64,000 nt of DNA from Bacteroidia bacterium (GTDB lineage: Bacteria > Bacteroidota > Bacteroidia > AKYH767-A > OLB10). Position 1 is the stretch's first letter, and each line of letters begins with the position of its first letter. The translations under genes were made by a program, and so were the position numbers. The stretch covers positions 1-64,000 of the forward strand of contig JADLBQ010000056.1 in the NCBI GenBank assembly GCA_020847635.1. Direction: 5' to 3'. A model generated the notes under the pieces. The model searched no databases and was not told where the DNA came from. It saw only the letters and a list, made by a program, of their open reading frames with translations. This document shows positions 1-64,000 of this stretch, one piece after another.

Positions 1-282
1 GATAAAGGATATATTTCTAATTACAAGTTTGAAGATACTCCTGACAAACAAGGCAAAATCAAAATTGCACTTAAGTACAGTCCGGTTACCCGGGCCTCAG
101 CAATTCGGAGCCTTCGCAGAGTCAGTACTCCCGGATTGCGGAAATATGTAGGTCATGAAAAGCTTCCACGTGTTCTGAATGGTCTTGGAATCGCAATTAT
201 TTCCACATCAAAAGGAGTAATTACCGATAAAGAAGCCCGTACATTAAATGTGGGCGGAGAAGTAATTTGTTACGTTTATTAA
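1..282 (+). CDS. rpsH: 30S ribosomal protein S8, C-terminal part
   Basis: The frame is open from the first base and ends in TAA, giving the last 93 residues of S8, a primary 16S rRNA-binding protein of the small subunit. The C-terminal S8 signature is visible: a stretch of the type RVSTPGLR, then [12 protein letters not shown] and the end GGEVICYVY. The gene start lies outside the window. It sits directly upstream of rplF, the normal spc operon order, with only 11 bases between them. Confidence 0.96.
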
Positions 283-293
283 TATTAAATGAT

Positions 294-848
294 ATGTCAC
301 GAATAGGAAAGGCCCCCATTCAGATTCCACCCGGAGTTCAGGTTTCGGTTGATAAGAATAAAGTTACCGTTAAAGGTCCGAAAGGAACACTGGTTCAGCA
401 CCTCAATGAAGGAGTGGGCATTGAAATAAATGGCAATGTAATTTCATTGACAAGGAAATCAGAAGAAAAGCAACACAAAGCTCAGCATGGCCTTTATCGG
501 TCTCTGATTGCTAATATGGTTAAAGGAGTAACTGAAGGGTACAAGATTGAACAGGAGTTGGTTGGTGTTGGTTACCGGGCATCCAGCCAGGGCCAGCAAC
601 TGGATCTCATTCTAGGATTTTCACACCATGTAATTTTTCAACTTCCCTCAGAAGTGAAGGTAGCTACCAGGCAGGAACGCGGTGCCAATCCGATCATAAC
701 CCTTGAAAGCCATGATAAGCAGTTATTGGGAGCTGTTGCAGCTAAAATCCGCTCCTTGCGTGAACCTGAACCATACAAAGGAAAAGGGATCAAATTTGTG
801 AATGAAGTGTTAAGAAGAAAAGCTGGTAAATCAGCAGCTAAAAAATAA
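294..848 (+). CDS. rplF: 50S ribosomal protein L6
   Basis: L6 binds 23S rRNA near the factor-binding site of the large subunit. The product of 184 residues begins MSRIGKAPI, the usual L6 start, so I choose this ATG over an in-frame start 27 bases upstream that would overlap the end of rpsH. The C-terminal signature EPEPYKGKGI followed by a basic tail is intact. It lies in the spc operon between rpsH and rplR and follows the normal length of the family. Confidence 0.97.
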   Translation: MSRIGKAPIQIPPGVQVSVDKNKVTVKGPKGTLVQHLNEGVGIEINGNVISLTRKSEEKQHKAQHGLYRSLIANMVKGVTEGYKIEQELVGVGYRASSQGQQLDLILGFSHHVIFQLPSEVKVATRQERGANPIITLESHDKQLLGAVAAKIRSLREPEPYKGKGIKFVNEVLRRKAGKSAAKK

Positions 849-858
849 CAATTGAGTT

Positions 859-1212
859 ATGAAAAGTAAAAAATTAACCAGAAGAAAAAGTATTGCAAAG
901 CGGATTCGCAGAACCATTTCTGGAACGGAACAGCGGCCGCGACTGTCAGTATTCAGAAGCAACAGGCAAATCTATGCTCAGTTAATTGATGATGTCAAAG
1001 GCCATACACTGGTAGCTGTAAGTTCTGCTGAAGTAGTTACTGATAGCAAAATCAAGAAAGTTGAAACAGCAGCTAAAGTAGGTAAGCTCATTGCTGATAA
1101 AGCTATTCAGGCCGGAATCAGCAGTGTTGTCTTCGACCGAAACGGATATTTATTTCATGGCAGAGTAAAATCATTGGCAGAAGGTGCTCGTGAAGGAGGA
1201 CTAAAATTTTAA
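859..1212 (+). CDS. rplR: 50S ribosomal protein L18
   Basis: L18 binds 5S rRNA in the central protuberance. The 117-residue product has the basic N-terminus, the [20 protein letters not shown] stretch and the end [20 protein letters not shown] typical of bacterial L18. It lies 10 bases after rplF and 6 bases before rpsE, consistent with co-transcription in the spc operon. Confidence 0.97.
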
Positions 1213-1218
1213 TTCAAT

Positions 1219-1737
1219 ATGGTAGGAAAAGAAGTTAAAAGAGTCAGATCAGCAGAAACGGAACTCAAAGACCGTCTGGTTGCTGTAAACCGGGTAACCA
1301 AAGTTACCAAAGGTGGCAGAACATTCAGTTTTGCAGCTATTGTTGTGGTTGGTGATGAAAACGGAGTTATCGGCTACGGACTTGGTAAAGCAAAGGAAGT
1401 TACTGATGCGGTTTCTAAAGGGATTGATGATGCCAAAAAGAACCTAGTTAAGGTAACCTTGTCCGGGAAAACAGTTCCGCATGAAATAACAGGGAAATAT
1501 GGTGGCGCACGGGTATTACTCAAGCCTGCTGCACCTGGTACCGGGGCAATTGCCGGAGGTGCTATGCGTGCAGTGCTTGAAAGCGTAGGTATTCATGATG
1601 TACTTGCAAAATCAAAAGGATCGTCCAATCCGCATAACGTAGTTAAAGCGACAATTGATGCACTGCTGAAAATGCGTGATGCTGTCCAGGTCTCACAACA
1701 GCGCGGAGTTAAATTGTCAAAAGTGTTTCATGGTTGA
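1219..1737 (+). CDS. rpsE: 30S ribosomal protein S5
   Basis: S5 supports decoding fidelity and mRNA unwinding at the entry channel. The product of 172 residues contains the double-stranded-RNA-binding-like N-terminal domain ([20 protein letters not shown]) and the C-terminal domain with [15 protein letters not shown] and the [12 protein letters not shown] motif. Length and order (L18, S5, L30) are standard. Confidence 0.97.
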
Positions 1738-1760
1738 TATAGTGTTTAAAAAGAACAATA

Positions 1761-1937
1761 ATGGGAAAAGTTAGAATAACTCAGATTAAAAGCGGAATTG
1801 ATCGCCCGGAAAGTCAAAAGAAAACTTTAAAAGCATTGGGTCTTCGCATGAATAAAACAATTGAACGCGAAGCAACTCCCCAAATGTTGGGAATGATCAA
1901 TAAAATAAAGCATTTACTGAAAGTAGAAAACGTTTAA
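1761..1937 (+). CDS. rpmD: 50S ribosomal protein L30
   Basis: A short gene of 58 codons starting MGKVRITQIKSGIDRPESQK and ending in KHLLKVENV. This is the compact bacterial L30, a large-subunit protein, with the family pattern of an initial beta strand, the R-P-x-x-Q-K-K/R-T-L-K-A-L-G-L segment and the central N-K-T. It fits exactly between rpsE and rplO, which is its normal place in the spc operon. Confidence 0.95.
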   Translation: MGKVRITQIKSGIDRPESQKKTLKALGLRMNKTIEREATPQMLGMINKIKHLLKVENV

Positions 1938-1947
1938 ACAAAAGGGT

Positions 1948-2403
1948 ATGAACTTAAGTAATTTAAAACCGGCAAAAGGTTCAATTAAAAGAAATGTAAA
2001 ACGGCTCGGCCGGGGCGAAGGCTCAGCTCGCGGAGGTACTTCAACCCGTGGGCATAAAGGTGCCCAATCACGATCAGGCTATCACAGTAAATCTGGATTT
2101 GAAGGTGGTCAGATGCCTTTACAAAGACGGATTCCGAAATTTGGATTTAAAAACATTAACCGGATTGAATACACCGGAATTAATCTGGATACCATCCAGG
2201 TGTTAGCCGGGAAATTTGATATTACAGATTTTAACCATGAAACCTTTATTGAAAAGGGACTGGTTTCCAAGAAGGACCTGGTTAAAATTCTCGGTCGTGG
2301 TAAACTTAATGCGAAAGTTACGATCCAGGCACATGCCTTTTCAGCCAGTGCAAAATCAGCTATTGAAGCAGCAGGAGGAACAGTCGAAATAATTGCGAAA
2401 TGA
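1948..2403 (+). CDS. rplO: 50S ribosomal protein L15
   Basis: L15 is an early-to-middle assembly protein of the large subunit. The 151-residue product has the glycine- and arginine-rich N-terminal extension (RLGRGEGSARGGTSTRGHKGA) cut here to its key part, the FEGGQMPLQRRIPKFGF motif, and a C-terminal globular domain ending AAGGTVEII. Its stop codon overlaps the secY start (ATGA), so translation of the two is probably coupled. Confidence 0.97.
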   Translation: MNLSNLKPAKGSIKRNVKRLGRGEGSARGGTSTRGHKGAQSRSGYHSKSGFEGGQMPLQRRIPKFGFKNINRIEYTGINLDTIQVLAGKFDITDFNHETFIEKGLVSKKDLVKILGRGKLNAKVTIQAHAFSASAKSAIEAAGGTVEIIAK

Positions 2404-3758
2404 AAAATCTGATCAACACCATACGAAACATCTTTTCTATTGAGGATTTAAGAGACCGGATCCTCAACACACTCTTTTATATTCTTGTGTATCGCCTGGG
2501 TGCACATGTGGTGTTGCCCGGAATTGACCATGCTCAGCTTGCTGGCTTAAAGGATCAGACAGCATCAGGATTACTCAGCCTGCTTGATATGTTTGCCGGT
2601 GGAGCATTCTCCCAGGCTTCCATTCTTGCACTGGGAATCATGCCCTATATTTCAGCTTCAATCGTCATTCAGTTATTGGGAGTTGCAATGCCGTATTTCC
2701 AGCGACTACAGAAAGAAGGTGAAAGCGGCAGAAAAAAGATTAATCAGATTACACGTTATCTGACTGTTCTGGTTGTCTTAGGACAGGCCCCCGGATACTT
2801 AATCAACCTCAGAGCTCAGGCTCCTTCAGCTATGATTGCCTATGCTCATCCTGATATTTTATCACCCTCCCTTTTCTGGATTACATCCATAATTATTCTT
2901 GTTGGAGGAACAATGTTTGTCACCTGGTTAGGTGAAAAAATTACTGAAAAAGGGATTGGTAACGGAATCTCACTTCTGATTATGATTGGAATTATCGCCC
3001 GTCTGCCTTTTTCTTTCAGAGACGAATTCATGTCGCGCTTAAATGAAGGTGGCGGCCTGGTGATGTTTCTTGTAGAGATCGTTGCACTCTTCCTGGTGGT
3101 AATGGCAGTGGTATTGCTGGTTCAGGGAACCCGTAAAATACCGGTGCAGTTTGCAAAGAAAATTGTGGGGAATAAACAATATGGTGGAGTACGGCAGTAT
3201 GTTCCCATTAAAGTTAATGCAGCTGGTGTAATGCCGATTGTTTTTGCACAGGCGATTATGTTTATCCCGGCAACAGTTGCTCAGTTCTTCCCTGAATCAG
3301 ATTCATGGCAGGGTTTTGCATCTGCAATGACTAATTTTTACTCATTCTGGTATAACCTGGTTTTTGCAATCCTGGTTATCTTGTTTACTTATTTTTATAC
3401 AGCTATTACGGTTAATCCAAATCAGATGGCTGACGATATGAAGAAAAACGGAGGATTCATTCCCGGTGTCAAACCCGGCAAAGCAACCGCTTCGTTTATT
3501 GATGATATCTTATCAAAGATAACATTGCCCGGCTCTTTCTTCCTGGCACTCGTTGCTATCATGCCAACCTTTGCAGCATTAACCGGAGTAAACCAGAATT
3601 TTGCTTCCTTCTATGGAGGAACCTCACTGCTGATTATGATTGGAGTTATTCTTGATACTCTGCAACAAATAGAAAGTCACCTGTTGATGCGCCACTATGA
3701 CGGTTTGATGAAATCAGGACGAATAAAAGGCCGCACTAAAGCAGGAGCAAGTGTATAA
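2400..3758 (+). CDS. secY: Preprotein translocase subunit SecY
   Basis: SecY is the channel-forming subunit of the SecYEG translocon in the inner membrane. The 452-residue protein shows ten hydrophobic segments, the plug region after TM1 (SGLLSLLDMFAGGAF), and the conserved GIGNGISLLI and cytoplasmic loops rich in basic residues (VQGTRKIPVQFAKK). It overlaps rplO by four bases and is followed three bases later by map. Its place in the spc operon is typical. Confidence 0.97.
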   Translation: MKNLINTIRNIFSIEDLRDRILNTLFYILVYRLGAHVVLPGIDHAQLAGLKDQTASGLLSLLDMFAGGAFSQASILALGIMPYISASIVIQLLGVAMPYFQRLQKEGESGRKKINQITRYLTVLVVLGQAPGYLINLRAQAPSAMIAYAHPDILSPSLFWITSIIILVGGTMFVTWLGEKITEKGIGNGISLLIMIGIIARLPFSFRDEFMSRLNEGGGLVMFLVEIVALFLVVMAVVLLVQGTRKIPVQFAKKIVGNKQYGGVRQYVPIKVNAAGVMPIVFAQAIMFIPATVAQFFPESDSWQGFASAMTNFYSFWYNLVFAILVILFTYFYTAITVNPNQMADDMKKNGGFIPGVKPGKATASFIDDILSKITLPGSFFLALVAIMPTFAALTGVNQNFASFYGGTSLLIMIGVILDTLQQIESHLLMRHYDGLMKSGRIKGRTKAGASV

Positions 3759-3761
3759 GTT

Positions 3762-4583
3762 ATGTTGTTGAAGAAGAAAGATTATCTTATCAAGACTAAT
3801 GAAGAGATTGAATTAATCAGAATTAGTTCTTTACTTGTTGGGAAGACACTGGCCTTTGTTGCGGCCCAGTTAAAGCCAGGCATCAGCACAATAGTCCTGG
3901 ATGCTCATGCAGAGCAGTTCATTTACGATCAGGGCGGGAGGCCGGTGTTTAAAGGTTATAATGGGTTCCCGGCATCACTTTGTATTTCGGTAAACGATGA
4001 AGTCGTGCATGGAATTCCGGGGAAGCGTGAACTTAAAGACGGTGATATTGTTTCTGTTGATTGCGGAGTTGAAAAAGACGGATATATCGGAGATTCTGCT
4101 TACACATTTGCTATTGGAGATGTAAGCCCCGAAGCAATCGGGCTGATGAGGATAACTCAGGAATGTCTTCAAAAAGCCATTGATGCAGCAGTTGCCGGAA
4201 ACCGTATAGGCGATATTTCTGAAGCAGTTCAGCATCATGCCGAGCGTAATGGGTTCGGTGTTGTACGTGAATTGGTAGGCCACGGAGTAGGCCGTCACCT
4301 GCATGAAAAACCGGAAATTCCAAATTTCGGGAAACGCGGTACGGGCCCGGTGCTGAAAGAAGGAATGGTGCTGGCTATTGAACCAATGATTAATATGGGA
4401 GTGCGAAATGTACATACCCTGGCAGACGGATGGACGGTAGTAACTGCAGATCATAAGCCTGCAGCGCACTATGAACACAATGTTGTAATCAGAAAGAAAC
4501 AGAGTGAAGTACTGTCTTCATTTATGGAAATTTTGGAAGCAGAAAGAAAAAATAGTAATTTGAATACAAAACATCATCTTTAA
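3762..4583 (+). CDS. map: Methionine aminopeptidase, type I
   Basis: The enzyme removes the initiator methionine from new proteins in the cytoplasm. The 273-residue product has the pita-bread fold signatures with all five metal ligands: two Asp in the segment [17 protein letters not shown], His in [10 protein letters not shown], Glu in AIEPM and Glu in HYEHNVV. It lacks the N-terminal zinc-finger extension of eukaryotic-type enzymes. It follows secY by three bases; secY-map-infA-rpmJ is a common bacterial order. Confidence 0.96.
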
Positions 4584-4591
4584 AATATAAA

Positions 4592-4810
4592 ATGGCTAAA
4601 CAAAGTTCAATAGAACAAGACGGAACAATAGTGGAAACATTATCAAATGCAATGTTTCGTGTTGAACTTGAGAACGGGCATGAGATTCTGGCTCATATCT
4701 CCGGTAAAATGAGAATGCATTATATTAAAATTCTTAAGGGGGATAAAGTGAAAGTGGAAATGTCGCCTTATGATCTCACCAAAGGCAGAATTGTATATCG
4801 TTATAAATAA
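4592..4810 (+). CDS. infA: Translation initiation factor IF-1
   Basis: IF-1 is a single OB-fold protein that occupies the A site during initiation. The 72-residue product matches the family length and shows the standard motifs: [17 protein letters not shown] at the start, [20 protein letters not shown] in the middle and [15 protein letters not shown] at the end. It lies 8 bases after map and 11 bases before rpmJ. Confidence 0.97.
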
Positions 4811-4821
4811 TCGGAGGAATT

Positions 4822-4938
4822 ATGAAAGTAAGACCATCATTAAAAAAGCGCAGTGCAGACTGCATCATTGTAAGACGAAAAGGTAGGCTCTACATAATTA
4901 ACAAGAAGAACCCGCGTTTCAAACAGCGTCAAGGATAA
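4822..4938 (+). CDS. rpmJ: 50S ribosomal protein L36, zinc-free form
   Basis: A 38-residue gene beginning [14 protein letters not shown] and ending NPRFKQRQG, the typical L36 ends. It is preceded by a clear GGAGG six bases from the ATG, which is unusual for this phylum and supports the start. Only one of the canonical Cys/Cys/Cys/His zinc ligands (Cys14) remains, so this is the C-minus form that folds without zinc. Such variants are known in many bacteria. It sits between infA and rpsM. Confidence 0.95.
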
Positions 4939-4970
4939 AAGATTTGAATTCTAACAAATAAATTATACAC

Positions 4971-5348
4971 ATGGCACGAATTGCAGGTATAGATTTACCA
5001 AAAAATAAAAGAGGAGAAGTTGGCCTCACCTACATTTACGGAATTGGCCGGAGTACTGCTCAGCAGATTCTGACCGAAGCTGGAGTTGACTGGGATAAAA
5101 AAGTTGATGAGTGGACAGATGAAGAGCAGAATAAGATCCGTTCCATTATTACCGAGAATATTAAAATTGAAGGAGCTCTCCGCAGTGAAGTTCAGCTTCA
5201 TATCAAACGGTTGATGGATGTCAGCAGTTACCGGGGTATCCGTCATCGGTTAGGTCTTCCGGTCAGAGGTCAAAAAACAAAAAACAACTGCCGTACCAGA
5301 AAAGGTAAGAGAAAGACTGTGGCTAATAAAAAGAAAGTAACTAAATAA
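4971..5348 (+). CDS. rpsM: 30S ribosomal protein S13
   Basis: S13 sits in the head of the small subunit and contacts tRNA and the large subunit. The 125-residue product begins [20 protein letters not shown] and has the helix-turn-helix-like YIYGIG segment and the basic C-terminal tail with [14 protein letters not shown]. It opens the alpha-operon part of the cluster, before rpsK, rpsD, rpoA and rplQ. Confidence 0.97.
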
Positions 5349-5370
5349 TCATTTAACCAGATATTTAATC

Positions 5371-5781
5371 ATGGCAAAACAAGCATCTGCACAGGCAGCC
5401 GACAAAAAAGTTGCCCGTAAGCGTACCGTTAAAGTTGAAGCTGTTGGCGAAGCCCATATTAATGCAACCTTTAACAACATCATCATTAGTTTGACAAATG
5501 CATCAGGACAGGTCATTGCCTGGAGCAGTGCTGGTAAAATGGGATTTAAAGGATCAAAGAAAAACACGCCTTATGCTGCCCAGTTAGCTGCCAGTGATTG
5601 TGCCAAAGTAGCTTATGATATGGGACTTCGTAAAGTGAAAGTCTTTGTGAAAGGACCAGGTGCAGGTCGTGAATCTGCAATCCGGACGTTACATGGTGCC
5701 GGTATTGAAGTAAGCGAAATTGTGGATATTACGCCTATCCCGCATAATGGCTGCCGGCCTCCTAAAAAACGTAGAATTTAA
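5371..5781 (+). CDS. rpsK: 30S ribosomal protein S11
   Basis: S11 forms part of the platform of the small subunit. The 136-residue product has a lysine- and alanine-rich N-terminal extension, the [17 protein letters not shown] segment, the [13 protein letters not shown] motif and the end [17 protein letters not shown], which are standard S11 features. It lies 22 bases after rpsM. Confidence 0.97.
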
Positions 5782-5798
5782 TTTTAAAGAATTATCAC

Positions 5799-6404
5799 AT
5801 GGCAAGATATATCGGACCAAAAACAAAAATTGCCCGTAAATTTCGTGAACCAATTTACGGGCCTGACCGTTATTTCGATAAAAGAAGTTATCCTCCCGGT
5901 CAGCACGGATTGTCTAAGAAGAGGGCAAAGCAATCTGAATACGCTATTCAGCTTGCCGAAAAGCAAAAGGTAAAGTACATGTATGGAATTTTAGAAAGAC
6001 AGTTTGCTAAAATTTTCGATCGGGCATCGCGTAAACAGGGAATGACCGGAACCAACCTGCTTCAGCTAATTGAATCACGGTTAGATAACATTGTATTCCG
6101 GCTGGGAATTGCTCCAACTCGTGCCGCTGCCCGTCAGCTGGTTGCGCATAAGCATATTGTCGTGAATGAGAAGGTCGTGAATGTACCCTCTTATACCTGC
6201 AAATCAGGCGATCTGATTGGCGTTCGTGAACGCTCAAAAGCTAATGAAGCAATTGTTGATTCCCTGAAAGGAAAATCACACAACCTTAACTGGCTGGAAT
6301 GGGATGAAAGCTCAATGACCGGTAAGTTTGTAAATCCTCCGGCCAGGGAAGAAATCACCGAAAACATCAAAGAACAATTAATCGTTGAATTGTACTCCAA
6401 GTAA
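5799..6404 (+). CDS. rpsD: 30S ribosomal protein S4
   Basis: S4 is a primary assembly protein of the small subunit, and in many bacteria a regulator of the alpha operon. The 201-residue product begins [15 protein letters not shown] and carries the S4 RNA-binding domain ([20 protein letters not shown]) and GHxxVN-like [14 protein letters not shown]. The N-terminal zinc cysteines of some S4 proteins are absent. It is placed between rpsK and rpoA as expected. Confidence 0.97.
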
Positions 6405-6439
6405 TCATTTAACTAATTACAGACACTAAATAAAACATT

Positions 6440-7432
6440 ATGGCAATACTCGAATTTCAAAAACCGGACAAGGTTTACATGAATCACTCAAGCGAATCTT
6501 TCGGACAGTTTGAGTTCAGACCGCTTGAACCCGGCTACGGGATTACTATCGGCAATGCCCTTCGTAGGGTACTGCTTAACTCACTCGAAGGATTTGCAAT
6601 CACTGCCGTTAAATTTTCAGGTGTGAATCATGAGTTTTCTACCATCAAAGGTGTGGTCGAAGATGTTGTTGATATTATTCTGAATCTGAAACAGGTTCGT
6701 TTTAAAAAGCAGATTGAATCTGAAGACAGTGAGAAAGTAAGCATTTCTATTAATGGGAAAAACCAGTTTCTTGCCGGTGATATTGCACGGCATACCTCCG
6801 TCTTTCAGGTTTTGAATCCCGATCATGTGATTTGTAACATGGAACCTTCTGTAAAACTTCAGCTGGAGATTATAATCGGGAAAGGCCGGGGCTACCGCCC
6901 TTCAGAAGAAAATAAAACGGAAAGCCAGCCGGTAGGTACCATTGCTATTGACTCAATCTTTACTCCAATCCGGAATGTGAAATATTTTGTTGAAGATTTC
7001 CGGGTTGAGCAGAAAACCGATTTTGAGAAGCTCATTATGGAAATTCAGACCGATGGCTCAATCAGCCCGAAAGATGCACTGAAAGAAGCTGCTGAAATCC
7101 TGATTCATCATTTTATGCTCTTCTCCGATGAGAAAATTACCCTTGAAACCAAACCCAAAACTCCGGTTGAAGAATTGGATGAAAACACGCTCCACATGCG
7201 CCAGTTACTCAATACTAAACTTGTTGATCTGGATTTGTCTGTCAGAGCATTAAATTGCCTGAAGGCTGCTGATGTGGAAACACTGGGTGAATTGGTCTCT
7301 TATAGCAAAACAGATCTTCTCAAGTTCCGGAATTTTGGTAAAAAATCATTGACTGAACTTGAAGACCTGGTTCATAGCAAAAGCCTCAGCTTCGGTATGA
7401 ATATATCTAAATATAAACTTGAGAAGGAGTAA
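6440..7432 (+). CDS. rpoA: RNA polymerase subunit alpha
   Basis: The alpha subunit nucleates assembly of RNA polymerase and contacts upstream promoter DNA and activators. The 330-residue product has the N-terminal dimerisation domain ([20 protein letters not shown], about residues 25-45, and the beta-binding [12 protein letters not shown] segment), a flexible linker, and a C-terminal domain of two HhH motifs (about residues 255-325, with [16 protein letters not shown]). It is the fourth gene of the alpha operon part. Confidence 0.97.
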
Positions 7433-7464
7433 TGCTTAACTCCCGATTAAAACATCAGTAGATT

Positions 7465-8004
7465 ATGAGGCACGGAAAAAAAATAAATCATCTCGGAAGA
7501 ACATCATCCCATCGCCAGGCATTGTTGTCAAATATGGCTGCATCTCTTATTTTACATAAGAGAATCAATACAACTCTGGCAAAAGCCAAAGCACTGCGTA
7601 AATATGTTGAACCGTTAATAACTAAATCAAAAACAGACAGTACTCATTCTAGAAGAATAGTCTTTAGTTATCTTCAAAATAAATATGCAGTAGCTGAATT
7701 ATTTAAGGAAGTGTCGGGCGTAGTTGCAGAGCGTCCGGGCGGATATACTCGTATTATTAAGTTGGGTAACCGACAGGGAGATGCTGCTGAAATGTGTATG
7801 ATTGAACTGGTGGATTTTAACACACTTTATACGAAAGAAAAAGTTACCAAAAAGGCTAAAACAACAAGGAGAAGTCGTAGTAAGACTAATACCCCTAAGG
7901 CTGAGACAGAACAGCCAGCCGCTGAAGCTCCTGCTGATCTACCAGCCGAAAGTAAACCTAAAAAAGCAACTCGTAAAAAGAAGGAGGATAAAGGTCAGGA
8001 ATAG
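7465..8004 (+). CDS. rplQ: 50S ribosomal protein L17 with basic tail
   Basis: L17 lines the peptide exit tunnel region. The core (residues 1 to about 120) has the standard [20 protein letters not shown] start and the [17 protein letters not shown] motif. After the core there is a tail of about 55 residues made almost only of K, R, T, A, E and P, giving 179 residues against about 120 in many bacteria. Such tails are frequent in Bacteroidota. It is the last gene of the ribosomal cluster and is followed by two hairpins. Confidence 0.96.
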
Positions 8005-8022
8005 CGCATCAGATAAGATGCG
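8005..8022 (+). terminator. Small hairpin right after rplQ stop
   Basis: A perfect 6-base stem (CGCATC and GATGCG) with a 6-base loop begins one base after the rplQ stop codon and lies just before the stronger terminator hairpin. It may stabilise the 3' end of the message or be part of the terminator; it has no U-tract of its own. Confidence 0.45.
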
Positions 8023-8024
8023 AT

Positions 8025-8058
8025 AAAAGGACCGTACCTAACGGTATTGTCCCTTTTT
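8025..8058 (+). terminator. Rho-independent terminator of the ribosomal cluster
   Basis: AAAAGGACCGT pairs with ACGGT...GTCCCTTTT: an inner 5-base stem (ACCGT/ACGGT) and an outer stem separated by a few unpaired bases, followed by TTTTT. This closes the long spc/alpha transcription unit. Confidence 0.75.
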
Positions 8059-8062
8059 CCTT

Positions 8063-8851
8063 GTAGGTACTTTTCAGAACCAAATCAACATATCCGTTAC
8101 GGCATCTTTGAAATATTCAGAACCCAAACCCGAATGGCTGTTGCAGGATGACACTGTTTTTTTAAGGTAAAGTTGCTGGTAAAAACAGAACGGCTATAAG
8201 CGAAATCTGCTTTAATACCAGTATGACCAGTTTTCAGAATCGAACTAGGATATCAACTGCTTGCCCGAGTAGCAGGAATTATAGGTCAGAAGATGACCAA
8301 TCTGCATGGAGGTGTAAATCAGCCGGTTAGAAATCCTATAAACAGAGGATTCGAAATTATTTTCTAGAATTACAGTTTCCCAGTTAGTGATCAGGAATTA
8401 GAAAAAAGTTCCTGCCATTATTGCTGCTTTTTGAAATCGGAATGGCCATTCTATTTAAAGTTTCCGATTTAAACACAAACCAGTTATGGGAGTTCAGTTT
8501 AATTCCGAATCTTGACCCTGACCCGATGATACCAACTGTCTGTTTGATGATTTTATTGAAACGGTTTATAAGGTACAAGAAAGGAAAATCAATTGAAGTT
8601 TGAGCTTCTGAGTTGAAAAACTTACCGGCAAGACAAATCATCAACATCATTTGTTTAAAGTTGGCTCAATACTTTTCAGACTTCATGAAAACTTTGTGTA
8701 ACTTGGCGCCCTCGAATCAATTTAATTTCTAACTATTGACTGAGGTGAAGTCAGCAAGATTAACATTGATATTTTCGGATTTCTGCTTTTATCCGGAGCT
8801 TGTGATTTTAAGTTGGTTGAAAGAAAGATAAGACACTTAAAAAGTTGATTC
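8063..8851. other. Intergenic stretch without convincing gene
   Basis: About 0.8 kb between the ribosomal cluster terminator and nuoA. Short open frames exist (about 60 and 88 codons, on opposite strands and overlapping at 8384-8650), but neither has family features or a convincing start. No tRNA, RNase P RNA or tmRNA signature was recognised. The last 150 bases probably hold the nuo promoter; an AT-rich stretch with ACTTTG and TAACTTG near 8690-8705 resembles a -7 box, but no good -33 partner was found. Confidence 0.5.
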
Positions 8852-9322
8852 ATGAATGAGACTGAATCGTTAACATCCCTCTGGCCGATACTGGTCTATG
8901 CGGGTGGTGTAGTTTTGTTGATAACCATTATGCTGGGTGCTTCCTACTTTTTAGGAGAACGCCACCAGGAAACAGTGACTGATACCGTATATGAATCCGG
9001 AATCAAAGTAACCGGTGATGCCTGGTTTAAATTTCCAGTGCATTTCTATATTCTGGCAATGTTCTTCGTGATTTTTGATCTTGAAGTTGTTTTCATTGTT
9101 GCCTGGGCTATTAATGCAAGGGCACTAGGATGGGAGGGTTACCTAGCTATTGCAACCTTTATTGGATCACTGGTAGCGATTTTAATTTATGTATGGCGAA
9201 TAGGAGCTCTTGATTTTGGCCCGTCTGGAAATAAAATCCTGAAACACTATCATCAGCAATACAAAAATAAACCAGAACAAATTCTAAAAAAATCAGAAGA
9301 AAATAAAATAAAGTCAACATGA
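8852..9322 (+). CDS. nuoA: NADH-quinone oxidoreductase subunit A
   Basis: NuoA is a small membrane subunit at the junction of the membrane arm and the quinone pocket of complex I. The 156-residue protein has three membrane helices (about residues 12-34, 68-90, 97-118). Between the first two lies the loop with YESG and the helix motif [17 protein letters not shown], with the conserved acidic residues. A charged tail of about 35 residues follows. The stop overlaps the nuoB start by four bases (ATGA). Confidence 0.96.
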
Positions 9323-9957
9323 AATGGTGGACAACACGGGTGAATGATCCCGTTACAACATATAAGGGAACCAGTTCCATGCAGGAAGCTGTTCAGCAAT
9401 CAGTAGTGTTGACGACTATGGAGTCGATGGTAAACTGGGGAAGAAAAAATTCAATATGGCCTTTTAATTTTGGTTTGAGCTGTTGCTATGTTGAAATGGC
9501 AACCAGCATTACGAGCAAGTACGATGTCTCACGATTTGGAGCTGAGGTAATTCGTGGAACCCCTCGTGAGGCAGATATGATGATTGTAGCCGGAACGGTA
9601 TTTATTAAGATGGCTCCGATAATCAGGCAGTTGTATGAGCAGATGATGGCTCCGAGATGGATTATTGCAATGGGCGCATGTGCCTCTTCGGGAGGTATGT
9701 ATGATATCTATAGTGTTGTACAGGGAGTTGATAAGTTTATGCCAGTTGATGTTTATGTTCCCGGATGTCCCCCAAGGCCGGATGCCTTTCTAGAAGGAAT
9801 TGTGATGCTGCGTGATAAAGTAGGGAAGGAAAAGCGTCCCTTAAATTGGGTAATCGGGCCTCAGGGAATCGTAAAACCTGATATGCCTTCAATGCGTGAT
9901 AAGAAGCGGGATGAGAGAAAGAAAATGACTGAAATAAGACCTCCGGATCATGTGTAA
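9319..9957 (+). CDS. nuoB: NADH-quinone oxidoreductase subunit B
   Basis: NuoB carries cluster N2, the [4Fe-4S] centre that passes electrons to quinone. The four ligands are visible: the adjacent Cys55-Cys56 in GLSCCYVEM, Cys121 in MGACASSGG and Cys150 in [10 protein letters not shown]. The protein of 212 residues has a basic C-terminal tail after [10 protein letters not shown] that is longer than in the shortest family members. It overlaps nuoA by four bases and lies before the fused nuoCD. Confidence 0.97.
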
Positions 9958-10001
9958 TCAGTTAACATATCCAAGATTTTAAATTAAACAGAAAAGTAAG
10001 T

Positions 10002-11753
10002 ATGCCAGCATACGCTGATATAAGCGAAAAAATAAAAGCACGGTTCCCGGAAGCTGTTGTGAATGATCAGCAAACAAGTGATGAATTCCCGACCCTCTGG
10101 ATTGAAAAAAATCAGATTGTTTCTGTTCTTGGATTTCTGAAAAATGAACCCGGGCTCGACTTTCGGTTTCTATATGATTTAAGTGCGATTGACGAACAGG
10201 CTCGTAATAACAGACAGGGTCAGCCTGCCAGCATTTATACTCTTGTTTACCTGCTGTTTTCTTTTTCTCGAAATCAGTTTTTACGAATCAAAGCCGCACT
10301 GAATTCTGAAAAAGCTTCTGCTCCAACTATCACTTCAGTATGGCCATCAGCCAATTGGTACGAACGTGAAGTATTTGATATGTTCGGTATCAATTTTGAA
10401 GGTCACCCCCACCTTACCCGTATCCTGATGCCACACTATTGGGAAGGTTATCCATTGCAGAAAAAGCACCCGGCAAGAGCTACCGAAATGGGTAAATTTC
10501 AGCTTCCTGAGGAACAAATGCTGGCTCAACAGGATGTACTGCAATTTAAACCCGAAGACTGGGGCCTGACAGCCCGTTCCAGAACCAGTGATGAGTTTAT
10601 GTTTCTTAATCTGGGACCTCAGCATCCCGGTACACATGGTGTCCTCCGGTTGGTCCTGCAAATGGATGGTGAGTACATTGTTAATGTAGTTCCTGATATT
10701 GGTTTTCACCACAGAGGTGCTGAGAAAATGGGAGAAAGGCAGTCATGGCATACCTATATACCTTACACAGATCGTGTTGAATACCTCAGTGGAGTTCAGA
10801 ATAATCTGCCTTATGTTATGTCAGTTGAAAAAATGGGTGGAATTGAAAGTCCTGACAGAGCCAAAGTTATCCGGATCATGTTGTGCGAACTGTTTCGCAT
10901 TTCAAGCCATTTAGTTTGGTATGGAACTTTTGCTCAGGATTTGGGAATGATGACTCCGGTATTCCTTACGTTCTATGACAGGGAAAGGCTGTTCAGTATC
11001 ATTGAAGCAATCTGTGGTGACAGAATGCATCCAAACTGGTTTAGAATTGGCGGTGTTGCTCAGGATTTGCCAGAAGGCTGGGAAACTTTGGTTAAAGATT
11101 TCCTTAACTATTTCCCACCCAGGCTTAAAGAGTACGATAAGATGGTGATGAAAAATAGAATTTTCAAAGCCAGAACGGTTGGAATCGGAGTGTTCAATAC
11201 AGAAGAAGCAATTGAATGGGGAGTTACCGGACCGGGCCTGAGAGCTACCGGATTAGAATGGGATTTCAGAAAAAAGCAACCTTATTCCGGATATGATCAG
11301 TTTGAATTTGATGTCCCTGTAGCTGTTAACGGAGACTGTTATGACCGGGCTTGGGTTCATGTTGAAGAAATGAGACAAAGTATCAGAATCATTGAACAGT
11401 GCATGAAAAACATGCCTGCTGGTCCTTACAAATCGCATAATGCACTTACGACTCCTCCCGATAAAAAAAATACCATGTATGACATTGAAACACTTATCAA
11501 TCATTTTGTAAATGTAACCTGGGGACCAGTGATTGCTCCAACTGAAGGTTTTTGCAGTATTGAATCAAGTAAAGGCAATAACGGATATTATCTTGTGAGC
11601 GATGGTAGCACTACGTCTTACCGTACCCGTATTCGTACTCCCAGTTTCCCTCACATCCAGTTTGTTCCATATTACAGTAAAGGTTATACCATTGCAGACC
11701 TGATGGCAATTCTGGGTGGTGTTGACTTTGTTTTATCCGATATTGACCGATAA
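10002..11753 (+). CDS. nuoCD: NADH-quinone oxidoreductase fused subunit C/D
   Basis: One 583-residue protein contains the 30-kDa subunit (about residues 1-175; [18 protein letters not shown] and the PLQKKHP end) followed by the 49-kDa subunit (about residues 195-583; [15 protein letters not shown], the quinone-pocket His and GFHHRGAEK, and the end DFVLSDIDR). There is no stop or second start between them. The subunits form part of the peripheral arm and the quinone site. The fusion is known from enterobacteria and some Bacteroidota; many other genomes keep the genes apart. Confidence 0.97.
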
Positions 11754-11765
11754 ATATTTAATTGA

Positions 11766-12245
11766 ATGGCTAAAGAAAAAGTGGTCTCTGACGAAGCAAA
11801 AAAGGAAATAGAAAAGCTGTTTCATCACCTGCCTCATAAGCAGGCTGCCTGCATTGATGCTCTGAAAATTGTTCAGAAATACAACCGTTGGGTTTCTGAC
11901 CAGGCACTTGAGGAACTGGCCCCGATCCTGGAAATGAGTCCTAATGAAATTGACAGCGTTGCTACCTTTTACAATATCATTTTCAGAAAGCCAGTTGGCC
12001 GGCATGTAATCTTTTTGTGCAATAGCGTTAGTTGCTGGATTATGGGATATGAGGATATCAGAAAGGCAATAAAGGAAAAACTTCAAATTGATTTCGGAAT
12101 GACAACAAAAGATAACCGGTTTACTTTTTTGCCAATTCCGTGCCTGGGAACATGCGACCATGCTCCCGCATTGATTATTGATGAAGATTTATACCGGGAT
12201 TTAAAACCTGCTCAGTTAGATGAAATCCTGGCTAAATATGAATAA
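11766..12245 (+). CDS. nuoE: NADH-quinone oxidoreductase subunit E
   Basis: NuoE is a thioredoxin-fold protein that holds the [2Fe-2S] cluster N1a next to NuoF. The ligands appear as Cys85 and Cys90 (C-x4-C) and Cys126 and Cys130 (C-x3-C, PCLGTCDHAP). The 159-residue length is normal. It follows nuoCD by 12 bases and precedes nuoF by 5 bases. Its presence shows that the complex has the NADH-oxidising module, unlike the shorter complexes of some Bacteroidota. Confidence 0.96.
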   Translation: MAKEKVVSDEAKKEIEKLFHHLPHKQAACIDALKIVQKYNRWVSDQALEELAPILEMSPNEIDSVATFYNIIFRKPVGRHVIFLCNSVSCWIMGYEDIRKAIKEKLQIDFGMTTKDNRFTFLPIPCLGTCDHAPALIIDEDLYRDLKPAQLDEILAKYE

Positions 12246-12250
12246 ACTGA

Positions 12251-13528
12251 ATGGAAAGGCCCTTAACACAACATATTAAAAAAGACGGAACACCGCTGTC
12301 GCTCAAAGAGTATGAAGCAACCGGTGGCTACGAGGGTTTGAAAAAGGCACTGAAAATGACTCCTGCTGAAGTGATGAATTTAGTTAAGGATTCAAAACTT
12401 CGTGGTCGTGGAGGTGCCGGATTTCCAACCGGAATGAAATGGAGTTTTGTTCCAATGGGTGAAGATGCCCCAACCCTTAAATATATTGTGGCTAATGGTG
12501 ATGAAATGGAGCCCGGAACCTTTAAAGACAGACTGCTCATTGAAGGAAACCCGCATCAGTTAATAGAAGGAATGATAATCAGCGGCTTTGCAATTGGTGC
12601 AAGTATGAGTTATATCTTTTTAAGATGGGCTTATCACGAAGCTGCCAGACGGGTACTTGTTGCGTTAGATGAAGCTTACAGGGCAGGTTATCTGGGCAAA
12701 AATATTCTAGGAAGTTCTTACTCCGTTGATATGGAGTTACATACCAGTGTGGGAAGATATATCTGTGGTGAAGAAACAGCTTTGTTAAACGCCCTTGAAG
12801 GAAAGCGTGCAAACCCAAGAAACAAACCTCCCTTTCCGCAAGTAAGCGGGCTTTTTGGCAAACCTACGATTGTGAATAATGTTGAAACTTATTGTAATGT
12901 CCCTCATATTTTGACTAAGGGCGCTCAGTGGTACATGTCAATCAGTAAATCAGAAGGAGGCGGAGGAACAAAACTGTACGGGGCCAGCGGGAAAGTAAAA
13001 CGCCCTGCTATTTGGGAACTTCCGCTCGGAACAACACTCGGTGAGATTATTGAAGAATATGCTGGAGGAATGCAGGATGGCTATAAACTCAGAGGTCTCT
13101 TGCCGGGTGGTGCATCTACCGACTTCCTTACACCCGAACACCTGAATATTAAAATGGATTTTGAAGAAGTTGCAAAAGCCGGAAGCCGGATGGGAACCGG
13201 AACTATTATTGTTATGGATGACAAAACCTGCCCGGTCGGAATGTGTCTGAACCTTGAACAATTCTTTGCCCAGGAATCCTGCGGATGGTGCACACCTTGC
13301 CGGGAAGGATTACCCTGGACTGCCAAGATCTTAATGGCACTGGAAGAAGGAAAGGGAAGACCTGAAGATATTGGACATCTGACTTTCCAGACCCATTACA
13401 ATGCACCCGGTAATACATTTTGTGCATTGGCACCCGGTGCTATGGAGCCCTTGCAAAGTGCATTAAAGTACTTCAGAGAAGATTTTGATGAGCATATTAA
13501 TTCACATCGCTGTAAGTATCATAACTGA
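12251..13528 (+). CDS. nuoF: NADH-quinone oxidoreductase subunit F
   Basis: NuoF binds NADH and FMN and carries the [4Fe-4S] cluster N3. The FMN/NADH-binding GRGGAGFPTGMKW is at about residues 52-64, the GEETALLNALEG segment at 163-174, and the cluster ligands are Cys334, Cys337, Cys340 (CGWCTPCREG) and Cys380. The 425-residue length is standard. It lies between nuoE and nuoG in the operon. Confidence 0.97.
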   Translation: MERPLTQHIKKDGTPLSLKEYEATGGYEGLKKALKMTPAEVMNLVKDSKLRGRGGAGFPTGMKWSFVPMGEDAPTLKYIVANGDEMEPGTFKDRLLIEGNPHQLIEGMIISGFAIGASMSYIFLRWAYHEAARRVLVALDEAYRAGYLGKNILGSSYSVDMELHTSVGRYICGEETALLNALEGKRANPRNKPPFPQVSGLFGKPTIVNNVETYCNVPHILTKGAQWYMSISKSEGGGGTKLYGASGKVKRPAIWELPLGTTLGEIIEEYAGGMQDGYKLRGLLPGGASTDFLTPEHLNIKMDFEEVAKAGSRMGTGTIIVMDDKTCPVGMCLNLEQFFAQESCGWCTPCREGLPWTAKILMALEEGKGRPEDIGHLTFQTHYNAPGNTFCALAPGAMEPLQSALKYFREDFDEHINSHRCKYHN

Positions 13529-13552
13529 TTGCAGCATATAAACTTTTAAGCT

Positions 13553-16201
13553 ATGGCTAAAATATATATTGACAACAAAGAATACCAGGTTCCTGACGGG
13601 AAGAACATGCTCGAAGCATGTTTGTCACTCGGAAAAGACCTGACCTATTTCTGTTGGCATCCGGCCATGCACTCGGTAGGTGCCTGCCGCCAGTGTGCAG
13701 TAACAGCTTTCCGTGATGAAAATGATACCAAGGGCCGGATTGTAATGGCTTGTATGCTCGATGCCAATGAAGGAACAAGAATTTCGATTGATGACCAGAA
13801 AGCAAAAGATTTCAGGGCAGGCAATATCGAAGCATTAATGATTAATCATCCACATGATTGTCCAGTATGTGATGAAGGTGGAGAATGTCACCTGCAGGAT
13901 ATGACCGTAATGAGCGGACATAATTACAGGCGTTACCGGTTTAAGAAAAGAACGCATATGAACCAGGATTTAGGTCCGTTCATCAATCATGAAATGAACC
14001 GGTGCATTCAATGTTACCGGTGTGTCAGGTTCTATAATGATTATGCGGGAGGCAAGGATTTTGGTGTTTTTGCCTCAGCCGGCAGGGTCTATTTTGGAAG
14101 AAGTGAACCCGGTACCCTCGAAAATGAGTTTAGTGGTAACCTGGTAGAAGTTTGTCCGACTGGTGTTTTTACCGATAAGACCTTGCGCAAACACTTTACC
14201 CGTAAATGGGATCTGACCAGCGCACCTTCAATTTGTCATCAGTGTTCTGTCGGATGTAATACCCTGGCTTCAGAAAGATACGGTGGCCTGCGCAGAATCA
14301 TGAGCCGTTTCAACGGTGACGTTAATGGCTACTTCCTCTGTGACAGAGGCCGTTTCGGGTATGAATATGTCAATGATGAAAAGCGGTTAACCCGGGCTGC
14401 TCAGAAAAACACTACTTCAGTTTCAGATGTATTAACATCGGTTAAAGCCCATATAGCATCCAGGCCAAAGATGATTGGAATTGGCTCACCAAGAGCTTCA
14501 CTTGAATCGAATTTTATGCTGAAGCAACTGGTCGGAGCTGAAAATTTTTATAATGGAATTCCTGCTAATGAGCATTCAGCTGTTAACACCGTTCTTCATG
14601 TTTTACAACATGGAAACGTAAGGACGCCTTCGCTTAAAGAAATTGAAACGTATGATACAGTCTTTGTACTGGGTGAAGATGTAACCAATACAGCTCCGAT
14701 GATTGCATTGGGGCTTCGGCAAACTGTAAAAACACTACCCCGTGAAAAAGCCTATGCACTGAAAATTCAACATTGGAATGATGCGGCTATCCGTGAGGTT
14801 GTTCAGGATGATAAAGGGCCTTTCTTTATTGCCACTCCGAATACCACCAGACTTGAAGAAATTGCAACTTCGGTTTACCATGGTAATACGGCTAACCTGG
14901 TTGAAACAGCAAAGCAAATTGAAGCAGCCATTAAATCTGGAGGCTGGAGCCAGGATTCGGACTTTGTTAACCAGGCAGCAAAAGCACTTGCCGGATCAAA
15001 AAAACCTTTGATTGTTTCAGGAACCGGATTGCTGAGCTGTGAAATTATTCAGTGTGCAGCCAATATTGCCGGTGTATTAAAAGCTGCAAGTAAAGATGTT
15101 GGCCTGGTTTACTCAGTCCCAGAAGCCAATTCAATGGGTATGGCCATGCTGGGAACTGCCGGTTCACTTGATGATGCTGTTAAGAGAACAGCAACTGAAG
15201 ACAATATGACTGCGGTAATTCTTGAAACAGATGTTTTTTACCGTACAGACAGGAAATCAGCTTCAGCATTTCTGAAGAATTGCAATAAGAAAATTTTACT
15301 TGACACAACAGAAAATGAAACTACTCCTGAAGCAGATTTTATTTTACCGGCTGGAACGTTTGCTGAGTCCGATGGTACTCTGGTGAACAATGAAGGCCGT
15401 GCACAACGCTATTATCAGGTGTTTAAACCGAATAATGAGATGAGAAGCAGTTGGGCCTGGCTGGATATGTTAATCCATCAGTCGGATGAAGCTCGACCCT
15501 TTGATGCCATTGTTGCTGAAATGACAGATGCCCTGGCGGTCTTTAGCAAAATAAAAGACCTTGCACCAGCTGCAAATTTCAGGATTGGAACTCAGAAAAT
15601 TCCAAGACAAACTCATCGTTTCAGCGGCAGAACTTCCATTGATGCTGCAATAGATGTGCATGAACCCAAACCTCCGGTTGATGCAGATTCACCGATGAGC
15701 TATACCATGGAGGGTTTTCATGGCAAGCAGCCATCCGCTGATATTACTTACTTCTGGGCACCCGGCTGGAATTCGGTTCAATCAATTAATAAATACCAGA
15801 TTGAAGTAGGCGGCCCGTTACATGGAGGAAATCCAGGAGTGAGGCTGATTGAACCCGGTGAAAACGGTAAAGCCGCGTTTAAGGAAGTATACAAGATACC
15901 AAAAGCCGGTGCAGTTGAAATTTTGCCATTGTGGAATATTTTCGGTTCAGGCGAACTGAGTTCGAAAAGCCAGGCAGTTGCAAAGCGGGTTCCGGTTGCT
16001 TCGGTTGTGCTTTCTGAACAGACATTGGAAAAGGTACACCATAAGGGAGCTGAACAAATTACAGTTCAGGGCAATTTTGAGGTAACACTACCGATACGAA
16101 TTGATAACAGCCTTCCGGCAGATGTGGTATTACTTCCCTATGGGGCCAATGAAACGAAAGGATTTCACTTCCCTTTTTACGGGTATATTAAAAGTGAGTA
16201 A
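13553..16201 (+). CDS. nuoG: NADH-quinone oxidoreductase subunit G
   Basis: NuoG is the largest subunit of the peripheral arm and holds several iron-sulfur clusters. The N-terminal [2Fe-2S] ligands are Cys34, Cys45, Cys48 and Cys67. Next come HDCPVCDEGGECHLQD (one His and three Cys, cluster N5), CIQCYRC with a later Cys in VEVCPTG (N4), and CHQCSVGC with a fourth Cys in FLCDRGR, which is the extra N7 set found in only some bacteria. The rest is a molybdopterin-oxidoreductase-like fold. Length 882 residues. Confidence 0.96.
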   Translation: MAKIYIDNKEYQVPDGKNMLEACLSLGKDLTYFCWHPAMHSVGACRQCAVTAFRDENDTKGRIVMACMLDANEGTRISIDDQKAKDFRAGNIEALMINHPHDCPVCDEGGECHLQDMTVMSGHNYRRYRFKKRTHMNQDLGPFINHEMNRCIQCYRCVRFYNDYAGGKDFGVFASAGRVYFGRSEPGTLENEFSGNLVEVCPTGVFTDKTLRKHFTRKWDLTSAPSICHQCSVGCNTLASERYGGLRRIMSRFNGDVNGYFLCDRGRFGYEYVNDEKRLTRAAQKNTTSVSDVLTSVKAHIASRPKMIGIGSPRASLESNFMLKQLVGAENFYNGIPANEHSAVNTVLHVLQHGNVRTPSLKEIETYDTVFVLGEDVTNTAPMIALGLRQTVKTLPREKAYALKIQHWNDAAIREVVQDDKGPFFIATPNTTRLEEIATSVYHGNTANLVETAKQIEAAIKSGGWSQDSDFVNQAAKALAGSKKPLIVSGTGLLSCEIIQCAANIAGVLKAASKDVGLVYSVPEANSMGMAMLGTAGSLDDAVKRTATEDNMTAVILETDVFYRTDRKSASAFLKNCNKKILLDTTENETTPEADFILPAGTFAESDGTLVNNEGRAQRYYQVFKPNNEMRSSWAWLDMLIHQSDEARPFDAIVAEMTDALAVFSKIKDLAPAANFRIGTQKIPRQTHRFSGRTSIDAAIDVHEPKPPVDADSPMSYTMEGFHGKQPSADITYFWAPGWNSVQSINKYQIEVGGPLHGGNPGVRLIEPGENGKAAFKEVYKIPKAGAVEILPLWNIFGSGELSSKSQAVAKRVPVASVVLSEQTLEKVHHKGAEQITVQGNFEVTLPIRIDNSLPADVVLLPYGANETKGFHFPFYGYIKSE

Positions 16202-16222
16202 AAGTTATATAAAAAGGATAAT

Positions 16223-17179
16223 ATGAACCAAACCTTGATGCAGATACTAATCATAGCCGGTGTGTTACTCGGAACAGTAACAATCGCAGCAGGGCTGATT
16301 TATGTTGAAAGAAAAATGCTGGCTGTCTGGCAACAAAGGCTAGGACCTAACCGGGTCGGGCCATTTGGTATTTTCCAGGTTCTGGCTGATATGGTTAAAA
16401 TCTTTTTTAAGGAAGACTGGATTCCATCATTTGTGGATAAGAAAGTCTTCATTATTGCTCCAACTATCATCATGTTGAGTGTCTTAATGAGTTTTGCAAT
16501 TGTTCCGTTTGCCCCCGGAATTGTTGTTGCAGATCTGAATATAGGGCTGCTATTTTTTCTGGCTATGTCATCTTTGGGAGCTTATACCATTGTATTGTCA
16601 GGCTGGGCTTCGAATAATAAGTATTCATTGTTAGGAGGAGTTCGCGGAGCTGCTCAAATGATTTCTTATGAAGTATTTATGGGATTATCGCTGATGGGAG
16701 TAGTCATTCAGGCAGGCTCCTTCAATATGACAGAAATTGTGAATGCTCAACAAGGTATGTGGTTTGTTATTCCGCAGTTTATTGGGTTTATTATATTCCT
16801 GATTGCCGGAGTTGCAGAAACACACCGTCTTCCTTTTGATCTTCCGGAAGCAGAAAGTGAGCTGATTGCCGGATTCCATTCCGAATATTCAGGAATGAAA
16901 TTCGGAATGTTTTTCGTTGGTGAATACCTCGGTATCACCCTAGTATCTTCTCTGATTACTGTATTGTTTTTTGGTGGTTGGCTTGGGCCGGCTTTTCTTC
17001 CGCCAATCATCTGGTTTCTGATGAAGATGTTTGTCTTTATCTTATTTTTTATTTTGTTAAGAGCAACCTTACCCCGGCCACGTTATGATCAGTTGATGAG
17101 TTATGGCTGGAAATTTTTGTTGCCGCTATCCTTATTAAATGTTCTGGTTACCGGAGCTATTGTCTTATTTAACAATTAA
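16223..17179 (+). CDS. nuoH: NADH-quinone oxidoreductase subunit H
   Basis: NuoH is the membrane subunit that forms much of the quinone cavity. The 318-residue protein has about eight helices and the conserved segments [21 protein letters not shown], the charged loop with [12 protein letters not shown], and [21 protein letters not shown], whose acidic residues link quinone reduction to proton pumping. It follows nuoG by 21 bases. Confidence 0.97.
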
Positions 17180-17190
17180 ATCATGGAGTT

Positions 17191-17706
17191 ATGTTAAGCA
17201 GTCTTCGTTCTCTCTGGATGGTATTTCTGAAAATGTTCAGTAAAAGGGTGACAATAAAATACCCTGAGGAGAAGCCCTATCTACCACCTCGTTGGCGGGG
17301 ACGGATTGTGCTTACCCGTGACCCCGATCAGAATGAACGGTGTGTTGCCTGTAATCTCTGTGCTGCAGCCTGCCCAACCGATTGTATTTCACTTCAGGCA
17401 ACTGAAGATGAAAACGGAAGAAGGTATCCGGAGTTTTTCAGAATTAACTTTTCAAGATGTATATTTTGTGGCTTCTGCGAAGATGCCTGCCCCACTTATG
17501 CCATTCAGTTGGTTCCGGATTTTGAAATGGGAGAATATAACCGTCAGAATCTGGTCTATGAGAAAGACGATCTTCTGATTAATGGAATGGGCAAGTATCA
17601 TGGATACAGTTATTATGAGCAGGCTGGTGTGGCGGTCGGAGTTAAACCAAAGGGTGGTGGCGAACATGAGAGCCTACCGGTGGATATCAGAACCTTACTA
17701 CCTTAA
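17191..17706 (+). CDS. nuoI: NADH-quinone oxidoreductase subunit I
   Basis: NuoI carries the two [4Fe-4S] clusters N6a and N6b. The ligands are Cys51, Cys54, Cys57, Cys61 and Cys90, Cys93, Cys96, Cys100, each followed by Pro as in the ferredoxin pattern. The 171-residue protein has an amphipathic N-terminal stretch that lies on the membrane. Gene order (H, I, J) is standard. Confidence 0.97.
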
Positions 17707-17724
17707 GCAGATTAAAACAAACAA

Positions 17725-18264
17725 ATGAGTATAATTTTCTACCTCGCCTCACTGATTGCTTTTGTTTCAACCGCGATGGTTGTTACAAGAAAGAATGCCG
17801 TTCATGCCCTGCTGTACCTGATTGTGTCCTTGCTGGCAGTCAGTGTGATCTTCTTTATTTCAGGAGCACCCTTCGTGGCTGCGCTTGAAGTTATTGTTTA
17901 TGCCGGGGCAATTATGGTCTTATTCCTCTTCGGAATCATGATGCTAAACCTCGGAAAAGACAGTGCTGATGCTGAAGCAAAACTGCTTAGCCCGAGAGCA
18001 TGGATACTGCCGGCAATCTTATGTATGGTGTTACTGGCTGAACTGAGCTATGTATTCTTTTTGCATGATAGCAGCACGGGAGGAACGGTTCGGTTAATTG
18101 ATGCTAAAGAAGTTTCTGATTCTTTATTTGGAAGATATGTACTTGCTGTTGAACTTACCGGCATACTGTTGATGGCCGGGATAGTCGGAGCCTATCATAT
18201 CGGTAAGGAAAAGAGAAAAGAATACCATCGTTATTTACAAGTAAACGAAGAAGAACATGAATGA
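17725..18264 (+). CDS. nuoJ: NADH-quinone oxidoreductase subunit J
   Basis: A 179-residue membrane protein with five hydrophobic segments. The family motif EVIVYAGAIMVLFLFGIMMLN, with the conserved Tyr and a pi-bulge region in TM3, is present. NuoJ lies between the quinone pocket and the antiporter-like subunits. It overlaps nuoK by eight bases, which suggests translational coupling. Confidence 0.96.
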   Translation: MSIIFYLASLIAFVSTAMVVTRKNAVHALLYLIVSLLAVSVIFFISGAPFVAALEVIVYAGAIMVLFLFGIMMLNLGKDSADAEAKLLSPRAWILPAILCMVLLAELSYVFFLHDSSTGGTVRLIDAKEVSDSLFGRYVLAVELTGILLMAGIVGAYHIGKEKRKEYHRYLQVNEEEHE

Positions 18265-18565
18265 ACTGCCGCTTAATGTCGGATTATTACTTTCCGGATT
18301 GTTGTTTCTGACTGGGCTGCTAGGCGTCCTGATCAGACGGAATATTTTATTTATGCTGATGAGTGTTGAAATTATGTTTAATGCTGCAGCACTGGCTTTC
18401 GTTATGGCCGGTGCTCATCATGGTCAGCCAGATGGTCAGGTTATGCTGATTTTTATTCTGGCAATGGCTGCTGCTGAAGTAGCTGTCGGGTTAGCACTGA
18501 TCCTGCAGATGTTCCGCCAGAAACGAACGGTAGATTCAGATAACTTAAATCAACTTAGAGATTAA
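18257..18565 (+). CDS. nuoK: NADH-quinone oxidoreductase subunit K
   Basis: A 102-residue protein with three membrane helices. Both conserved glutamates of the family are visible: one in MSVEIMFNAAAL (TM2) and one in AMAAAEVAVGLAL (TM3). Related to MrpC of cation antiporters. It overlaps nuoJ and lies 15 bases before nuoL. Confidence 0.96.
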   Translation: MNELPLNVGLLLSGLLFLTGLLGVLIRRNILFMLMSVEIMFNAAALAFVMAGAHHGQPDGQVMLIFILAMAAAEVAVGLALILQMFRQKRTVDSDNLNQLRD

Positions 18566-18580
18566 CCGAAATCAGAACGT

Positions 18581-20479
18581 ATGGGAATTTCAACAACACT
18601 CTGGCTGATTCCTTTCTTCCCTATGATTGGATATTTATTCCTGGCATTATGGGGTAAAAAGATTCAGCGAAGTATGGTACCGGTTATTGGTACCGGTGTG
18701 ATAGGTTTATCTGCACTCATTACACTGGTAACCGGATTTAACTTCCTTACCGGGCAGCCAGCCGGTACTGTTATTGAACAACATCTGTGGACCTGGTTCC
18801 GTATTGGAAATTTTCATCCTGAAATTACCCTTCACCTGGATGCCCTCTCACTGACCTTTATCTTCGTAATCACCTTTGTTGGATTCTTTATTCATCTGTT
18901 CTCTGCTGAATATATGAAAGACGATGAAGGCTATTCCCGATTCTTTGCATATATGAATCTGTTTGTCTTCAGCATGTTGATTTTGGTGATGGCAAATGAC
19001 CTGTTACTGCTCTACCTGGGTTGGGAGGGTGTCGGATTGTGTAGTTTTCTGCTGATTGGATTTTACTACGGTGATAAGAAGGATGCCGAGAAGAATGCTT
19101 ACGCTGCCCGTAAATCGTTTCTTGTTACACGGATCGGAGATACGTCAATGATTCTTGGATTCTTCCTGTTGGTAAAAAGTTTTAATACACTTAACATTGC
19201 TGAAATTTTAGCATCTGCTCCTGCTGCCTGGGAAGTAGATGGTCAGCTTGCATTCTGGGCTGCACTCCTGTTACTTGGAGGTGCTTTAGGAAAATCAGCT
19301 CAGCTTCCCTTGCAAACCTGGCTTCCTGATGCCATGGCCGGCCCTTCTCCGGTTAGCGCCCTGATTCATGCTGCTACAATGGTGACTGCCGGTGTTTACC
19401 TGCTTGCCAGAACGCATGTGTTATTTGAAATTGCACCATCAGTTCAGTTCTTGGTTGCAGTTATTGGTGCTGCTACCTTGTTTATTGCTTCCTGCAGTGC
19501 TTTGTTTCAGAATGATATTAAACGGGTTCTGGCCTATTCAACCATTAGCCAGATTGGTTATATGTTTCTGGCTTGTGGTGTGGGGGCATGGTCAGCCGGG
19601 GTGTTTCATTTTATGATTCATGCGTTCTTTAAAGCACTTCTCTTTTTAGGAGCAGGTGCAGTCATCCTGGCATTACACCACGAACAGGATATGTTTAAAA
19701 TGGGAGGATTGAGAAAAAAACTGCCGGTTGTCTTCTGGACTTTTGTGTTTGGCTCGGGGGCACTGGCTTCCATTCCCCTGATTACAGCCGGTTTTTACAG
19801 TAAAGATGCCATCCTCTGGTATTCCTTTGCAAGTGTTAAAGGGAGTACATGGTTATGGTTAGCGGGTACGGTTTCTGCTTTTCTTACAGCCCTTTATACG
19901 TTTAGAATGGTATTTCTGACTTTTTACGGGAACCAGAAAACAGAAGTGTCGCATCAACCCGGATTGGCGATTAAAGTGCCGTTAATTGTTTTGGGAGTAT
20001 TGTCGCTGCTTGCAGGATTTATGGAGCTTCCTCATAATTTTGGTCACTTTACACCTTTCAGCGATTTTCTGAATTCGGTATTACCTACTGCAGAACTTGT
20101 TTCATCTCCTGCACTAGGTGAAGCGGTGTTGCAGGCTGTAGCGGGTGTGCTGGCATTGCTGGGTGTTTTTATTGCCTGGAAAAGATACGGAGATCCGGCA
20201 AAAGCAATTCAGCAGCCGGAATTGAAAGGCCTGGCCGGATTCTTTTATAACGGATGGGATTTTGATAAACTCTACGATTCTCTTATTGTAAAACCATTGG
20301 TGTGGCTGGCTAAGATTGATCCTCATGATTTTGTTGATTATATCTACAAAGGAGTCGGTAAAGTAAACCTTGCATTTAATGCATCACTGAGTAGTTCGCA
20401 GAACGGAAAATTGAGAATTTACCTGTTTGGACTTGGAATGGGGGCATTTGTTATCCTGACAATTATATTAGCCTTATGA
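18581..20479 (+). CDS. nuoL: NADH-quinone oxidoreductase subunit L
   Basis: NuoL is the distal antiporter-like proton-pumping subunit with a long lateral helix at its C-terminus. The 632-residue protein shows the key Glu in LLLYLGWEGVGLCSF, the key Lys in GALGKSAQLPLQTWLPDAM and the PSPVSALIHAATMVTAG motif of TM8. The C-terminal amphipathic helix and last membrane anchor are at about residues 540-632. Its stop overlaps nuoM by four bases. Confidence 0.97.
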   Translation: MGISTTLWLIPFFPMIGYLFLALWGKKIQRSMVPVIGTGVIGLSALITLVTGFNFLTGQPAGTVIEQHLWTWFRIGNFHPEITLHLDALSLTFIFVITFVGFFIHLFSAEYMKDDEGYSRFFAYMNLFVFSMLILVMANDLLLLYLGWEGVGLCSFLLIGFYYGDKKDAEKNAYAARKSFLVTRIGDTSMILGFFLLVKSFNTLNIAEILASAPAAWEVDGQLAFWAALLLLGGALGKSAQLPLQTWLPDAMAGPSPVSALIHAATMVTAGVYLLARTHVLFEIAPSVQFLVAVIGAATLFIASCSALFQNDIKRVLAYSTISQIGYMFLACGVGAWSAGVFHFMIHAFFKALLFLGAGAVILALHHEQDMFKMGGLRKKLPVVFWTFVFGSGALASIPLITAGFYSKDAILWYSFASVKGSTWLWLAGTVSAFLTALYTFRMVFLTFYGNQKTEVSHQPGLAIKVPLIVLGVLSLLAGFMELPHNFGHFTPFSDFLNSVLPTAELVSSPALGEAVLQAVAGVLALLGVFIAWKRYGDPAKAIQQPELKGLAGFFYNGWDFDKLYDSLIVKPLVWLAKIDPHDFVDYIYKGVGKVNLAFNASLSSSQNGKLRIYLFGLGMGAFVILTIILAL

Positions 20480-22050
20480 TATTAGTAATTCTACTAGCGA
20501 TATTAATGGGGGGCGGAATCCTGGCCTGGATGCTGGCACCTTTCAATAAAGCAGCTCCCAAATGGGTTGCCTTAATCGCGCTTCTGCTCAACCTGGTTAT
20601 TGTTGCCGGAGTATGGATCGGTTTTGAAGCAACGGTCTCGTTAAGTACAAATCCGGAATGGATTACTTCAATTAAAGCTGACTGGATTCCGTCACTGGGA
20701 ATCACCTTTCATCTGGCTATGGATGGAATCAGCCTGGTAATGACTGCTCTTACTTTTTTTCTTGGTATCTTATCGGTTCTGGTTTCATGGAAATCAATAG
20801 ATAAAAATACCGGATTCTTTTTCTTTAATGTGTTATGGTTATTAGCCGGAATTACCGGTGTTTTTATGGCAATGGATCTGATCCTGTTCTACTTTTTCTG
20901 GGAAATTATGCTTGTGCCCATGTATTTTGTGATGGCTATCTGGGGGCATGAGAACGGCCGCTATGCTGGATGGAAATTTTTTCTGTTTACCCAAATCAGC
21001 GGACTCATGATGTTACTGTCTATTCTCGGGCTGTATTTCTATCATGGAAGCCAGACCGGGAATTATTCCTTCAATTATTTCGAATTACTAGGAACTGTTC
21101 CGGGAGGGACTCTGTCTTTTTGGGTCATGAGCGGATTTTTGATTGCTTTTTTTGTAAAACTTCCGGCAATACCCTTTCATAGCTGGCTGCCTGATGCATA
21201 TGCCGAATCGCCTTCAGCCGGCAGTATCATTATTGCAGCGCTGATGTCTAAAACAGCTGCTTACGGGCTGATCCGGTTTGTTGTTCCGCTTTTTCCGGAT
21301 GCAGCTCATGAGTTTGCTGTTCCGGCCCTGGCTATGGGTGCCGCTTCTATTCTCTATGGTGCAAAACTCTCCTATGCCCAGAAAAATCTGAAAAGACTGA
21401 TTGCCTTTTCAAGTTTCAGTCACATGGGGTTTATTTTGATTGGAGTTTTTTCATTCAATATTCTGGCGTTTCAAGGTGTATTGATGCAGATGGTTGCTCA
21501 TGGGTTAAGCATTGCCGGGTTATTTATTATTTCAGGATTTATTTATGACCGTATCGGTACACTCGACATGCAGGAAATGGGTGGCTTCTGGGGTAATATG
21601 CCAAATATGGGAGGGTTTACCCTCGTATTTGTTATGGCTTCGTTAGGGCTGCCAGGTCTTGCCAATTTTGCTGCAGAGTTTCTGGTGCTTGCCGGTGCCT
21701 GGCAGTTTAACGTGCTGATGTCGGTACTGGCTACCTTAGGCCTTATTGTTTCAGTAACTTATTCACTCAGAATTCTGCAAAAGATTTTCCATCAGTCCAG
21801 GCATTCTAAAGAAATGGAGCTTTCTGATTTTAATCTACGTGAGTGGCTTGTCATGGGTAGCCTCACCCTGGCCATTGTTTGGCTCGGCTTTTTCCCCCAG
21901 TCAGTTGTCAGAACGGTACAACCTGTATTTAACAAAATGGAAATCAGCAGTTCAACAGTCAATTCAGAGCAGGATGAAGTAGTGGATGCAAATTCAGATT
22001 ATGACCTTAATGGTTCAGACAAAAATGAGGAAGGAGGTACCGCTTGGTAA
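20476..22050 (+). CDS. nuoM: NADH-quinone oxidoreductase subunit M
   Basis: The middle antiporter-like subunit of complex I, 524 residues and about 14 helices. The conserved Glu is in FFWEIMLVPMYF and the lysine in FFVKLPAIPFHSWLPDAY; AESPSAGSIIIAALMSKT follows. The C-terminal 35 residues are hydrophilic and rich in Asp, Asn and Ser, longer than usual. It overlaps nuoL by four bases and nuoN by seven. Confidence 0.97.
   Translation: MILVILLAILMGGGILAWMLAPFNKAAPKWVALIALLLNLVIVAGVWIGFEATVSLSTNPEWITSIKADWIPSLGITFHLAMDGISLVMTALTFFLGILSVLVSWKSIDKNTGFFFFNVLWLLAGITGVFMAMDLILFYFFWEIMLVPMYFVMAIWGHENGRYAGWKFFLFTQISGLMMLLSILGLYFYHGSQTGNYSFNYFELLGTVPGGTLSFWVMSGFLIAFFVKLPAIPFHSWLPDAYAESPSAGSIIIAALMSKTAAYGLIRFVVPLFPDAAHEFAVPALAMGAASILYGAKLSYAQKNLKRLIAFSSFSHMGFILIGVFSFNILAFQGVLMQMVAHGLSIAGLFIISGFIYDRIGTLDMQEMGGFWGNMPNMGGFTLVFVMASLGLPGLANFAAEFLVLAGAWQFNVLMSVLATLGLIVSVTYSLRILQKIFHQSRHSKEMELSDFNLREWLVMGSLTLAIVWLGFFPQSVVRTVQPVFNKMEISSSTVNSEQDEVVDANSDYDLNGSDKNEEGGTAW
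22031..22037 (+). promoter_or_regulatory. Strong ribosome binding site for nuoN
   Basis: AAGGAGG inside the 3' end of nuoM, seven bases before the TTG of nuoN. It decides the start of nuoN and is notable because most genes in this window have no clear Shine-Dalgarno sequence. Confidence 0.7.
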
Positions 22051-23468
22051 CTCTTAATGATATTAATGCACTGTTGCCTGAAATCGTTTTGGCAGCCGGT
22101 GCAGTTATTGTGATGCTGATGATTGCTGTTTCAAGAAACCACGTCTTAAGCAACATCCTGACACAACTTACGTTTTTCATTTCCTTTTTATTTTTGATCA
22201 GTAATCCGGGAGAACCCCAGCTTTCAACAAACTTGTTTGTTGCAGATGCATTGGGTAAGTTTCTTTCGGGATTGATTCTTTGTTCAGCTTTTGTGATTAC
22301 GCTTTTCAGCTTCCCTTATTTTAATATCCAGAAAGAAGTCAAAGAAGAATATTATATTTTGCTGATTCTGGCAACGCTGGGCTCGGTATGTATGACTATC
22401 AGCAGTCATTTCATCACTTTTGTATTGTCACTTGAAATTCTGAGTGTTTCACTTTTTGGATTAATCGGTTACCTCAGGCATGAATCAACCTCACTTGAGG
22501 CAGGAATCAAATACCTGGTCCTGGCTGCTGTAGCTACCTCCTTTATCTTATTCGGATTTGCGTTGATTTATACCAAAACAGGAGAGATGAGCCTTGGCGG
22601 TCTGGGAGCTGGTTTTAATACCGGGGTTTTTGATTTTAGTTATTTGATATTGGCAGGCCTTGCACTAACCATTGTTGGATTTGGTTTTAAAATGGCACTT
22701 GTCCCGTTTCACTTCTGGACTCCGGATATTTACTCAGCAGCTCCTGCACCGGTTGCTGCTTTTGTTGCCACCATTAGTAAAGGAGCAGCTTTTGTTTTTC
22801 TGTTACGTCTTTTTTATAGTATCGGAGGGCTTGCTTTCGGAAGTGTATGGGTTGCTTTTGCTGTTATTGCAACAGCCTCCATGTTTATCGGAAACTGGCT
22901 AGGGCTGCGCCAACAAAATCTGAAACGGCTGATTGCATACTCTTCAATTTCACACCTGGGATACCTGATGGTTGGATTTCTGTCCTATTCCATTGCCGGG
23001 ATCCGGGCATCGGCTTTTTACCTGGTTATTTATTTTACTAGTATTCTGGCTGCCTTTGGCTTAATAACCTACCTGACCGGAAAAAGGGGAGAACCGGTTA
23101 TGATTCAGGATTACCGCGGATTATTCTGGAAAAAGCCCTGGCTGGCTGCCTTCTTTACTCTGATTCTGTTATCGCTTGCCGGAATTCCGTTTACTGCCGG
23201 ATTTATGGGTAAGTTTTATGTACTGGCATCCGGCATGTCAACCGGTCGGATTTTTCTGTTATTAGCACTGGTTATTTCAAGTACAATCGGTTTGTTTTAT
23301 TACCTGAGAGTAGTTGCTGTAATGCTTGTCCGTGAAGAACCTGCTTTGCCTGAAGATTATATCGGTAAACAATCACTCGCACTTAAATTTTTAACAATCG
23401 GACTGTTTGCCTTAATTCTGTGGCTGGGTGTTTTCCCGAATACTTTCTTTAATATGCTGGGATTCTGA
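22044..23468 (+). CDS. nuoN: NADH-quinone oxidoreductase subunit N (TTG start)
   Basis: The third antiporter-like subunit, 474 residues. The conserved Glu is in FVLSLEILSVSLFGL and the lysine in GFGFKMALVPFHFWTPDIY; the APAPVAAFVATISKGAAF motif follows. I choose the TTG because AAGGAGG lies seven bases upstream inside the end of nuoM and the resulting N-terminus (VTLNDINALLPEIVLA) matches the family, while no ATG is near. It closes the complex I operon. Confidence 0.95.
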   Translation: MVTLNDINALLPEIVLAAGAVIVMLMIAVSRNHVLSNILTQLTFFISFLFLISNPGEPQLSTNLFVADALGKFLSGLILCSAFVITLFSFPYFNIQKEVKEEYYILLILATLGSVCMTISSHFITFVLSLEILSVSLFGLIGYLRHESTSLEAGIKYLVLAAVATSFILFGFALIYTKTGEMSLGGLGAGFNTGVFDFSYLILAGLALTIVGFGFKMALVPFHFWTPDIYSAAPAPVAAFVATISKGAAFVFLLRLFYSIGGLAFGSVWVAFAVIATASMFIGNWLGLRQQNLKRLIAYSSISHLGYLMVGFLSYSIAGIRASAFYLVIYFTSILAAFGLITYLTGKRGEPVMIQDYRGLFWKKPWLAAFFTLILLSLAGIPFTAGFMGKFYVLASGMSTGRIFLLLALVISSTIGLFYYLRVVAVMLVREEPALPEDYIGKQSLALKFLTIGLFALILWLGVFPNTFFNMLGF

Positions 23469-23528
23469 TTACCCACGATGATATAGACAGATGCCGAAAC
23501 ATCAGACTCCTCCTTATAAAAAAGAATA

Positions 23529-25316
23529 TTAATACAACTGGTTTTGTTTTGAAAGCAGATCCCGGTATTTTCTGAATATGGCATCTTTTGAAATAAATCC
23601 GATATAAATTCCTTTAGAATCAATAACCGGCAGAATTTGTCTCCCGCTTGTATCCATGTGCTGTAATACCTCATGCAGGGGTGTGTGAATAGTTGTAAAA
23701 TGGGTAACCGGCTGTACTAATTCTGCTATAGACTGGTCTGGTGAATGCGATTCTGTGTTCAGCAGCATTTCCAGAATTTCATCAATTTGAATGGTGCCAA
23801 TAAGTTTACCCGAATGATCAGTTACCGGGAATACGGAACGCTCCGAATGAATGATATCCTCTTTACGTTTTGATGGAGTATCATCAAGCGAAAGCGGAGT
23901 AAAATTTTTCTGAATAATATCCTGTAATCTGATTTGTGACAACAATCCGGAGTCGTGCTTATCATACTGTTCGGAAGCCGAAGGCTGGGAAAACGGCTTT
24001 GTATAAATTGAATACGTTCTGATTTTTTTATTGATAAAATAGGAGATGGCTGAAACAACCATTAAGGGAACCATGAGTGAATAGCCACTTGTAATTTCAA
24101 CACTCAGAAAAATTCCGGTTAACGGAGCATGCATGACCCCACTGACAGCTGCTGCCATTCCGGCTATCATAAAATGAGATACATTCAGGTTAAGCAATCC
24201 TGTCTGATTGAAAGTAAATGCAAAAATGAACCCGGCTAACCCTCCAATCACAACACTTGGTCCAAACATTCCTCCGTTTCCACCACTCCCCATTGTTAAC
24301 GAACAGGCAATGGTTTTTCCGATCAGTGTCAGAACAGCAAAACCAATCAGTATCCACCGATGGCCTGAGTATTCATGGAACATACTGTGAGCCAGCAATG
24401 AGTTGTAGTTTCCTTCAAGCAGTGGCTGAATGTTGATATAACCTTCGCCAAATAATGCAGGAAACAAAGCTACTAGGATTCCAAGAAGAATCCCGCCAAC
24501 TGCAATTTTAGTCCATGTGTTTTTAATGGATGCTAACCGGTTGTGAATCCATTCATCGGAGAAGGCATAGTAAACCGTATAAAATCCGCTTACAATTCCA
24601 AACAAAATATAAACCCATAACCCATCTGTTGTCCAACTGTCTGTAACATACAAAAACAGTGGTTTGTTGTAAATCATCCAGGAAACAACAGATGATAAAG
24701 CTGAAGCAATCAGCAGTGGAGTAATAGCCGGGATAGAAAAACTCGGAAGCAGTACCTCGATTGCAAAGAGCATTCCTGCTACAGGGCTGTCAAAAGCTCC
24801 TGAAATTCCGGCAGCCCCTCCACAAGCCAGCAGCAAAGTGGTTTCCCTGTATTTGAGCCCGAATAATCTTCCTGTTGTGGAGCCAACTGCTGCTCCGCTT
24901 GCAACCGAAGGCGATTCAAGCCCGGCAGAGCCTCCCATACCAACGGTTAGTGCACTCGTGATAATCTGGTTGTAGATATTATGAAAATCAAGTTTACTGC
25001 GGTTATACAGGACTGATCCGATTAGCGGGGAGATTCCTTGTCTGAAAGAATGTTTTCTGATGAATATTTTCAGATAAAGGGTTGTCAGAATAAGTCCGAG
25101 AACAGGGAAACCAAAATAAAGCAGGTACTTAAATGCACCCTGAATTTCGTTCAGCAGTAAATCGGCAACAAGGTGTGTTGATTTCTTCAATACCGAGGCG
25201 GCTACACCTCCTAAAACACCTACAACAGCAGCTGCCATCAGCAGAAAGGCAGACTGTGAAATATGCTGCTTACGCCATAAATTGAATCGTTGAATGGCTC
25301 TTAAAAAACTTGTCAC
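23529..25316 (-). CDS. ClC-type chloride channel/antiporter with two CBS domains
   Basis: An integral membrane protein of 595 residues, likely to move chloride or another anion, perhaps in exchange for protons. The ClC motif GSAGLESPS (about 129-137) keeps the gating Glu (Glu134), and GNGGMFGPS (about 345-353) corresponds to the GxFxP motif. The first anion-site motif (GSGIP in classical members) reads RQGISP, so the usual serine is not obvious. After about residue 440 come two CBS domains, which often bind adenine nucleotides and regulate transport. It stands alone, convergent with nuoN. Confidence 0.9.
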   Translation of the reverse strand: MTSFLRAIQRFNLWRKQHISQSAFLLMAAAVVGVLGGVAASVLKKSTHLVADLLLNEIQGAFKYLLYFGFPVLGLILTTLYLKIFIRKHSFRQGISPLIGSVLYNRSKLDFHNIYNQIITSALTVGMGGSAGLESPSVASGAAVGSTTGRLFGLKYRETTLLLACGGAAGISGAFDSPVAGMLFAIEVLLPSFSIPAITPLLIASALSSVVSWMIYNKPLFLYVTDSWTTDGLWVYILFGIVSGFYTVYYAFSDEWIHNRLASIKNTWTKIAVGGILLGILVALFPALFGEGYINIQPLLEGNYNSLLAHSMFHEYSGHRWILIGFAVLTLIGKTIACSLTMGSGGNGGMFGPSVVIGGLAGFIFAFTFNQTGLLNLNVSHFMIAGMAAAVSGVMHAPLTGIFLSVEITSGYSLMVPLMVVSAISYFINKKIRTYSIYTKPFSQPSASEQYDKHDSGLLSQIRLQDIIQKNFTPLSLDDTPSKRKEDIIHSERSVFPVTDHSGKLIGTIQIDEILEMLLNTESHSPDQSIAELVQPVTHFTTIHTPLHEVLQHMDTSGRQILPVIDSKGIYIGFISKDAIFRKYRDLLSKQNQLY

Positions 25317-25613
25317 TCTGGTGGAATACCGGACAAGTTTAAATTTTTTTTAGCAATTCGGTCAGCAGGAAGCAATATGGAGGTGGCTGTAGTAATTGGT
25401 AGAAAATGAAAGTATCTGTTTCTTTCTGATGAATGTGATTAGGTTCCAGAGATGATTTTTAATGACAATCATCAGTTGTGATAACTGATAGCTGAATAAT
25501 CATGATTAATTTTGTCCCGTAACCGACCAGGATGTTGAATGAGTACAGGGCTTTACAACTCCGGTTAATGAGAAGTGAACTTTAAAACACACAATTTGTC
25601 ACCACACTAACGA

Positions 25614-25919
25614 ATGAACAAGACCCAATTGCTGAACTCAATGACTCCAAACAATCCTGTTTTGTTGACTTTCTATTGTGATGATTGCGGGTCATGCCAG
25701 ACTATGGATCCAGTACTCGATCTGTTGAAAATTGAAATGGAAAATAGAATTGAAATAATCCGGGTTGATGTTAACAGAAATGCGAGTCTGATTCCGGTTT
25801 ATCAGGTTAAAAGTGTGCCAACTTTTATCCTGTTAAAGAATAAGCAGGTCTGCTGGAGGCAATCCGGATTAGTAACCAAACGGACATTTGAAGAAATAAT
25901 TAATCAATTCAATTTATAA
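25614..25919 (+). CDS. Thioredoxin-like protein
   Basis: A 101-residue single-domain thioredoxin without a signal peptide, so probably cytoplasmic. The active site is CGSC (Cys25 and Cys28) with an extra Cys22 just before it, instead of the common WCGPC. The cis-proline is in KSVPTFILLKNK and the family's central VDVNRN stretch is present. It may reduce disulfides in cytoplasmic proteins. It precedes a DinB-fold gene by 24 bases and may be co-transcribed with it. Confidence 0.9.
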   Translation: MNKTQLLNSMTPNNPVLLTFYCDDCGSCQTMDPVLDLLKIEMENRIEIIRVDVNRNASLIPVYQVKSVPTFILLKNKQVCWRQSGLVTKRTFEEIINQFNL

Positions 25920-25943
25920 TCATTTATTAATACTCAACAAGCT

Positions 25944-26438
25944 ATGTCATTAACCGAATCATTTATCAGAGAAATTGAACACGAATCTGCAAATACCCGG
26001 AAGATGCTCGAACGCATTCCTCCCGGTCAGTTTGACTGGAAACCTCATCAGAAATCAATGTCACTGAAGAACCTCGCCAGTCATATTACAGGCTTATCAG
26101 CCTGGCCGGGGGTAATTGTTAAATCACAATACCTAGATCTGGCAGTCAGCAATTCAAACAAAACTGAAATCAAAACAACCAGTGATCTCATTGATGAACT
26201 GGACCGGAATGTTAAACAATCCATTGATGCATTGAAGTCGGTACAAGATGAGAACCTGAAAGAGTACTGGAGTTTGAAAAGGGGAGATCATGTGATTTTT
26301 GAAATGCCCAAATCAGCAGTTATCCGCAGTATGGCACTAAATCATTCGTATCATCACCGTGCTCAGCTGGGTGTTTACCTCCGAATACTAAATATTTCTG
26401 TTCCTGGAATGTACGGTCCAAGTGCTGATGAAGTATAA
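25944..26438 (+). CDS. DinB/YfiT-fold metal-binding protein
   Basis: A 164-residue four-helix-bundle protein of the DinB superfamily. The probable metal ligands are His in NLASHITG and the pair in NHSYHHRAQLGVYLR near the C-terminus. Members include damage-induced proteins of unknown role and thiol-dependent transferases; no specific reaction can be assigned from sequence. The gene follows the thioredoxin gene closely, which would fit a thiol-related or stress role. Confidence 0.85.
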   Translation: MSLTESFIREIEHESANTRKMLERIPPGQFDWKPHQKSMSLKNLASHITGLSAWPGVIVKSQYLDLAVSNSNKTEIKTTSDLIDELDRNVKQSIDALKSVQDENLKEYWSLKRGDHVIFEMPKSAVIRSMALNHSYHHRAQLGVYLRILNISVPGMYGPSADEV

Positions 26439-26585
26439 AGCAGGTTTCTGATTCAAACAGGGTAACCAAACAATCTCAGACGCTTTATAGAATTTCATGG
26501 AAAGTGAAACAGAATGATGCTGGTGTGATTTTAGTTTTGATGGTTTCAAGATTACCGGAATCCGGTTTGGCTGTTATCAGAAAGG

Positions 26586-28112
26586 ATGAAGTCCTACTCC
26601 CGCCAGGTTATTATGGTTACTGCTCCTGCTGAAAAGAGAACAACTCCTAATCGGGGATGGATACTGGCAGCACTGATGTGTACCATTATGCTGGCAGCAA
26701 TGGATACGACTATTGTATCTACGGCAATTCCCCAGATAGTAGGAGACCTTGGAGGGTTTTCTTTATTTAGTTGGGTTTATTCCGGTTACCTGTTAGCTCA
26801 AACAGTAACGATACCGCTATATGGCAAACTGGCTGACTTGTATGGGCGAAAACCGGTACTGTTGTTTGGGATGATAGTCTTTCTTTTAGGGTCAGTTGCT
26901 TCGGCAGCCTCCTGGGATATGAATTCATTGATTGTATTCAGAGGCTTGCAGGGAATCGGAGCCGGCTCCATTATGGCAACAGTCAATACTATTGCAGGTG
27001 ATATTTATACGATCCGGGAACGGGCAGAAATCCAGGGATGGCTCTCCAGTGTATGGGGGATAGCTGCAATTATTGGTCCGGCTTTGGGAGGTGCATTTGC
27101 TGAATATGCCAGCTGGCGGTGGATCTTTCTGATTAATCTGCCAATTGGTTTTATGGCTATTTTATTGCTGGTTGTGTTTTTTAAAGAAAAAATAGAACGG
27201 CATGACCATTATATTGATTATCCGGGCACCTTCATGACCCTGGTAACAGGTGTTGTGCTGGTTTATACATTAATGGGATTAGGCCAACGATGGGCATTCA
27301 TCTCAATTCCGGGAATGGGGATGTTGTTAGGATCTCTCATACTGATCCTGCTGACAATCCGAATCGAAAACAGAAGTCCGGAACCGATTATGCCAAACTG
27401 GATCTGGAAGAATAAGATTCTCACAGGGGCAAACCTTGCTGTCATTATGATGGGAGCAGCTATGCTGGGACCTAATATGTATCTTCCGGTAGTTGTCCAG
27501 TCAATTTGGGGATTAGGAGCAATTGCAGCCGGATTTGTTTTAGCAAGCTTAAGTATAGGCTGGCCATTGGCTTCTTCCTTCTCAGGCAGGCTTTACTTGA
27601 AAATTGGATTCCGAAATACTGCTATTATAGGTGCAATTATAATAATCATTGCCTCCATCGGATTTATACTGCTTCCTTATCGTACTTCGGTTTGGTTTTT
27701 AGTAGTAGATCAGGCATTGCTGGGAGCCGGATTCGGATTGTTATCCACCTCGGTACTGGTAGGTGTTCAGTCAATTGTAGCATGGGATCAAAGAGGTGTC
27801 GTTACCGGAGCAAACATGTTTTCGCGTTACCTTGGTCAAAGTATCGGAGCAGCAATAATCGGAGGGGTCTTTAATGCTGCGATGCGAAAACACCTCGTTA
27901 CTGCACCGGCTGAACTGAATCTGCCCGCTGAAATCAATGACGTCATCACAATTGTCCATTCTCAGAAAAACACAGTTGCGGTGAATGATTATCTCAGGCA
28001 TTCATTTTATTATGCTTCTCATCTTGTGTGGGGAGTGATGGCCATTTTAGGAGTTCTTTCATTTTTGTTTTTAATGTTTCAGCCCAGACGTTTCCCGGTT
28101 GTTAAAGAATAA
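26586..28112 (+). CDS. MFS multidrug exporter, DHA2 (EmrB/QacA) family
   Basis: A proton-driven efflux transporter with about 14 membrane segments, 508 residues. The start of the core shows LAAMDTTIVSTAIPQIVGDL, followed by motif A, GKLADLYGRKPVLL, and the motif C-like GPALGGAFAEYASWRWIFLIN. The first nine residues before a second ATG may not be translated; MVTAPAEKR is an alternative N-terminus. No membrane-fusion partner or outer-membrane channel is adjacent, so it probably acts alone. The substrate is unknown. Confidence 0.9.
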   Translation: MKSYSRQVIMVTAPAEKRTTPNRGWILAALMCTIMLAAMDTTIVSTAIPQIVGDLGGFSLFSWVYSGYLLAQTVTIPLYGKLADLYGRKPVLLFGMIVFLLGSVASAASWDMNSLIVFRGLQGIGAGSIMATVNTIAGDIYTIRERAEIQGWLSSVWGIAAIIGPALGGAFAEYASWRWIFLINLPIGFMAILLLVVFFKEKIERHDHYIDYPGTFMTLVTGVVLVYTLMGLGQRWAFISIPGMGMLLGSLILILLTIRIENRSPEPIMPNWIWKNKILTGANLAVIMMGAAMLGPNMYLPVVVQSIWGLGAIAAGFVLASLSIGWPLASSFSGRLYLKIGFRNTAIIGAIIIIIASIGFILLPYRTSVWFLVVDQALLGAGFGLLSTSVLVGVQSIVAWDQRGVVTGANMFSRYLGQSIGAAIIGGVFNAAMRKHLVTAPAELNLPAEINDVITIVHSQKNTVAVNDYLRHSFYYASHLVWGVMAILGVLSFLFLMFQPRRFPVVKE

Positions 28113-28150
28113 AAATCAGGAGAATTCCGGATAAACTGTTTTTTAAACTT

Positions 28151-28160
28151 CTACTTTTGC
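28151..28160 (+). promoter_or_regulatory. Bacteroidota-type -7 box upstream of hpf
   Basis: TACTTTTG fits the TAnnTTTG -7 element of the primary sigma factor of Bacteroidota and lies about 24 bases before the hpf ATG. A matching TTG at the exact -33 spacing was not found, so the promoter call rests on the -7 box alone. Confidence 0.45.
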
Positions 28161-28182
28161 ACGAATTGCAAAACAGGAAACT

Positions 28183-28533
28183 ATGAAATTCAGAATTGAA
28201 TCTGCAGGGCAGAGATTAAGTCCCTCATTAAAGAAGTATGCTGAGCTGAAACTGGGTAAACTGAACAGGTATTATAAAGATATCCAGGAGATTGAAGCCA
28301 TTCTCACTTCAACAATAAAAAGCGGGAGAGAAACAATCAGTTGCGTACTTAATCTGCGGGTGCCCGGAAAGGATATCAACATCCGGTCATCTTCTGTAAT
28401 TTTTGAGGATGCAATTCTTAAATCTGCAGATTCGGCAAAACGGAAGCTCAGAAAAAGAAAGACTCAACTCCAGGCTGCCCGTAGAAAAAAATCTCCAAAC
28501 AGAAAAGTTTCTGCCAGCAAGGCATTGAAATAA
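28183..28533 (+). CDS. hpf: Ribosome hibernation promoting factor, short form
   Basis: A 116-residue protein of the HPF/YfiA family that binds the 30S decoding region and silences ribosomes in stationary phase. The N-terminal domain (about residues 1-95) has the family pattern with KYAELKLGKLNRYYKD and a lysine-rich helix (SAKRKLRKRKTQL). The tail after about residue 100 is basic. It lacks the C-terminal dimerisation domain of the long form. It stands downstream of the exporter with its own -7 box. Confidence 0.88.
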   Translation: MKFRIESAGQRLSPSLKKYAELKLGKLNRYYKDIQEIEAILTSTIKSGRETISCVLNLRVPGKDINIRSSSVIFEDAILKSADSAKRKLRKRKTQLQAARRKKSPNRKVSASKALK

Positions 28534-28634
28534 AAACAATTTCTTTTCTGCAGGATGATGGATTGATTTTCTCTGTTAAAAATCAAAGGCAGTCTGAATC
28601 CTGCAGACACAGAACTGACGATTGGGCAAATGAT

Positions 28635-29663
28635 ATGAAAGCAGTTCGGTTTACCAGTACGGGTAACCCACTGGTACTTCAGGAGATTCCGGTTCCCAGA
28701 ATTTCAGAAAATGAGATTTTGGTCAGGGTTAAAGCAGCAGGAGTTTGTCATTCGGACGAACACTACCGGGCTGGAATTTCAAAACCTGAATTTCTCCCGA
28801 TAACGTTCGGACATGAAGTTGCCGGAATTGTTGAACAGACAGGGCGAGAAGTTACTCAGCTGAAACAAGGTGACAGGGTTGCCCTGCATTATCTGGTAAG
28901 TTGCGGTATGTGTTTTTATTGTATGTCTGGCCATGAGCAGTTTTGTGATAAAGTCAAAATGCTGGGAAAGAATCTCAATGGCGGATTTGCCGAGTATATT
29001 GCTGTTCCTTCACGCAATGCTGTAAACCTGCCTGGCAATATTTCATTTGAAGAAGGTGCGGTATTGATGTGTGCCGGAGCAACCGCCTATCATTGCCTGC
29101 TAAAGGCAAAGCTGGAAAAGGGGAATACAGTTGCAGTTTTTGGTGCAGGAGGGGTAGGTCAGTCCGTGATTCAGCTAGCAACTGTGATGGGAGCCGGCCA
29201 GATAATTGCAGTTGATATCAATGAAGAGAAATTAAGAATTGCCAGACAATTCGGGGCAGTTAGCATAAACTCAAAGAAGGTTAATCCGGTAATTCAAATA
29301 AAAAATATAACTAAAGGCAGAGGAGTTGATGTTGCAGTGGAAGTGATTGGAATTCCCCAGACACAGAAACAAGCACTTCATAGCGTGGCTCCGCTTGGGC
29401 GGGTTGTCATAGTCGGACTTTCAGATGCAGTTGTTCAATTAGATACTTATCATGAATTATTACAGAGGGAAGCACAGATCATTGGTTCCAATGATCATTG
29501 TCTGAATGAACTGGCCGGTTTAATTCAGTTAGCTTCAGAAGGAAAATTTAATGTATCTGGTATTGTAAGTCGCAAAATTTCACTGGATGCAGATGAAATT
29601 AATAATACGCTGGATGATTTAGCCCGTCATCAGGCAGCAGTGAGAACAGTTATTATTCCTTAA
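28635..29663 (+). CDS. Zinc-dependent alcohol dehydrogenase
   Basis: A medium-chain dehydrogenase/reductase that likely oxidises an alcohol with NAD(P). The product of 342 residues begins MKAVRFTSTGNPLVLQEIPV. Catalytic zinc ligands: Cys in GVCHSDEHYRAG and His-Glu in TFGHEVAG. The structural zinc site is CGMCFYCMSGHEQFC. The nucleotide-binding GAGGVGQS motif is present. I prefer this ATG because the upstream TTG extension of 24 residues is polar and unlike the family. It may be in one unit with the next gene. Confidence 0.9.
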   Translation: MKAVRFTSTGNPLVLQEIPVPRISENEILVRVKAAGVCHSDEHYRAGISKPEFLPITFGHEVAGIVEQTGREVTQLKQGDRVALHYLVSCGMCFYCMSGHEQFCDKVKMLGKNLNGGFAEYIAVPSRNAVNLPGNISFEEGAVLMCAGATAYHCLLKAKLEKGNTVAVFGAGGVGQSVIQLATVMGAGQIIAVDINEEKLRIARQFGAVSINSKKVNPVIQIKNITKGRGVDVAVEVIGIPQTQKQALHSVAPLGRVVIVGLSDAVVQLDTYHELLQREAQIIGSNDHCLNELAGLIQLASEGKFNVSGIVSRKISLDADEINNTLDDLARHQAAVRTVIIP

Positions 29664-29678
29664 AAGGCAGGAAAGAAA

Positions 29679-30101
29679 ATGAGAGACGATTTGTTTTATA
29701 TTCAGCGATGTATAGAATTGGGAAAGGCTGCATTGCTAAAAGGTAACCCTCCAGTAGGAGCAATAATTGTTAAAGATGATTTAATTATCAGTGAAGCAGA
29801 AGAAGCCGGCAGCAGCAAAAAGGATATCACCTGTCATGCAGAAATAGAAGCTGTCCGAATGGCAACCAGGAAGCTGAACACCTCAGATTTGTCAGACTGC
29901 ATCTTATACAGCAGTCATGAACCCTGTATTATGTGCTCCTATGCCATCCGGTATTACAGGATTAAAAAAGTAGTTTTCCAGAATACAGTTGAATTCCTGG
30001 GAGGAGTCAGCTCCTCAATGCCGCTGCTCAGATCAGATGAGGTTCCGCCACACTGGTCATCCGTACCTGAAATAATTCAGCTTTCACTAAATGAAAACTA
30101 G
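29679..30101 (+). CDS. Nucleoside deaminase (cytidine deaminase-like)
   Basis: A 140-residue zinc deaminase. The zinc motifs are clear: CHAEIEAVR (His ligand and catalytic Glu) and EPCIMCSYAI (two Cys ligands). The family includes guanine deaminases, tRNA adenosine deaminases and other small hydrolases; substrate residues do not allow a choice here. A few bases after the alcohol dehydrogenase gene, with a short spacer. It is convergent with the decarboxylase. Confidence 0.88.
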   Translation: MRDDLFYIQRCIELGKAALLKGNPPVGAIIVKDDLIISEAEEAGSSKKDITCHAEIEAVRMATRKLNTSDLSDCILYSSHEPCIMCSYAIRYYRIKKVVFQNTVEFLGGVSSSMPLLRSDEVPPHWSSVPEIIQLSLNEN

Positions 30102-30106
30102 GAGCA

Positions 30107-31534
30107 TTACTTAATGTCCTTCACACATCTTTCAATCATTTCAATAGAACGATCTACAGTTTCCTTTTTGGTTCGGAAAGAATTAATTGCAACCCTGATT
30201 ACAAACCTGTTGTTGATTACTGACGAGCTTAAAAAAACTTCACCATCATGATGAATGGCATCCATCAGTTGCCGATTCTTCTGATCGGTGTCCTGTTCAA
30301 ACGGATACCAGAAATAACTCACGGATAAATGAGGTTCAGGGCCCATATTGAATCCCAGTTCAGCCAGCCTGATTCTAAAATACTTTGTTAGCAGCAGCTT
30401 TTCTTCAAGACATGATTTAAATGGTTCTATTCCGTGAAGCAGAAGAGGCAACCATACCCGTAATCCTCTGAAATGACGGGTGAGCTCAGGTGATAAGTTA
30501 GCCGGGCTCAGAATCAATTCTTCGGCTGCAGCATCCTGCATGTAATTTGCTTCATAGTAGTTTGACTGGAGTGCCGAAGCTTTATCTTTTATTAACACAG
30601 CACCTACTCCGTATGGAAGAAACAGTCCTTTATGCGGATCAGTAATCAGTGAGTCAGCCCGTTCAATTCCGTTAAATAATTGGTTACGGGAAGTCAGAAT
30701 ATAGAAACCACCATAAGCCGCATCTACATGAAACCAGAGTCTTGACTGTTCAGCAATATTAGCAATATCATTAAGCGGGTCAACGGCTCCGGTGTCGGTT
30801 GTACCGGCTGTAGCAACAACTAAAAACGGATTTAAGCCGCGGTTACAGTCTTTTTCGATCTGGGTTGCCAGCACATCTGCCCGCATTCGGTGTTGATCAT
30901 CCAGCGGAACATAACGGATCAGAACATCTTCCAGGCCGATAATCCGCAGTGCTTTCTGAGTTGAATGATGAACCTGTTCACCCAAGTAAACCACGCTTTT
31001 TCTGACAGCTTCATTTTTCACCCGGTGCTTATCTCGTGCTGCGGTAAAAGCAATTAATGTTGAGACAGAACCTCCGGATGATAAACATCCAACTGAACCG
31101 GCAGGAAAGGAGAAGACCGACTTCAGCCAGTTCACAACTTCGTTTTCGATGGAAGCTGCTCCAGGAGAAGCATAATATACTCCAGCAAACGGATTGGTGA
31201 CTGCTGCAATAAAGTCGGCAATTGCTCCGGCAAAAATTCCACCACCCGGGATATATCCCAGATGCTTGCCAGAAGCTGCATTGATTCCGTTTTCAGCAAC
31301 TTCTTTTTGGTATATATCCAGAATTTCTGCAAGTGGCATTCTATCACCGGTTACTGCCAGCCTGCCAGCCGGTTTCTGACTAAAGGCGCGTGAAGAGTCT
31401 AAAGTTGAGATAAACCGTTCAGTGTAACCTGAAATGGATTCAAACACCTCTTTTCTCTCAGTGCTACTGAGTTCCAGCTTACTGCTGATTCTGTTTAATT
31501 CTTTAAGTTTGTTCAGTAACTCTTCTTTTGTCAT
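30107..31534 (-). CDS. Pyridoxal-phosphate-dependent decarboxylase
   Basis: A 475-residue group II decarboxylase that resembles aromatic-L-amino-acid decarboxylases. The PLP lysine is in ITDPHKGLFLPYGVG, the ring-stacking and phosphate-binding segments include SSGGSVSTLIAF and HVDAAYGG (Asp binding the pyridine nitrogen). It likely decarboxylates an amino acid to an amine; whether the substrate is aromatic cannot be told. It stands alone on the minus strand, convergent with the deaminase gene and divergent from the prenyltransferase fusion. Confidence 0.9.
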   Translation of the reverse strand: MTKEELLNKLKELNRISSKLELSSTERKEVFESISGYTERFISTLDSSRAFSQKPAGRLAVTGDRMPLAEILDIYQKEVAENGINAASGKHLGYIPGGGIFAGAIADFIAAVTNPFAGVYYASPGAASIENEVVNWLKSVFSFPAGSVGCLSSGGSVSTLIAFTAARDKHRVKNEAVRKSVVYLGEQVHHSTQKALRIIGLEDVLIRYVPLDDQHRMRADVLATQIEKDCNRGLNPFLVVATAGTTDTGAVDPLNDIANIAEQSRLWFHVDAAYGGFYILTSRNQLFNGIERADSLITDPHKGLFLPYGVGAVLIKDKASALQSNYYEANYMQDAAAEELILSPANLSPELTRHFRGLRVWLPLLLHGIEPFKSCLEEKLLLTKYFRIRLAELGFNMGPEPHLSVSYFWYPFEQDTDQKNRQLMDAIHHDGEVFLSSSVINNRFVIRVAINSFRTKKETVDRSIEMIERCVKDIK

Positions 31535-31688
31535 TGATAATTGTTATTTTATTTAAACCACCAGGAACAAATAAGGAAAGATGGTATTACTGTTAAGTTT
31601 CCAAAGGAATAAAATTCCCAGGTTTGGAAACCTGTAGAATTGAAATCAATTTGCGGAGTGAGGTTTTGATTTTTTACAATTCTGTTAA

Positions 31689-31718
31689 TTGAACGGGATA
31701 CAAAATGCAATAACTTTG
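31689..31718 (+). promoter_or_regulatory. Bacteroidota promoter for the PPOX-UbiA gene
   Basis: TTG and TAACTTTG are separated by exactly 19 bases, the optimal -33/-7 arrangement of Bacteroidota, and the -7 box lies 26 bases before the ATG of the downstream gene. This is the best promoter match seen in the window. Confidence 0.7.
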
Positions 31719-31743
31719 CATTCCCCTCATTAAACATAAAATT

Positions 31744-33270
31744 ATGGCTCAAAGAACTAAAGAGGAAGTATTTGCTTACCTGAACAGAGCTGAAGTTGCA
31801 GCAGTAGGAACCTCAAATATGGGGTCACCCCGCCAGCGGATGATGCACTTTGGTGCGGATGAGGATTTTAATATTTATGTAAGCAGCCTTAAAGGCGATC
31901 CAAAGATTATTCAATGGAGTAATATTCCCGAAACAGCCATGTTAATTCATCAGGGGAAGACTTTTATGGAGATGGAAGAATGTGAAATCATTGGCCGGGC
32001 TGAAATTATCAGGGATGTGAAAGATCGTGAAAAGGCACTTGAGATCATGAAACTGCGGTCGCCCATTGTAGCCAATTTTGAAAAAATTAACGCAACCGAC
32101 CGGTTGGAGTTTATCCGGGTCCGACCGTTTACTGTCAAATATCGTTTTGTTCCGGAAATCCTGCAGGGAGAACCTCCAACTGTTTTTGAGTTTGTACAGA
32201 ACAGGGAAAACTTCAGTATCTGGGCTGATCTGAAATCAAAAATGAGAGCCTGGAAGGAAGCTATAAGACCCTTGTCAATGACAGCTTCATTAATTCCGAT
32301 TTTACTGGGTGGAGCAATTGCCTATCATCTGACAGCAGAGTTTAAATGGACCTTGTTTTTGCTGACACTGTTAGGAGGATTGATGATTCAGGCAGGAACC
32401 AATATGATTAATGACTGGAAAGATGCTGAACGGGATAATGAAAACGTAGAAGGTGTACGTCCCTTTACCGGAGGCTCAAGAATGATTCAGCTGGGATTGA
32501 TTTCAAGAGCTGACATGGGCTTTTTTGGAATTCTGTTAAGTATTTGCGCAGCTGCAATCGGCTTCTTCCTGGCCTCTCAAAGCGGATGGGGTTTGTTGGC
32601 ATTAATGGTTTACGGACTAATCGCAGGTCTGCTTTATACCAATGAAAAGAAAAAATTCTCATTTGTCAATTTAGCTCCGGGGGTTGCCGAATTTCTGATT
32701 GCAACCACCTTTGGAGTATTGATGACAATGGGAGCTTTCTATGTACAAACCGGTTATTTTTCGCTTCAGGTATTCTTGCTTTCACTCCCGGTTGCCCTGC
32801 TGATCACCAATGTGCTTGTTATTAACCAGTTTCAGGATGCCGGCTCGGATGAAAAATCGAAGAAAAGAACACTGGTAGTCAGATGGGGAAAACCAAAAGC
32901 AAAAAATCTGTTGATTACTTTATTTGTCACTGCTTATCTGATCATTCTGCTTCTCCCGCCTCTGGATTATGCTCCCTATTCATTGTACTTTGCGTTCCTG
33001 GCAATTCCGTTTGTTGTTCAGGCAATCCGGTACATTCAGAAAAATTATTCGAAAACCTCATTTGATCTGATTTCCGGGAATGCGCATACTGCAATTGCCC
33101 ATTTGTTTACCGGACTGTTGCTTGTGTTTGCATTTTTAGTGGTAAGTGAAAGACTTGTAATTTCACTGCTGTTTCTAGCTGCTTCATTGCTTTTGGTAAC
33201 ATGGGTATGGAATTACATTGAACATAAACGGAAGGATATGGAACAATTCCGGATGATTATTAAAAAATAA
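31744..33270 (+). CDS. FMN-binding split-barrel domain fused to UbiA prenyltransferase
   Basis: A 508-residue two-domain protein. Residues 1 to about 145 form a pyridoxamine-phosphate-oxidase-like split barrel (VGTSNMGSPRQRMMHFG, then VRPFTVKYRF at the end). Residues about 170-508 form a membrane prenyltransferase with both Asp-rich motifs: N223-D224-x2-D227-x3-D231 and N361-x3-D365-x3-D369, followed by KKRTLVVRWG, as in MenA. The membrane part could make a demethylmenaquinone-type product; the soluble domain may bind FMN or another flavin. It sits 5 bases before lplA. Confidence 0.85.
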   Translation: MAQRTKEEVFAYLNRAEVAAVGTSNMGSPRQRMMHFGADEDFNIYVSSLKGDPKIIQWSNIPETAMLIHQGKTFMEMEECEIIGRAEIIRDVKDREKALEIMKLRSPIVANFEKINATDRLEFIRVRPFTVKYRFVPEILQGEPPTVFEFVQNRENFSIWADLKSKMRAWKEAIRPLSMTASLIPILLGGAIAYHLTAEFKWTLFLLTLLGGLMIQAGTNMINDWKDAERDNENVEGVRPFTGGSRMIQLGLISRADMGFFGILLSICAAAIGFFLASQSGWGLLALMVYGLIAGLLYTNEKKKFSFVNLAPGVAEFLIATTFGVLMTMGAFYVQTGYFSLQVFLLSLPVALLITNVLVINQFQDAGSDEKSKKRTLVVRWGKPKAKNLLITLFVTAYLIILLLPPLDYAPYSLYFAFLAIPFVVQAIRYIQKNYSKTSFDLISGNAHTAIAHLFTGLLLVFAFLVVSERLVISLLFLAASLLLVTWVWNYIEHKRKDMEQFRMIIKK

Positions 33271-33275
33271 ATTTT

Positions 33276-34256
33276 ATGCTTTGCATTTATCACGAGTCAA
33301 CAGACCCGTATTTTAACGTTGCCACCGATGAATACATTTTGAAGCATCTGCAGGAAGACTGTTTTATGCTTTGGCGGAATGACAATGCGATTATTGTCGG
33401 GAAATTCCAGAATACTCTCTCAGAAATTAATTATGACTATGTAAAGGCCAATAACATTGCCGTAGTCAGGAGGATTTCAGGTGGTGGAGCTGTCTATCAT
33501 GACCTGGGGAACCTGAATTTCTCTTTTACCCAGACCGGTGAAGATTCAAGTCTTACCGATTTTGAAAAATTTACCCGGCCGATTGTGGAAGTTATCCGCC
33601 AGTTAGGTGCAGATGCCCGATTTGCTGGGAAGAACGATCTAATGATTGATGGTAAAAAAATTGCCGGCAATGCAGCTCATATTCATAAAAATAAAATCCT
33701 GCATCATGGCTGCCTGTTATTCTCATCTGAAATGAGAAATGTAAGCCAGGCACTTCGGATTAATCCGGTAAAGTATATTGACAAAGCACATAAATCGGTA
33801 CCGAAAAGAGTAACAAATATTTCAGAACATATTAAAAAGCCTGTTACCGTTGAACAATTTGCCGAATTACTTATGAATCATGTACTGGAATTGTATTCCG
33901 ACAGCAGACTGTATAAGTTTACCGAAGCTGACATCCATGCAATTCAGAAGCTCCGTGACGAAAAATATGCAACACTTGAATGGAATTATGGAAAATCACC
34001 GGATTATAATTTTAAAAAAGCTGTCAGGACTAACGGTGGGTTGCTTGAGATGAACCTGGAAGTGAAAAAGGGAAAAATTGAAAAGGCAAAAATCTTTGGT
34101 GATTTTTTTTCTGAAAAGGGGATTGATGAAATTGAAGATGCTCTGACCAATATTAACCATGAAGAAAATGAAATCAGAAAGGTATTATCCAGGTTTAATA
34201 TTCAGCAACATTTCAGCAATATTACAATCGAAGACCTGATAGGTGCTATATTTTAA
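33276..34256 (+). CDS. lplA: Lipoate-protein ligase A
   Basis: A cytoplasmic enzyme that attaches lipoate to the E2 and H-protein domains of 2-oxo acid dehydrogenases and glycine cleavage. The 326-residue protein has RRISGGGAVYHDLGNLNFSF (about 71-90), the NDLMIDGKKIAGNA lysine-bearing motif (about 126-140) and the accessory C-terminal domain, so it can probably both activate and transfer lipoate. It lies 5 bases after the fusion gene, which suggests an operon. Confidence 0.93.
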   Translation: MLCIYHESTDPYFNVATDEYILKHLQEDCFMLWRNDNAIIVGKFQNTLSEINYDYVKANNIAVVRRISGGGAVYHDLGNLNFSFTQTGEDSSLTDFEKFTRPIVEVIRQLGADARFAGKNDLMIDGKKIAGNAAHIHKNKILHHGCLLFSSEMRNVSQALRINPVKYIDKAHKSVPKRVTNISEHIKKPVTVEQFAELLMNHVLELYSDSRLYKFTEADIHAIQKLRDEKYATLEWNYGKSPDYNFKKAVRTNGGLLEMNLEVKKGKIEKAKIFGDFFSEKGIDEIEDALTNINHEENEIRKVLSRFNIQQHFSNITIEDLIGAIF

Positions 34257-34341
34257 ACTGCTGAAAATCTATTAAAGATTCAGATTGGTAACACGAGCTC
34301 AAACGAAATAACCGCAGTTGGTGCGGGATATCATTTAAAAA

Positions 34342-35583
34342 GTGGATAAAACAGAGGAGTATCTGAAAAAGGATGTTTCGCATGACGCAGTGCCTGAAGG
34401 GAATCCTTATACGAAAGAGAAATTATGGAATAAGAATTTTATTAATGCCTGTGCTGCCAACTTTCTGATCGCCTGTTCTTTCTATTTGCTAATGCCTACC
34501 ATCCCGATTTATTTATCAGAGCAACTGCTGGTTCCCGAATCTAAAATCGGAATTGTACTTTCATCCTATGTCCTGGCACTGCTACTGATTCGGCCGTTTA
34601 GCGGCTATCTGGTTGATGTTTATCCACGTAAACCGTTGTTCCTGCTGGGAGTTTCGCTTTTTGTAGCAATGTTCTTTGGATATTATTTTGCAGTTACCAT
34701 ATTGTTTTTTGTTGTGCTGCGGTTTATTCATGGCTTATTCTGGGGAGTGTCAACGGTTTCAGCCAATACCGTAGCAATTGATATCATCCCTCCTTCAAGA
34801 CGAGCAGAGGGGATTGGATTCTTTGGAGTGAATATGAACATTGCCATGGCAATTGCTCCTTATATTGCTGTAAATATCTATGAATCGTATGGGTTCCCGG
34901 TTTTGATCACTTCTGCTATTGCAATGGGTGTGCTGGCAGTCTTTGCTGTTAACTTAATTGATATTCCAAAAAGAAAAAAAGCTGCCAGGAAACCGCCTGT
35001 GTCGTTCGACCGGTTTATTCTGATTAAAGCTATCCCGATCTTTATAAATCAGTTATTTCTGTCTTTTGGATGGGGAACATTGATTGCCTTTGCAGTTTTG
35101 TATGGTAAACGAATCGGAATTCATAACCCCGGTATTTTTTTCTTATTTATTGCAGCCGGAATTATTCTTTCAAGGATAAACTCCGGAAAATTTGTGGACC
35201 GTGGCTACCTGCACTGGGTTATGACTGTTGCAATCATTGCAATTACCATAGGCTACCTGTGTTTTGCATCTTTTCAGAATGTTTATTCCTACGGTCTTTC
35301 AGCTTTTATTCTTGGTTTAGGATTCGGTACACTGTTCCCTGCTTTACAAACAATTTACAACAATATGGCACCTGCCTCAAAAAGAGGAACAGCAAACTCA
35401 ACCTATCTCACCGGATTTGATCTGGGAATCGGAATGGGTATGTTATTCGGAGCACTCCTGAGCGAATATGCCGGATTCTCATTTATGTATCTGGTAACTG
35501 CAGGGCTCAGCCTGTTATCCTTGTTTATTTATTTATTGAATTCAAAAGCAGTTTATGACAGGAATAAGCTGACTCGTCTTTGA
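34342..35583 (+). CDS. MFS transporter, 12 membrane segments
   Basis: A 413-residue transporter of the major facilitator superfamily with a GTG start and a hydrophilic N-terminus of about 35 residues. Twelve hydrophobic segments are visible, with motif A-like GYLVDVYPRKPLFLLG after TM2 and a repeat of similar spacing in the second half (GKFVDRGYLH). No specific substrate. About 85 bases separate it from lplA. Confidence 0.86.
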   Translation: MDKTEEYLKKDVSHDAVPEGNPYTKEKLWNKNFINACAANFLIACSFYLLMPTIPIYLSEQLLVPESKIGIVLSSYVLALLLIRPFSGYLVDVYPRKPLFLLGVSLFVAMFFGYYFAVTILFFVVLRFIHGLFWGVSTVSANTVAIDIIPPSRRAEGIGFFGVNMNIAMAIAPYIAVNIYESYGFPVLITSAIAMGVLAVFAVNLIDIPKRKKAARKPPVSFDRFILIKAIPIFINQLFLSFGWGTLIAFAVLYGKRIGIHNPGIFFLFIAAGIILSRINSGKFVDRGYLHWVMTVAIIAITIGYLCFASFQNVYSYGLSAFILGLGFGTLFPALQTIYNNMAPASKRGTANSTYLTGFDLGIGMGMLFGALLSEYAGFSFMYLVTAGLSLLSLFIYLLNSKAVYDRNKLTRL

Positions 35584-35707
35584 TGCTGCAGCTCTTAATT
35601 GTTTTTCTTGTCGGGCAAAGAAACTTTTCATGGATTCTCAACGGTTAGGAATGAATTGAAAACTTATCACTTCCTAAAATGTTTTACTTTACAAAAAAAC
35701 AGCCAGT

Positions 35708-36421
35708 ATGGAGAATCAGCAAGTTGTTTATATAACCGGGGGAAGTAAGGGTATTGGAAACGGAGTCGCCCAATACCTGCTTAACAAAGGTTTCAAGGTT
35801 GCCATCAGCAGTCGCAACCTGAAGGCAGCAGAAGAAGCAGTCAGTAAATTTACGGGTAGCCTGTCTGACAGGATGGCTGTGCAATCGGATGTGAGAAACC
35901 CTGAAGATGAAATAAAAGCAGTAAATGCAATTTTAAAAAAATGGGGCCGGCTTGATGTCCTCATTGCAAATGCAGGAGTGGGTGCTTTTGCACCTATTGA
36001 ATCATTGAGTTATGAAGACTGGAACAGCGTGATTGATACGAATGTAACGGGTGTCTTTAACAGTGTAAAAGCATCACTGGATGCAATCAGGAAATCAAAA
36101 GGCTATATCATTACCATAGCCAGCCTTGCCGGTATAAATTTCTCACCTGAGAGCACTGCTTATAATGCAAGTAAATTTGCTGTAGTTGGCTTTACTCAGG
36201 CTTTAATGCTTGACCTGCGTCAGCAGGATGTGAAAGTAACAACCATAATGCCCGGCTCGGTAGCAAGTCATTTTAATAACCACATTCCATCCGAAAAGGA
36301 TGCATGGAAAATCCAGCCTGAAGATTTAGGTGAAATAATTTTTAATCTCCTGAAATTGAACCCAAGGGTGTTACCAAGTAAAATTGAAGTCAGGCCTGCC
36401 AAACCTCCTTTGAAAGCTTAA
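35708..36421 (+). CDS. Short-chain dehydrogenase/reductase
   Basis: A 237-residue Rossmann-fold oxidoreductase. The cofactor motif is TGGSKGIGNGVA (about 10-21), the NAG motif is in IANAGVG, and the catalytic Ser-Tyr-Lys triad is visible as ITIASLAG and YNASKFA. Arg in SSRN suggests NADPH preference. The substrate is unknown. The next gene on the same strand starts 32 bases later. Confidence 0.9.
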   Translation: MENQQVVYITGGSKGIGNGVAQYLLNKGFKVAISSRNLKAAEEAVSKFTGSLSDRMAVQSDVRNPEDEIKAVNAILKKWGRLDVLIANAGVGAFAPIESLSYEDWNSVIDTNVTGVFNSVKASLDAIRKSKGYIITIASLAGINFSPESTAYNASKFAVVGFTQALMLDLRQQDVKVTTIMPGSVASHFNNHIPSEKDAWKIQPEDLGEIIFNLLKLNPRVLPSKIEVRPAKPPLKA

Positions 36422-36453
36422 TTCACCTAAGAAGAGTTGAATCTGATGTGAGA

Positions 36454-37290
36454 ATGAACACAATCTTCAGGCAACAGCAAGCAGAGCAATTCATGAAATT
36501 GCATCAGGAAGACAAGATTTTGATTCTTCCCAATGTATGGGATTGTACTTCAGCTAAAATGGTTGAAGAAGCCGGATTCCCGGCTGTTGCTACTACAAGT
36601 GCCGGAATATCATGGCTGTTCGGATTCGGTGACGGAGAACACATCCCATCGGGAATGATGATTGAAATGATTACCAGAATTGCAACCTGCGTTACAATTC
36701 CGGTTACGGCTGATATTGAAGGAGGATATTACCGGAATGATACCGGGCTTTTCTTTCAATTCATTAGTCAGGTGGTTGAAGCAGGAGCGGTGGGAATCAA
36801 TCTTGAAGATGGACAGGCCCATTCTGCAAATCTGAATCCAACAGACCATCAGACGGAACTGATCAAGCTGGCTAAAGAAGCAGGCAACAAAAAAGGGATT
36901 CATCTCTTTGTCAATGCCAGAACAGATGCCATGCTTTCAGACAAATCACTGGAAGAGAGAATCCAGATTTGTATTGAAAGAGCCAAAGCATTTGAACAAG
37001 CAGGTGCGGATGGTATTTTTATTCCGTTTGTTCAGGATCATGAAACTGTAGCTCAGCTCAAAGCCGGAATTAATTTACCACTGAATATCTTGTTCAGAAA
37101 TTCACTGGATTTGAAAAAACTAAAAAAATTAAAAATTAACAGAGTGAGTGTAGGAAGCCGGCCTATGATGGCTGTTCTAAATCATCTGAAGCTGCTAATC
37201 AATAAAATGAAAGAAGATGATGACTGGCAAATGCTTTTCCCGGATCATCCGTCTTATGAAGAAATAAATAGATGGTTTAATCAGAATTAA
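36454..37290 (+). CDS. Isocitrate lyase/PEP mutase family protein
   Basis: A TIM-barrel protein of 278 residues with this ATG (or 280 with a GTG six bases upstream). It has the metal and substrate segments PVTADIEGGY and INLEDGQ and the NARTDA stretch, as in the PEP mutase/oxaloacetate decarboxylase-like branch. The KKCGH loop of true isocitrate and methylisocitrate lyases is missing, so isocitrate cleavage is unlikely. It may act on a 2-oxo- or phosphono-acid. It converges with the next gene by four bases. Confidence 0.85.
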   Translation: MNTIFRQQQAEQFMKLHQEDKILILPNVWDCTSAKMVEEAGFPAVATTSAGISWLFGFGDGEHIPSGMMIEMITRIATCVTIPVTADIEGGYYRNDTGLFFQFISQVVEAGAVGINLEDGQAHSANLNPTDHQTELIKLAKEAGNKKGIHLFVNARTDAMLSDKSLEERIQICIERAKAFEQAGADGIFIPFVQDHETVAQLKAGINLPLNILFRNSLDLKKLKKLKINRVSVGSRPMMAVLNHLKLLINKMKEDDDWQMLFPDHPSYEEINRWFNQN

Positions 37291-37949
37291 CTGCTGTAAA
37301 GATTATCAGGCCGGTTGTAAAACAGTGCCTGGCAATCTGCTGATTCGGTCATTGCCCTAATTACTGAAGACAAGGGTGCTGTAAGCACATCCGGATAGTC
37401 AACTTCTCCGTACTCAGCCCGGATCGGATACGCAAGCTGTTCTTTCCCGGTCGAAAACTGTGAATTAATTCCCGGCTTGTTACCCCTGGGGTCAACCCTG
37501 AACCAACCAATTCTTTCCAGGTACAACGCATTTAATCCGTGCAGCGCATAGCCAGATTCTACAGTTCCCTTTCTCATCACACGCTGGTAACAAAACCCTG
37601 CCGGTATCCCCATTCCTCGAAGCAAGCTTGCCAGCAGATGTGATTTTGCAAAGCAGATTCCTTCTTTTTTTTCAAGTGTATCTTCCGCAGTAATAGTAAT
37701 TATCATGCTTTGAATATCAAATGAATGAGAGATCTGGTCTCGGGCAGTTTCAAAGGCGAGTTTTGCCTTCTCTGTTTGAGTGGATGCCTGTGACTCAATC
37801 CGTATAATCTGTTCTCGGATTAACGGAGTATTGAACCGGATCACTGGCGGAATTTCTCCGAGATAATCCGGAAGATGGTCGGATTCGATTTTAAGATTCA
37901 TAACTACATACTGATTTGAGTAATCATTTTTCCAAAAATAGCAGTTCAC
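37287..37949 (-). CDS. Transglutaminase-like cysteine protease-fold protein
   Basis: A 220-residue protein without signal peptide. The catalytic triad of the transglutaminase-like superfamily is visible: Cys in KEGICFAKSHLLASLLRGMG, His in GYALHGLNALYL and Asp in FRVDPRGN. Many bacterial members are peptidases or amidases of unknown substrate. It is a single gene on the minus strand. Confidence 0.85.
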   Translation of the reverse strand: MNCYFWKNDYSNQYVVMNLKIESDHLPDYLGEIPPVIRFNTPLIREQIIRIESQASTQTEKAKLAFETARDQISHSFDIQSMIITITAEDTLEKKEGICFAKSHLLASLLRGMGIPAGFCYQRVMRKGTVESGYALHGLNALYLERIGWFRVDPRGNKPGINSQFSTGKEQLAYPIRAEYGEVDYPDVLTAPLSSVIRAMTESADCQALFYNRPDNLYSS

Positions 37950-38103
37950 TGGTAGATGATTCTATTTCTATCAAATGATTAGCTGATAAATGAAAAACTT
38001 CTGATGAGATCAAGCCCGGTCAATTAATTTTGCAAAATCAATGTCTGATTTCCAAACAAAACAGACGTTGAATAGTTAGTTAACTGAAATTATTGAATGA
38101 GAA

Positions 38104-38814
38104 ATGAAAGTTGAGATCTGGTCAGATGTGATGTGCCCATTTTGCTATTTAGGTAAAAAACATTTTGAGAAAGCTTTGCAACAGGTACCTTTTTCAAAAG
38201 AGGTTCAGGTAATTTGGAAAAGCTTTCAGCTGGATCCGTTACTTCCGGATGAGGGACTGACAATTTCAACAACAGCTTATCTGATTGATCGAAAGGGAAT
38301 GCCACACCAGCAACTTGAAACAATGATGGAGCATATACGCCAGTCCGGAATCCGGGCAGGAATTGATTTCCGTCAGGATATTTCAATTCCTGTAAATACA
38401 TTCAGCGCTCACCGGCTGATTCATTTTGCCCGGAAAAGCGGGAAAGATTCTGAAATGGAGGAAGCATTGTTTGAAGCACATTTTACAAAAGGTCAGAATG
38501 TTGGTAACCATGAAGAGCTGGTTACGCTGGCTGAAAAGATTGGTCTGAACAAAGCAGAAGTAACTGAATTTCTGAAAGGAACTGAACTTACTGATGAAGT
38601 CAGAGATGATATGATGGAAGCCAGGGATCTCGGAATTACCGGTGTTCCGTTTTTTGTTATTGACAGTAAATACACAGTTTCAGGAGCTCAGCCTGTAGAG
38701 GTTTTTGTGAGTGCGCTCTCAGAAACCTTCAGGGAAAGCCAAGCTGAACCGGGTGTAGATGGAAATGAAAGAAAGGATTTGTGCGGGGATGAAGAATGTG
38801 ACTATTCAGCCTGA
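38104..38814 (+). CDS. DsbA-family oxidoreductase (FrnE-like)
   Basis: A 236-residue protein with a thioredoxin fold interrupted by a helical insert. The active site is C-P-F-C (Cys11 and Cys14) in DVMCPFCYLG, and the cis-proline loop is GITGVPFFVID. There is no signal peptide, so like FrnE of other bacteria it acts in the cytoplasm, probably as a disulfide isomerase or oxidoreductase in oxidative stress. The C-terminus has two more cysteines (LCGDEEC). Confidence 0.9.
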   Translation: MKVEIWSDVMCPFCYLGKKHFEKALQQVPFSKEVQVIWKSFQLDPLLPDEGLTISTTAYLIDRKGMPHQQLETMMEHIRQSGIRAGIDFRQDISIPVNTFSAHRLIHFARKSGKDSEMEEALFEAHFTKGQNVGNHEELVTLAEKIGLNKAEVTEFLKGTELTDEVRDDMMEARDLGITGVPFFVIDSKYTVSGAQPVEVFVSALSETFRESQAEPGVDGNERKDLCGDEECDYSA

Positions 38815-39028
38815 CTAATGAAATTTCTGAGAACTCAATCAATTACTTTTAACAGAACCTTAAAATTTTTGGGATTCAATCGGCAAACCACCGGCATTTT
38901 TACTTTTAACCGACAGTTGTAAGTCTGTTTTGTTTCTAAACTTGCAGGGAATTGAGACAAGACTAATCCTTAACCTTATATTTCTTATTTTCAGCAAATT
39001 CAAATGAATCAAAGACGATCTACCTGAA

Positions 39029-39490
39029 ATGACAGGCTTTCAGTTATACCGGATACTTCTTGTTGTTCATGTCATATCAGCTATCCTGGGATTGGGGCCT
39101 GGGTTTATTATGATTTATGTAGTTACTAAAGCAAAGACCATGACCGAACTCAGGCATGCATATTTTATCCGGAACCGGCTACATAACTTTGTTATGGTGG
39201 GTGGAACGCTCTTGCTTCTAACCGGATTGGCAATGGGAGCAATGCGTCCGTATCTTTTTAACATGGGATGGTATGTGATCAGCCTGGTGCTGTTCCTGGT
39301 TGCATTGGGATTTGGCCCGGTTATCTTATCTCCAAGATCAAAACCAATAAAATCATTACTGAGCAATCATCCGGGAGATGATATACCGACCGAATATTTC
39401 CTGCTGGCAAAAAGACTGTTCTTCTATGAACGGATTGAGAATGTGATTTTCCTGGTAGTCATTGTTCTTATGGTATTAAAACCAGTTTAA
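39029..39490 (+). CDS. Small integral membrane protein (DUF2269-like)
   Basis: A 153-residue protein with four hydrophobic helices (about 5-30, 50-72, 80-102, 130-150). The first helix has the pattern RILLVVHVISAILGLGPGF with a His in the membrane, which is typical of DUF2269-like proteins that may bind heme or another cofactor. Function unknown. It stands upstream of the tandem DUF2249 gene. Confidence 0.6.
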   Translation: MTGFQLYRILLVVHVISAILGLGPGFIMIYVVTKAKTMTELRHAYFIRNRLHNFVMVGGTLLLLTGLAMGAMRPYLFNMGWYVISLVLFLVALGFGPVILSPRSKPIKSLLSNHPGDDIPTEYFLLAKRLFFYERIENVIFLVVIVLMVLKPV

Positions 39491-39574
39491 TATAAATAAA
39501 AGCCATACTGTTGTAGATTAGCACAAATATTTCAACCTGTTTAAAATTCAATTCTATTAAAAAAAACAATAATT

Positions 39575-40330
39575 ATGAGCCAAGTAAATATCCCGAAAGA
39601 AGAAATTGATGTTAGAGTTTATGTTCCAATTCAAAGGCATGAAATGCTGATCAAAATGTTTAAGGAATTACCGGTAAGAGAGAGTTTTATTTTTATCAAT
39701 GATCATGATCCCATCCCGTTATATTATGAGTTCCGTTCTATTTACGGAGATGTGGTAGGATGGGAATACCTGAACCGCGGTGGCCGGGAGTGGAAAGTAA
39801 AAGTAACTCGTACAGAAGAATCAAAAGGACGGGAGTTTGAAGGAATAGCAACCTTACTAGATCTGAGGAAGGCTGACCCGAAAGAGTGGAAACAAATTGT
39901 TTTTCACCGCTATGGAATGATGGAAGAAGGAACAACCATGGAGCTTATCGCACCGGAAGACCCGGTTGAAATTCACGGAATCTTTTTCCAAAAATTTGAG
40001 GGAAAGCATAAGTGGATTTATAAGAAAAAGGAAACCGGTGAGATTGTTGTTCATATTACCAAGCAGGATAACAGTGGGTTAGGTGATGATGGTTTCTCGG
40101 TAGTTAATGAGTTTGACATCAGACCCTATCCGCCTGCAGAACGGCATGAAATGTTTTACAAGGCTTTTGCAGATATTAAGCCGGGCGAAGCTTTTGAGTT
40201 TACCAATGACCACGACCCGAAACCACTCTACTATCAGATGGAAGCTGAAAGTAAAGAACCGTTTAAATGGGAATACATTGAAAAAGGTCCGGATGTGTGG
40301 AAAGTCAGGGTGATCAAAGTCAGGGAGTAA
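39575..40330 (+). CDS. Tandem DUF2249 protein
   Basis: A 251-residue protein made of two DUF2249 copies (about residues 8-75 and 178-250). Each copy has the invariant pattern RHEM, then F, then NDHDP and PLYY. In between is a short beta-rich section. DUF2249 is a TusA/SirA-like fold seen near nitrite, nitric oxide and hemerythrin genes; the copies here lack obvious catalytic cysteines. A role in metal or NO-related chemistry is an inference from family context. Confidence 0.85.
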   Translation: MSQVNIPKEEIDVRVYVPIQRHEMLIKMFKELPVRESFIFINDHDPIPLYYEFRSIYGDVVGWEYLNRGGREWKVKVTRTEESKGREFEGIATLLDLRKADPKEWKQIVFHRYGMMEEGTTMELIAPEDPVEIHGIFFQKFEGKHKWIYKKKETGEIVVHITKQDNSGLGDDGFSVVNEFDIRPYPPAERHEMFYKAFADIKPGEAFEFTNDHDPKPLYYQMEAESKEPFKWEYIEKGPDVWKVRVIKVRE

Positions 40331-40462
40331 AATAATCGGGGTTCCTGAAGTGTTATTTCATTATCTTTACCTTAGAGCAGGCAATGGGCTTGATTCCAAC
40401 AGGTTTCATCAGGCGGGTGATTACCATGCGTTCAAGTTAACTGAAAATAAATCTTAACAGAT

Positions 40463-40858
40463 ATGACAGAAAAATCAAACATTTCAACCCAGCTCCGGCC
40501 CGAAGGTGACCGGTTACTTAATGCCAGTCTTGTAGAAATGGATCTGAAAAAGTACCTCAGTCAGATCAAGCAGGAAACAATCTGGAAGGAAGGCAGCCAT
40601 AACTCAATTACCTTATTTAAGTCAGATACATTGCGAATTGTCCTGATTGGAATGCACCATGGAGCAGTTCTTAAAACTCATCAGGCAAAAGCCAATGTGA
40701 GCGTTCAGGTACTGGAAGGTGAAGTAACTTTTACAGCTGATGACCAGGAATTAAAGCTGCAGGCCAGCCAGATGGTAGCAATCCAGGCAAAAGTGCCCCA
40801 TAGTGTTAAAGCAGAAACAGAAAGCGCCATTCTGCTTACGGTTGCTGCATTGGGGTAG
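40463..40858 (+). CDS. Cupin-domain protein
   Basis: A 131-residue single beta-barrel cupin. The first cupin motif is weak (GMHHGAVLKTHQAKA) and the second reads LQASQMVAIQAKVPHSVKAE, with His residues at the places of metal ligands. Small cupins of this type bind a metal and have diverse or unknown functions. It stands alone after the DUF2249 gene. Confidence 0.8.
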   Translation: MTEKSNISTQLRPEGDRLLNASLVEMDLKKYLSQIKQETIWKEGSHNSITLFKSDTLRIVLIGMHHGAVLKTHQAKANVSVQVLEGEVTFTADDQELKLQASQMVAIQAKVPHSVKAETESAILLTVAALG

Positions 40859-41247
40859 ATTGAGATTTGCTTACTCAGTCTGAGGAATACTTGTAAAAGC
40901 AGAGGAATCCCGACATGTAAAATTTTAAAAAAGGACTCACATGGGGTTTGGAAACGCTGAAAAGATTCCTCATGAACCAACTGATTACATAGGCATGATG
41001 CTTTGTTTTTCAGCTTAAGCCGGAAGTTTGATGAAAAGACGGAAAACCGGAATAGCTAAGCTATGGCCGTTATTAATTTTCTTGCATGCTGCCGTGAAAA
41101 GAACAGAAAAAGCAAAAGGTGCCAAATCCGGAATGAAGATTCATTGTTTAGCAGGTACGAATATTCAATTTTATAACTTTGGATGAAACGAGTTCAGGGA
41201 TACTATTTAGAAAAGCCGTACCCAGTTGAAGCGAATGAGTTACACCA
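40859..41247. other. Intergenic stretch without convincing gene
   Basis: About 390 bases. No open frame with family features. A -7-like box (TAACTTTG at 41174-41181) lies about 65 bases before the glycosyltransferase start. A perfect small inverted repeat, ATAGCT-A-AGCTAT, lies near 41051-41063; its role is unknown. Confidence 0.5.
41174..41181 (+). promoter_or_regulatory. Possible -7 box of the glycosyltransferase gene
   Basis: TAACTTTG matches the Bacteroidota -7 consensus. The nearest TTG upstream is 27 bases away rather than 19, so this is a partial match only. Confidence 0.4.
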
Positions 41248-41880
41248 ATGAATAAACAAAATAAACCTTTGGTTTCTGTTGTTATGGCAACCTACAACCG
41301 TGCCGGGTATCTGAACAGGAGTATTTCTTCTTTTCTGAATCAGTCTTTTACAGATGCTGAACTGATTGTTGTTGATGACGGAAGTGATGATCATACTTTC
41401 TGGGTAGTCAGCATGTTTATGAAAGATCATAACAACATCCGGTATCTGCGCCAGGCGCACCGCGGAGTTTCTCAGACAAAAAATACCGGAATTAAAGCTG
41501 CAACAGGAAAATACATTGCGTTTCTTGATAGTGATGATGCGTATAAACCCGGTTATCTTGAAAGCAGAGTCAGGTTTATGGAAGCAAACCCTGAAGTTGA
41601 TCTGGTTGAAGGGGGCGAAATCATTATCGGAGATCCATATGTAAAAGATAAAAACCAGCCAGACAAAAAAATCCATTTGTCGGAATGCCATATCGGAGCT
41701 ACTTTTTTTGGTAAATCAGAAGTCTTTACTGCTGTCGGAGGGTTTGATGACACAATGTCCTATGCAGAAGATAGTGATTTCTGGGAACGGGCAGAAAAGA
41801 ATTTTCGGGTTAGAAAAATTGAGCATCCAGGTTATGTTTACTACCATCAGACTCCCGGGAGCCTGAGTAATCGTGTCTGA
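41248..41880 (+). CDS. Family 2 glycosyltransferase, short
   Basis: A 210-residue GT-A fold enzyme, likely transferring a sugar from a nucleotide sugar to an acceptor. The N-terminal nucleotide-binding motif is VSVVMATYNRAG; the first acidic site is VVDDGSDD and the metal DxD-like motif is FLDSDDA. The catalytic-base ED is in YAEDSDFWERA. No membrane helices are visible and it is shorter than most family members, but complete. No polysaccharide genes are adjacent, so its acceptor is unknown. Confidence 0.88.
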   Translation: MNKQNKPLVSVVMATYNRAGYLNRSISSFLNQSFTDAELIVVDDGSDDHTFWVVSMFMKDHNNIRYLRQAHRGVSQTKNTGIKAATGKYIAFLDSDDAYKPGYLESRVRFMEANPEVDLVEGGEIIIGDPYVKDKNQPDKKIHLSECHIGATFFGKSEVFTAVGGFDDTMSYAEDSDFWERAEKNFRVRKIEHPGYVYYHQTPGSLSNRV

Positions 41881-42086
41881 GTTAAACAGAACCCAAAAGG
41901 CGTCAGACCGTGCATATAGAATGTAATCTTCAGTGTATTAGCTGGTTGCATCAGGTTCAGCAATTGTCATTGATCTGTAAAAGAATAATGAATCAGGAAA
42001 TTTTGTTTTTCTTGTAACCAATCGGATTGTAATACACTCTGTTATAGTGAACATGTTTTTAAATTAACATTAAACAAATAAATATC

Positions 42087-42626
42087 ATGAAAAAATTAAA
42101 AATTTATCTTGGAAATGCCGCCATGTTAATGGGACTGGCATTGATGTCTGCCGGTGCTCAGGCACAGGACAGCCCGAAGCTTACAGACCCGGAAATTGCA
42201 TCTGTAGCTGTAACTGCAAATCAAATTGATGTTGATTACGGGAAGATTGCTTTAAAAAAGGCAACTGATAAGAACATTAAAAATTTTGCACAAACAATGA
42301 TCAGAGATCATGAGGGAGTAATTAAACAGGCAGTTGATCTTGCCGGCAAACTTGGAGTAACACCAAAAGATAATGCAGTAACTCAACAACTGCTTACAAA
42401 CTCCAGGAAAGTAACAGCCGATTTGAATTCAAAATCAGGTAAAGCTTTTGATAAAGCCTATATTGATAATGAAGTTGCATACCATGAAGCAGTAATTTCA
42501 ACTGTTAAAAATGTACTTATTCCGCAAACTCAGAATAAAGAATTAAAGAATCTGTTTGTAACCATTTCACCTGTGCTGGACAGTCACCTGGCACATGCTA
42601 AAAAAGTACAATCTGAATTAAAATAA
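42087..42626 (+). CDS. Periplasmic DUF4142 protein
   Basis: A 179-residue exported protein. A signal peptide ends near residues 25-27 (ALMSAGAQAQ). The mature part is a helical bundle with the DUF4142 pattern, including FAQTMIRDHEG and the C-terminal DSHLAHAKKVQSELK with His residues. It resembles ferritin-like bundles, but function is unknown; members are often induced by stress. It lies eight bases before the cupredoxin gene and is probably co-transcribed. Confidence 0.88.
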   Translation: MKKLKIYLGNAAMLMGLALMSAGAQAQDSPKLTDPEIASVAVTANQIDVDYGKIALKKATDKNIKNFAQTMIRDHEGVIKQAVDLAGKLGVTPKDNAVTQQLLTNSRKVTADLNSKSGKAFDKAYIDNEVAYHEAVISTVKNVLIPQTQNKELKNLFVTISPVLDSHLAHAKKVQSELK

Positions 42627-42634
42627 GGAATGTA

Positions 42635-43006
42635 ATGAGAGGTTTAAGCAAATCACTCGGTTTCGTGCTAACAGCTGCTGTATTATTGGTTACAGCAGCT
42701 TGCAGAAATTCCGGGCAAAATCAATCAGGAGAAGAAGCAACAGTAACAGCCGGCAATCCGGTTACGGATACCGTACGAATAAGCGGGATGAAATTTATTC
42801 CACAAGAGATTACGGTTAATAAAGGCGATACTGTTTTCTGGATTAATGAGGATGTTGTAGCTCACAATGTAACTGAAGAAACAAATAGTGACTGGGCTTC
42901 TGATACATTAAATACCGGTGATACTTTTAAAAAGGTATTTGACTCAAGTGCTGATTATTATTGCAGTCTTCATGTAGTAATGAAAGGTAAAGTAATCATA
43001 AGATAA
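42635..43006 (+). CDS. Cupredoxin (plastocyanin/azurin-like) lipoprotein
   Basis: A 123-residue protein with a lipoprotein signal peptide (LLVTAAC, lipid Cys at about residue 23). The type 1 copper ligands are visible: His in VVAHNVTEE, then Cys, His and Met in YYCSLHVVMKGK (C-x2-H-x3-M). Small blue copper proteins pass electrons between periplasmic carriers, including to oxidases and NO reductases. It is on the plus strand, convergent with the respiratory cluster, and ends at a clear terminator. Confidence 0.9.
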   Translation: MRGLSKSLGFVLTAAVLLVTAACRNSGQNQSGEEATVTAGNPVTDTVRISGMKFIPQEITVNKGDTVFWINEDVVAHNVTEETNSDWASDTLNTGDTFKKVFDSSADYYCSLHVVMKGKVIIR

Positions 43007-43083
43007 TCTGAGGCTGGTTAGTTATCAACTTAGTTTACCGGATGATAAGATAGAAGAAGTTAATTCTTAAAAGTAAACTTTTT

Positions 43084-43120
43084 AAAACCGGAGTGAGTCA
43101 TTGACGTATTCCGGTTTTTA
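43084..43120 (+). terminator. Terminator of the cupredoxin unit
   Basis: AAAACCGGA pairs perfectly with TCCGGTTTT over nine bases with a 17-base loop, followed by more T residues. It is about 80 bases after the cupredoxin stop. Confidence 0.75.
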
Positions 43121-43135
43121 TTTGTGTTCAGAAAA

Positions 43136-43158
43136 TAAAAGGAGGCCTACGCCTCCTT
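43136..43158 (-). terminator. Terminator of the nitrobindin-like gene
   Basis: AAGGAGGC pairs perfectly with GCCTCCTT over eight bases with a 4-base loop. Read on the minus strand, the stem is followed by TTATTTT, as expected for a terminator of the gene ending at 43191. Confidence 0.75.
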
Positions 43159-43190
43159 GAATGGATAAGTTTTAAAATAGTAAAATCAAA

Positions 43191-43799
43191 TCAGTTGTGA
43201 AGGATACCAGGGTGATACCGTTTAACCAGTTGTAGTGAGTTTTTGTCAGTATGATGCATCTGAGCCCCGGTTGCAGCAAGTTTTAAAACCAAATCGGAAG
43301 TGTAACTGAAAGTACCATTGTCATGAAAGATAAAGATACTTTTGAATGAAATTGCTCTTGCCCGCTCAAACAAATACTTATTTTGTGATAAACCATACGT
43401 TTCAGATCGGGGGTCAGCATCAAATCGTAGTTTCTTATCAAACGCCTTTGCTGGGCTTCCTGCCAGTATAGCCAAACCTCTAGGTACTGCAAAACAACGC
43501 ATAACCTGCCCGTTCATTTTATCCCATAGAAGATAACCTACTTCATCATGAAACGGATCCATGGCTTCTTCACCATGACGCCAGGCTGTCATTTGATAGG
43601 TTAACCCATCCATGGTTTGTTGTCCGTTTTCAACAACCGGGATAGGTCTGAACCAGGCTTTTTCAAAATAACCGGTTTCAGAAATTTTATCATCCTTATT
43701 GTGATAAGAAATATCAATTCCGACATTACCTTCCCATTCACCAACAAGTGGAGTTAACGGGCCAAGCCTGCGTGGTCCTGCGATTGTCTTTTTTGCCAT
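43191..43799 (-). CDS. Nitrobindin-like heme-binding beta-barrel protein
   Basis: A 202-residue protein of the FABP/nitrobindin superfamily. The family signature GPLTPLVGEWEGN is near the N-terminus, followed by HDEVGYLLWD and a C-terminal LVKRYHPG whose His fits the place of the heme ligand. Nitrobindins bind ferric heme and interact with nitric oxide. I choose MAKKTIAGPRR as the start because the 21 residues before it are unlike the family. The gene lies downstream of the respiratory cluster on the same strand, which fits NO chemistry. Confidence 0.75.
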   Translation of the reverse strand: MAKKTIAGPRRLGPLTPLVGEWEGNVGIDISYHNKDDKISETGYFEKAWFRPIPVVENGQQTMDGLTYQMTAWRHGEEAMDPFHDEVGYLLWDKMNGQVMRCFAVPRGLAILAGSPAKAFDKKLRFDADPRSETYGLSQNKYLFERARAISFKSIFIFHDNGTFSYTSDLVLKLAATGAQMHHTDKNSLQLVKRYHPGILHN

Positions 43800-43896
43800 A
43801 GGTCTTTTGTTTTTAGTTATTTGGTTAAACAGGAAAGAATGATAAATGTTTGAAAAGACCAAAAGAAAACGGGTACTTCAACTTGCAACAGTTATA

Positions 43897-45846
43897 CTAA
43901 TTGCTGCCGGCTACTTCAAGTTTCCCCTCTTTCAGGATGACAAATGTACCATCTCCTTCCCGCAGCCTGAGATTTTTTAGCTGATATTGTTTTTCAGGAA
44001 ATGCAATTTCAGCAAACTCAACATCAACCCGGTCGGTAGCCGGGTTAAGCTGGGCATAAATAAACATTGCGATATCCTGCCTTAATCCTCTCGGGTCGTA
44101 AACCTTTTCAAAAAGAAGAGTTTGGTCAACAGATGAAAAAATTTTAAGACGAACCGAACTTCTTTTCTTTACAACCGGAGTACGGGCTTGCATGTGAGCA
44201 GCTGCAGAAGTAGATTGCTCATACTCCTGGGGTGTGGAGATGTATTTAAAAGTTACAATCAGTGTTTTTTCAGCCGGATTAAAGAATCTAACTGTGGTTC
44301 TGCTCAGTGGAATCATCAGCGCAAAGAATAAAGCCATGATTAATACGGAAAGAACCGGTTTTGCTTTTTCATGATCGGCAATTGAAAACTGTGCTTTTCT
44401 GATTTCTGTTTGAGTTGTGTCTTGTGAAAAAGCAAGGAGTTTTTCTTTGCTGTATTGGGTTAGAGTAAACAGCCTGACTTTAGAAGCATCATATTTCCGG
44501 GAGAATGTCGGGGCACGCTCCCTGAGAAATCGTTTGATTGTCCAGTTCTTACCAAAACGGTAATAGCAGTCTTCACAACTTAGAATGGCCACTTTATGAC
44601 TGTTGTTCTCCAGGATCTGTTGGACATCTTTTGGCATCACACTGCCGGTACACGGGACCTGATAATGAACCAGATTAAGCCCTTCCGGCAATTCGGGTGG
44701 CGGGAAGTAACTACAGCTGAAAAGGGTTACATTCGATTTGTTATCATTTGCTTTTAGAAGCAGCTCTGGAAAACCCGGAAAGCTGATTGCATGTTCATCG
44801 CACGAACCAATACAAATGCCACAGCCAACACATTTGTCGGGTGAGAGAATGGCCTTCCGTTCTCCGTTCCGGGTGAGCATATCAATGGCTTCATACGGGC
44901 AATCATAAGAGCAAAGGTTACAGGCATCGCATTTATCAAGATCAATATAAACCGGTGGATTATTTTTCCTTTTAAGGATATAAGGAATAATACACAGAAA
45001 GATGCCAGAGCCGATTAAAATAATCCAGTTTTGATTTACACTGAATAATTTCATCAGGTAGTAACCAAAATAGTAGTACCAATCGAATGTTGTTTGAATC
45101 GGGAGATTAGAAGACTGAGCCGGAGGATCACTCTGAACAGGGAAAATGATGGAGATCATACCTAATGCAATGAGAACATAAATCATCAGTTTTTTAGGAG
45201 GTACAATCTTAGGTTTTGAAATATTAAGTACATGAACCCAGATAACAATGACAGTAATGAGTGAAAATACAATATGACCGAATAATGCAACTTTAAAAAA
45301 GCCGCCAACAGTTGACAAATCATTTAATAAAAAAGCACCGGCAATTGACGGATCAAAAATCGGGAGGCTGGTAAATAGCTTGGCTGTCAGGTAGCCGGCC
45401 AGTTTTGCTTTCTGATCCCATACCAGGATAAAACCGGTAACCCCGATTATGATAACGACTAGGAAAGAGATAATCCCACTGATCCACGAAACCAGCCTTT
45501 TAAATTTTGAAGTAAACAAGGTATGAAGCAGATGAAGCAGAATAAAAATTACCAATAGATCAGAAGAATACCGGTGAATAGTCCGCATCCATCCGTTAAA
45601 CAGATTGTTCGACATGGCCTCAACCGAGTCCCAGGCATAACGTGGATTGATGTTATAGAAAATAAATATATAGATTCCCGAAATGCAGGCTACAATGAAC
45701 AGGAGCACGGAAATGCTGCCCAAGTTGTAGAGAGGGTTTAATTTTGTTGAATATATTTTCCCGAATACAGTTGAAAATTTTTGAAATAGCTGATGACCTT
45801 TTGTAGGCTCTTTTAAAGTCTTTGTTGCTTGCGTCTGTTTAACCAT
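43897..45846 (-). CDS. Cytochrome b - ferredoxin - MvhD-like fusion protein
   Basis: A 649-residue membrane protein. Residues 40-290 form a cytochrome b-like part with about six helices; H91/H105 and H191/H205 (each x13) are placed as ligands for two hemes. Two [4Fe-4S] motifs follow: C306, C309, C312, C316 and C339, C342, C345, C349. A segment with FSCSY, VPCTGSV and SCEDCYYRFG resembles MvhD, the iron-sulfur subunit that links hydrogenase to Hdr. One more helix (about 492-512) leads to a periplasmic tail of about 130 residues. Its stop region is 97 bases before the nitrobindin-like gene. Confidence 0.88.
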   Translation of the reverse strand: MVKQTQATKTLKEPTKGHQLFQKFSTVFGKIYSTKLNPLYNLGSISVLLFIVACISGIYIFIFYNINPRYAWDSVEAMSNNLFNGWMRTIHRYSSDLLVIFILLHLLHTLFTSKFKRLVSWISGIISFLVVIIIGVTGFILVWDQKAKLAGYLTAKLFTSLPIFDPSIAGAFLLNDLSTVGGFFKVALFGHIVFSLITVIVIWVHVLNISKPKIVPPKKLMIYVLIALGMISIIFPVQSDPPAQSSNLPIQTTFDWYYYFGYYLMKLFSVNQNWIILIGSGIFLCIIPYILKRKNNPPVYIDLDKCDACNLCSYDCPYEAIDMLTRNGERKAILSPDKCVGCGICIGSCDEHAISFPGFPELLLKANDNKSNVTLFSCSYFPPPELPEGLNLVHYQVPCTGSVMPKDVQQILENNSHKVAILSCEDCYYRFGKNWTIKRFLRERAPTFSRKYDASKVRLFTLTQYSKEKLLAFSQDTTQTEIRKAQFSIADHEKAKPVLSVLIMALFFALMIPLSRTTVRFFNPAEKTLIVTFKYISTPQEYEQSTSAAAHMQARTPVVKKRSSVRLKIFSSVDQTLLFEKVYDPRGLRQDIAMFIYAQLNPATDRVDVEFAEIAFPEKQYQLKNLRLREGDGTFVILKEGKLEVAGSN

Positions 45847-46603
45847 TCTGATTTTTTGTGATGAAAAACGATTTTATAAAAATCCGGGTGATTAGTAAAA
45901 TCATAAGAAGCCCGGCTGATGTTGAAATGATAAAGCGCCAATCAATCTTATATGTTCTTAAAACAGGATCGTAACCGAAGCAGCGCAGGTAAAACCCGTT
46001 AAACAGGCCCGGTCTTGTCTTTTCAGCCATAGCTTCCATTACTGCCAGCCTGATATCTTTTTTTGCCGGATTTAATCCATAAATATACCTTGAAATTCTG
46101 CCGGCCGGAGTTAAAACAATCAGGATTGCCGGATGATTATACTCACGGGTTGCAATATCAAAGTCATACTGATAGTCAACAGAAGCCATCAACTGCCGGA
46201 TCTGTTCTGAAGAAGCAGAAACAGTTTTCCAGCTGCTCCCGTTCATTTTCCACCGGCTTTCATAAAATGAAAGGTCTTCGGCTGTATCGGTACTGTCAAA
46301 TGAAAAACTAATCATAGTGAAATCCTTTCCAACGGTTCCCAGCTCATGGATCACGCTAAAGACTCCGTTACTGATTAAACCACAGAGAGAAGCACAGCGA
46401 GTATAAACCGGAGAGATGATGAGCGGCTTTTCTCCTAACAGTTGATACAGTTTGAACTCCTTTCCATTGGCATCAAACAGAGAAATATCAGCTACCCGCT
46501 GAGCAAGGTATTTCTTTTCATCAGGGAGATTGAAACCACAGTTGACTACCCAGGCTGACAAAATAAGCAGATACAAAGACCATTTATTACCAGAGCTGAA
46601 CAT
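45839..46603 (-). CDS. SCO1/SenC-family copper protein
   Basis: A 254-residue membrane-anchored thioredoxin-fold protein that inserts copper into the CuA site of subunit II. The copper ligands are Cys and Cys in TRCASLCGLI (C-x3-C) and His in YNHPAILIV. It has an N-terminal signal-like helix and a second helix near the C-terminus (about 220-245). It overlaps the cytochrome b fusion gene by eight bases, so the two are translated together. Confidence 0.9.
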   Translation of the reverse strand: MFSSGNKWSLYLLILSAWVVNCGFNLPDEKKYLAQRVADISLFDANGKEFKLYQLLGEKPLIISPVYTRCASLCGLISNGVFSVIHELGTVGKDFTMISFSFDSTDTAEDLSFYESRWKMNGSSWKTVSASSEQIRQLMASVDYQYDFDIATREYNHPAILIVLTPAGRISRYIYGLNPAKKDIRLAVMEAMAEKTRPGLFNGFYLRCFGYDPVLRTYKIDWRFIISTSAGLLMILLITRIFIKSFFITKNQNG

Positions 46604-46663
46604 AGTGCAACTGATTTTGGGAAAAGACTCCCAGATGTAAATTGTTTATAAAGGTAACCCGGA

Positions 46664-48331
46664 TTAATTAACATTCCAGGTTGCTGCCAGCCATTTCCAG
46701 TTTAAGAAAAACAAGGCAATAAAGACCAGCAGGAAAATCATGGTAAGTGCAAGTGTCCCCGGAGCTTCAAATCCTTTATGAGCTTTTGCTGCTGGAGCCA
46801 ATGGTGAGATAGTCAGCTGCATATCTTCTTTGCTGTTTATTTTTGGTCCGATGGTAACTGAAAAAACGACAATCAGAATCCAAATGAGTGTTGCCAGAAA
46901 GGCAAGTGTTCCACCAATCATCATCAGCGCCCAGAAGAAATCAACTGCCGGATTGAAATTATAAGTAAAGGGGCCACCTGAGAAGGTAGAGTCCCAGTGT
47001 CTGCGGGGAACTCCCAGCTGACCCAGTACAATCATGGAAATGGAAAGCAGTGCAATTCCGATAAAGAAAAGCCAGGGTTGCCACTGTGCCCATTTAAATC
47101 CGACAATCTTTCTTCTGAAAATTAACGGAATCAGGTAATATGTAATCCCCATAAAGGTAAGGGTTGTTCCGATTACAACTGTTCCTTTAAAGTGGCCAGG
47201 GATAGCAATGGTGTTATGCACAATAATATTGGTTTGCTCCATTCCGAAGATGACTCCGGTTGTTCCGCCAATAAACCCAAAACCAATGACGGCCAGGATG
47301 ATTGCTGAAAAGGCCGGGTTGCTCCAGGGTGCTTTTGAGAGCCATTGAAATAATCCTTTGTTATATCCCCATCTCCTCTGTGCTGATTCAAACGAGGAAG
47401 GAACTGCAAAAGCATGAATCATAGACGCCAGAACAGCAAGATACATCGCATAACTTGTATTCCACACTTTCCAAGCACTACTGACTCCCGGGTCGGTAAG
47501 CAGGTGATGAGCAGAGGCCAGGCAGATAAAAAGAATGTATAATACAAAAGCTGAACGTGATACTCTTTCGTTGATAGAAGTTCCGCCAACAGTTAGAAAT
47601 GAAACCATATACCAGATTGAAACCATAGCGGCAACATTGATCTGTTGGGATGAATGACCTAACCCCCACCAGATCAGTTTATACATTGCCGGATCAACAT
47701 TTTCAATGAGCCCAAGTGACCAGAGGAAAGTCGGGATGTAGATAATCGCCCCGGTTGCCAGTGTAATCACGGCAATGATAGCAGCTGTCATTAACCCATA
47801 GGTGAAAAGAGGCAAGGTCTGATCAAAAGCTTTTTCGCGTTTGGCCAGCATCAGGTTACCAAAAAACAGAATCACTGCAAGTAATGCTCCTACGGCAAAC
47901 AAGATGATTCCCAGATAATAGAGCGGATGTGCTTTGAGTGGAGTGTAGGAAGTCAGCATAACGTCTGCCTTACCCATCAATATGATGATGTTTGATAAGA
48001 CCAGCCCAGCAGCCATCAGGATAAAGGCTATCCATCCTGACCGGGGGGAACAAAAGCGGGTGTTCAATACAACCGTAGAGCCAAAATATAGTCCGGCAAT
48101 CTCAAAGAAAATAATCCAGAAAATTAATGCATTTAAACCATGAAACGTGACTAAACGGTAATACCATTCAGCACCCAGCAGGTGTACAGGCTGGTAACGG
48201 GTAAAGACCAGCAGCAGAGCTGCTGTAACTGCAAGCAGTAATGAAATAACTGCAAAGACAGCATTGTAACGAATAAGTTTTTCTGACTGTAAGTCAACTT
48301 TAAATCCTGTGATATCGCAAGTTCTGAACAT
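46664..48331 (-). CDS. Divergent heme-copper oxidase subunit I
   Basis: A 555-residue membrane protein with about 13 helices, closest in motifs to B-type (ba3-like) enzymes. Expected ligands are His64 (low-spin heme), His226 and the pair His275-His276 (CuB) and His380 (high-spin heme). Two key positions differ: Gln230 stands where oxygen reductases carry the Tyr cross-linked to a CuB His, and Lys382 stands where the second low-spin heme His is expected (GHFK instead of GHFH). NO reductases lack the Tyr, so NO may be the substrate. It follows subunit II by 18 bases. Confidence 0.9.
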   Translation of the reverse strand: MFRTCDITGFKVDLQSEKLIRYNAVFAVISLLLAVTAALLLVFTRYQPVHLLGAEWYYRLVTFHGLNALIFWIIFFEIAGLYFGSTVVLNTRFCSPRSGWIAFILMAAGLVLSNIIILMGKADVMLTSYTPLKAHPLYYLGIILFAVGALLAVILFFGNLMLAKREKAFDQTLPLFTYGLMTAAIIAVITLATGAIIYIPTFLWSLGLIENVDPAMYKLIWWGLGHSSQQINVAAMVSIWYMVSFLTVGGTSINERVSRSAFVLYILFICLASAHHLLTDPGVSSAWKVWNTSYAMYLAVLASMIHAFAVPSSFESAQRRWGYNKGLFQWLSKAPWSNPAFSAIILAVIGFGFIGGTTGVIFGMEQTNIIVHNTIAIPGHFKGTVVIGTTLTFMGITYYLIPLIFRRKIVGFKWAQWQPWLFFIGIALLSISMIVLGQLGVPRRHWDSTFSGGPFTYNFNPAVDFFWALMMIGGTLAFLATLIWILIVVFSVTIGPKINSKEDMQLTISPLAPAAKAHKGFEAPGTLALTMIFLLVFIALFFLNWKWLAATWNVN

Positions 48332-48349
48332 AGTTTTTGTTTTTACCGG

Positions 48350-49273
48350 TTAGTCTTTTAAGGTTTTTATAAAAGAAATAACGTAATCAATTTCTTCGTC
48401 TGTTAATGGTAAAGCAGGCATGAGAGCAGACTCAAAGCCAACAGTAATTTTCTTCTGGGGATCAAAAATAGATTCTCGGATGTATTCATCATTTACTGTA
48501 ACTGTTAGTTTATTGCCGTTCTCAGTTACCTGTTCTTCTTTACCATAAATGCCGTTCCATGCCGGAGCAATCAGGCTGCTCCCGTCTGTTTTGTGGCAGG
48601 CAGCACATCCTTTCAACGTGTAGATCTGTTCACCCAAAATGGCTTTTTCTTCTTCTGTCAGCGGTGCTGAAGATGACTTCTGAGGAAGCGGGTCCGGAGC
48701 TTTTTTCAGGATTTCGTAACCATAAAGCTTAAGGTCAGCATCCTGTTCAATTACCACAATCTTACCGATCATGGTATGGTGACCGATTCCGCAGAACTCA
48801 TTACAGATTATTTTGTATTCACCGGCTTCGGTTGGTTTAAACTCCAGCACATAATCATAAAAGGGATATACCTGAAAGTTCATGTTGACCGGCTGAATGG
48901 AAAACCCGTGAACTATGTCTCTTGAAGAAATATGAAATTTATAGGACTGGTCCTTTTCAAGAACCAGAACCGGGCTCCACCGCCACATCTCAGCCAGAAT
49001 AAAAACATCGCTGTTTGGCTGAGGACGAACAACAGGAATTCCATTATCAGAGCCTACCATGTTTTGCCGGATATAGGCTTCACTGAGTTTTGCAAATTCT
49101 GCTGTACTGGTTTTGTAAGTTGTGCTGGATGGATTTTGCTTCCCATAAACATGCCACATAATCATCCAGATAAACAGGATGATGCACAGAACAAGGGAAA
49201 TGGCCATCCACATTTTTTCATCTTTGGATACTTTGGTTTCGTACCATCCTTCTGCCGGTTGGAATAAGCTCAT
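48350..49273 (-). CDS. Oxidase subunit II with CuA and cytochrome c domains
   Basis: A 307-residue protein that receives electrons for subunit I. One N-terminal helix (about 22-44) anchors it. The CuA ligands are complete: His122, Cys157, Glu159, Cys161, His165 and Met168, with spacing as in ba3 oxidases. After a linker follows a cytochrome c domain with C223-x2-C226-H227 and the probable axial Met285. So donors such as a c-type cytochrome or the cupredoxin may feed it. It lies between the small subunit and subunit I. Confidence 0.93.
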   Translation of the reverse strand: MSLFQPAEGWYETKVSKDEKMWMAISLVLCIILFIWMIMWHVYGKQNPSSTTYKTSTAEFAKLSEAYIRQNMVGSDNGIPVVRPQPNSDVFILAEMWRWSPVLVLEKDQSYKFHISSRDIVHGFSIQPVNMNFQVYPFYDYVLEFKPTEAGEYKIICNEFCGIGHHTMIGKIVVIEQDADLKLYGYEILKKAPDPLPQKSSSAPLTEEEKAILGEQIYTLKGCAACHKTDGSSLIAPAWNGIYGKEEQVTENGNKLTVTVNDEYIRESIFDPQKKITVGFESALMPALPLTDEEIDYVISFIKTLKD

Positions 49274-49298
49274 AGTATAGGATTTTTGTGAATGATTA

Positions 49299-49484
49299 TT
49301 ATTTTATTAGTGTTTGCTTTAGTTCTTCAGGAATTGCCGGAAGATTTGATAATTCCATAACCCCCCATAAGAGATAGAAAATAGCATAAATGGTAATCCC
49401 AAGTGCCATTAATAGCATATAGTCGTCCATAATCATTCTCCCGAAAGTCATTTTCTTGTTTTCTGATTGTTGGTCGTTTTCCAT
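49299..49484 (-). CDS. Small membrane subunit of the oxidase
   Basis: A 61-residue protein with a charged N-terminus and one membrane helix (about 21-42). It is the first gene of the cluster and lies 25 bases before subunit II. Its size and place fit the tiny helix subunits (IIa-like) of ba3-type oxidases. Sequence similarity to a specific family cannot be claimed. Confidence 0.7.
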   Translation of the reverse strand: MENDQQSENKKMTFGRMIMDDYMLLMALGITIYAIFYLLWGVMELSNLPAIPEELKQTLIK

Positions 49485-49575
49485 ATTTCTAAGTGTTTAA
49501 GTGTTATGTAATTCGTGTTTATCAACTAACGGCCACAAAAATGACAGAATGATGACATTGCTCTGCCTTAAGTTA
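49485..49575 (-). promoter_or_regulatory. Promoter region of the oxidase cluster
   Basis: The 91 bases before the small-subunit gene. They hold a direct repeat, TGTCAT-N5-TGTCAT on the minus strand (49541-49557 on the plus strand), with an 11-base period. Its second copy overlaps CATTTTTG, a near match to the -7 box. A TTGAT half-site of the FNR type is downstream (minus strand, near 49520). None of these is proven. Confidence 0.35.
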
Positions 49576-50334
49576 TTAATTTGATGTACCATTAATTACG
49601 TTTTCGTATTTTTTTGAATAGGATTTCTGATTTTCACCGGTTGTATGGATACCGGCAATAAATTGCAGCTTTAATTGGTTGATGAAATTAAACTTCCTGC
49701 CATTGCAGTTTAGAAGTCCTTCTCTTTCAAAATCTTTCAGTGTTTTTGAGACTTGTTCTTTAGTTGTTCCCGTAAGATCAGCAATGTCCTGCCTGCTCAG
49801 ATCAATACTGAAAACAGTGCTGTTTTCTTCTTTCAGGTAAATAGCAACCAGCATCAATAATGCTTCAGCAATCTTTTCACGAACTTTTTTGTGGGCCAGG
49901 CTGATAGCACTTTGTCTGAGCTGGTTTAGTTCTACTAAAAACAGATTCCTAATTTGCCGCCTCAGTAACAGATTGCTTTGTGTGATATTGTCAAAAACCC
50001 GGTTGGGGACATAACAATAAATGACATCCGACAAAGCAGTTACGGTTCCGGGATGTCGGCTCTGCTCAGTATCCATACGGTAACCGAATACGGAACCGGT
50101 TCCTGAAATCCTGAACAGGTAGGGTTTGTTATTTCTCCCGGTTAACACTGTTTTCAGAACTCCTTTTTTAATAAAATAAATTCCTTCAACCGGATCTCCT
50201 TCAGTAACCAGCCGCTGGCCTCGCTGAAGGAGTTTAGTGAATTTAAAGGCACTGATAGTCATCAAGGTTGGTTCATCACAACTCTCAAGTACAGAGCAAC
50301 CTCGCGCTTTACAGGTTAAACAATCGTGCATCAT
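49576..50334 (-). CDS. Crp/Fnr-family regulator with four N-terminal cysteines
   Basis: A 252-residue transcription factor with a cyclic-nucleotide-binding-like sensor domain and a C-terminal winged helix (SRQDIADLTGTTKEQVSKTLK, about 180-200). The N-terminus has Cys5, Cys8, Cys13 and Cys19 in a pattern that could hold an iron-sulfur cluster, as in FNR-type sensors of oxygen or NO. Being next to and on the same strand as the oxidase cluster, it is the likely local regulator. Confidence 0.88.
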   Translation of the reverse strand: MMHDCLTCKARGCSVLESCDEPTLMTISAFKFTKLLQRGQRLVTEGDPVEGIYFIKKGVLKTVLTGRNNKPYLFRISGTGSVFGYRMDTEQSRHPGTVTALSDVIYCYVPNRVFDNITQSNLLLRRQIRNLFLVELNQLRQSAISLAHKKVREKIAEALLMLVAIYLKEENSTVFSIDLSRQDIADLTGTTKEQVSKTLKDFEREGLLNCNGRKFNFINQLKLQFIAGIHTTGENQKSYSKKYENVINGTSN

Positions 50335-50395
50335 CCTTCCAGGCCTTTTCAGAACGAGGGTAAATATTGGAATGACGAACCAATTCAGAAATGAC

Positions 50396-50408
50396 CTGAA
50401 TTATTCAG
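50396..50408. promoter_or_regulatory. Perfect inverted repeat upstream of the Crp/Fnr gene
   Basis: CTGAAT-T-ATTCAG, a 13-base perfect palindrome about 60 bases upstream of the regulator start. A further ATTCAG copy lies at 50383-50388. It could be an autoregulatory operator; no protein is known to bind it. Confidence 0.35.
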
Positions 50409-50495
50409 AAAACTGATTTAAGTCTTGTTTATTCCTGACTTCGTCCGAAAACGTTCAGCAAAACCACAATCAGAGCTTAAGCAGCAATTCAGAAG

Positions 50496-51059
50496 TTAAC
50501 TGTTTTGAGTCTGATCCTGGCTGACGATGTCAGCATAATCAAAACCGGCTCTGGCTAAAGTTCGCTTAGCTACTTCAAGTGCATAGCTTGCTTCATTAAA
50601 AGGATGAACCGGTACTTCAGTAGCTTTTCCCAGTTCTTCCAGCAGTGCTTCGGTTTCTCCGGCAGTAAGTTTTTCACAGATATCATACATGCCTCCGGGT
50701 TCCTCTTCCAGTAAGTCATGCTTTTCGAGGACATGACGGATTACTTTAATTACTTCTTCTGTAGGAGGAACGACCATCAGTGAAGTAATTGCCCCATGAT
50801 CAAGTTTGAGCCTAGCTGCTAATGGAATGGGTTGATTGCCATTGGCACGCTGAGCTGCCGGAAACAAAACCTTTTCTTCCATTTTTATATGCTTAAGTAA
50901 GCCGGTACGGAACTGATGGTAAAGTTCCGGATCCACAAAACCCGGAGTTGCAGTTGCCTTATCCAGCAGTGCCTCCAGCCGATGATGGTCTTCAGTAAAA
51001 AAAGTATAAAGCGACTTATTCAATTCTCTTTTTGTGTGAATGATGAATCCAGGCACCAA
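50496..51059 (-). CDS. Hemerythrin-domain protein
   Basis: A 187-residue four-helix bundle with a di-iron site. Ligand-type residues are visible: His in TEDHHRLEALL, His and Glu in LLKHIKMEEKVLFP, His in LDHGAI and His/Glu in LEKHDLLEEEPGG. Such proteins bind oxygen or NO or repair iron-sulfur clusters damaged by them (RIC/YtfE type). Its place beside the regulator and the oxidase cluster fits NO or oxygen stress. Confidence 0.9.
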   Translation of the reverse strand: MVPGFIIHTKRELNKSLYTFFTEDHHRLEALLDKATATPGFVDPELYHQFRTGLLKHIKMEEKVLFPAAQRANGNQPIPLAARLKLDHGAITSLMVVPPTEEVIKVIRHVLEKHDLLEEEPGGMYDICEKLTAGETEALLEELGKATEVPVHPFNEASYALEVAKRTLARAGFDYADIVSQDQTQNS

Positions 51060-51103
51060 AAATCATTAAAGAAAACTGATTAAAAAAATTTCAGAGCTGA
51101 AAT

Positions 51104-51445
51104 TTATTGCCCACTCTTCTCCATTTCATCAAATGCGATGTTTGCATGGGCATAAGCAGCTCCGGCACGCATTTCAGCAGCTACCCAGATTGCCTCCATA
51201 ATTTCCTGCCTGGATGCTCCTTTTTTTAAAGCCTGGGGAACGTGTGCACGAATGCAGTATGGACATTGCGTAACATGTGCAACAGCAACTGCAATTAGTT
51301 GTTTGGTCTTTTCATCCAGAACGCCTTCCTTGAAAACAGTTCGGCTGAATGTTCTCCAAGCTTCAATTTGCTTTGGAGCCAACTCGGCTTTCATTTTTGC
51401 AGTTTCAGCAGTAGCGGTTGCATATAAATCTTGATTGGTACTCAT
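51104..51445 (-). CDS. Carboxymuconolactone decarboxylase/AhpD-like protein
   Basis: A 113-residue helical protein of the AhpD/CMD superfamily. The CxxC...H motif is CPYCIRAH, as in alkylhydroperoxidase-type members, so a thiol-based peroxidase or reductase role is more likely than lactone decarboxylation. It lies on the same strand between the hemerythrin and OsmC-type genes, in a set of stress genes. Confidence 0.87.
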   Translation of the reverse strand: MSTNQDLYATATAETAKMKAELAPKQIEAWRTFSRTVFKEGVLDEKTKQLIAVAVAHVTQCPYCIRAHVPQALKKGASRQEIMEAIWVAAEMRAGAAYAHANIAFDEMEKSGQ

Positions 51446-51496
51446 AACAAGTTGAATTTTAGAATGGAAAGATAATAAAACCCCGGAACCGGGTTT

Positions 51497-51919
51497 TTAT
51501 TTTTCAAGAGTTGCATCCAGTGTAATCGGAAAGCTTAAAGCTTTGCTGATAGGGCAATTCTCTTTCGCAGCATGAGCACATTCCATAAACTTAGCCTGAT
51601 CAATTCCGGGAATTTTTGCTTTCAAAGTTAAATGAGAGCCGGTAAGCTGAAGTTTTCCGGGATCCATGCTAACCTCCGCATTGACCTGAATGGATGTTGG
51701 GGTAAATCCCGACTGACCCAGAATCAGGCTGAGTGCCATAGCAAAACATCCAGCATGTGAAGCTGCCAGCAGTTCGTCCGGGTTGGTTCCGCTTGCATCT
51801 TCAAATCTGGTTTTAAATGAGTACGGATGATTGTTCAGGACATTGCTTTTGGTCGTTAATGTTCCTTTTCCTTCTTTAATTGAGCCGCTCCAAACAGCTG
51901 ATGCATTATGTTTTTTCAT
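51497..51919 (-). CDS. OsmC-family peroxiredoxin-like protein
   Basis: A 140-residue OsmC/Ohr-fold protein that reduces organic hydroperoxides with two active-site cysteines. These are Cys in SHAGCFAMALS and Cys in ENCPISKAL. The spacing and the sequence around the first Cys fit the OsmC branch. It is 51 bases upstream of the AhpD-like gene on the same strand, and the two probably form one stress unit. Confidence 0.9.
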   Translation of the reverse strand: MKKHNASAVWSGSIKEGKGTLTTKSNVLNNHPYSFKTRFEDASGTNPDELLAASHAGCFAMALSLILGQSGFTPTSIQVNAEVSMDPGKLQLTGSHLTLKAKIPGIDQAKFMECAHAAKENCPISKALSFPITLDATLEK

Positions 51920-51946
51920 GGATTGTATTGATTAAATGATTTGTTA

Positions 51947-52723
51947 TTAATTCTTTTCTGCAATGATGGCAAACGAGATCAGGTGGTCTTCATATTTGGT
52001 AAACGTCTTTTTCATCTCGTTGATTCGCTGGCGGGCATGCGGATGGGTGATGATGTTGAAATAGATTCTAAAGGTTCTCAACAGCCCTTCATCAGCAATT
52101 ATCCGTTTTAGTTTGAGCAGGTCCATCGGGTTTTCTTCAACCATCCTGATTCGAAAGCCTTCCTTCTCGAGCAGTTCACACCATTCACTTCGGGTCAGTG
52201 GACGGGCATTTACTTTAATGGATTTGGCAAGGCTTTGCTGCACTTCATCTTTAACAGCCGGATCAAGATGATCTGGCATAAGTCCCAGCTCATGGATCCC
52301 GTAGAGTCCGCCCCGTTTTAAAATTCTGAATGCTTCTTTAATGATTTCCGACTTGCGGTGGTCGGGCTGCATGGTCAGCATGGCTTCTCCAATTACCTTA
52401 TTAGTTGATGCGTCCGGTAATCCGGTGTTTGCTGCACTGGTATTGACAATCTTATAGCCATTGGCAAAGATTTTCTTCTGCAGCCGTCCGGCAGCTTCCT
52501 CATTCAACTCAATTCCGGTATATTGCTTCGGGTGTTTTGCAAGCAGCAGCGAAGCCGTGAATCCCAACCCCGGGGCAAATTCAACTAAATGGTCTTCAGT
52601 CCCGATCTGCAGTCCTTCAACCAGCCGCATAGTTAGTTCTTTGCCGCCCGGCCGTAATACCCGTTTCCCCATCTTGGCCAGCAGCCAGTGACCTTGCTCA
52701 GTGTTCAGTGTTTTGTTACTCAT
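51947..52723 (-). CDS. Class I SAM-dependent methyltransferase
   Basis: A 258-residue Rossmann-fold methyltransferase. The SAM motif I is VEFAPGLGFTASLLL, motif II is TGIELNEEAAG, and a second acidic motif follows in GEAMLTMQPDHRK. No clear signature tells the acceptor. It lies 27 bases upstream of the OsmC-type gene on the same strand. Confidence 0.85.
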   Translation of the reverse strand: MSNKTLNTEQGHWLLAKMGKRVLRPGGKELTMRLVEGLQIGTEDHLVEFAPGLGFTASLLLAKHPKQYTGIELNEEAAGRLQKKIFANGYKIVNTSAANTGLPDASTNKVIGEAMLTMQPDHRKSEIIKEAFRILKRGGLYGIHELGLMPDHLDPAVKDEVQQSLAKSIKVNARPLTRSEWCELLEKEGFRIRMVEENPMDLLKLKRIIADEGLLRTFRIYFNIITHPHARQRINEMKKTFTKYEDHLISFAIIAEKN

Positions 52724-53117
52724 TATAAATTTCGGTTTTTGTAATCAGGAGTTAAAAATATCCTTGTTTAGAATGATTCAAAATTAACTAATTTTCAATT
52801 GTTAGCCAGGATAGAAGGGAAAATTAATTTGATAAAAGGCAACTGGCTGATATAGAGGGAGTCAGAATGGGCAGAACAGCGTTATTCAATCTTTGGTATC
52901 CGGCAGGCTGGAATCAGGCATCAAAGTAAAACCTGTTCTTGGCAATCAGCATGCAAGGCCATTGTTGACTGTCTGCATTGCAATACACGATGTTCTTCTG
53001 CTGACTTGGGTTTAAGGTTAAGTATTTCTCTTAAAAAAATTTTTTGAACTGCACATCTGAAATTCTCTTTTTGGAAGAAACTTTTTCGGCAAGTCAATTT
53101 TCCTTCCATCCAACTCC
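52724..53117. other. Intergenic stretch without convincing gene
   Basis: About 390 bases before the methyltransferase. One open frame of 62 codons on the minus strand has no recognisable family and a poor composition. Most likely it is leftover sequence from the decay of the neighbouring HNH gene. Confidence 0.45.
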
Positions 53118-53796
53118 TTAAATTATGTTATCAAAATATAGCTGGTGTGATTTTTCTTTTAACACACTTGAAATATAAATTTTGTAACTACTTACAATGC
53201 TTATATAACCTTTATTAAAACATGTATCAAACAAAGGTGAAAGTCTAATTCCATTCTGGGGGTTTAACCGTTCTGCTTCATGGTCTGACCAAGGTAAAAT
53301 ATGATTTGCAATTAAAAGTTCCGGAATGTTAATTCCGCTGACAGCACATTTATTTGAATAATTCATAAGAACGATTTGCCTGAAGACATCCAGGTTCACT
53401 CGTGTTTTTATTTCACGGATTTTTATTTTACCTGTTAAGTGATCAGTTCCTTTTAAAATGTCTTTGAATTTTGTTTCAATGGTTTTATGCTGAAACGCTG
53501 CTAGAATCTGTTCACTTTTAGAGAAGAATGCTTCTTTGTCATTGACGAACTCATTCTAAATTAGGTTCCACATACCTTTTTCCTCCAGGTAGGCCAATTT
53601 TTCATCTTTACTAATAAAAGGGGTACACACTTGCAAAATTGCTTAACCGCATGGTCACTGAACCGTGAGTTCTGCCAATGATTTTTGAGAGTTAAATTAT
53701 TTCTTTTGTGCGATGATAAATTTTGTCTAACGGCAATTTGAGATAAAGTTTAAGTGCAACAATCAACTCCTCCCGTGACCTAATATTTTTATTCAT
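53118..53796 (-). pseudogene. HNH endonuclease pseudogene
   Basis: A broken member of the HNH restriction-type endonuclease family. The N-terminus (minus strand) reads MNKNIRSREELIVALKLYLK and runs to a TAA at 53692-53694. Reading on in frame gives LSKIIGRTHGSVTMRLSNFA and then a stop; after a frameshift comes DEKLAYLEEKGMWN, a TAG at 53556-53558, and NEFVNDKEAFF. The final 93 residues hold the HNH core, with AVSGINIPELLIANHILPWS and RLNPQNGIRLSPLFD. Two nonsense codons and a shift make it non-functional. Confidence 0.85.
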
Positions 53797-54066
53797 GCCG
53801 TTTGAATTTTAACATAGCCAGTCCTTTCTCGATCAACAGCCTGTTATAGTTTTTGGTACTGCAAAGTAGTTACAATCTTCATATCCATGCCAGAAGCAGC
53901 TGTGAATAAACAAAACGGTTTTTAGTTTTGGGAAAACCAGGTCAGGTTTACCCGGAAGTTATACGCAACCCCTGGCGACACTACAAGCTTAAACTGATGA
54001 ATAAAAAATAAACACCCTCACTTATTATTCATTTTTATTTTCGTCATTTGTTCAAAAATAAATACC
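53797..54066. other. Spacer before the AT-rich cassette
   Basis: No gene seen. It contains the GTTATACGCAACCCC sequence at 53958-53972 that has an inverted partner beyond the cassette (see findings). Confidence 0.45.
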
Positions 54067-54645
54067 ATGTCTGATTGTAACTGTTCATCCTGCAACCCGT
54101 GTCACAACTTTAGCACAAGGTCTAATACTGCTGTCACAAGTAGCGATAAGGATTTATCCAACTTCCTTGCGTCCGAAGATTATGCAGCATACACTGCGAA
54201 TTTTTCAGCCGGAATTATTAAAGGAGAGGAACGCTTGTTAACATTTAACAACACAACTCTTCAAGCATTATGGCTTCCGACAATAATGAGCGATGGTGAA
54301 AAGCAAGTTCTTTTCACTTACTATAAATTAGGCACAACCGATTATCTCACTTTCGTTGTTAATAGCAGAGGAGATTTTACTAATTTATTGGATATGTCTG
54401 GTACTTGGAATTTGTGGTTCCCTGATAAAACCAGTATACTAACTGCGACCTTTGCAAAAAGTGCATGGACTTCTGAAACAGTTAGCTCAACAGGCGTTAC
54501 TCCTGAACAGAGAAGTATCGTTGATTGTATTATTCAAACAGTAAACAGTTTGGGATTAGGATCTGCAATTGCTTGTGCATTCGATCCTGAAGCTTGTCTT
54601 CTTGCAATTGCAATTGATTGTGCTTGGGAACATCTAATAGCTTAA
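54067..54645 (+). CDS. Hypothetical protein with cysteine-rich N-terminus
   Basis: A 192-residue protein of unknown function. The first 12 residues hold four cysteines (CNCSSCNPC), and the C-terminal 25 residues are hydrophobic with three more cysteines (ACAFDPEACLLAIAIDC). There is no signal peptide. The middle has no motif I recognise. It lies four bases before a small membrane protein on the same strand, and both genes look more AT-rich than the neighbouring core genes. The two could work as a pair. Confidence 0.6.
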   Translation: MSDCNCSSCNPCHNFSTRSNTAVTSSDKDLSNFLASEDYAAYTANFSAGIIKGEERLLTFNNTTLQALWLPTIMSDGEKQVLFTYYKLGTTDYLTFVVNSRGDFTNLLDMSGTWNLWFPDKTSILTATFAKSAWTSETVSSTGVTPEQRSIVDCIIQTVNSLGLGSAIACAFDPEACLLAIAIDCAWEHLIA

Positions 54646-54649
54646 TAAA

Positions 54650-54838
54650 ATGGTTAAGAAATATTACGAGCAATTATTTATTCTCTTATGCTGTGTTGTT
54701 ATTTTAATTTTTTTATTTGAGATTTTTAAATCAGGGTTTGCAAATATCCGAATGTATCAAGTTATTTTGCTTGGAGTCCTTGCGGTTTCTTTAGTAGATA
54801 GACTTAGAACATTTCTTAAAACTAAAAAAAAACAGTAA
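54650..54838 (+). CDS. Small membrane protein of unknown function
   Basis: A 62-residue protein with two hydrophobic helices (about 9-28 and 34-50) and a lysine-rich end. It begins four bases after the stop of the cysteine-rich gene, so they are co-translated. Size and topology recall immunity or holin-like small proteins, but no family match is claimed. Confidence 0.55.
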   Translation: MVKKYYEQLFILLCCVVILIFLFEIFKSGFANIRMYQVILLGVLAVSLVDRLRTFLKTKKKQ

Positions 54839-55527
54839 GTTTTTTTACTTTTTTGTACGGGGTGGTTGTAAAACCAACATCAAAAATAAGTTTCTAATTA
54901 GTTTATCGGTTCATGATTTGTCGGAATAGCCGGGTGATGCGCATAACATAAAGTTTAAACTTCGTTTAGCCCTTCTTCGTTTAGAGTTGTGCAGTGTATA
55001 ACACAACCCATGCTAGTGGAGGAATTTTCTAACTAGGATATCCAGCCGGGTATCCTTACCTTTGATTGGGCTCATGTAAAAATTCTTGTCTTTTTATCGT
55101 GAACATCGGACATACCACGAAGTTAATAAAGGAGATAAGAGACAACTTACTGGTTTTTTGGTTTCTGCCGGCTTTTGTAGTTGTGCAGCTATACCCTGTT
55201 TCTTTAAAAAAGGGGTCATTAATGAATTCAAGCAATTGTATCGGCAAGCTGGAATGGAAAGACCAGGGCAGTAGTTATGGAAAACTGCGAATCAGCCCAG
55301 CAGGTAATCAGCGAGGCTGATCTGCGAGCTAAAAAAATATGGATTTTTAATAAATCGGGTTTATGTCCAGGTAACTGAAAATCAGCCTCCCTATTCGATT
55401 TCAATCGACTTTAAACGGATATACTCATAAGTATCCGAAAAAATTCCGACTTGTTCAAAGCAACCCCTACACTTTTGCAATCGAAATTTTAATCGTCACA
55501 ATTCAAACATCTAAAAACAAAAAAATC
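54839..55527. other. Intergenic stretch between cassette and ssb
   Basis: About 0.69 kb. Overlapping frames around 55066-55320 show no family features. The stretch contains the 3' inverted partner (54932-54947), a perfect AAGTTTAAACTT palindrome (54951-54962), and a GTTGTG...CACAAC hairpin near 54985-55008, so it is rich in symmetric sequence. Before ssb there is a TACACTTTTGC that resembles a -7 box (55468-55478). Confidence 0.45.
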
Positions 55528-55869
55528 ATGAACACATTAAAAAACAGCGTTCGCCTGATTGGCAACATTGGACAGGAACCCGAAGTTAAAGAATTTGAAC
55601 CCGGGAAGAAGGTAGCCCGATTCTCGCTGGCAACCAACGAGCAGTACACCAATGCAAAAGGTGAAAAGGTAACGGAAACCAACTGGCATAGTTGCGTAGC
55701 CTGGAACAAGACGGCAGAAATCATTGAAAATTTTCTGAATAAGGGCAGTGAAATAGCCGTTGAAGGCCGTCTTACTTCACGCAGCTACACCGGTAAGGAA
55801 GGGGATAAGAAGTACGTTACTGAAGTAGTGGTGAATGAACTGCTGATGCTGGGTAAGAAAAGCAACTGA
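55528..55869 (+). CDS. ssb: Single-stranded DNA-binding protein
   Basis: A 113-residue OB-fold protein that coats single-stranded DNA. The family pattern is visible: NSVRLIGNIGQEPEVKEF, KKVARFSLATNEQYT, TNWHSCVAWNKTAE and EGRLTSRSYT. The acidic C-terminal tail of E. coli-type SSB is missing, so it is a short form; Bacteroidota often carry several ssb copies. It stands alone and ends at a clear terminator. Confidence 0.92.
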   Translation: MNTLKNSVRLIGNIGQEPEVKEFEPGKKVARFSLATNEQYTNAKGEKVTETNWHSCVAWNKTAEIIENFLNKGSEIAVEGRLTSRSYTGKEGDKKYVTEVVVNELLMLGKKSN

Positions 55870-55890
55870 TTACAGTTTCGCCCTGATAGA

Positions 55891-55919
55891 AAATCCCGCA
55901 TCAGTGCGGGATTTTTTTT
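55891..55919 (+). terminator. Rho-independent terminator of ssb
   Basis: AAATCCCGCA pairs perfectly with TGCGGGATTT (ten bases, loop TCAG) and runs into a T-tract of eight. It lies 21 bases after the ssb stop. Confidence 0.88.
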
Positions 55920-55952
55920 AATTTTCAATTTGAATTCCTGAAGCCGGGGTAA

Positions 55953-57770
55953 TTAGTCCACACTTTCGGCTTTTCTTGCGATTCGTTTGCGGTCATGTTC
56001 ATCCAGATAAATTTTACGCATCCGCATGGCTTTGGGAGTAACTTCCAGGTACTCATCCTTATCTATGTATTCCATAGCTTCTTCGAGCGAGAAATTTATT
56101 CTGGGAGCAATTTTAGCAGCATCATCACTTCCGGAGGCCCGGATGTTAGTTAACTTTTTTGCCTCACACACATTCACCACGATGTCATTCGGGCGGGTAT
56201 GTTCACCAATGATTTGCCCGCCATAAACGATATCGCCCGGGTCAATAAAAAATTTACCCCGATCCTGCAGCTTGTCAATGGAATAAGCGGTTGCACTTCC
56301 ACCTTCTTTTGAAATCAACACTCCGTTGATTCGTTCGGGGATCGAACCTTTCCAGGGCTGGTAATCTTTGAAGCGATGCGCCAGGATTGCTTCTCCGGCA
56401 GTCACTGTTAAAATTGCATTTCGCAGTCCGATGATTCCCCTGGCCGGAATGTTAAATTCAAGATGCTGCATATCACCTTTTGGTTCCATAATCAGCAATT
56501 CACCTTTACGCTGGGTTACCAGTTCAATGACTTTACCGGCAACCTCAGCCGGGGTGTCAACAATAAGCGTTTCAACCGGTTCGCATTTTACTCCGTCAAT
56601 TTCTTTTATGATGACCTGCGGCTGTCCAACCTGCAGTTCATAGCCTTCTCTGCGCATGGTTTCAATCAGGACACTCAGATGCAGAATTCCTCTTCCGTAA
56701 ACAAGCAGGATTTCTGGCGAAGCAGTATCCTCAACCCGGAGGGCCAGGTTTTTTTCGGTTTCCTTATGCAGCCGCTCGCGCAGATGGCGTGATGTTACAA
56801 ACCTGCCATCCTTCCCGAAAAACGGTGAGTTGTTAATGGTAAAGAGCATGCTCATGGTTGGCTCATCAACATCAATGGGTTTCAACGCTTCAGGATGCTC
56901 AAAGTCGGCTACGGTATCTCCGATATCAAAATTTTCTAATCCGGTAAGTGCACAAATTTCACCTGATTGCACTTTACTCACTTTCTTTTTTCCCAAACCT
57001 TCAAACACCATCAGTTCTTTAATTCGTGAACGAATCTGTCGGCCATCGCGTTTGACCAGGGTAACCGGCATATTTTCTTGTACTGTTCCCCGGGATATCC
57101 GTCCGATTGCAATCCGCCCGACATAATTGGAATAATCGAGTGAGGTAATCAGCATCTGGGGAGTACCTTCCTGCCGGGGTGCCGGTGGAATAAATTCAAG
57201 GATGGAATCCAGTAGGGGTGCCAGGTCCTGAGTTGGCTGTTTCCAGTCAATACTCATCCAGCCCTGCTTTGAACTTCCATAAAGGGTATGGAAATTAAGT
57301 TGTTCTTCGGTAGCCCCCAAGTGGTAGAATAAATCAAAAACAGCTTCCTGGGTTTCATCGGGCCGGCAGTTTTCCTTATCTACTTTATTGATCACCAGAA
57401 TGGGTTTAAGCCCTAATGCCAAAGCTTTCTGAGTTACAAATCTGGTTTGAGGCATGGGCCCTTCAAAGGCATCAACCAGAAGTAGAACTCCGTCAGCCAT
57501 CGAGAGTACCCGTTCAACTTCACCTCCGAAATCAGCGTGACCGGGTGTATCTATAACATTGATTTTAACACCCTTCCAGGTTACTGATACATTTTTTGAA
57601 ACAATGGTAATTCCCCGTTCACGTTCCAGTTCGTTGTTATCAAGTATTAAATCACCGGTTTCCTGGTTATCCCGGAAGACAGCGCTCTGATGCAGAATGC
57701 GGTCAACCAGAGTTGTTTTACCATGGTCAACATGTGCTATAATCGCAATATTTCTGATCTTCTGATTCAT
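55953..57770 (-). CDS. typA: Ribosome-associated GTPase TypA/BipA
   Basis: A 605-residue translational GTPase of the EF-G/LepA type that acts on the ribosome in stress and cold. The G1 motif AHVDHGKTT is at about residues 11-19, switch II is [16 protein letters not shown] and NKVD is in [16 protein letters not shown]. The domains after the G-domain and the C-terminal unique domain are complete. I choose the ATG of [10 protein letters not shown]; a longer start nine codons upstream is less likely. Confidence 0.95.
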
Positions 57771-58202
57771 CTGATTCGGGAAGGAGGGGGGGCGCAAATT
57801 TGATAAATTTTAGTGTTATCCGTAATGGTTAGCCATCAGAAAACTACCAGGTTAACTGGTTAGTCTGCCGGATGAACAGAATTTCGAAACGCGTATTGAT
57901 TCATATTTTTTAACCGGCTCAGGGTTAATCCGATGCTTATTGTAAGGGATTCCGGCTTCTGCAAGCCAATTATATAATAGGGTATTCACTCTAGCCAGGC
58001 CGAATTCTTTAGCAACCGAAAAACACAAAACCAATTTTGCCTAATAAGTGCAGCTTGCTGCTGGTTATAGTACAAATTGCCGGTGAATGAGTTCGGATAG
58101 ATAAAAAGCAGGTAGTGCAGAGGCGAACTAACCCGGAGAAACAATACTCCGGGGGAAGACCTGCCTGCTGAATGAGATAAATAAATAAGTTACCAGTAAG
58201 CT
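57771..58202. other. Intergenic stretch with candidate structured RNA
   Basis: About 430 bases. One weak 60-codon frame on the minus strand has no family. The last 100 bases hold the nested hairpin described separately. Confidence 0.45.
58108..58164 (+). other. Candidate structured RNA element (nested hairpin)
   Basis: GCAGGT (58108-58113) pairs with ACCTGC (58159-58164) and encloses a perfect 7-base stem CCCGGAG (58132-58138) with CTCCGGG (58147-58153) over an 8-base loop. The element lies 38 bases before a truncated gene start. It could be a leader element or a remnant of a mobile element's RNA; no known class was recognised. Confidence 0.3.
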
Positions 58203-58412
58203 ATGAAAACCACATTCATTGCAATATTGACAACTCTAACCTTAAACTCTAGTAACGCTCAAGAAATGAATAAGAAAGAAATTGATGGAATATTAACGAA
58301 ACAAGTAGAAGACAATAAAACGCCTTCGGCCCAATATGCCATATTCAATGCAGACACTATTATTCATCAGTTTCGACTTGGATATGCAGACATAAAAAAT
58401 AATAGAAAGTCT
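58203..58412 (+). pseudogene. Truncated serine hydrolase (beta-lactamase-like) gene
   Basis: Only about 70 codons remain. After a signal peptide-like start (MKTTFIAILTTLTLNSSNAQ) comes EIDGILTKQVEDNKTPSAQYAIF and IIHQFRLGYADIKN, which resembles the N-terminus of beta-lactamase/class C-type serine hydrolases. The sequence then runs into the left end of an IS5-type element at about 58413. The catalytic part is absent here and not seen on the other side of the element, so this is a remnant. Confidence 0.6.
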
Positions 58413-59351
58413 AAAGGGAGCCTCTAAAAACCTCGTGTAAAAATTCACAGTTAATATTTTCAGATGACTCAATTGGAGTTCAGATTTACAGAATGAAAAG
58501 GAAAAAAGTACAAACTCTTTTTGATGAACAATTCCCGCAGGAAAAAATAATTGTAAAGGATCCTTTGGAACTTCTCAGTTCAAAGGTCAATTGGGAGCAA
58601 TTTCGACCAATTCTTGATACAGTTTTCCCTGTAATCGATCATAGTAAAGGTGGACGACCATCTTTTGACTGATTGATGATGTTTAAACTCCTGGTACTTG
58701 CGGAGTATTATGGATTAAGTGATGATCAGATCGAAATTCAACTTCTTGATCGGCTTTCGTTCCAGCGATTCATAGGCCAGGGTTTACAGGACATTGTCCC
58801 CGATGCAAAAACAATTTGGCTCTATCGTCAAACACTCACAGATGCTGGTGTTATCGTTCAGATTTTCGAGACTTTAAAACGTCAGCTGAGTCGGTACGGT
58901 TTGATAGCAAAAAAAGGAACAATGATCGATGCCTGTTTTGTAAAAGTTCCAGTACAACGCAACACACCTGATGAAAATGATGAAATTAAAAATGGAGGCG
59001 TTCCGGATTGGGATGAAAATAAAATACGGCAGAAAGACATCGGTGCAGAGTTGAACATATATTCGGGTGGCTCAAACAAAAAGGCGAACCACTAATCAGA
59101 GCGATAGGAATAAAAAGAATTACGGCAAGAGTCACTCTACGAATAATCGGATACAATTTATCAAGAGCAGTACATTTGATAACAACTCAAAAGAAGAAAT
59201 TACAAATGATCTGAGTGAACAAATTGCAAATCCGCTCACATAGTTGATCAAAAAAAGAGGATCAGCTAAATAAAATAATCATGCTAAATTAAAAATGGGA
59301 AGTCAGACGTAATGCCTTGGTCTTTAAAGAAGGTTTTCAGAGGTTCCCTTT
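58413..59351 (+). mobile_element. Defective IS5-family insertion sequence
   Basis: The element is bounded by imperfect terminal inverted repeats: left AAAGGGAGCCTCTAAAAACC (58413-58432) and right, read in reverse complement, AAAGGGAACCTCTGAAAACC (59332-59351), 18 of 20 identical. Length about 0.94 kb, less than a full IS5-type element. No target-site duplication is clear at these edges. It holds one broken transposase gene. Confidence 0.8.
58493..59214 (+). pseudogene. IS5-family transposase pseudogene with lost catalytic core
   Basis: The N-terminal part begins MKRKKVQTLFDEQF and reads in frame with a TGA at 58670-58672 that replaces a codon in GGRPSFD-x-LMMFK. The DUF772-like region follows (LAEYYGLSDDQIEIQLLDRL). 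At about 59037 the frame changes: the sequence after KIRQKD continues as HRCRVEHIFGWLKQKG and GYNLSRAVHL, which is the C-terminal end of IS5-type transposases. The middle section, which would carry most of the DDE motif, is deleted. Confidence 0.8.
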
Positions 59352-59574
59352 TATTCGTATTCCTATTATTACAAATAGTTGATATTCATTTTTATTATTT
59401 CTCTCAGAATTCAGTGTTTGCAATTTGAGTAATATTTATATTTCAATTACTTTGTTCAAGTCTTAAATAATATAGTAAAAGACCGAGGCGGGTAATCCCG
59501 GCTGATTTTTATAACGTTCTGTAAGTCTTCTGCTGAAGAGAAAGTATCAACAGCTGTTTCTTCTTTACCGGATT

Positions 59575-60309
59575 CTATCCTTCATGCACCGCATCGGCAA
59601 TTCTGAAAATGGAGCTCTTGTTTTTTTCAATTGCATTTCCTGCTACAATGATATCTGCACCTGCACGAACTGCTTTTTTGGCTTTGGCTGCTGAATCAAT
59701 TCCACCCCCGACAATCAGTGGAATGTTGATCAACTGCTTAACTGATTTTATCATTTCAGCACTTACCGGATGAATGGCTCCGCTGCCGGCATCCATAAAA
59801 ATGAGTTTCAATCCAAGCATCTGCCCTGCCAATGCAGTATGTGCTGCCAGATCCGGTTTGTTTCCGGGTAAGGGCATGGTTCCGCTGATGTACTGAACAG
59901 ACGTAAGCTTACCGCTCTCGATAACCATGTAGCCGGTAGGGATAACTTCAATCTTCAGGCTTCTCAGTACAGGGGCTGCAGTTACATGCTTGCCAATAAG
60001 CAAATCGGCATTGCGGCCTGAGATAAGAGAAAGAAACAGAATAGCATCAGCTGCTTTGTCAATCTGCATGGTGCTTCCCGGGAAGATGATCAGCGGAATA
60101 GAACAGGATTCCCGGATTGTTTTAACACAGGCTCCGAAACAGTCTTTTGAAATAAAACTACCCCCGATAAAAATAAAATCAGTACCTGATTTTACAGCAT
60201 AAGCACAGAGCCGGCCCAATTGCTTTTCTGAGGGTTTATCAGGATCAATCAATAGAGCAAACTGTTTGTTTCCAGATTTAACTGAATCCTTGATCGTATG
60301 GTAAACCAT
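59575..60309 (-). CDS. Heptaprenylglyceryl phosphate synthase-like (PcrB/GGGPS) protein
   Basis: A TIM-barrel prenyltransferase of about 244 residues that would attach a polyprenyl chain to glycerol-1-phosphate; group II GGGPS-like enzymes are known in Bacteroidota. The conserved ALLIDPDK near the N-terminus, the FIGGSFIS segment, IPTGYMVIE and the phosphate-binding VGGGIDSAAKA and GADIIVAGNAIE are all visible. I choose MVYHTIKDSV as the start because an in-frame extension of up to 12 codons overlaps an ACTTTG promoter-like box. Confidence 0.85.
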   Translation of the reverse strand: MVYHTIKDSVKSGNKQFALLIDPDKPSEKQLGRLCAYAVKSGTDFIFIGGSFISKDCFGACVKTIRESCSIPLIIFPGSTMQIDKAADAILFLSLISGRNADLLIGKHVTAAPVLRSLKIEVIPTGYMVIESGKLTSVQYISGTMPLPGNKPDLAAHTALAGQMLGLKLIFMDAGSGAIHPVSAEMIKSVKQLINIPLIVGGGIDSAAKAKKAVRAGADIIVAGNAIEKNKSSIFRIADAVHEG

Positions 60310-60446
60310 CCGCTGCATCACGGCAGCAAAGTTGAACAATTTCAAGGAATGATTGCCTTACAAGTCAGACTTCCTAATTCGGTTAAAACCTGTATTTTCG
60401 CTCAATCTTTTTATTGAATATCATTACTCACTAAAACCAGCACTTA

Positions 60447-63194
60447 ATGAAAAAAGCACTTATCCGTTTGTTGGCAATTGCCTTACTGCTGACAACATCA
60501 AATCTTGTTTGGGGTCAGGCAGGAAAGAAGAAACCGTTGCCGGCACCTAAGAAAATAACCTCACTCGAAGGAATAACCGAATACCGGCTTGACAACGGGT
60601 TGACCGTACTGCTGTTTCCTGATCCGTCCAAGTCAACAATTACAGTCAACATCACCTATCTGGTAGGTTCACGCCATGAGGGATATGGTGAATCTGGAAT
60701 GGCCCACCTGCTTGAACACATGGTCTTTAAAGGAACACCCAAACATCCCAACATTCCCCAGGAACTGACTGCTCACGGAGCGCGACCAAACGGAACGACA
60801 TGGTATGACAGGACGAACTACTTTGAAACTTTCTCTGCAACAGACGAAAACCTTCGCTGGGCATTGGATTTGGAAAGCGACCGAATGGTTAATTCGTTCA
60901 TTGCCAAAAAAGATCTTGAAAGTGAATTTTCGGTTGTGAGAAATGAGTTCGAATCCGGTGAAAATGACCCTTCAGGAGTCTTGATGGAAAGGGTTCTTTC
61001 AACCGCTTACCTATGGCACAACTACGGCAAATCAACCATTGGTTCAAAAGAAGATATTGAATTGGTACCGATTGAGAACCTGCAGGCTTTTTATAAGAAA
61101 TTTTATCAGCCTGACAATGCTGTTCTGACCATTGCCGGAAAATTTGATGAACAAAAAACGCTGGCTTTGGTCAATGAATATTTTGGCCCCATCCCGCGTC
61201 CGGCACGGGTTCTTCAGCCAACCTATACAGTTGAGCCAACTCAGGACGGTGAACGCCAGGTTATTCTGAATCGTGTCGGAGACATCCAGGTTGTTGCTGC
61301 CGGCTATCACATTCCCGCAGGTGCTCATCCTGATTTCCCGGCATTGTCTGTACTCACTGATGTGTTAATTAATGAACCTTCCGGCAGGCTCTATAAAGCC
61401 TTAGTTGAAACCAAGATGGCCAGTAGCGTTGACGGATTTGCCTTTGGACTTCACGATCCGGGATATATCTATTTTTCTGCTGAAGTTCTGAAAGATAAAT
61501 CCATTGAGGAAGTCAAAAAGACCATGCTTGGACTTTTGGATAATTTGAAAAACAATCCTATTACCAAAGAGGAAACGGATAGAGCAAAAAATAAAAACCT
61601 GAAAGATTTTGAACAAACCTATCAGAACAGTGACCGGGTAGGTCTTACCTTGTCTAATTACATTTCGAAAGGTGATTGGAGATTGTGGTTTTACTACCGC
61701 GATCAGCTTGAAAAAGTTACTGCTGATGATGTTAACCGGGTTGTTAACAATTACCTGAAACCTTCAAACCGTACCATCGGAATTTTTATTCCGGATGCAA
61801 CTCCCGACAGGGCAGTGATTCCGCCAACTCCTGATCTGGCTGAAATGTTGAAAAATTACAAAGGCAAAGAAGCACTGGCACATGCTGAAGAGTTTGATCC
61901 TTCCCCGTTAAGCATCCAGTCAAAAGTCATTAATGGTGACATTGCAGGCGGTGCCAAATACACATTCCTGCCAAAATCAACCCGTGGCAATTCCGTCTCT
62001 TTGAGTATATCATTAAGAGTGGGAAGCGAACAATCGCTCAGCGGCAAATCAACGGTTGCTGATTTTGCTGCAGGTATGCTTAAGAGAGGTTCCAAAAACC
62101 TAACCTTCCAGCAAATCAACGATTCACTGGATGCTTTAAAAGCATCTGTGGGCATTTCACAAAATGATCAGGTTATTCATGTATCGGTTCAGTCAACCAA
62201 AGAAAACCTGGTTCCCACGCTTAATATTGTATATGAAATCCTTCGCGAACCAGTATTCCCGGCTGCTGAATTTGACAAACTGAAAGATGAAGAACTGGCA
62301 GCAATTGACCAACAGCGCAACGAACCTCAGACCCTTGCCTTTGTCACTTTCCAGAAAATATTGAGGCCTTATCCGAAAACGCATTTTCTCTATACCATGT
62401 CTTTCGATGAACAGGCAGATGCCATCAAAGCATTGAAGATTGAAGAAGTTAAGAAGTTCTATACCGATTATTTTAACTCAGCACATGCTACAGTAGCCGT
62501 TGTTGGTGATTTTGACTCAGAATCTGTCAAGACTGAACTGAACCGAATCCTGGGTAACTGGACTTCAACTGTGGGCTATACCCGTGTACCGGCTCAGTAT
62601 TTCAACCCGGCTGCTGAATCTCAGAAAATCAATACTCCTGATAAAGCAAATGCCATGTTGGTTGCCGGAATGAATCTGAAACTTTCTGAGAACGATCCGG
62701 ATTATCCTGCTCTTACAATTGGTAATTATATTCTGGGCGGAGGGTTTCTGAACTCAAGGCTGGCTGTGAGAATACGCCAAAAAGAAGGAATCAGTTATGG
62801 AGTAGGTTCCTTTATCCAGGCAAACCCGATTGATGAGTCAGGTATTTTTGGAACCTATGCCATCTATAATCCGGATAATTCGGACAAACTGGTTGCTGCT
62901 TACAAAGATGAACTGGATAAAATGATTAAAAACGGTTTTACAGAAAATGAATTAAAAGATGCCGTGAAAGGTTATCTGCAAAGTAAGAACGTAAGCCGTT
63001 CGCAGGATAAAGAACTGGTTGGCAAACTGAACAGTAACTTATTCCTGGGGAGGACCATGCAATGGGATGCTGACTTTGAAAATAAAATTTCAGCACTCAC
63101 AGTTGCTCAGGTATCTGATGTTATGAAAAAATGGATTCAGCCTGAAAAAATTTCAATTATCCAGGCAGGCGATTTTGAACGTAAAAAACCCTGA
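60447..63194 (+). CDS. Periplasmic M16-family zinc peptidase
   Basis: A 915-residue pitrilysin-type protease with an N-terminal signal peptide (about 1-25). The first domain has the inverted zinc motif H87-L-L-E90-H91 and the third ligand Glu167 in VVRNEFESGEND. The second half, from about residue 470, is a related domain without the zinc motif, as usual in two-domain family members; the substrate chamber would form between the halves. It degrades peptides in the periplasm. Followed by a clear terminator. Confidence 0.93.
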   Translation: MKKALIRLLAIALLLTTSNLVWGQAGKKKPLPAPKKITSLEGITEYRLDNGLTVLLFPDPSKSTITVNITYLVGSRHEGYGESGMAHLLEHMVFKGTPKHPNIPQELTAHGARPNGTTWYDRTNYFETFSATDENLRWALDLESDRMVNSFIAKKDLESEFSVVRNEFESGENDPSGVLMERVLSTAYLWHNYGKSTIGSKEDIELVPIENLQAFYKKFYQPDNAVLTIAGKFDEQKTLALVNEYFGPIPRPARVLQPTYTVEPTQDGERQVILNRVGDIQVVAAGYHIPAGAHPDFPALSVLTDVLINEPSGRLYKALVETKMASSVDGFAFGLHDPGYIYFSAEVLKDKSIEEVKKTMLGLLDNLKNNPITKEETDRAKNKNLKDFEQTYQNSDRVGLTLSNYISKGDWRLWFYYRDQLEKVTADDVNRVVNNYLKPSNRTIGIFIPDATPDRAVIPPTPDLAEMLKNYKGKEALAHAEEFDPSPLSIQSKVINGDIAGGAKYTFLPKSTRGNSVSLSISLRVGSEQSLSGKSTVADFAAGMLKRGSKNLTFQQINDSLDALKASVGISQNDQVIHVSVQSTKENLVPTLNIVYEILREPVFPAAEFDKLKDEELAAIDQQRNEPQTLAFVTFQKILRPYPKTHFLYTMSFDEQADAIKALKIEEVKKFYTDYFNSAHATVAVVGDFDSESVKTELNRILGNWTSTVGYTRVPAQYFNPAAESQKINTPDKANAMLVAGMNLKLSENDPDYPALTIGNYILGGGFLNSRLAVRIRQKEGISYGVGSFIQANPIDESGIFGTYAIYNPDNSDKLVAAYKDELDKMIKNGFTENELKDAVKGYLQSKNVSRSQDKELVGKLNSNLFLGRTMQWDADFENKISALTVAQVSDVMKKWIQPEKISIIQAGDFERKKP

Positions 63195-63213
63195 TTGGCG
63201 GTAGTGAAACTCA

Positions 63214-63248
63214 ACAGGGCGCATTGATTCTGCGCCCTGTCTTGTTTT
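63214..63248 (+). terminator. Rho-independent terminator of the M16 gene
   Basis: ACAGGGCGCA (63214-63223) pairs perfectly with TGCGCCCTGT (63231-63240) over ten bases with a 7-base loop, followed by CTTGTTTT. About 20 bases after the stop. Confidence 0.85.
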
Positions 63249-63293
63249 ATACCTTAGCCATTTCATTTTCCGCAAAAGCATCCGAATCCGCTG

Positions 63294-64000
63294 ATGATTA
63301 CCCTGCCCAGGCACCTGCTGTTCACTCTGTTTGTAGTGATGGTTCATACCGTACTTTTCATTTATGCTGTAAACAAAAACCAATACATGCTCAACCCCGA
63401 TTCCAGCGAATACCTGAATCAACGGGATAACCTGCTCCGGCACGGCAGTGTGTATCAGGGCAATCCCGAGGAGCCTCACCGGTGGTATCTGGAAACCAGG
63501 AGACCACCTCTCACCGGATTGATTCTGGCAGCCATCCGCTTGGTTTCAGCATCACCGGTTGCGATTCTCCTAATTCAAAACCTGCTTAGCATTGCTGTGA
63601 TTTTATGGGCAGTTAAATTAAGTCTTAGCATTTACCCTGAAGTTAACATCAAATGGTTTTACCTGCCGGTACTCTTCTTTCCTACCCAGCTGATTTACTC
63701 TAATTTGATCATGGCAGAAGTGTTTTTTCAGGTAGCAATCTTCTCTGGGTTTTATTTCTTGCTTCAGCCTGCCAAGGGACAAAGATTATTCCTTTTTTTT
63801 CTGTTTCTGACCCTGGCAGCTTTTATCAAGCCGGTTTTATGGCTTATATGGATTCCGTTATTAGCAGCCATGATTTATTTCCGGAAAAAATCAGGAATGA
63901 ATTTAAAACATTTTTCAGGCCCTGCTTTTTGCCTGACAGCGGTTCTGCTTTTTTCTTTCTACAATTATCAAAAAACAGGAGTATTTGAATTTTCATCTGC
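63294..64000 (+). CDS. GT-C type membrane glycosyltransferase, N-terminal part
   Basis: The frame is open from an ATG to the window end, so at least 235 residues are coded. The start MITLPRHLLFTLFVVM is a membrane helix. After it comes NPDSSEYLNQRDNLLRHGSVY and the segment with RRPPLTGLILA, which is the usual pattern of lipid-sugar-dependent GT-C enzymes (an acidic residue in the first periplasmic loop and R-x-P). Further helices follow. It may transfer sugars from polyprenyl phosphate; partial, so the substrate is unknown. Confidence 0.78.
   Translation, partial: MITLPRHLLFTLFVVMVHTVLFIYAVNKNQYMLNPDSSEYLNQRDNLLRHGSVYQGNPEEPHRWYLETRRPPLTGLILAAIRLVSASPVAILLIQNLLSIAVILWAVKLSLSIYPEVNIKWFYLPVLFFPTQLIYSNLIMAEVFFQVAIFSGFYFLLQPAKGQRLFLFFLFLTLAAFIKPVLWLIWIPLLAAMIYFRKKSGMNLKHFSGPAFCLTAVLLFSFYNYQKTGVFEFSS

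Follow-up and report, generated by a model that had tools for sequence, protein, structure and literature searches.

A bc-family cytochrome b fused to ferredoxin and MvhD-like domains: a possible electron-transfer partner of an eNOR-type nitric oxide reductase

The window, i.e., the whole stretch of 64,000 nucleotides analyzed here, encodes a fusion protein, termed CYB in the following, which is a cytochrome b of the bc family remodeled by the addition of Fe-S domains and a possible partner of a known family of nitric oxide reductases. As judged from its sequence and from those of its homologs, CYB has the residues needed to ligate two b hemes and two 4Fe-4S clusters, a core of helices A–F, and a nearly fixed place in its operon. 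We tentatively propose that CYB could be a dedicated transmembrane electron-transfer partner of the eNOR-type nitric oxide reductase, and we put the probability of this reading at roughly 0.4; more broadly, the protein probably either supplies eNOR with electrons or reduces the copper that this enzyme needs. A first-pass annotation of the same DNA had seen in the fusion a connection between hydrogenase/Hdr-type electron bifurcation and a terminal oxidase. The fusion itself is real, conserved, and operon-linked to a heme-copper reductase, whereas the O2 oxidase and the Hdr/hydrogenase link were not supported. The features on which this analysis is based are compiled in Table 1.

Table 1. CYB, its domains, and neighboring genes, with positions in the window.
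Feature	Position	Strand	Evidence or remark
CYB, cytochrome b – 8Fe ferredoxin – MvhD-like – TM – periplasmic tail fusion	43897..45846	minus	649-aa ORF
CYB cytochrome b N-terminal domain, helices A–D, residues 30–210	45217..45759	minus	Pfam PF00033, 5e-19
CYB shortened cytochrome b C-terminal domain, helices E and F, residues 212–296	44959..45213	minus	hhalign, Foldseek
CYB 8Fe ferredoxin domain, residues 299–355	44782..44952	minus	Pfam, two Fer4 motifs
CYB MvhD/FlpD-like domain, residues 370–477	44416..44739	minus	Pfam PF02662, Cys counts
CYB last TM helix and periplasmic beta-rich tail, residues 490–649	43900..44379	minus	AlphaFold2 model
SCO1/SenC copper-chaperone-like protein, CxxxC	45839..46603	minus	Pfam PF02630, alignment
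Heme-copper reductase subunit I, B-family relative, eNOR-type, GHSSQQ	46664..48331	minus	Pfam, alignment
Subunit II, CuA domain (CNEFCGIGHHTM) and C-terminal cytochrome c domain	48350..49273	minus	Pfam COX2, Cytochrom_C
61-aa single-helix membrane protein, directly upstream of subunit II	49299..49484	minus	overlooked in the first-pass annotation
Crp/Fnr-family regulator	49576..50334	minus	Pfam; homologs precede the operon at about 35 loci
THAP4/nitrobindin-like heme-binding beta-barrel protein	43191..43862	minus	Pfam PF08768, 2e-18; 34 bases downstream of CYB
Gene for a hemerythrin-domain protein, upstream of the Crp/Fnr-family regulator	50496..51059	minus	homologs at 5 other loci
DsbA-like, DUF2269, double DUF2249, and cupin genes	38104..40858	plus	

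The di-heme cytochrome b, the two 4Fe-4S motifs, the MvhD-like domain, and the tail lie in a single chain, as had been noticed before, and the open reading frame, the Pfam matches, and the AlphaFold2 model agree on this. The model, for which 71 homologs were used as input, has a mean pLDDT of 90.7 and a pTM of 0.89, and in it the cytochrome b part forms six helices, followed by a head of Fe-S and alpha-beta elements, a transmembrane helix (about residues 497–516), and a beta-rich tail. From the topology of cytochromes b, it can be expected that the head faces the inside and the tail the outside. An artefact or a fusion created by a frameshift was ruled out by 71 intact homologs. Conservation was counted in an alignment of 71 sequences from several phyla, and since the four heme-ligating histidines and the eight ferredoxin cysteines are found in 71/71 sequences across these phyla, the architecture is not a product of chance. 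In the MAGs OLB10 (L038/L076) and OLB11 (L088), the CYB gene is broken into two or more frames, which would represent either decay or an assembly error.

In the cytochrome b part, 13 residues separate H91 from H105 and H191 from H205, just as the first reading of the sequence had stated, and by analogy with bc1, H91/H191 and H105/H205 would be the two heme-ligating pairs; the pattern of bc complexes, with two bis-His pairs in helices B and D, is thus present. The earlier statement that there is no C-terminal cytochrome b domain was wrong: a shortened version exists, made up of helix E, a PEWY-like loop, and helix F. Residues 212–300, including FPVQSDPPAQSSNLPIQTTFDWYYYFGYYLMKLF, match the stretch from helix E across the PEWY loop to helix F in bc-type cytochromes b of this phylum with an hhalign probability of 93 (E 4e-8), and the reversed sequence reached a probability of 0.3. 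A Pfam search with the E–F segment by itself gave no match, but the profile comparison did find the similarity, and the top PDB matches in Foldseek were entire cytochrome b chains that aligned over about 285 columns. The PEWY-like loop reads TFDWYY in CYB and xDWY/F/W-Y across the homologs, with the acidic residue D255 retained in 70/71 and Y258 in 67/71 sequences. Helices beyond F are absent, and the ferredoxin domain stands in their place. In a phylogenetic tree, CYB forms a single clade with a support of 100/100 that is separate from the bc and b6 cytochromes b of the phylum. As already noted in the first inspection, the operon has no Rieske protein; neither a Rieske nor a cytochrome c1/f gene was found in the operon of the window or among the recurrent neighbors of CYB loci.

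The two C-x2-C-x2-C-x3-C clusters that follow are formed by C306/309/312/316 and C339/342/345/349, and the loss of these cysteines in close relatives, which had been named as an observation that would refute the first reading, was not seen. For the MvhD-like segment, one qualification is needed. The Pfam FlpD/MvhD match is real (residues 395–477, E 4e-5, slightly above the curated cut-off), and C378, C399, and C424 are kept in 69–70 of the 71 sequences, but the fourth cysteine, C427, is present in only 50/71, being lost solely in a distant group; some sequences of this group have a loop cysteine as a substitute, and 11 have neither. A 2Fe-2S cluster is thus plausible in the CYB of the window and uncertain in the distant group. 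In the periplasmic tail, M552 and G587 are invariant and H551 occurs in 63/71 sequences. Conserved cysteines are absent from the tail, and none of the Pfam or PDB families matched it. Its assignment to FixG_C, the Ig-like domain of CcoG, was not supported, with an hhalign probability of 0.3 that lies below the value of 4.4 for the reversed control.

The gene next to CYB had been described as an oxidase gene, which needs to be corrected, as subunit I is eNOR-like and has a glutamine (H-S-S-Q-Q) in place of the cross-linked tyrosine of O2 reductases. The best PDB match of subunit I is the Thermus ba3 oxidase (E 1e-45), and in the alignment, the glutamine, four residues after the CuB histidine, sits in the column of the cross-linked ba3 tyrosine (GHSSQQ versus GHPIVY). 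A glutamine that replaces this tyrosine has been published as the hallmark of eNOR (PMC8756737), and for this group, which was earlier named ba3-a1 in Alphaproteobacteria, the absence of the tyrosine and an SCO gene in the operon have been described (PMC6431628; PMC8879329). The H-x-x-Q-Q motif was found in 75 of 78 CYB-linked subunit I sequences, the other three having been missed by the search pattern, and the CuA motif C-x3-C-x3-H-x2-M in 73/73 subunit II sequences. The terminal enzyme is therefore probably an eNOR that reduces NO to N2O, an assignment based on one residue, homology, and the gene neighborhood. In other genomes, a nirS-type cytochrome cd1 gene lies within about 10 kb at about 20 of 142 loci; the host genome has a clade II NosZ, and NirK and NirS are absent from it. 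eNOR-type nitric oxide reductases are often misannotated as cytochrome oxidases. At five loci (L145–L147, L149, and L150), we came across another group of heme-copper reductases that has H-x3-G (WYFLTHVVGG) at the tyrosine site and no cytochrome b fusion, and at several loci of the distant group (L042, L045, L097, L104, and others), an extra heme-copper-type membrane protein gene of about 470 aa without an NCBIfam match precedes subunit II.

With the terminal enzyme being eNOR-like, a coupling of a hydrogenase/Hdr-type bifurcating system via MvhD to quinone and an O2-reducing oxidase, as first suggested, is very improbable. It is true that the MvhD-like domain is real and that the order of ferredoxin and MvhD resembles the C-terminus of HdrA2. 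However, in none of 61 genomes (the host and 60 relatives) did a protein reach the HdrA2 cut-off, so the partner for the proposed bifurcation is missing, and in all five CYB-bearing genomes among the 61, CYB itself was the top match to HdrA2. Without HdrA in the host or its relatives, a classical Hdr/hydrogenase bifurcation is therefore unlikely, and the MvhD domain of CYB may rather serve as an adaptor for docking or electron entry than as a part of an Hdr bifurcating complex.

The SCO gene overlaps the fusion gene by exactly 8 bases, which confirms the earlier observation, and the same is seen in several relatives. The first gene of the operon codes for the 61-aa protein, and a counterpart with the pattern MD(D/N)..LLL.LG....Y..WG..E precedes subunit II at almost all of the loci examined. 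ba3-type oxidases possess a small subunit, and the 61-aa protein may be a small subunit of the eNOR-like enzyme; a subunit of this kind is the subject of PMC3128077. The nitrobindin-like gene was discarded as a conserved operon member, as no homolog was found at other eNOR loci. A DUF2249 homolog is also found near eNOR at one other locus (L047). In four other loci, a gene resembling 2-oxoacid:ferredoxin oxidoreductase, named by eye, shares the stretch with eNOR and is a candidate ferredoxin source. Two regulatory assignments did not stand: matches to an FNR box upstream of the operon occurred at chance level (9 found, 6.5 expected), and a neighbor at 35 loci is an Rrf2 protein, yet it remains far below the cut-off for NsrR.

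A search for the same domain order and neighborhood across genomes, as had been recommended, confirmed 250 candidate loci, and the fusion is thus no oddity. The loci were analyzed for the best 80 of the 250 confirmed relatives, which include records of Bacteroidota, Kapaibacteria, Aquificota, Calditrichota, Verrucomicrobiota, Myxococcota, Planctomycetota, and Pseudomonadota. At 69 of these 80 loci, subunit II, subunit I, SCO, and CYB follow each other on one strand; among the other 11, eight are cut by contig ends, one has a divergent arrangement, and two have CYB without eNOR (L105 and L127, in which the contig runs on past CYB, still without eNOR genes nearby). One contig labeled as Bathyarchaeota (L093) has a CYB gene close to that of the Aquificota MAG L092 and is likely mis-binned.

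The co-occurrence of CYB with eNOR was followed at several levels. Across 61 relatives, CYB is confined to five genomes, and exactly these have a strong match to subunit I (80% or more identity). In 396 genomes of the phylum, subunit I with at least 53% identity was found in eight, with CYB in 8/8, and subunit I with 41–44% identity in seven, with CYB in none of the six that were read; five of these six have H-x3-G in place of the glutamine. In a second phylum, CYB was present at 30/30 eNOR loci read, 27 times downstream and three times divergent. In Pseudomonadota, CYB is optional: 11 of 20 eNOR loci have it, six are complete without it, and three are cut. The Pseudomonadota loci L227, L237, L238, L239, L240, and L242 have SCO and no CYB, and nirS-type genes adjoin L227, L237, and L238. 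The distance matrices of 63 loci gave correlations of r=0.965 for CYB and subunit I and of r=0.980, the highest value, for CYB and SCO, whereby common descent by itself raises such values. A Defluviimonas plasmid carries, one after another, the genes for subunit II, subunit I, heme O synthase, SCO, CYB, the tail as a separate gene, and hemerythrin; the public annotation lists CYB as a "cytochrome b N-terminal domain-containing protein" and subunit I as a "cbb3-type cytochrome c oxidase subunit I".

If CYB is the electron-transfer partner of eNOR, electrons would enter at the cytoplasmic side from a low-potential carrier, such as a ferredoxin or flavoprotein docked on the 8Fe/MvhD head, and would traverse the membrane via hemes bH and bL. 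At the periplasmic face, they could be used at a quinone-type site or handed to CuA of subunit II, and they would then serve the reduction of NO to N2O by eNOR. Several points have to be held against this. The outward passage of low-potential electrons would waste membrane potential, and the cytochrome c domain already fused to subunit II in the close group suggests that a cytochrome c is the donor. The six complete Pseudomonadota loci have no CYB nearby, and therefore eNOR can work without it. The absence of NirK and NirS from the host and the narrow basis of the eNOR assignment also count against this reading.

The main rival is an assembly role, which we regard as less probable. CcoG, a Cu(II) reductase whose gene follows immediately on those of the cbb3 oxidase, combines a membrane part and two 4Fe-4S clusters with an Ig-like domain at its C-terminus in the periplasm (PMC7558416). 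CYB shares this general plan and directly follows SCO, its distances correlate best with those of SCO, and in Defluviimonas it adjoins two maturation genes, so that cytoplasmic electrons might pass through the 8Fe part and the b hemes and, during the assembly of eNOR, reduce Cu(II) or the disulfides of SCO or CuA at the periplasmic face. However, the tail has no detectable sequence relationship to the Ig domain of CcoG, and a cytochrome b core of the eight-helix type with a conserved PEWY-like loop exceeds the needs of a copper reductase. Furthermore, eNOR loci with SCO but without CYB exist, and at four loci (L092, L210, L211, and L215), CYB is divergent on the subunit II side, away from SCO. 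Either as electron partner or as assembly reductase, CYB would explain how eNOR is supplied, the cytochrome b–8Fe–MvhD fusion would be a second marker gene for NO reducers in genomes, and a bc-family cytochrome b would have been rebuilt without a Rieske protein.

Two other readings let electrons flow inward, and we consider both improbable. In the first, menaquinol would be oxidized at the DWYY site without a Rieske protein, and one electron would go to eNOR, while the other would pass bL, bH, the 8Fe part, and MvhD to a low-potential acceptor in the cytoplasm. The retention of D255 and Y258 on the P-side, the fused Fe-S chain, which is predicted to lie in the cytoplasm, and the availability of NO as a strong oxidant agree with this, and if true, a Rieske-free bc-type cytochrome b would generate low-potential cytoplasmic reductant in many bacterial phyla. 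On the other hand, a high-potential Rieske-like cluster is lacking, the tail has no conserved cysteine, the fourth MvhD cysteine is absent in about 30% of the sequences, and neither the host nor its relatives have HdrA. In the second, CYB would be the arm of a NarI-like redox loop that oxidizes quinol at the periplasmic side and sends both electrons inward to a cytoplasmic acceptor, generating membrane potential, with eNOR being merely co-regulated. This would fit the order of hemes and Fe-S clusters and the quinone-type motif on the P-side, but the conserved operon has no cytoplasmic reductase, and CYB is tied to a CuA enzyme that faces the periplasm.

In the open papers searched, we found no well-described family with the same architecture and a known reaction, although prior mention is possible in the main eNOR literature. 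The window shares the glutamine subunit I, the CuA subunit II, and the SCO gene in the operon with eNOR (ba3-a1), for which these open papers describe subunits I and II and SCO, but not CYB or the 61-aa gene. Among the NCBIfam families, the ExtP b-type cytochrome (NF040969) matches the cytochrome b part best, with 92.7 bits, far below the cut-off of 290 bits, and ExtP has no Fe-S part. Like HdrA2 and the MvhD (FlpD) module of heterodisulfide reductase complexes, CYB has an 8Fe ferredoxin followed by a FlpD-type domain, but it lacks the FAD/HdrA body, is membrane-bound, has fewer FlpD cysteines, and has no Hdr partner in the genome. With CcoG/FixG/RdxA, it has in common a membrane part, two 4Fe-4S motifs, a transmembrane helix followed by a periplasmic beta domain, and the position immediately behind heme-copper reductase genes, whereas its membrane domain is a cytochrome b and not of the NapH type, and its tail has no detectable homology to FixG_C. 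With the cytochrome b of bc1/b6f complexes (PF00033; PDB 9g9t_A, 4ogq_A), finally, CYB shares helices A–D, the two bis-His pairs, helix E, a PEWY-type loop, and helix F, but its operon is without Rieske and cytochrome c1/f genes, PEWY is changed to xDWY/F/W-Y, and helix F is followed by the 8Fe ferredoxin and MvhD domains.
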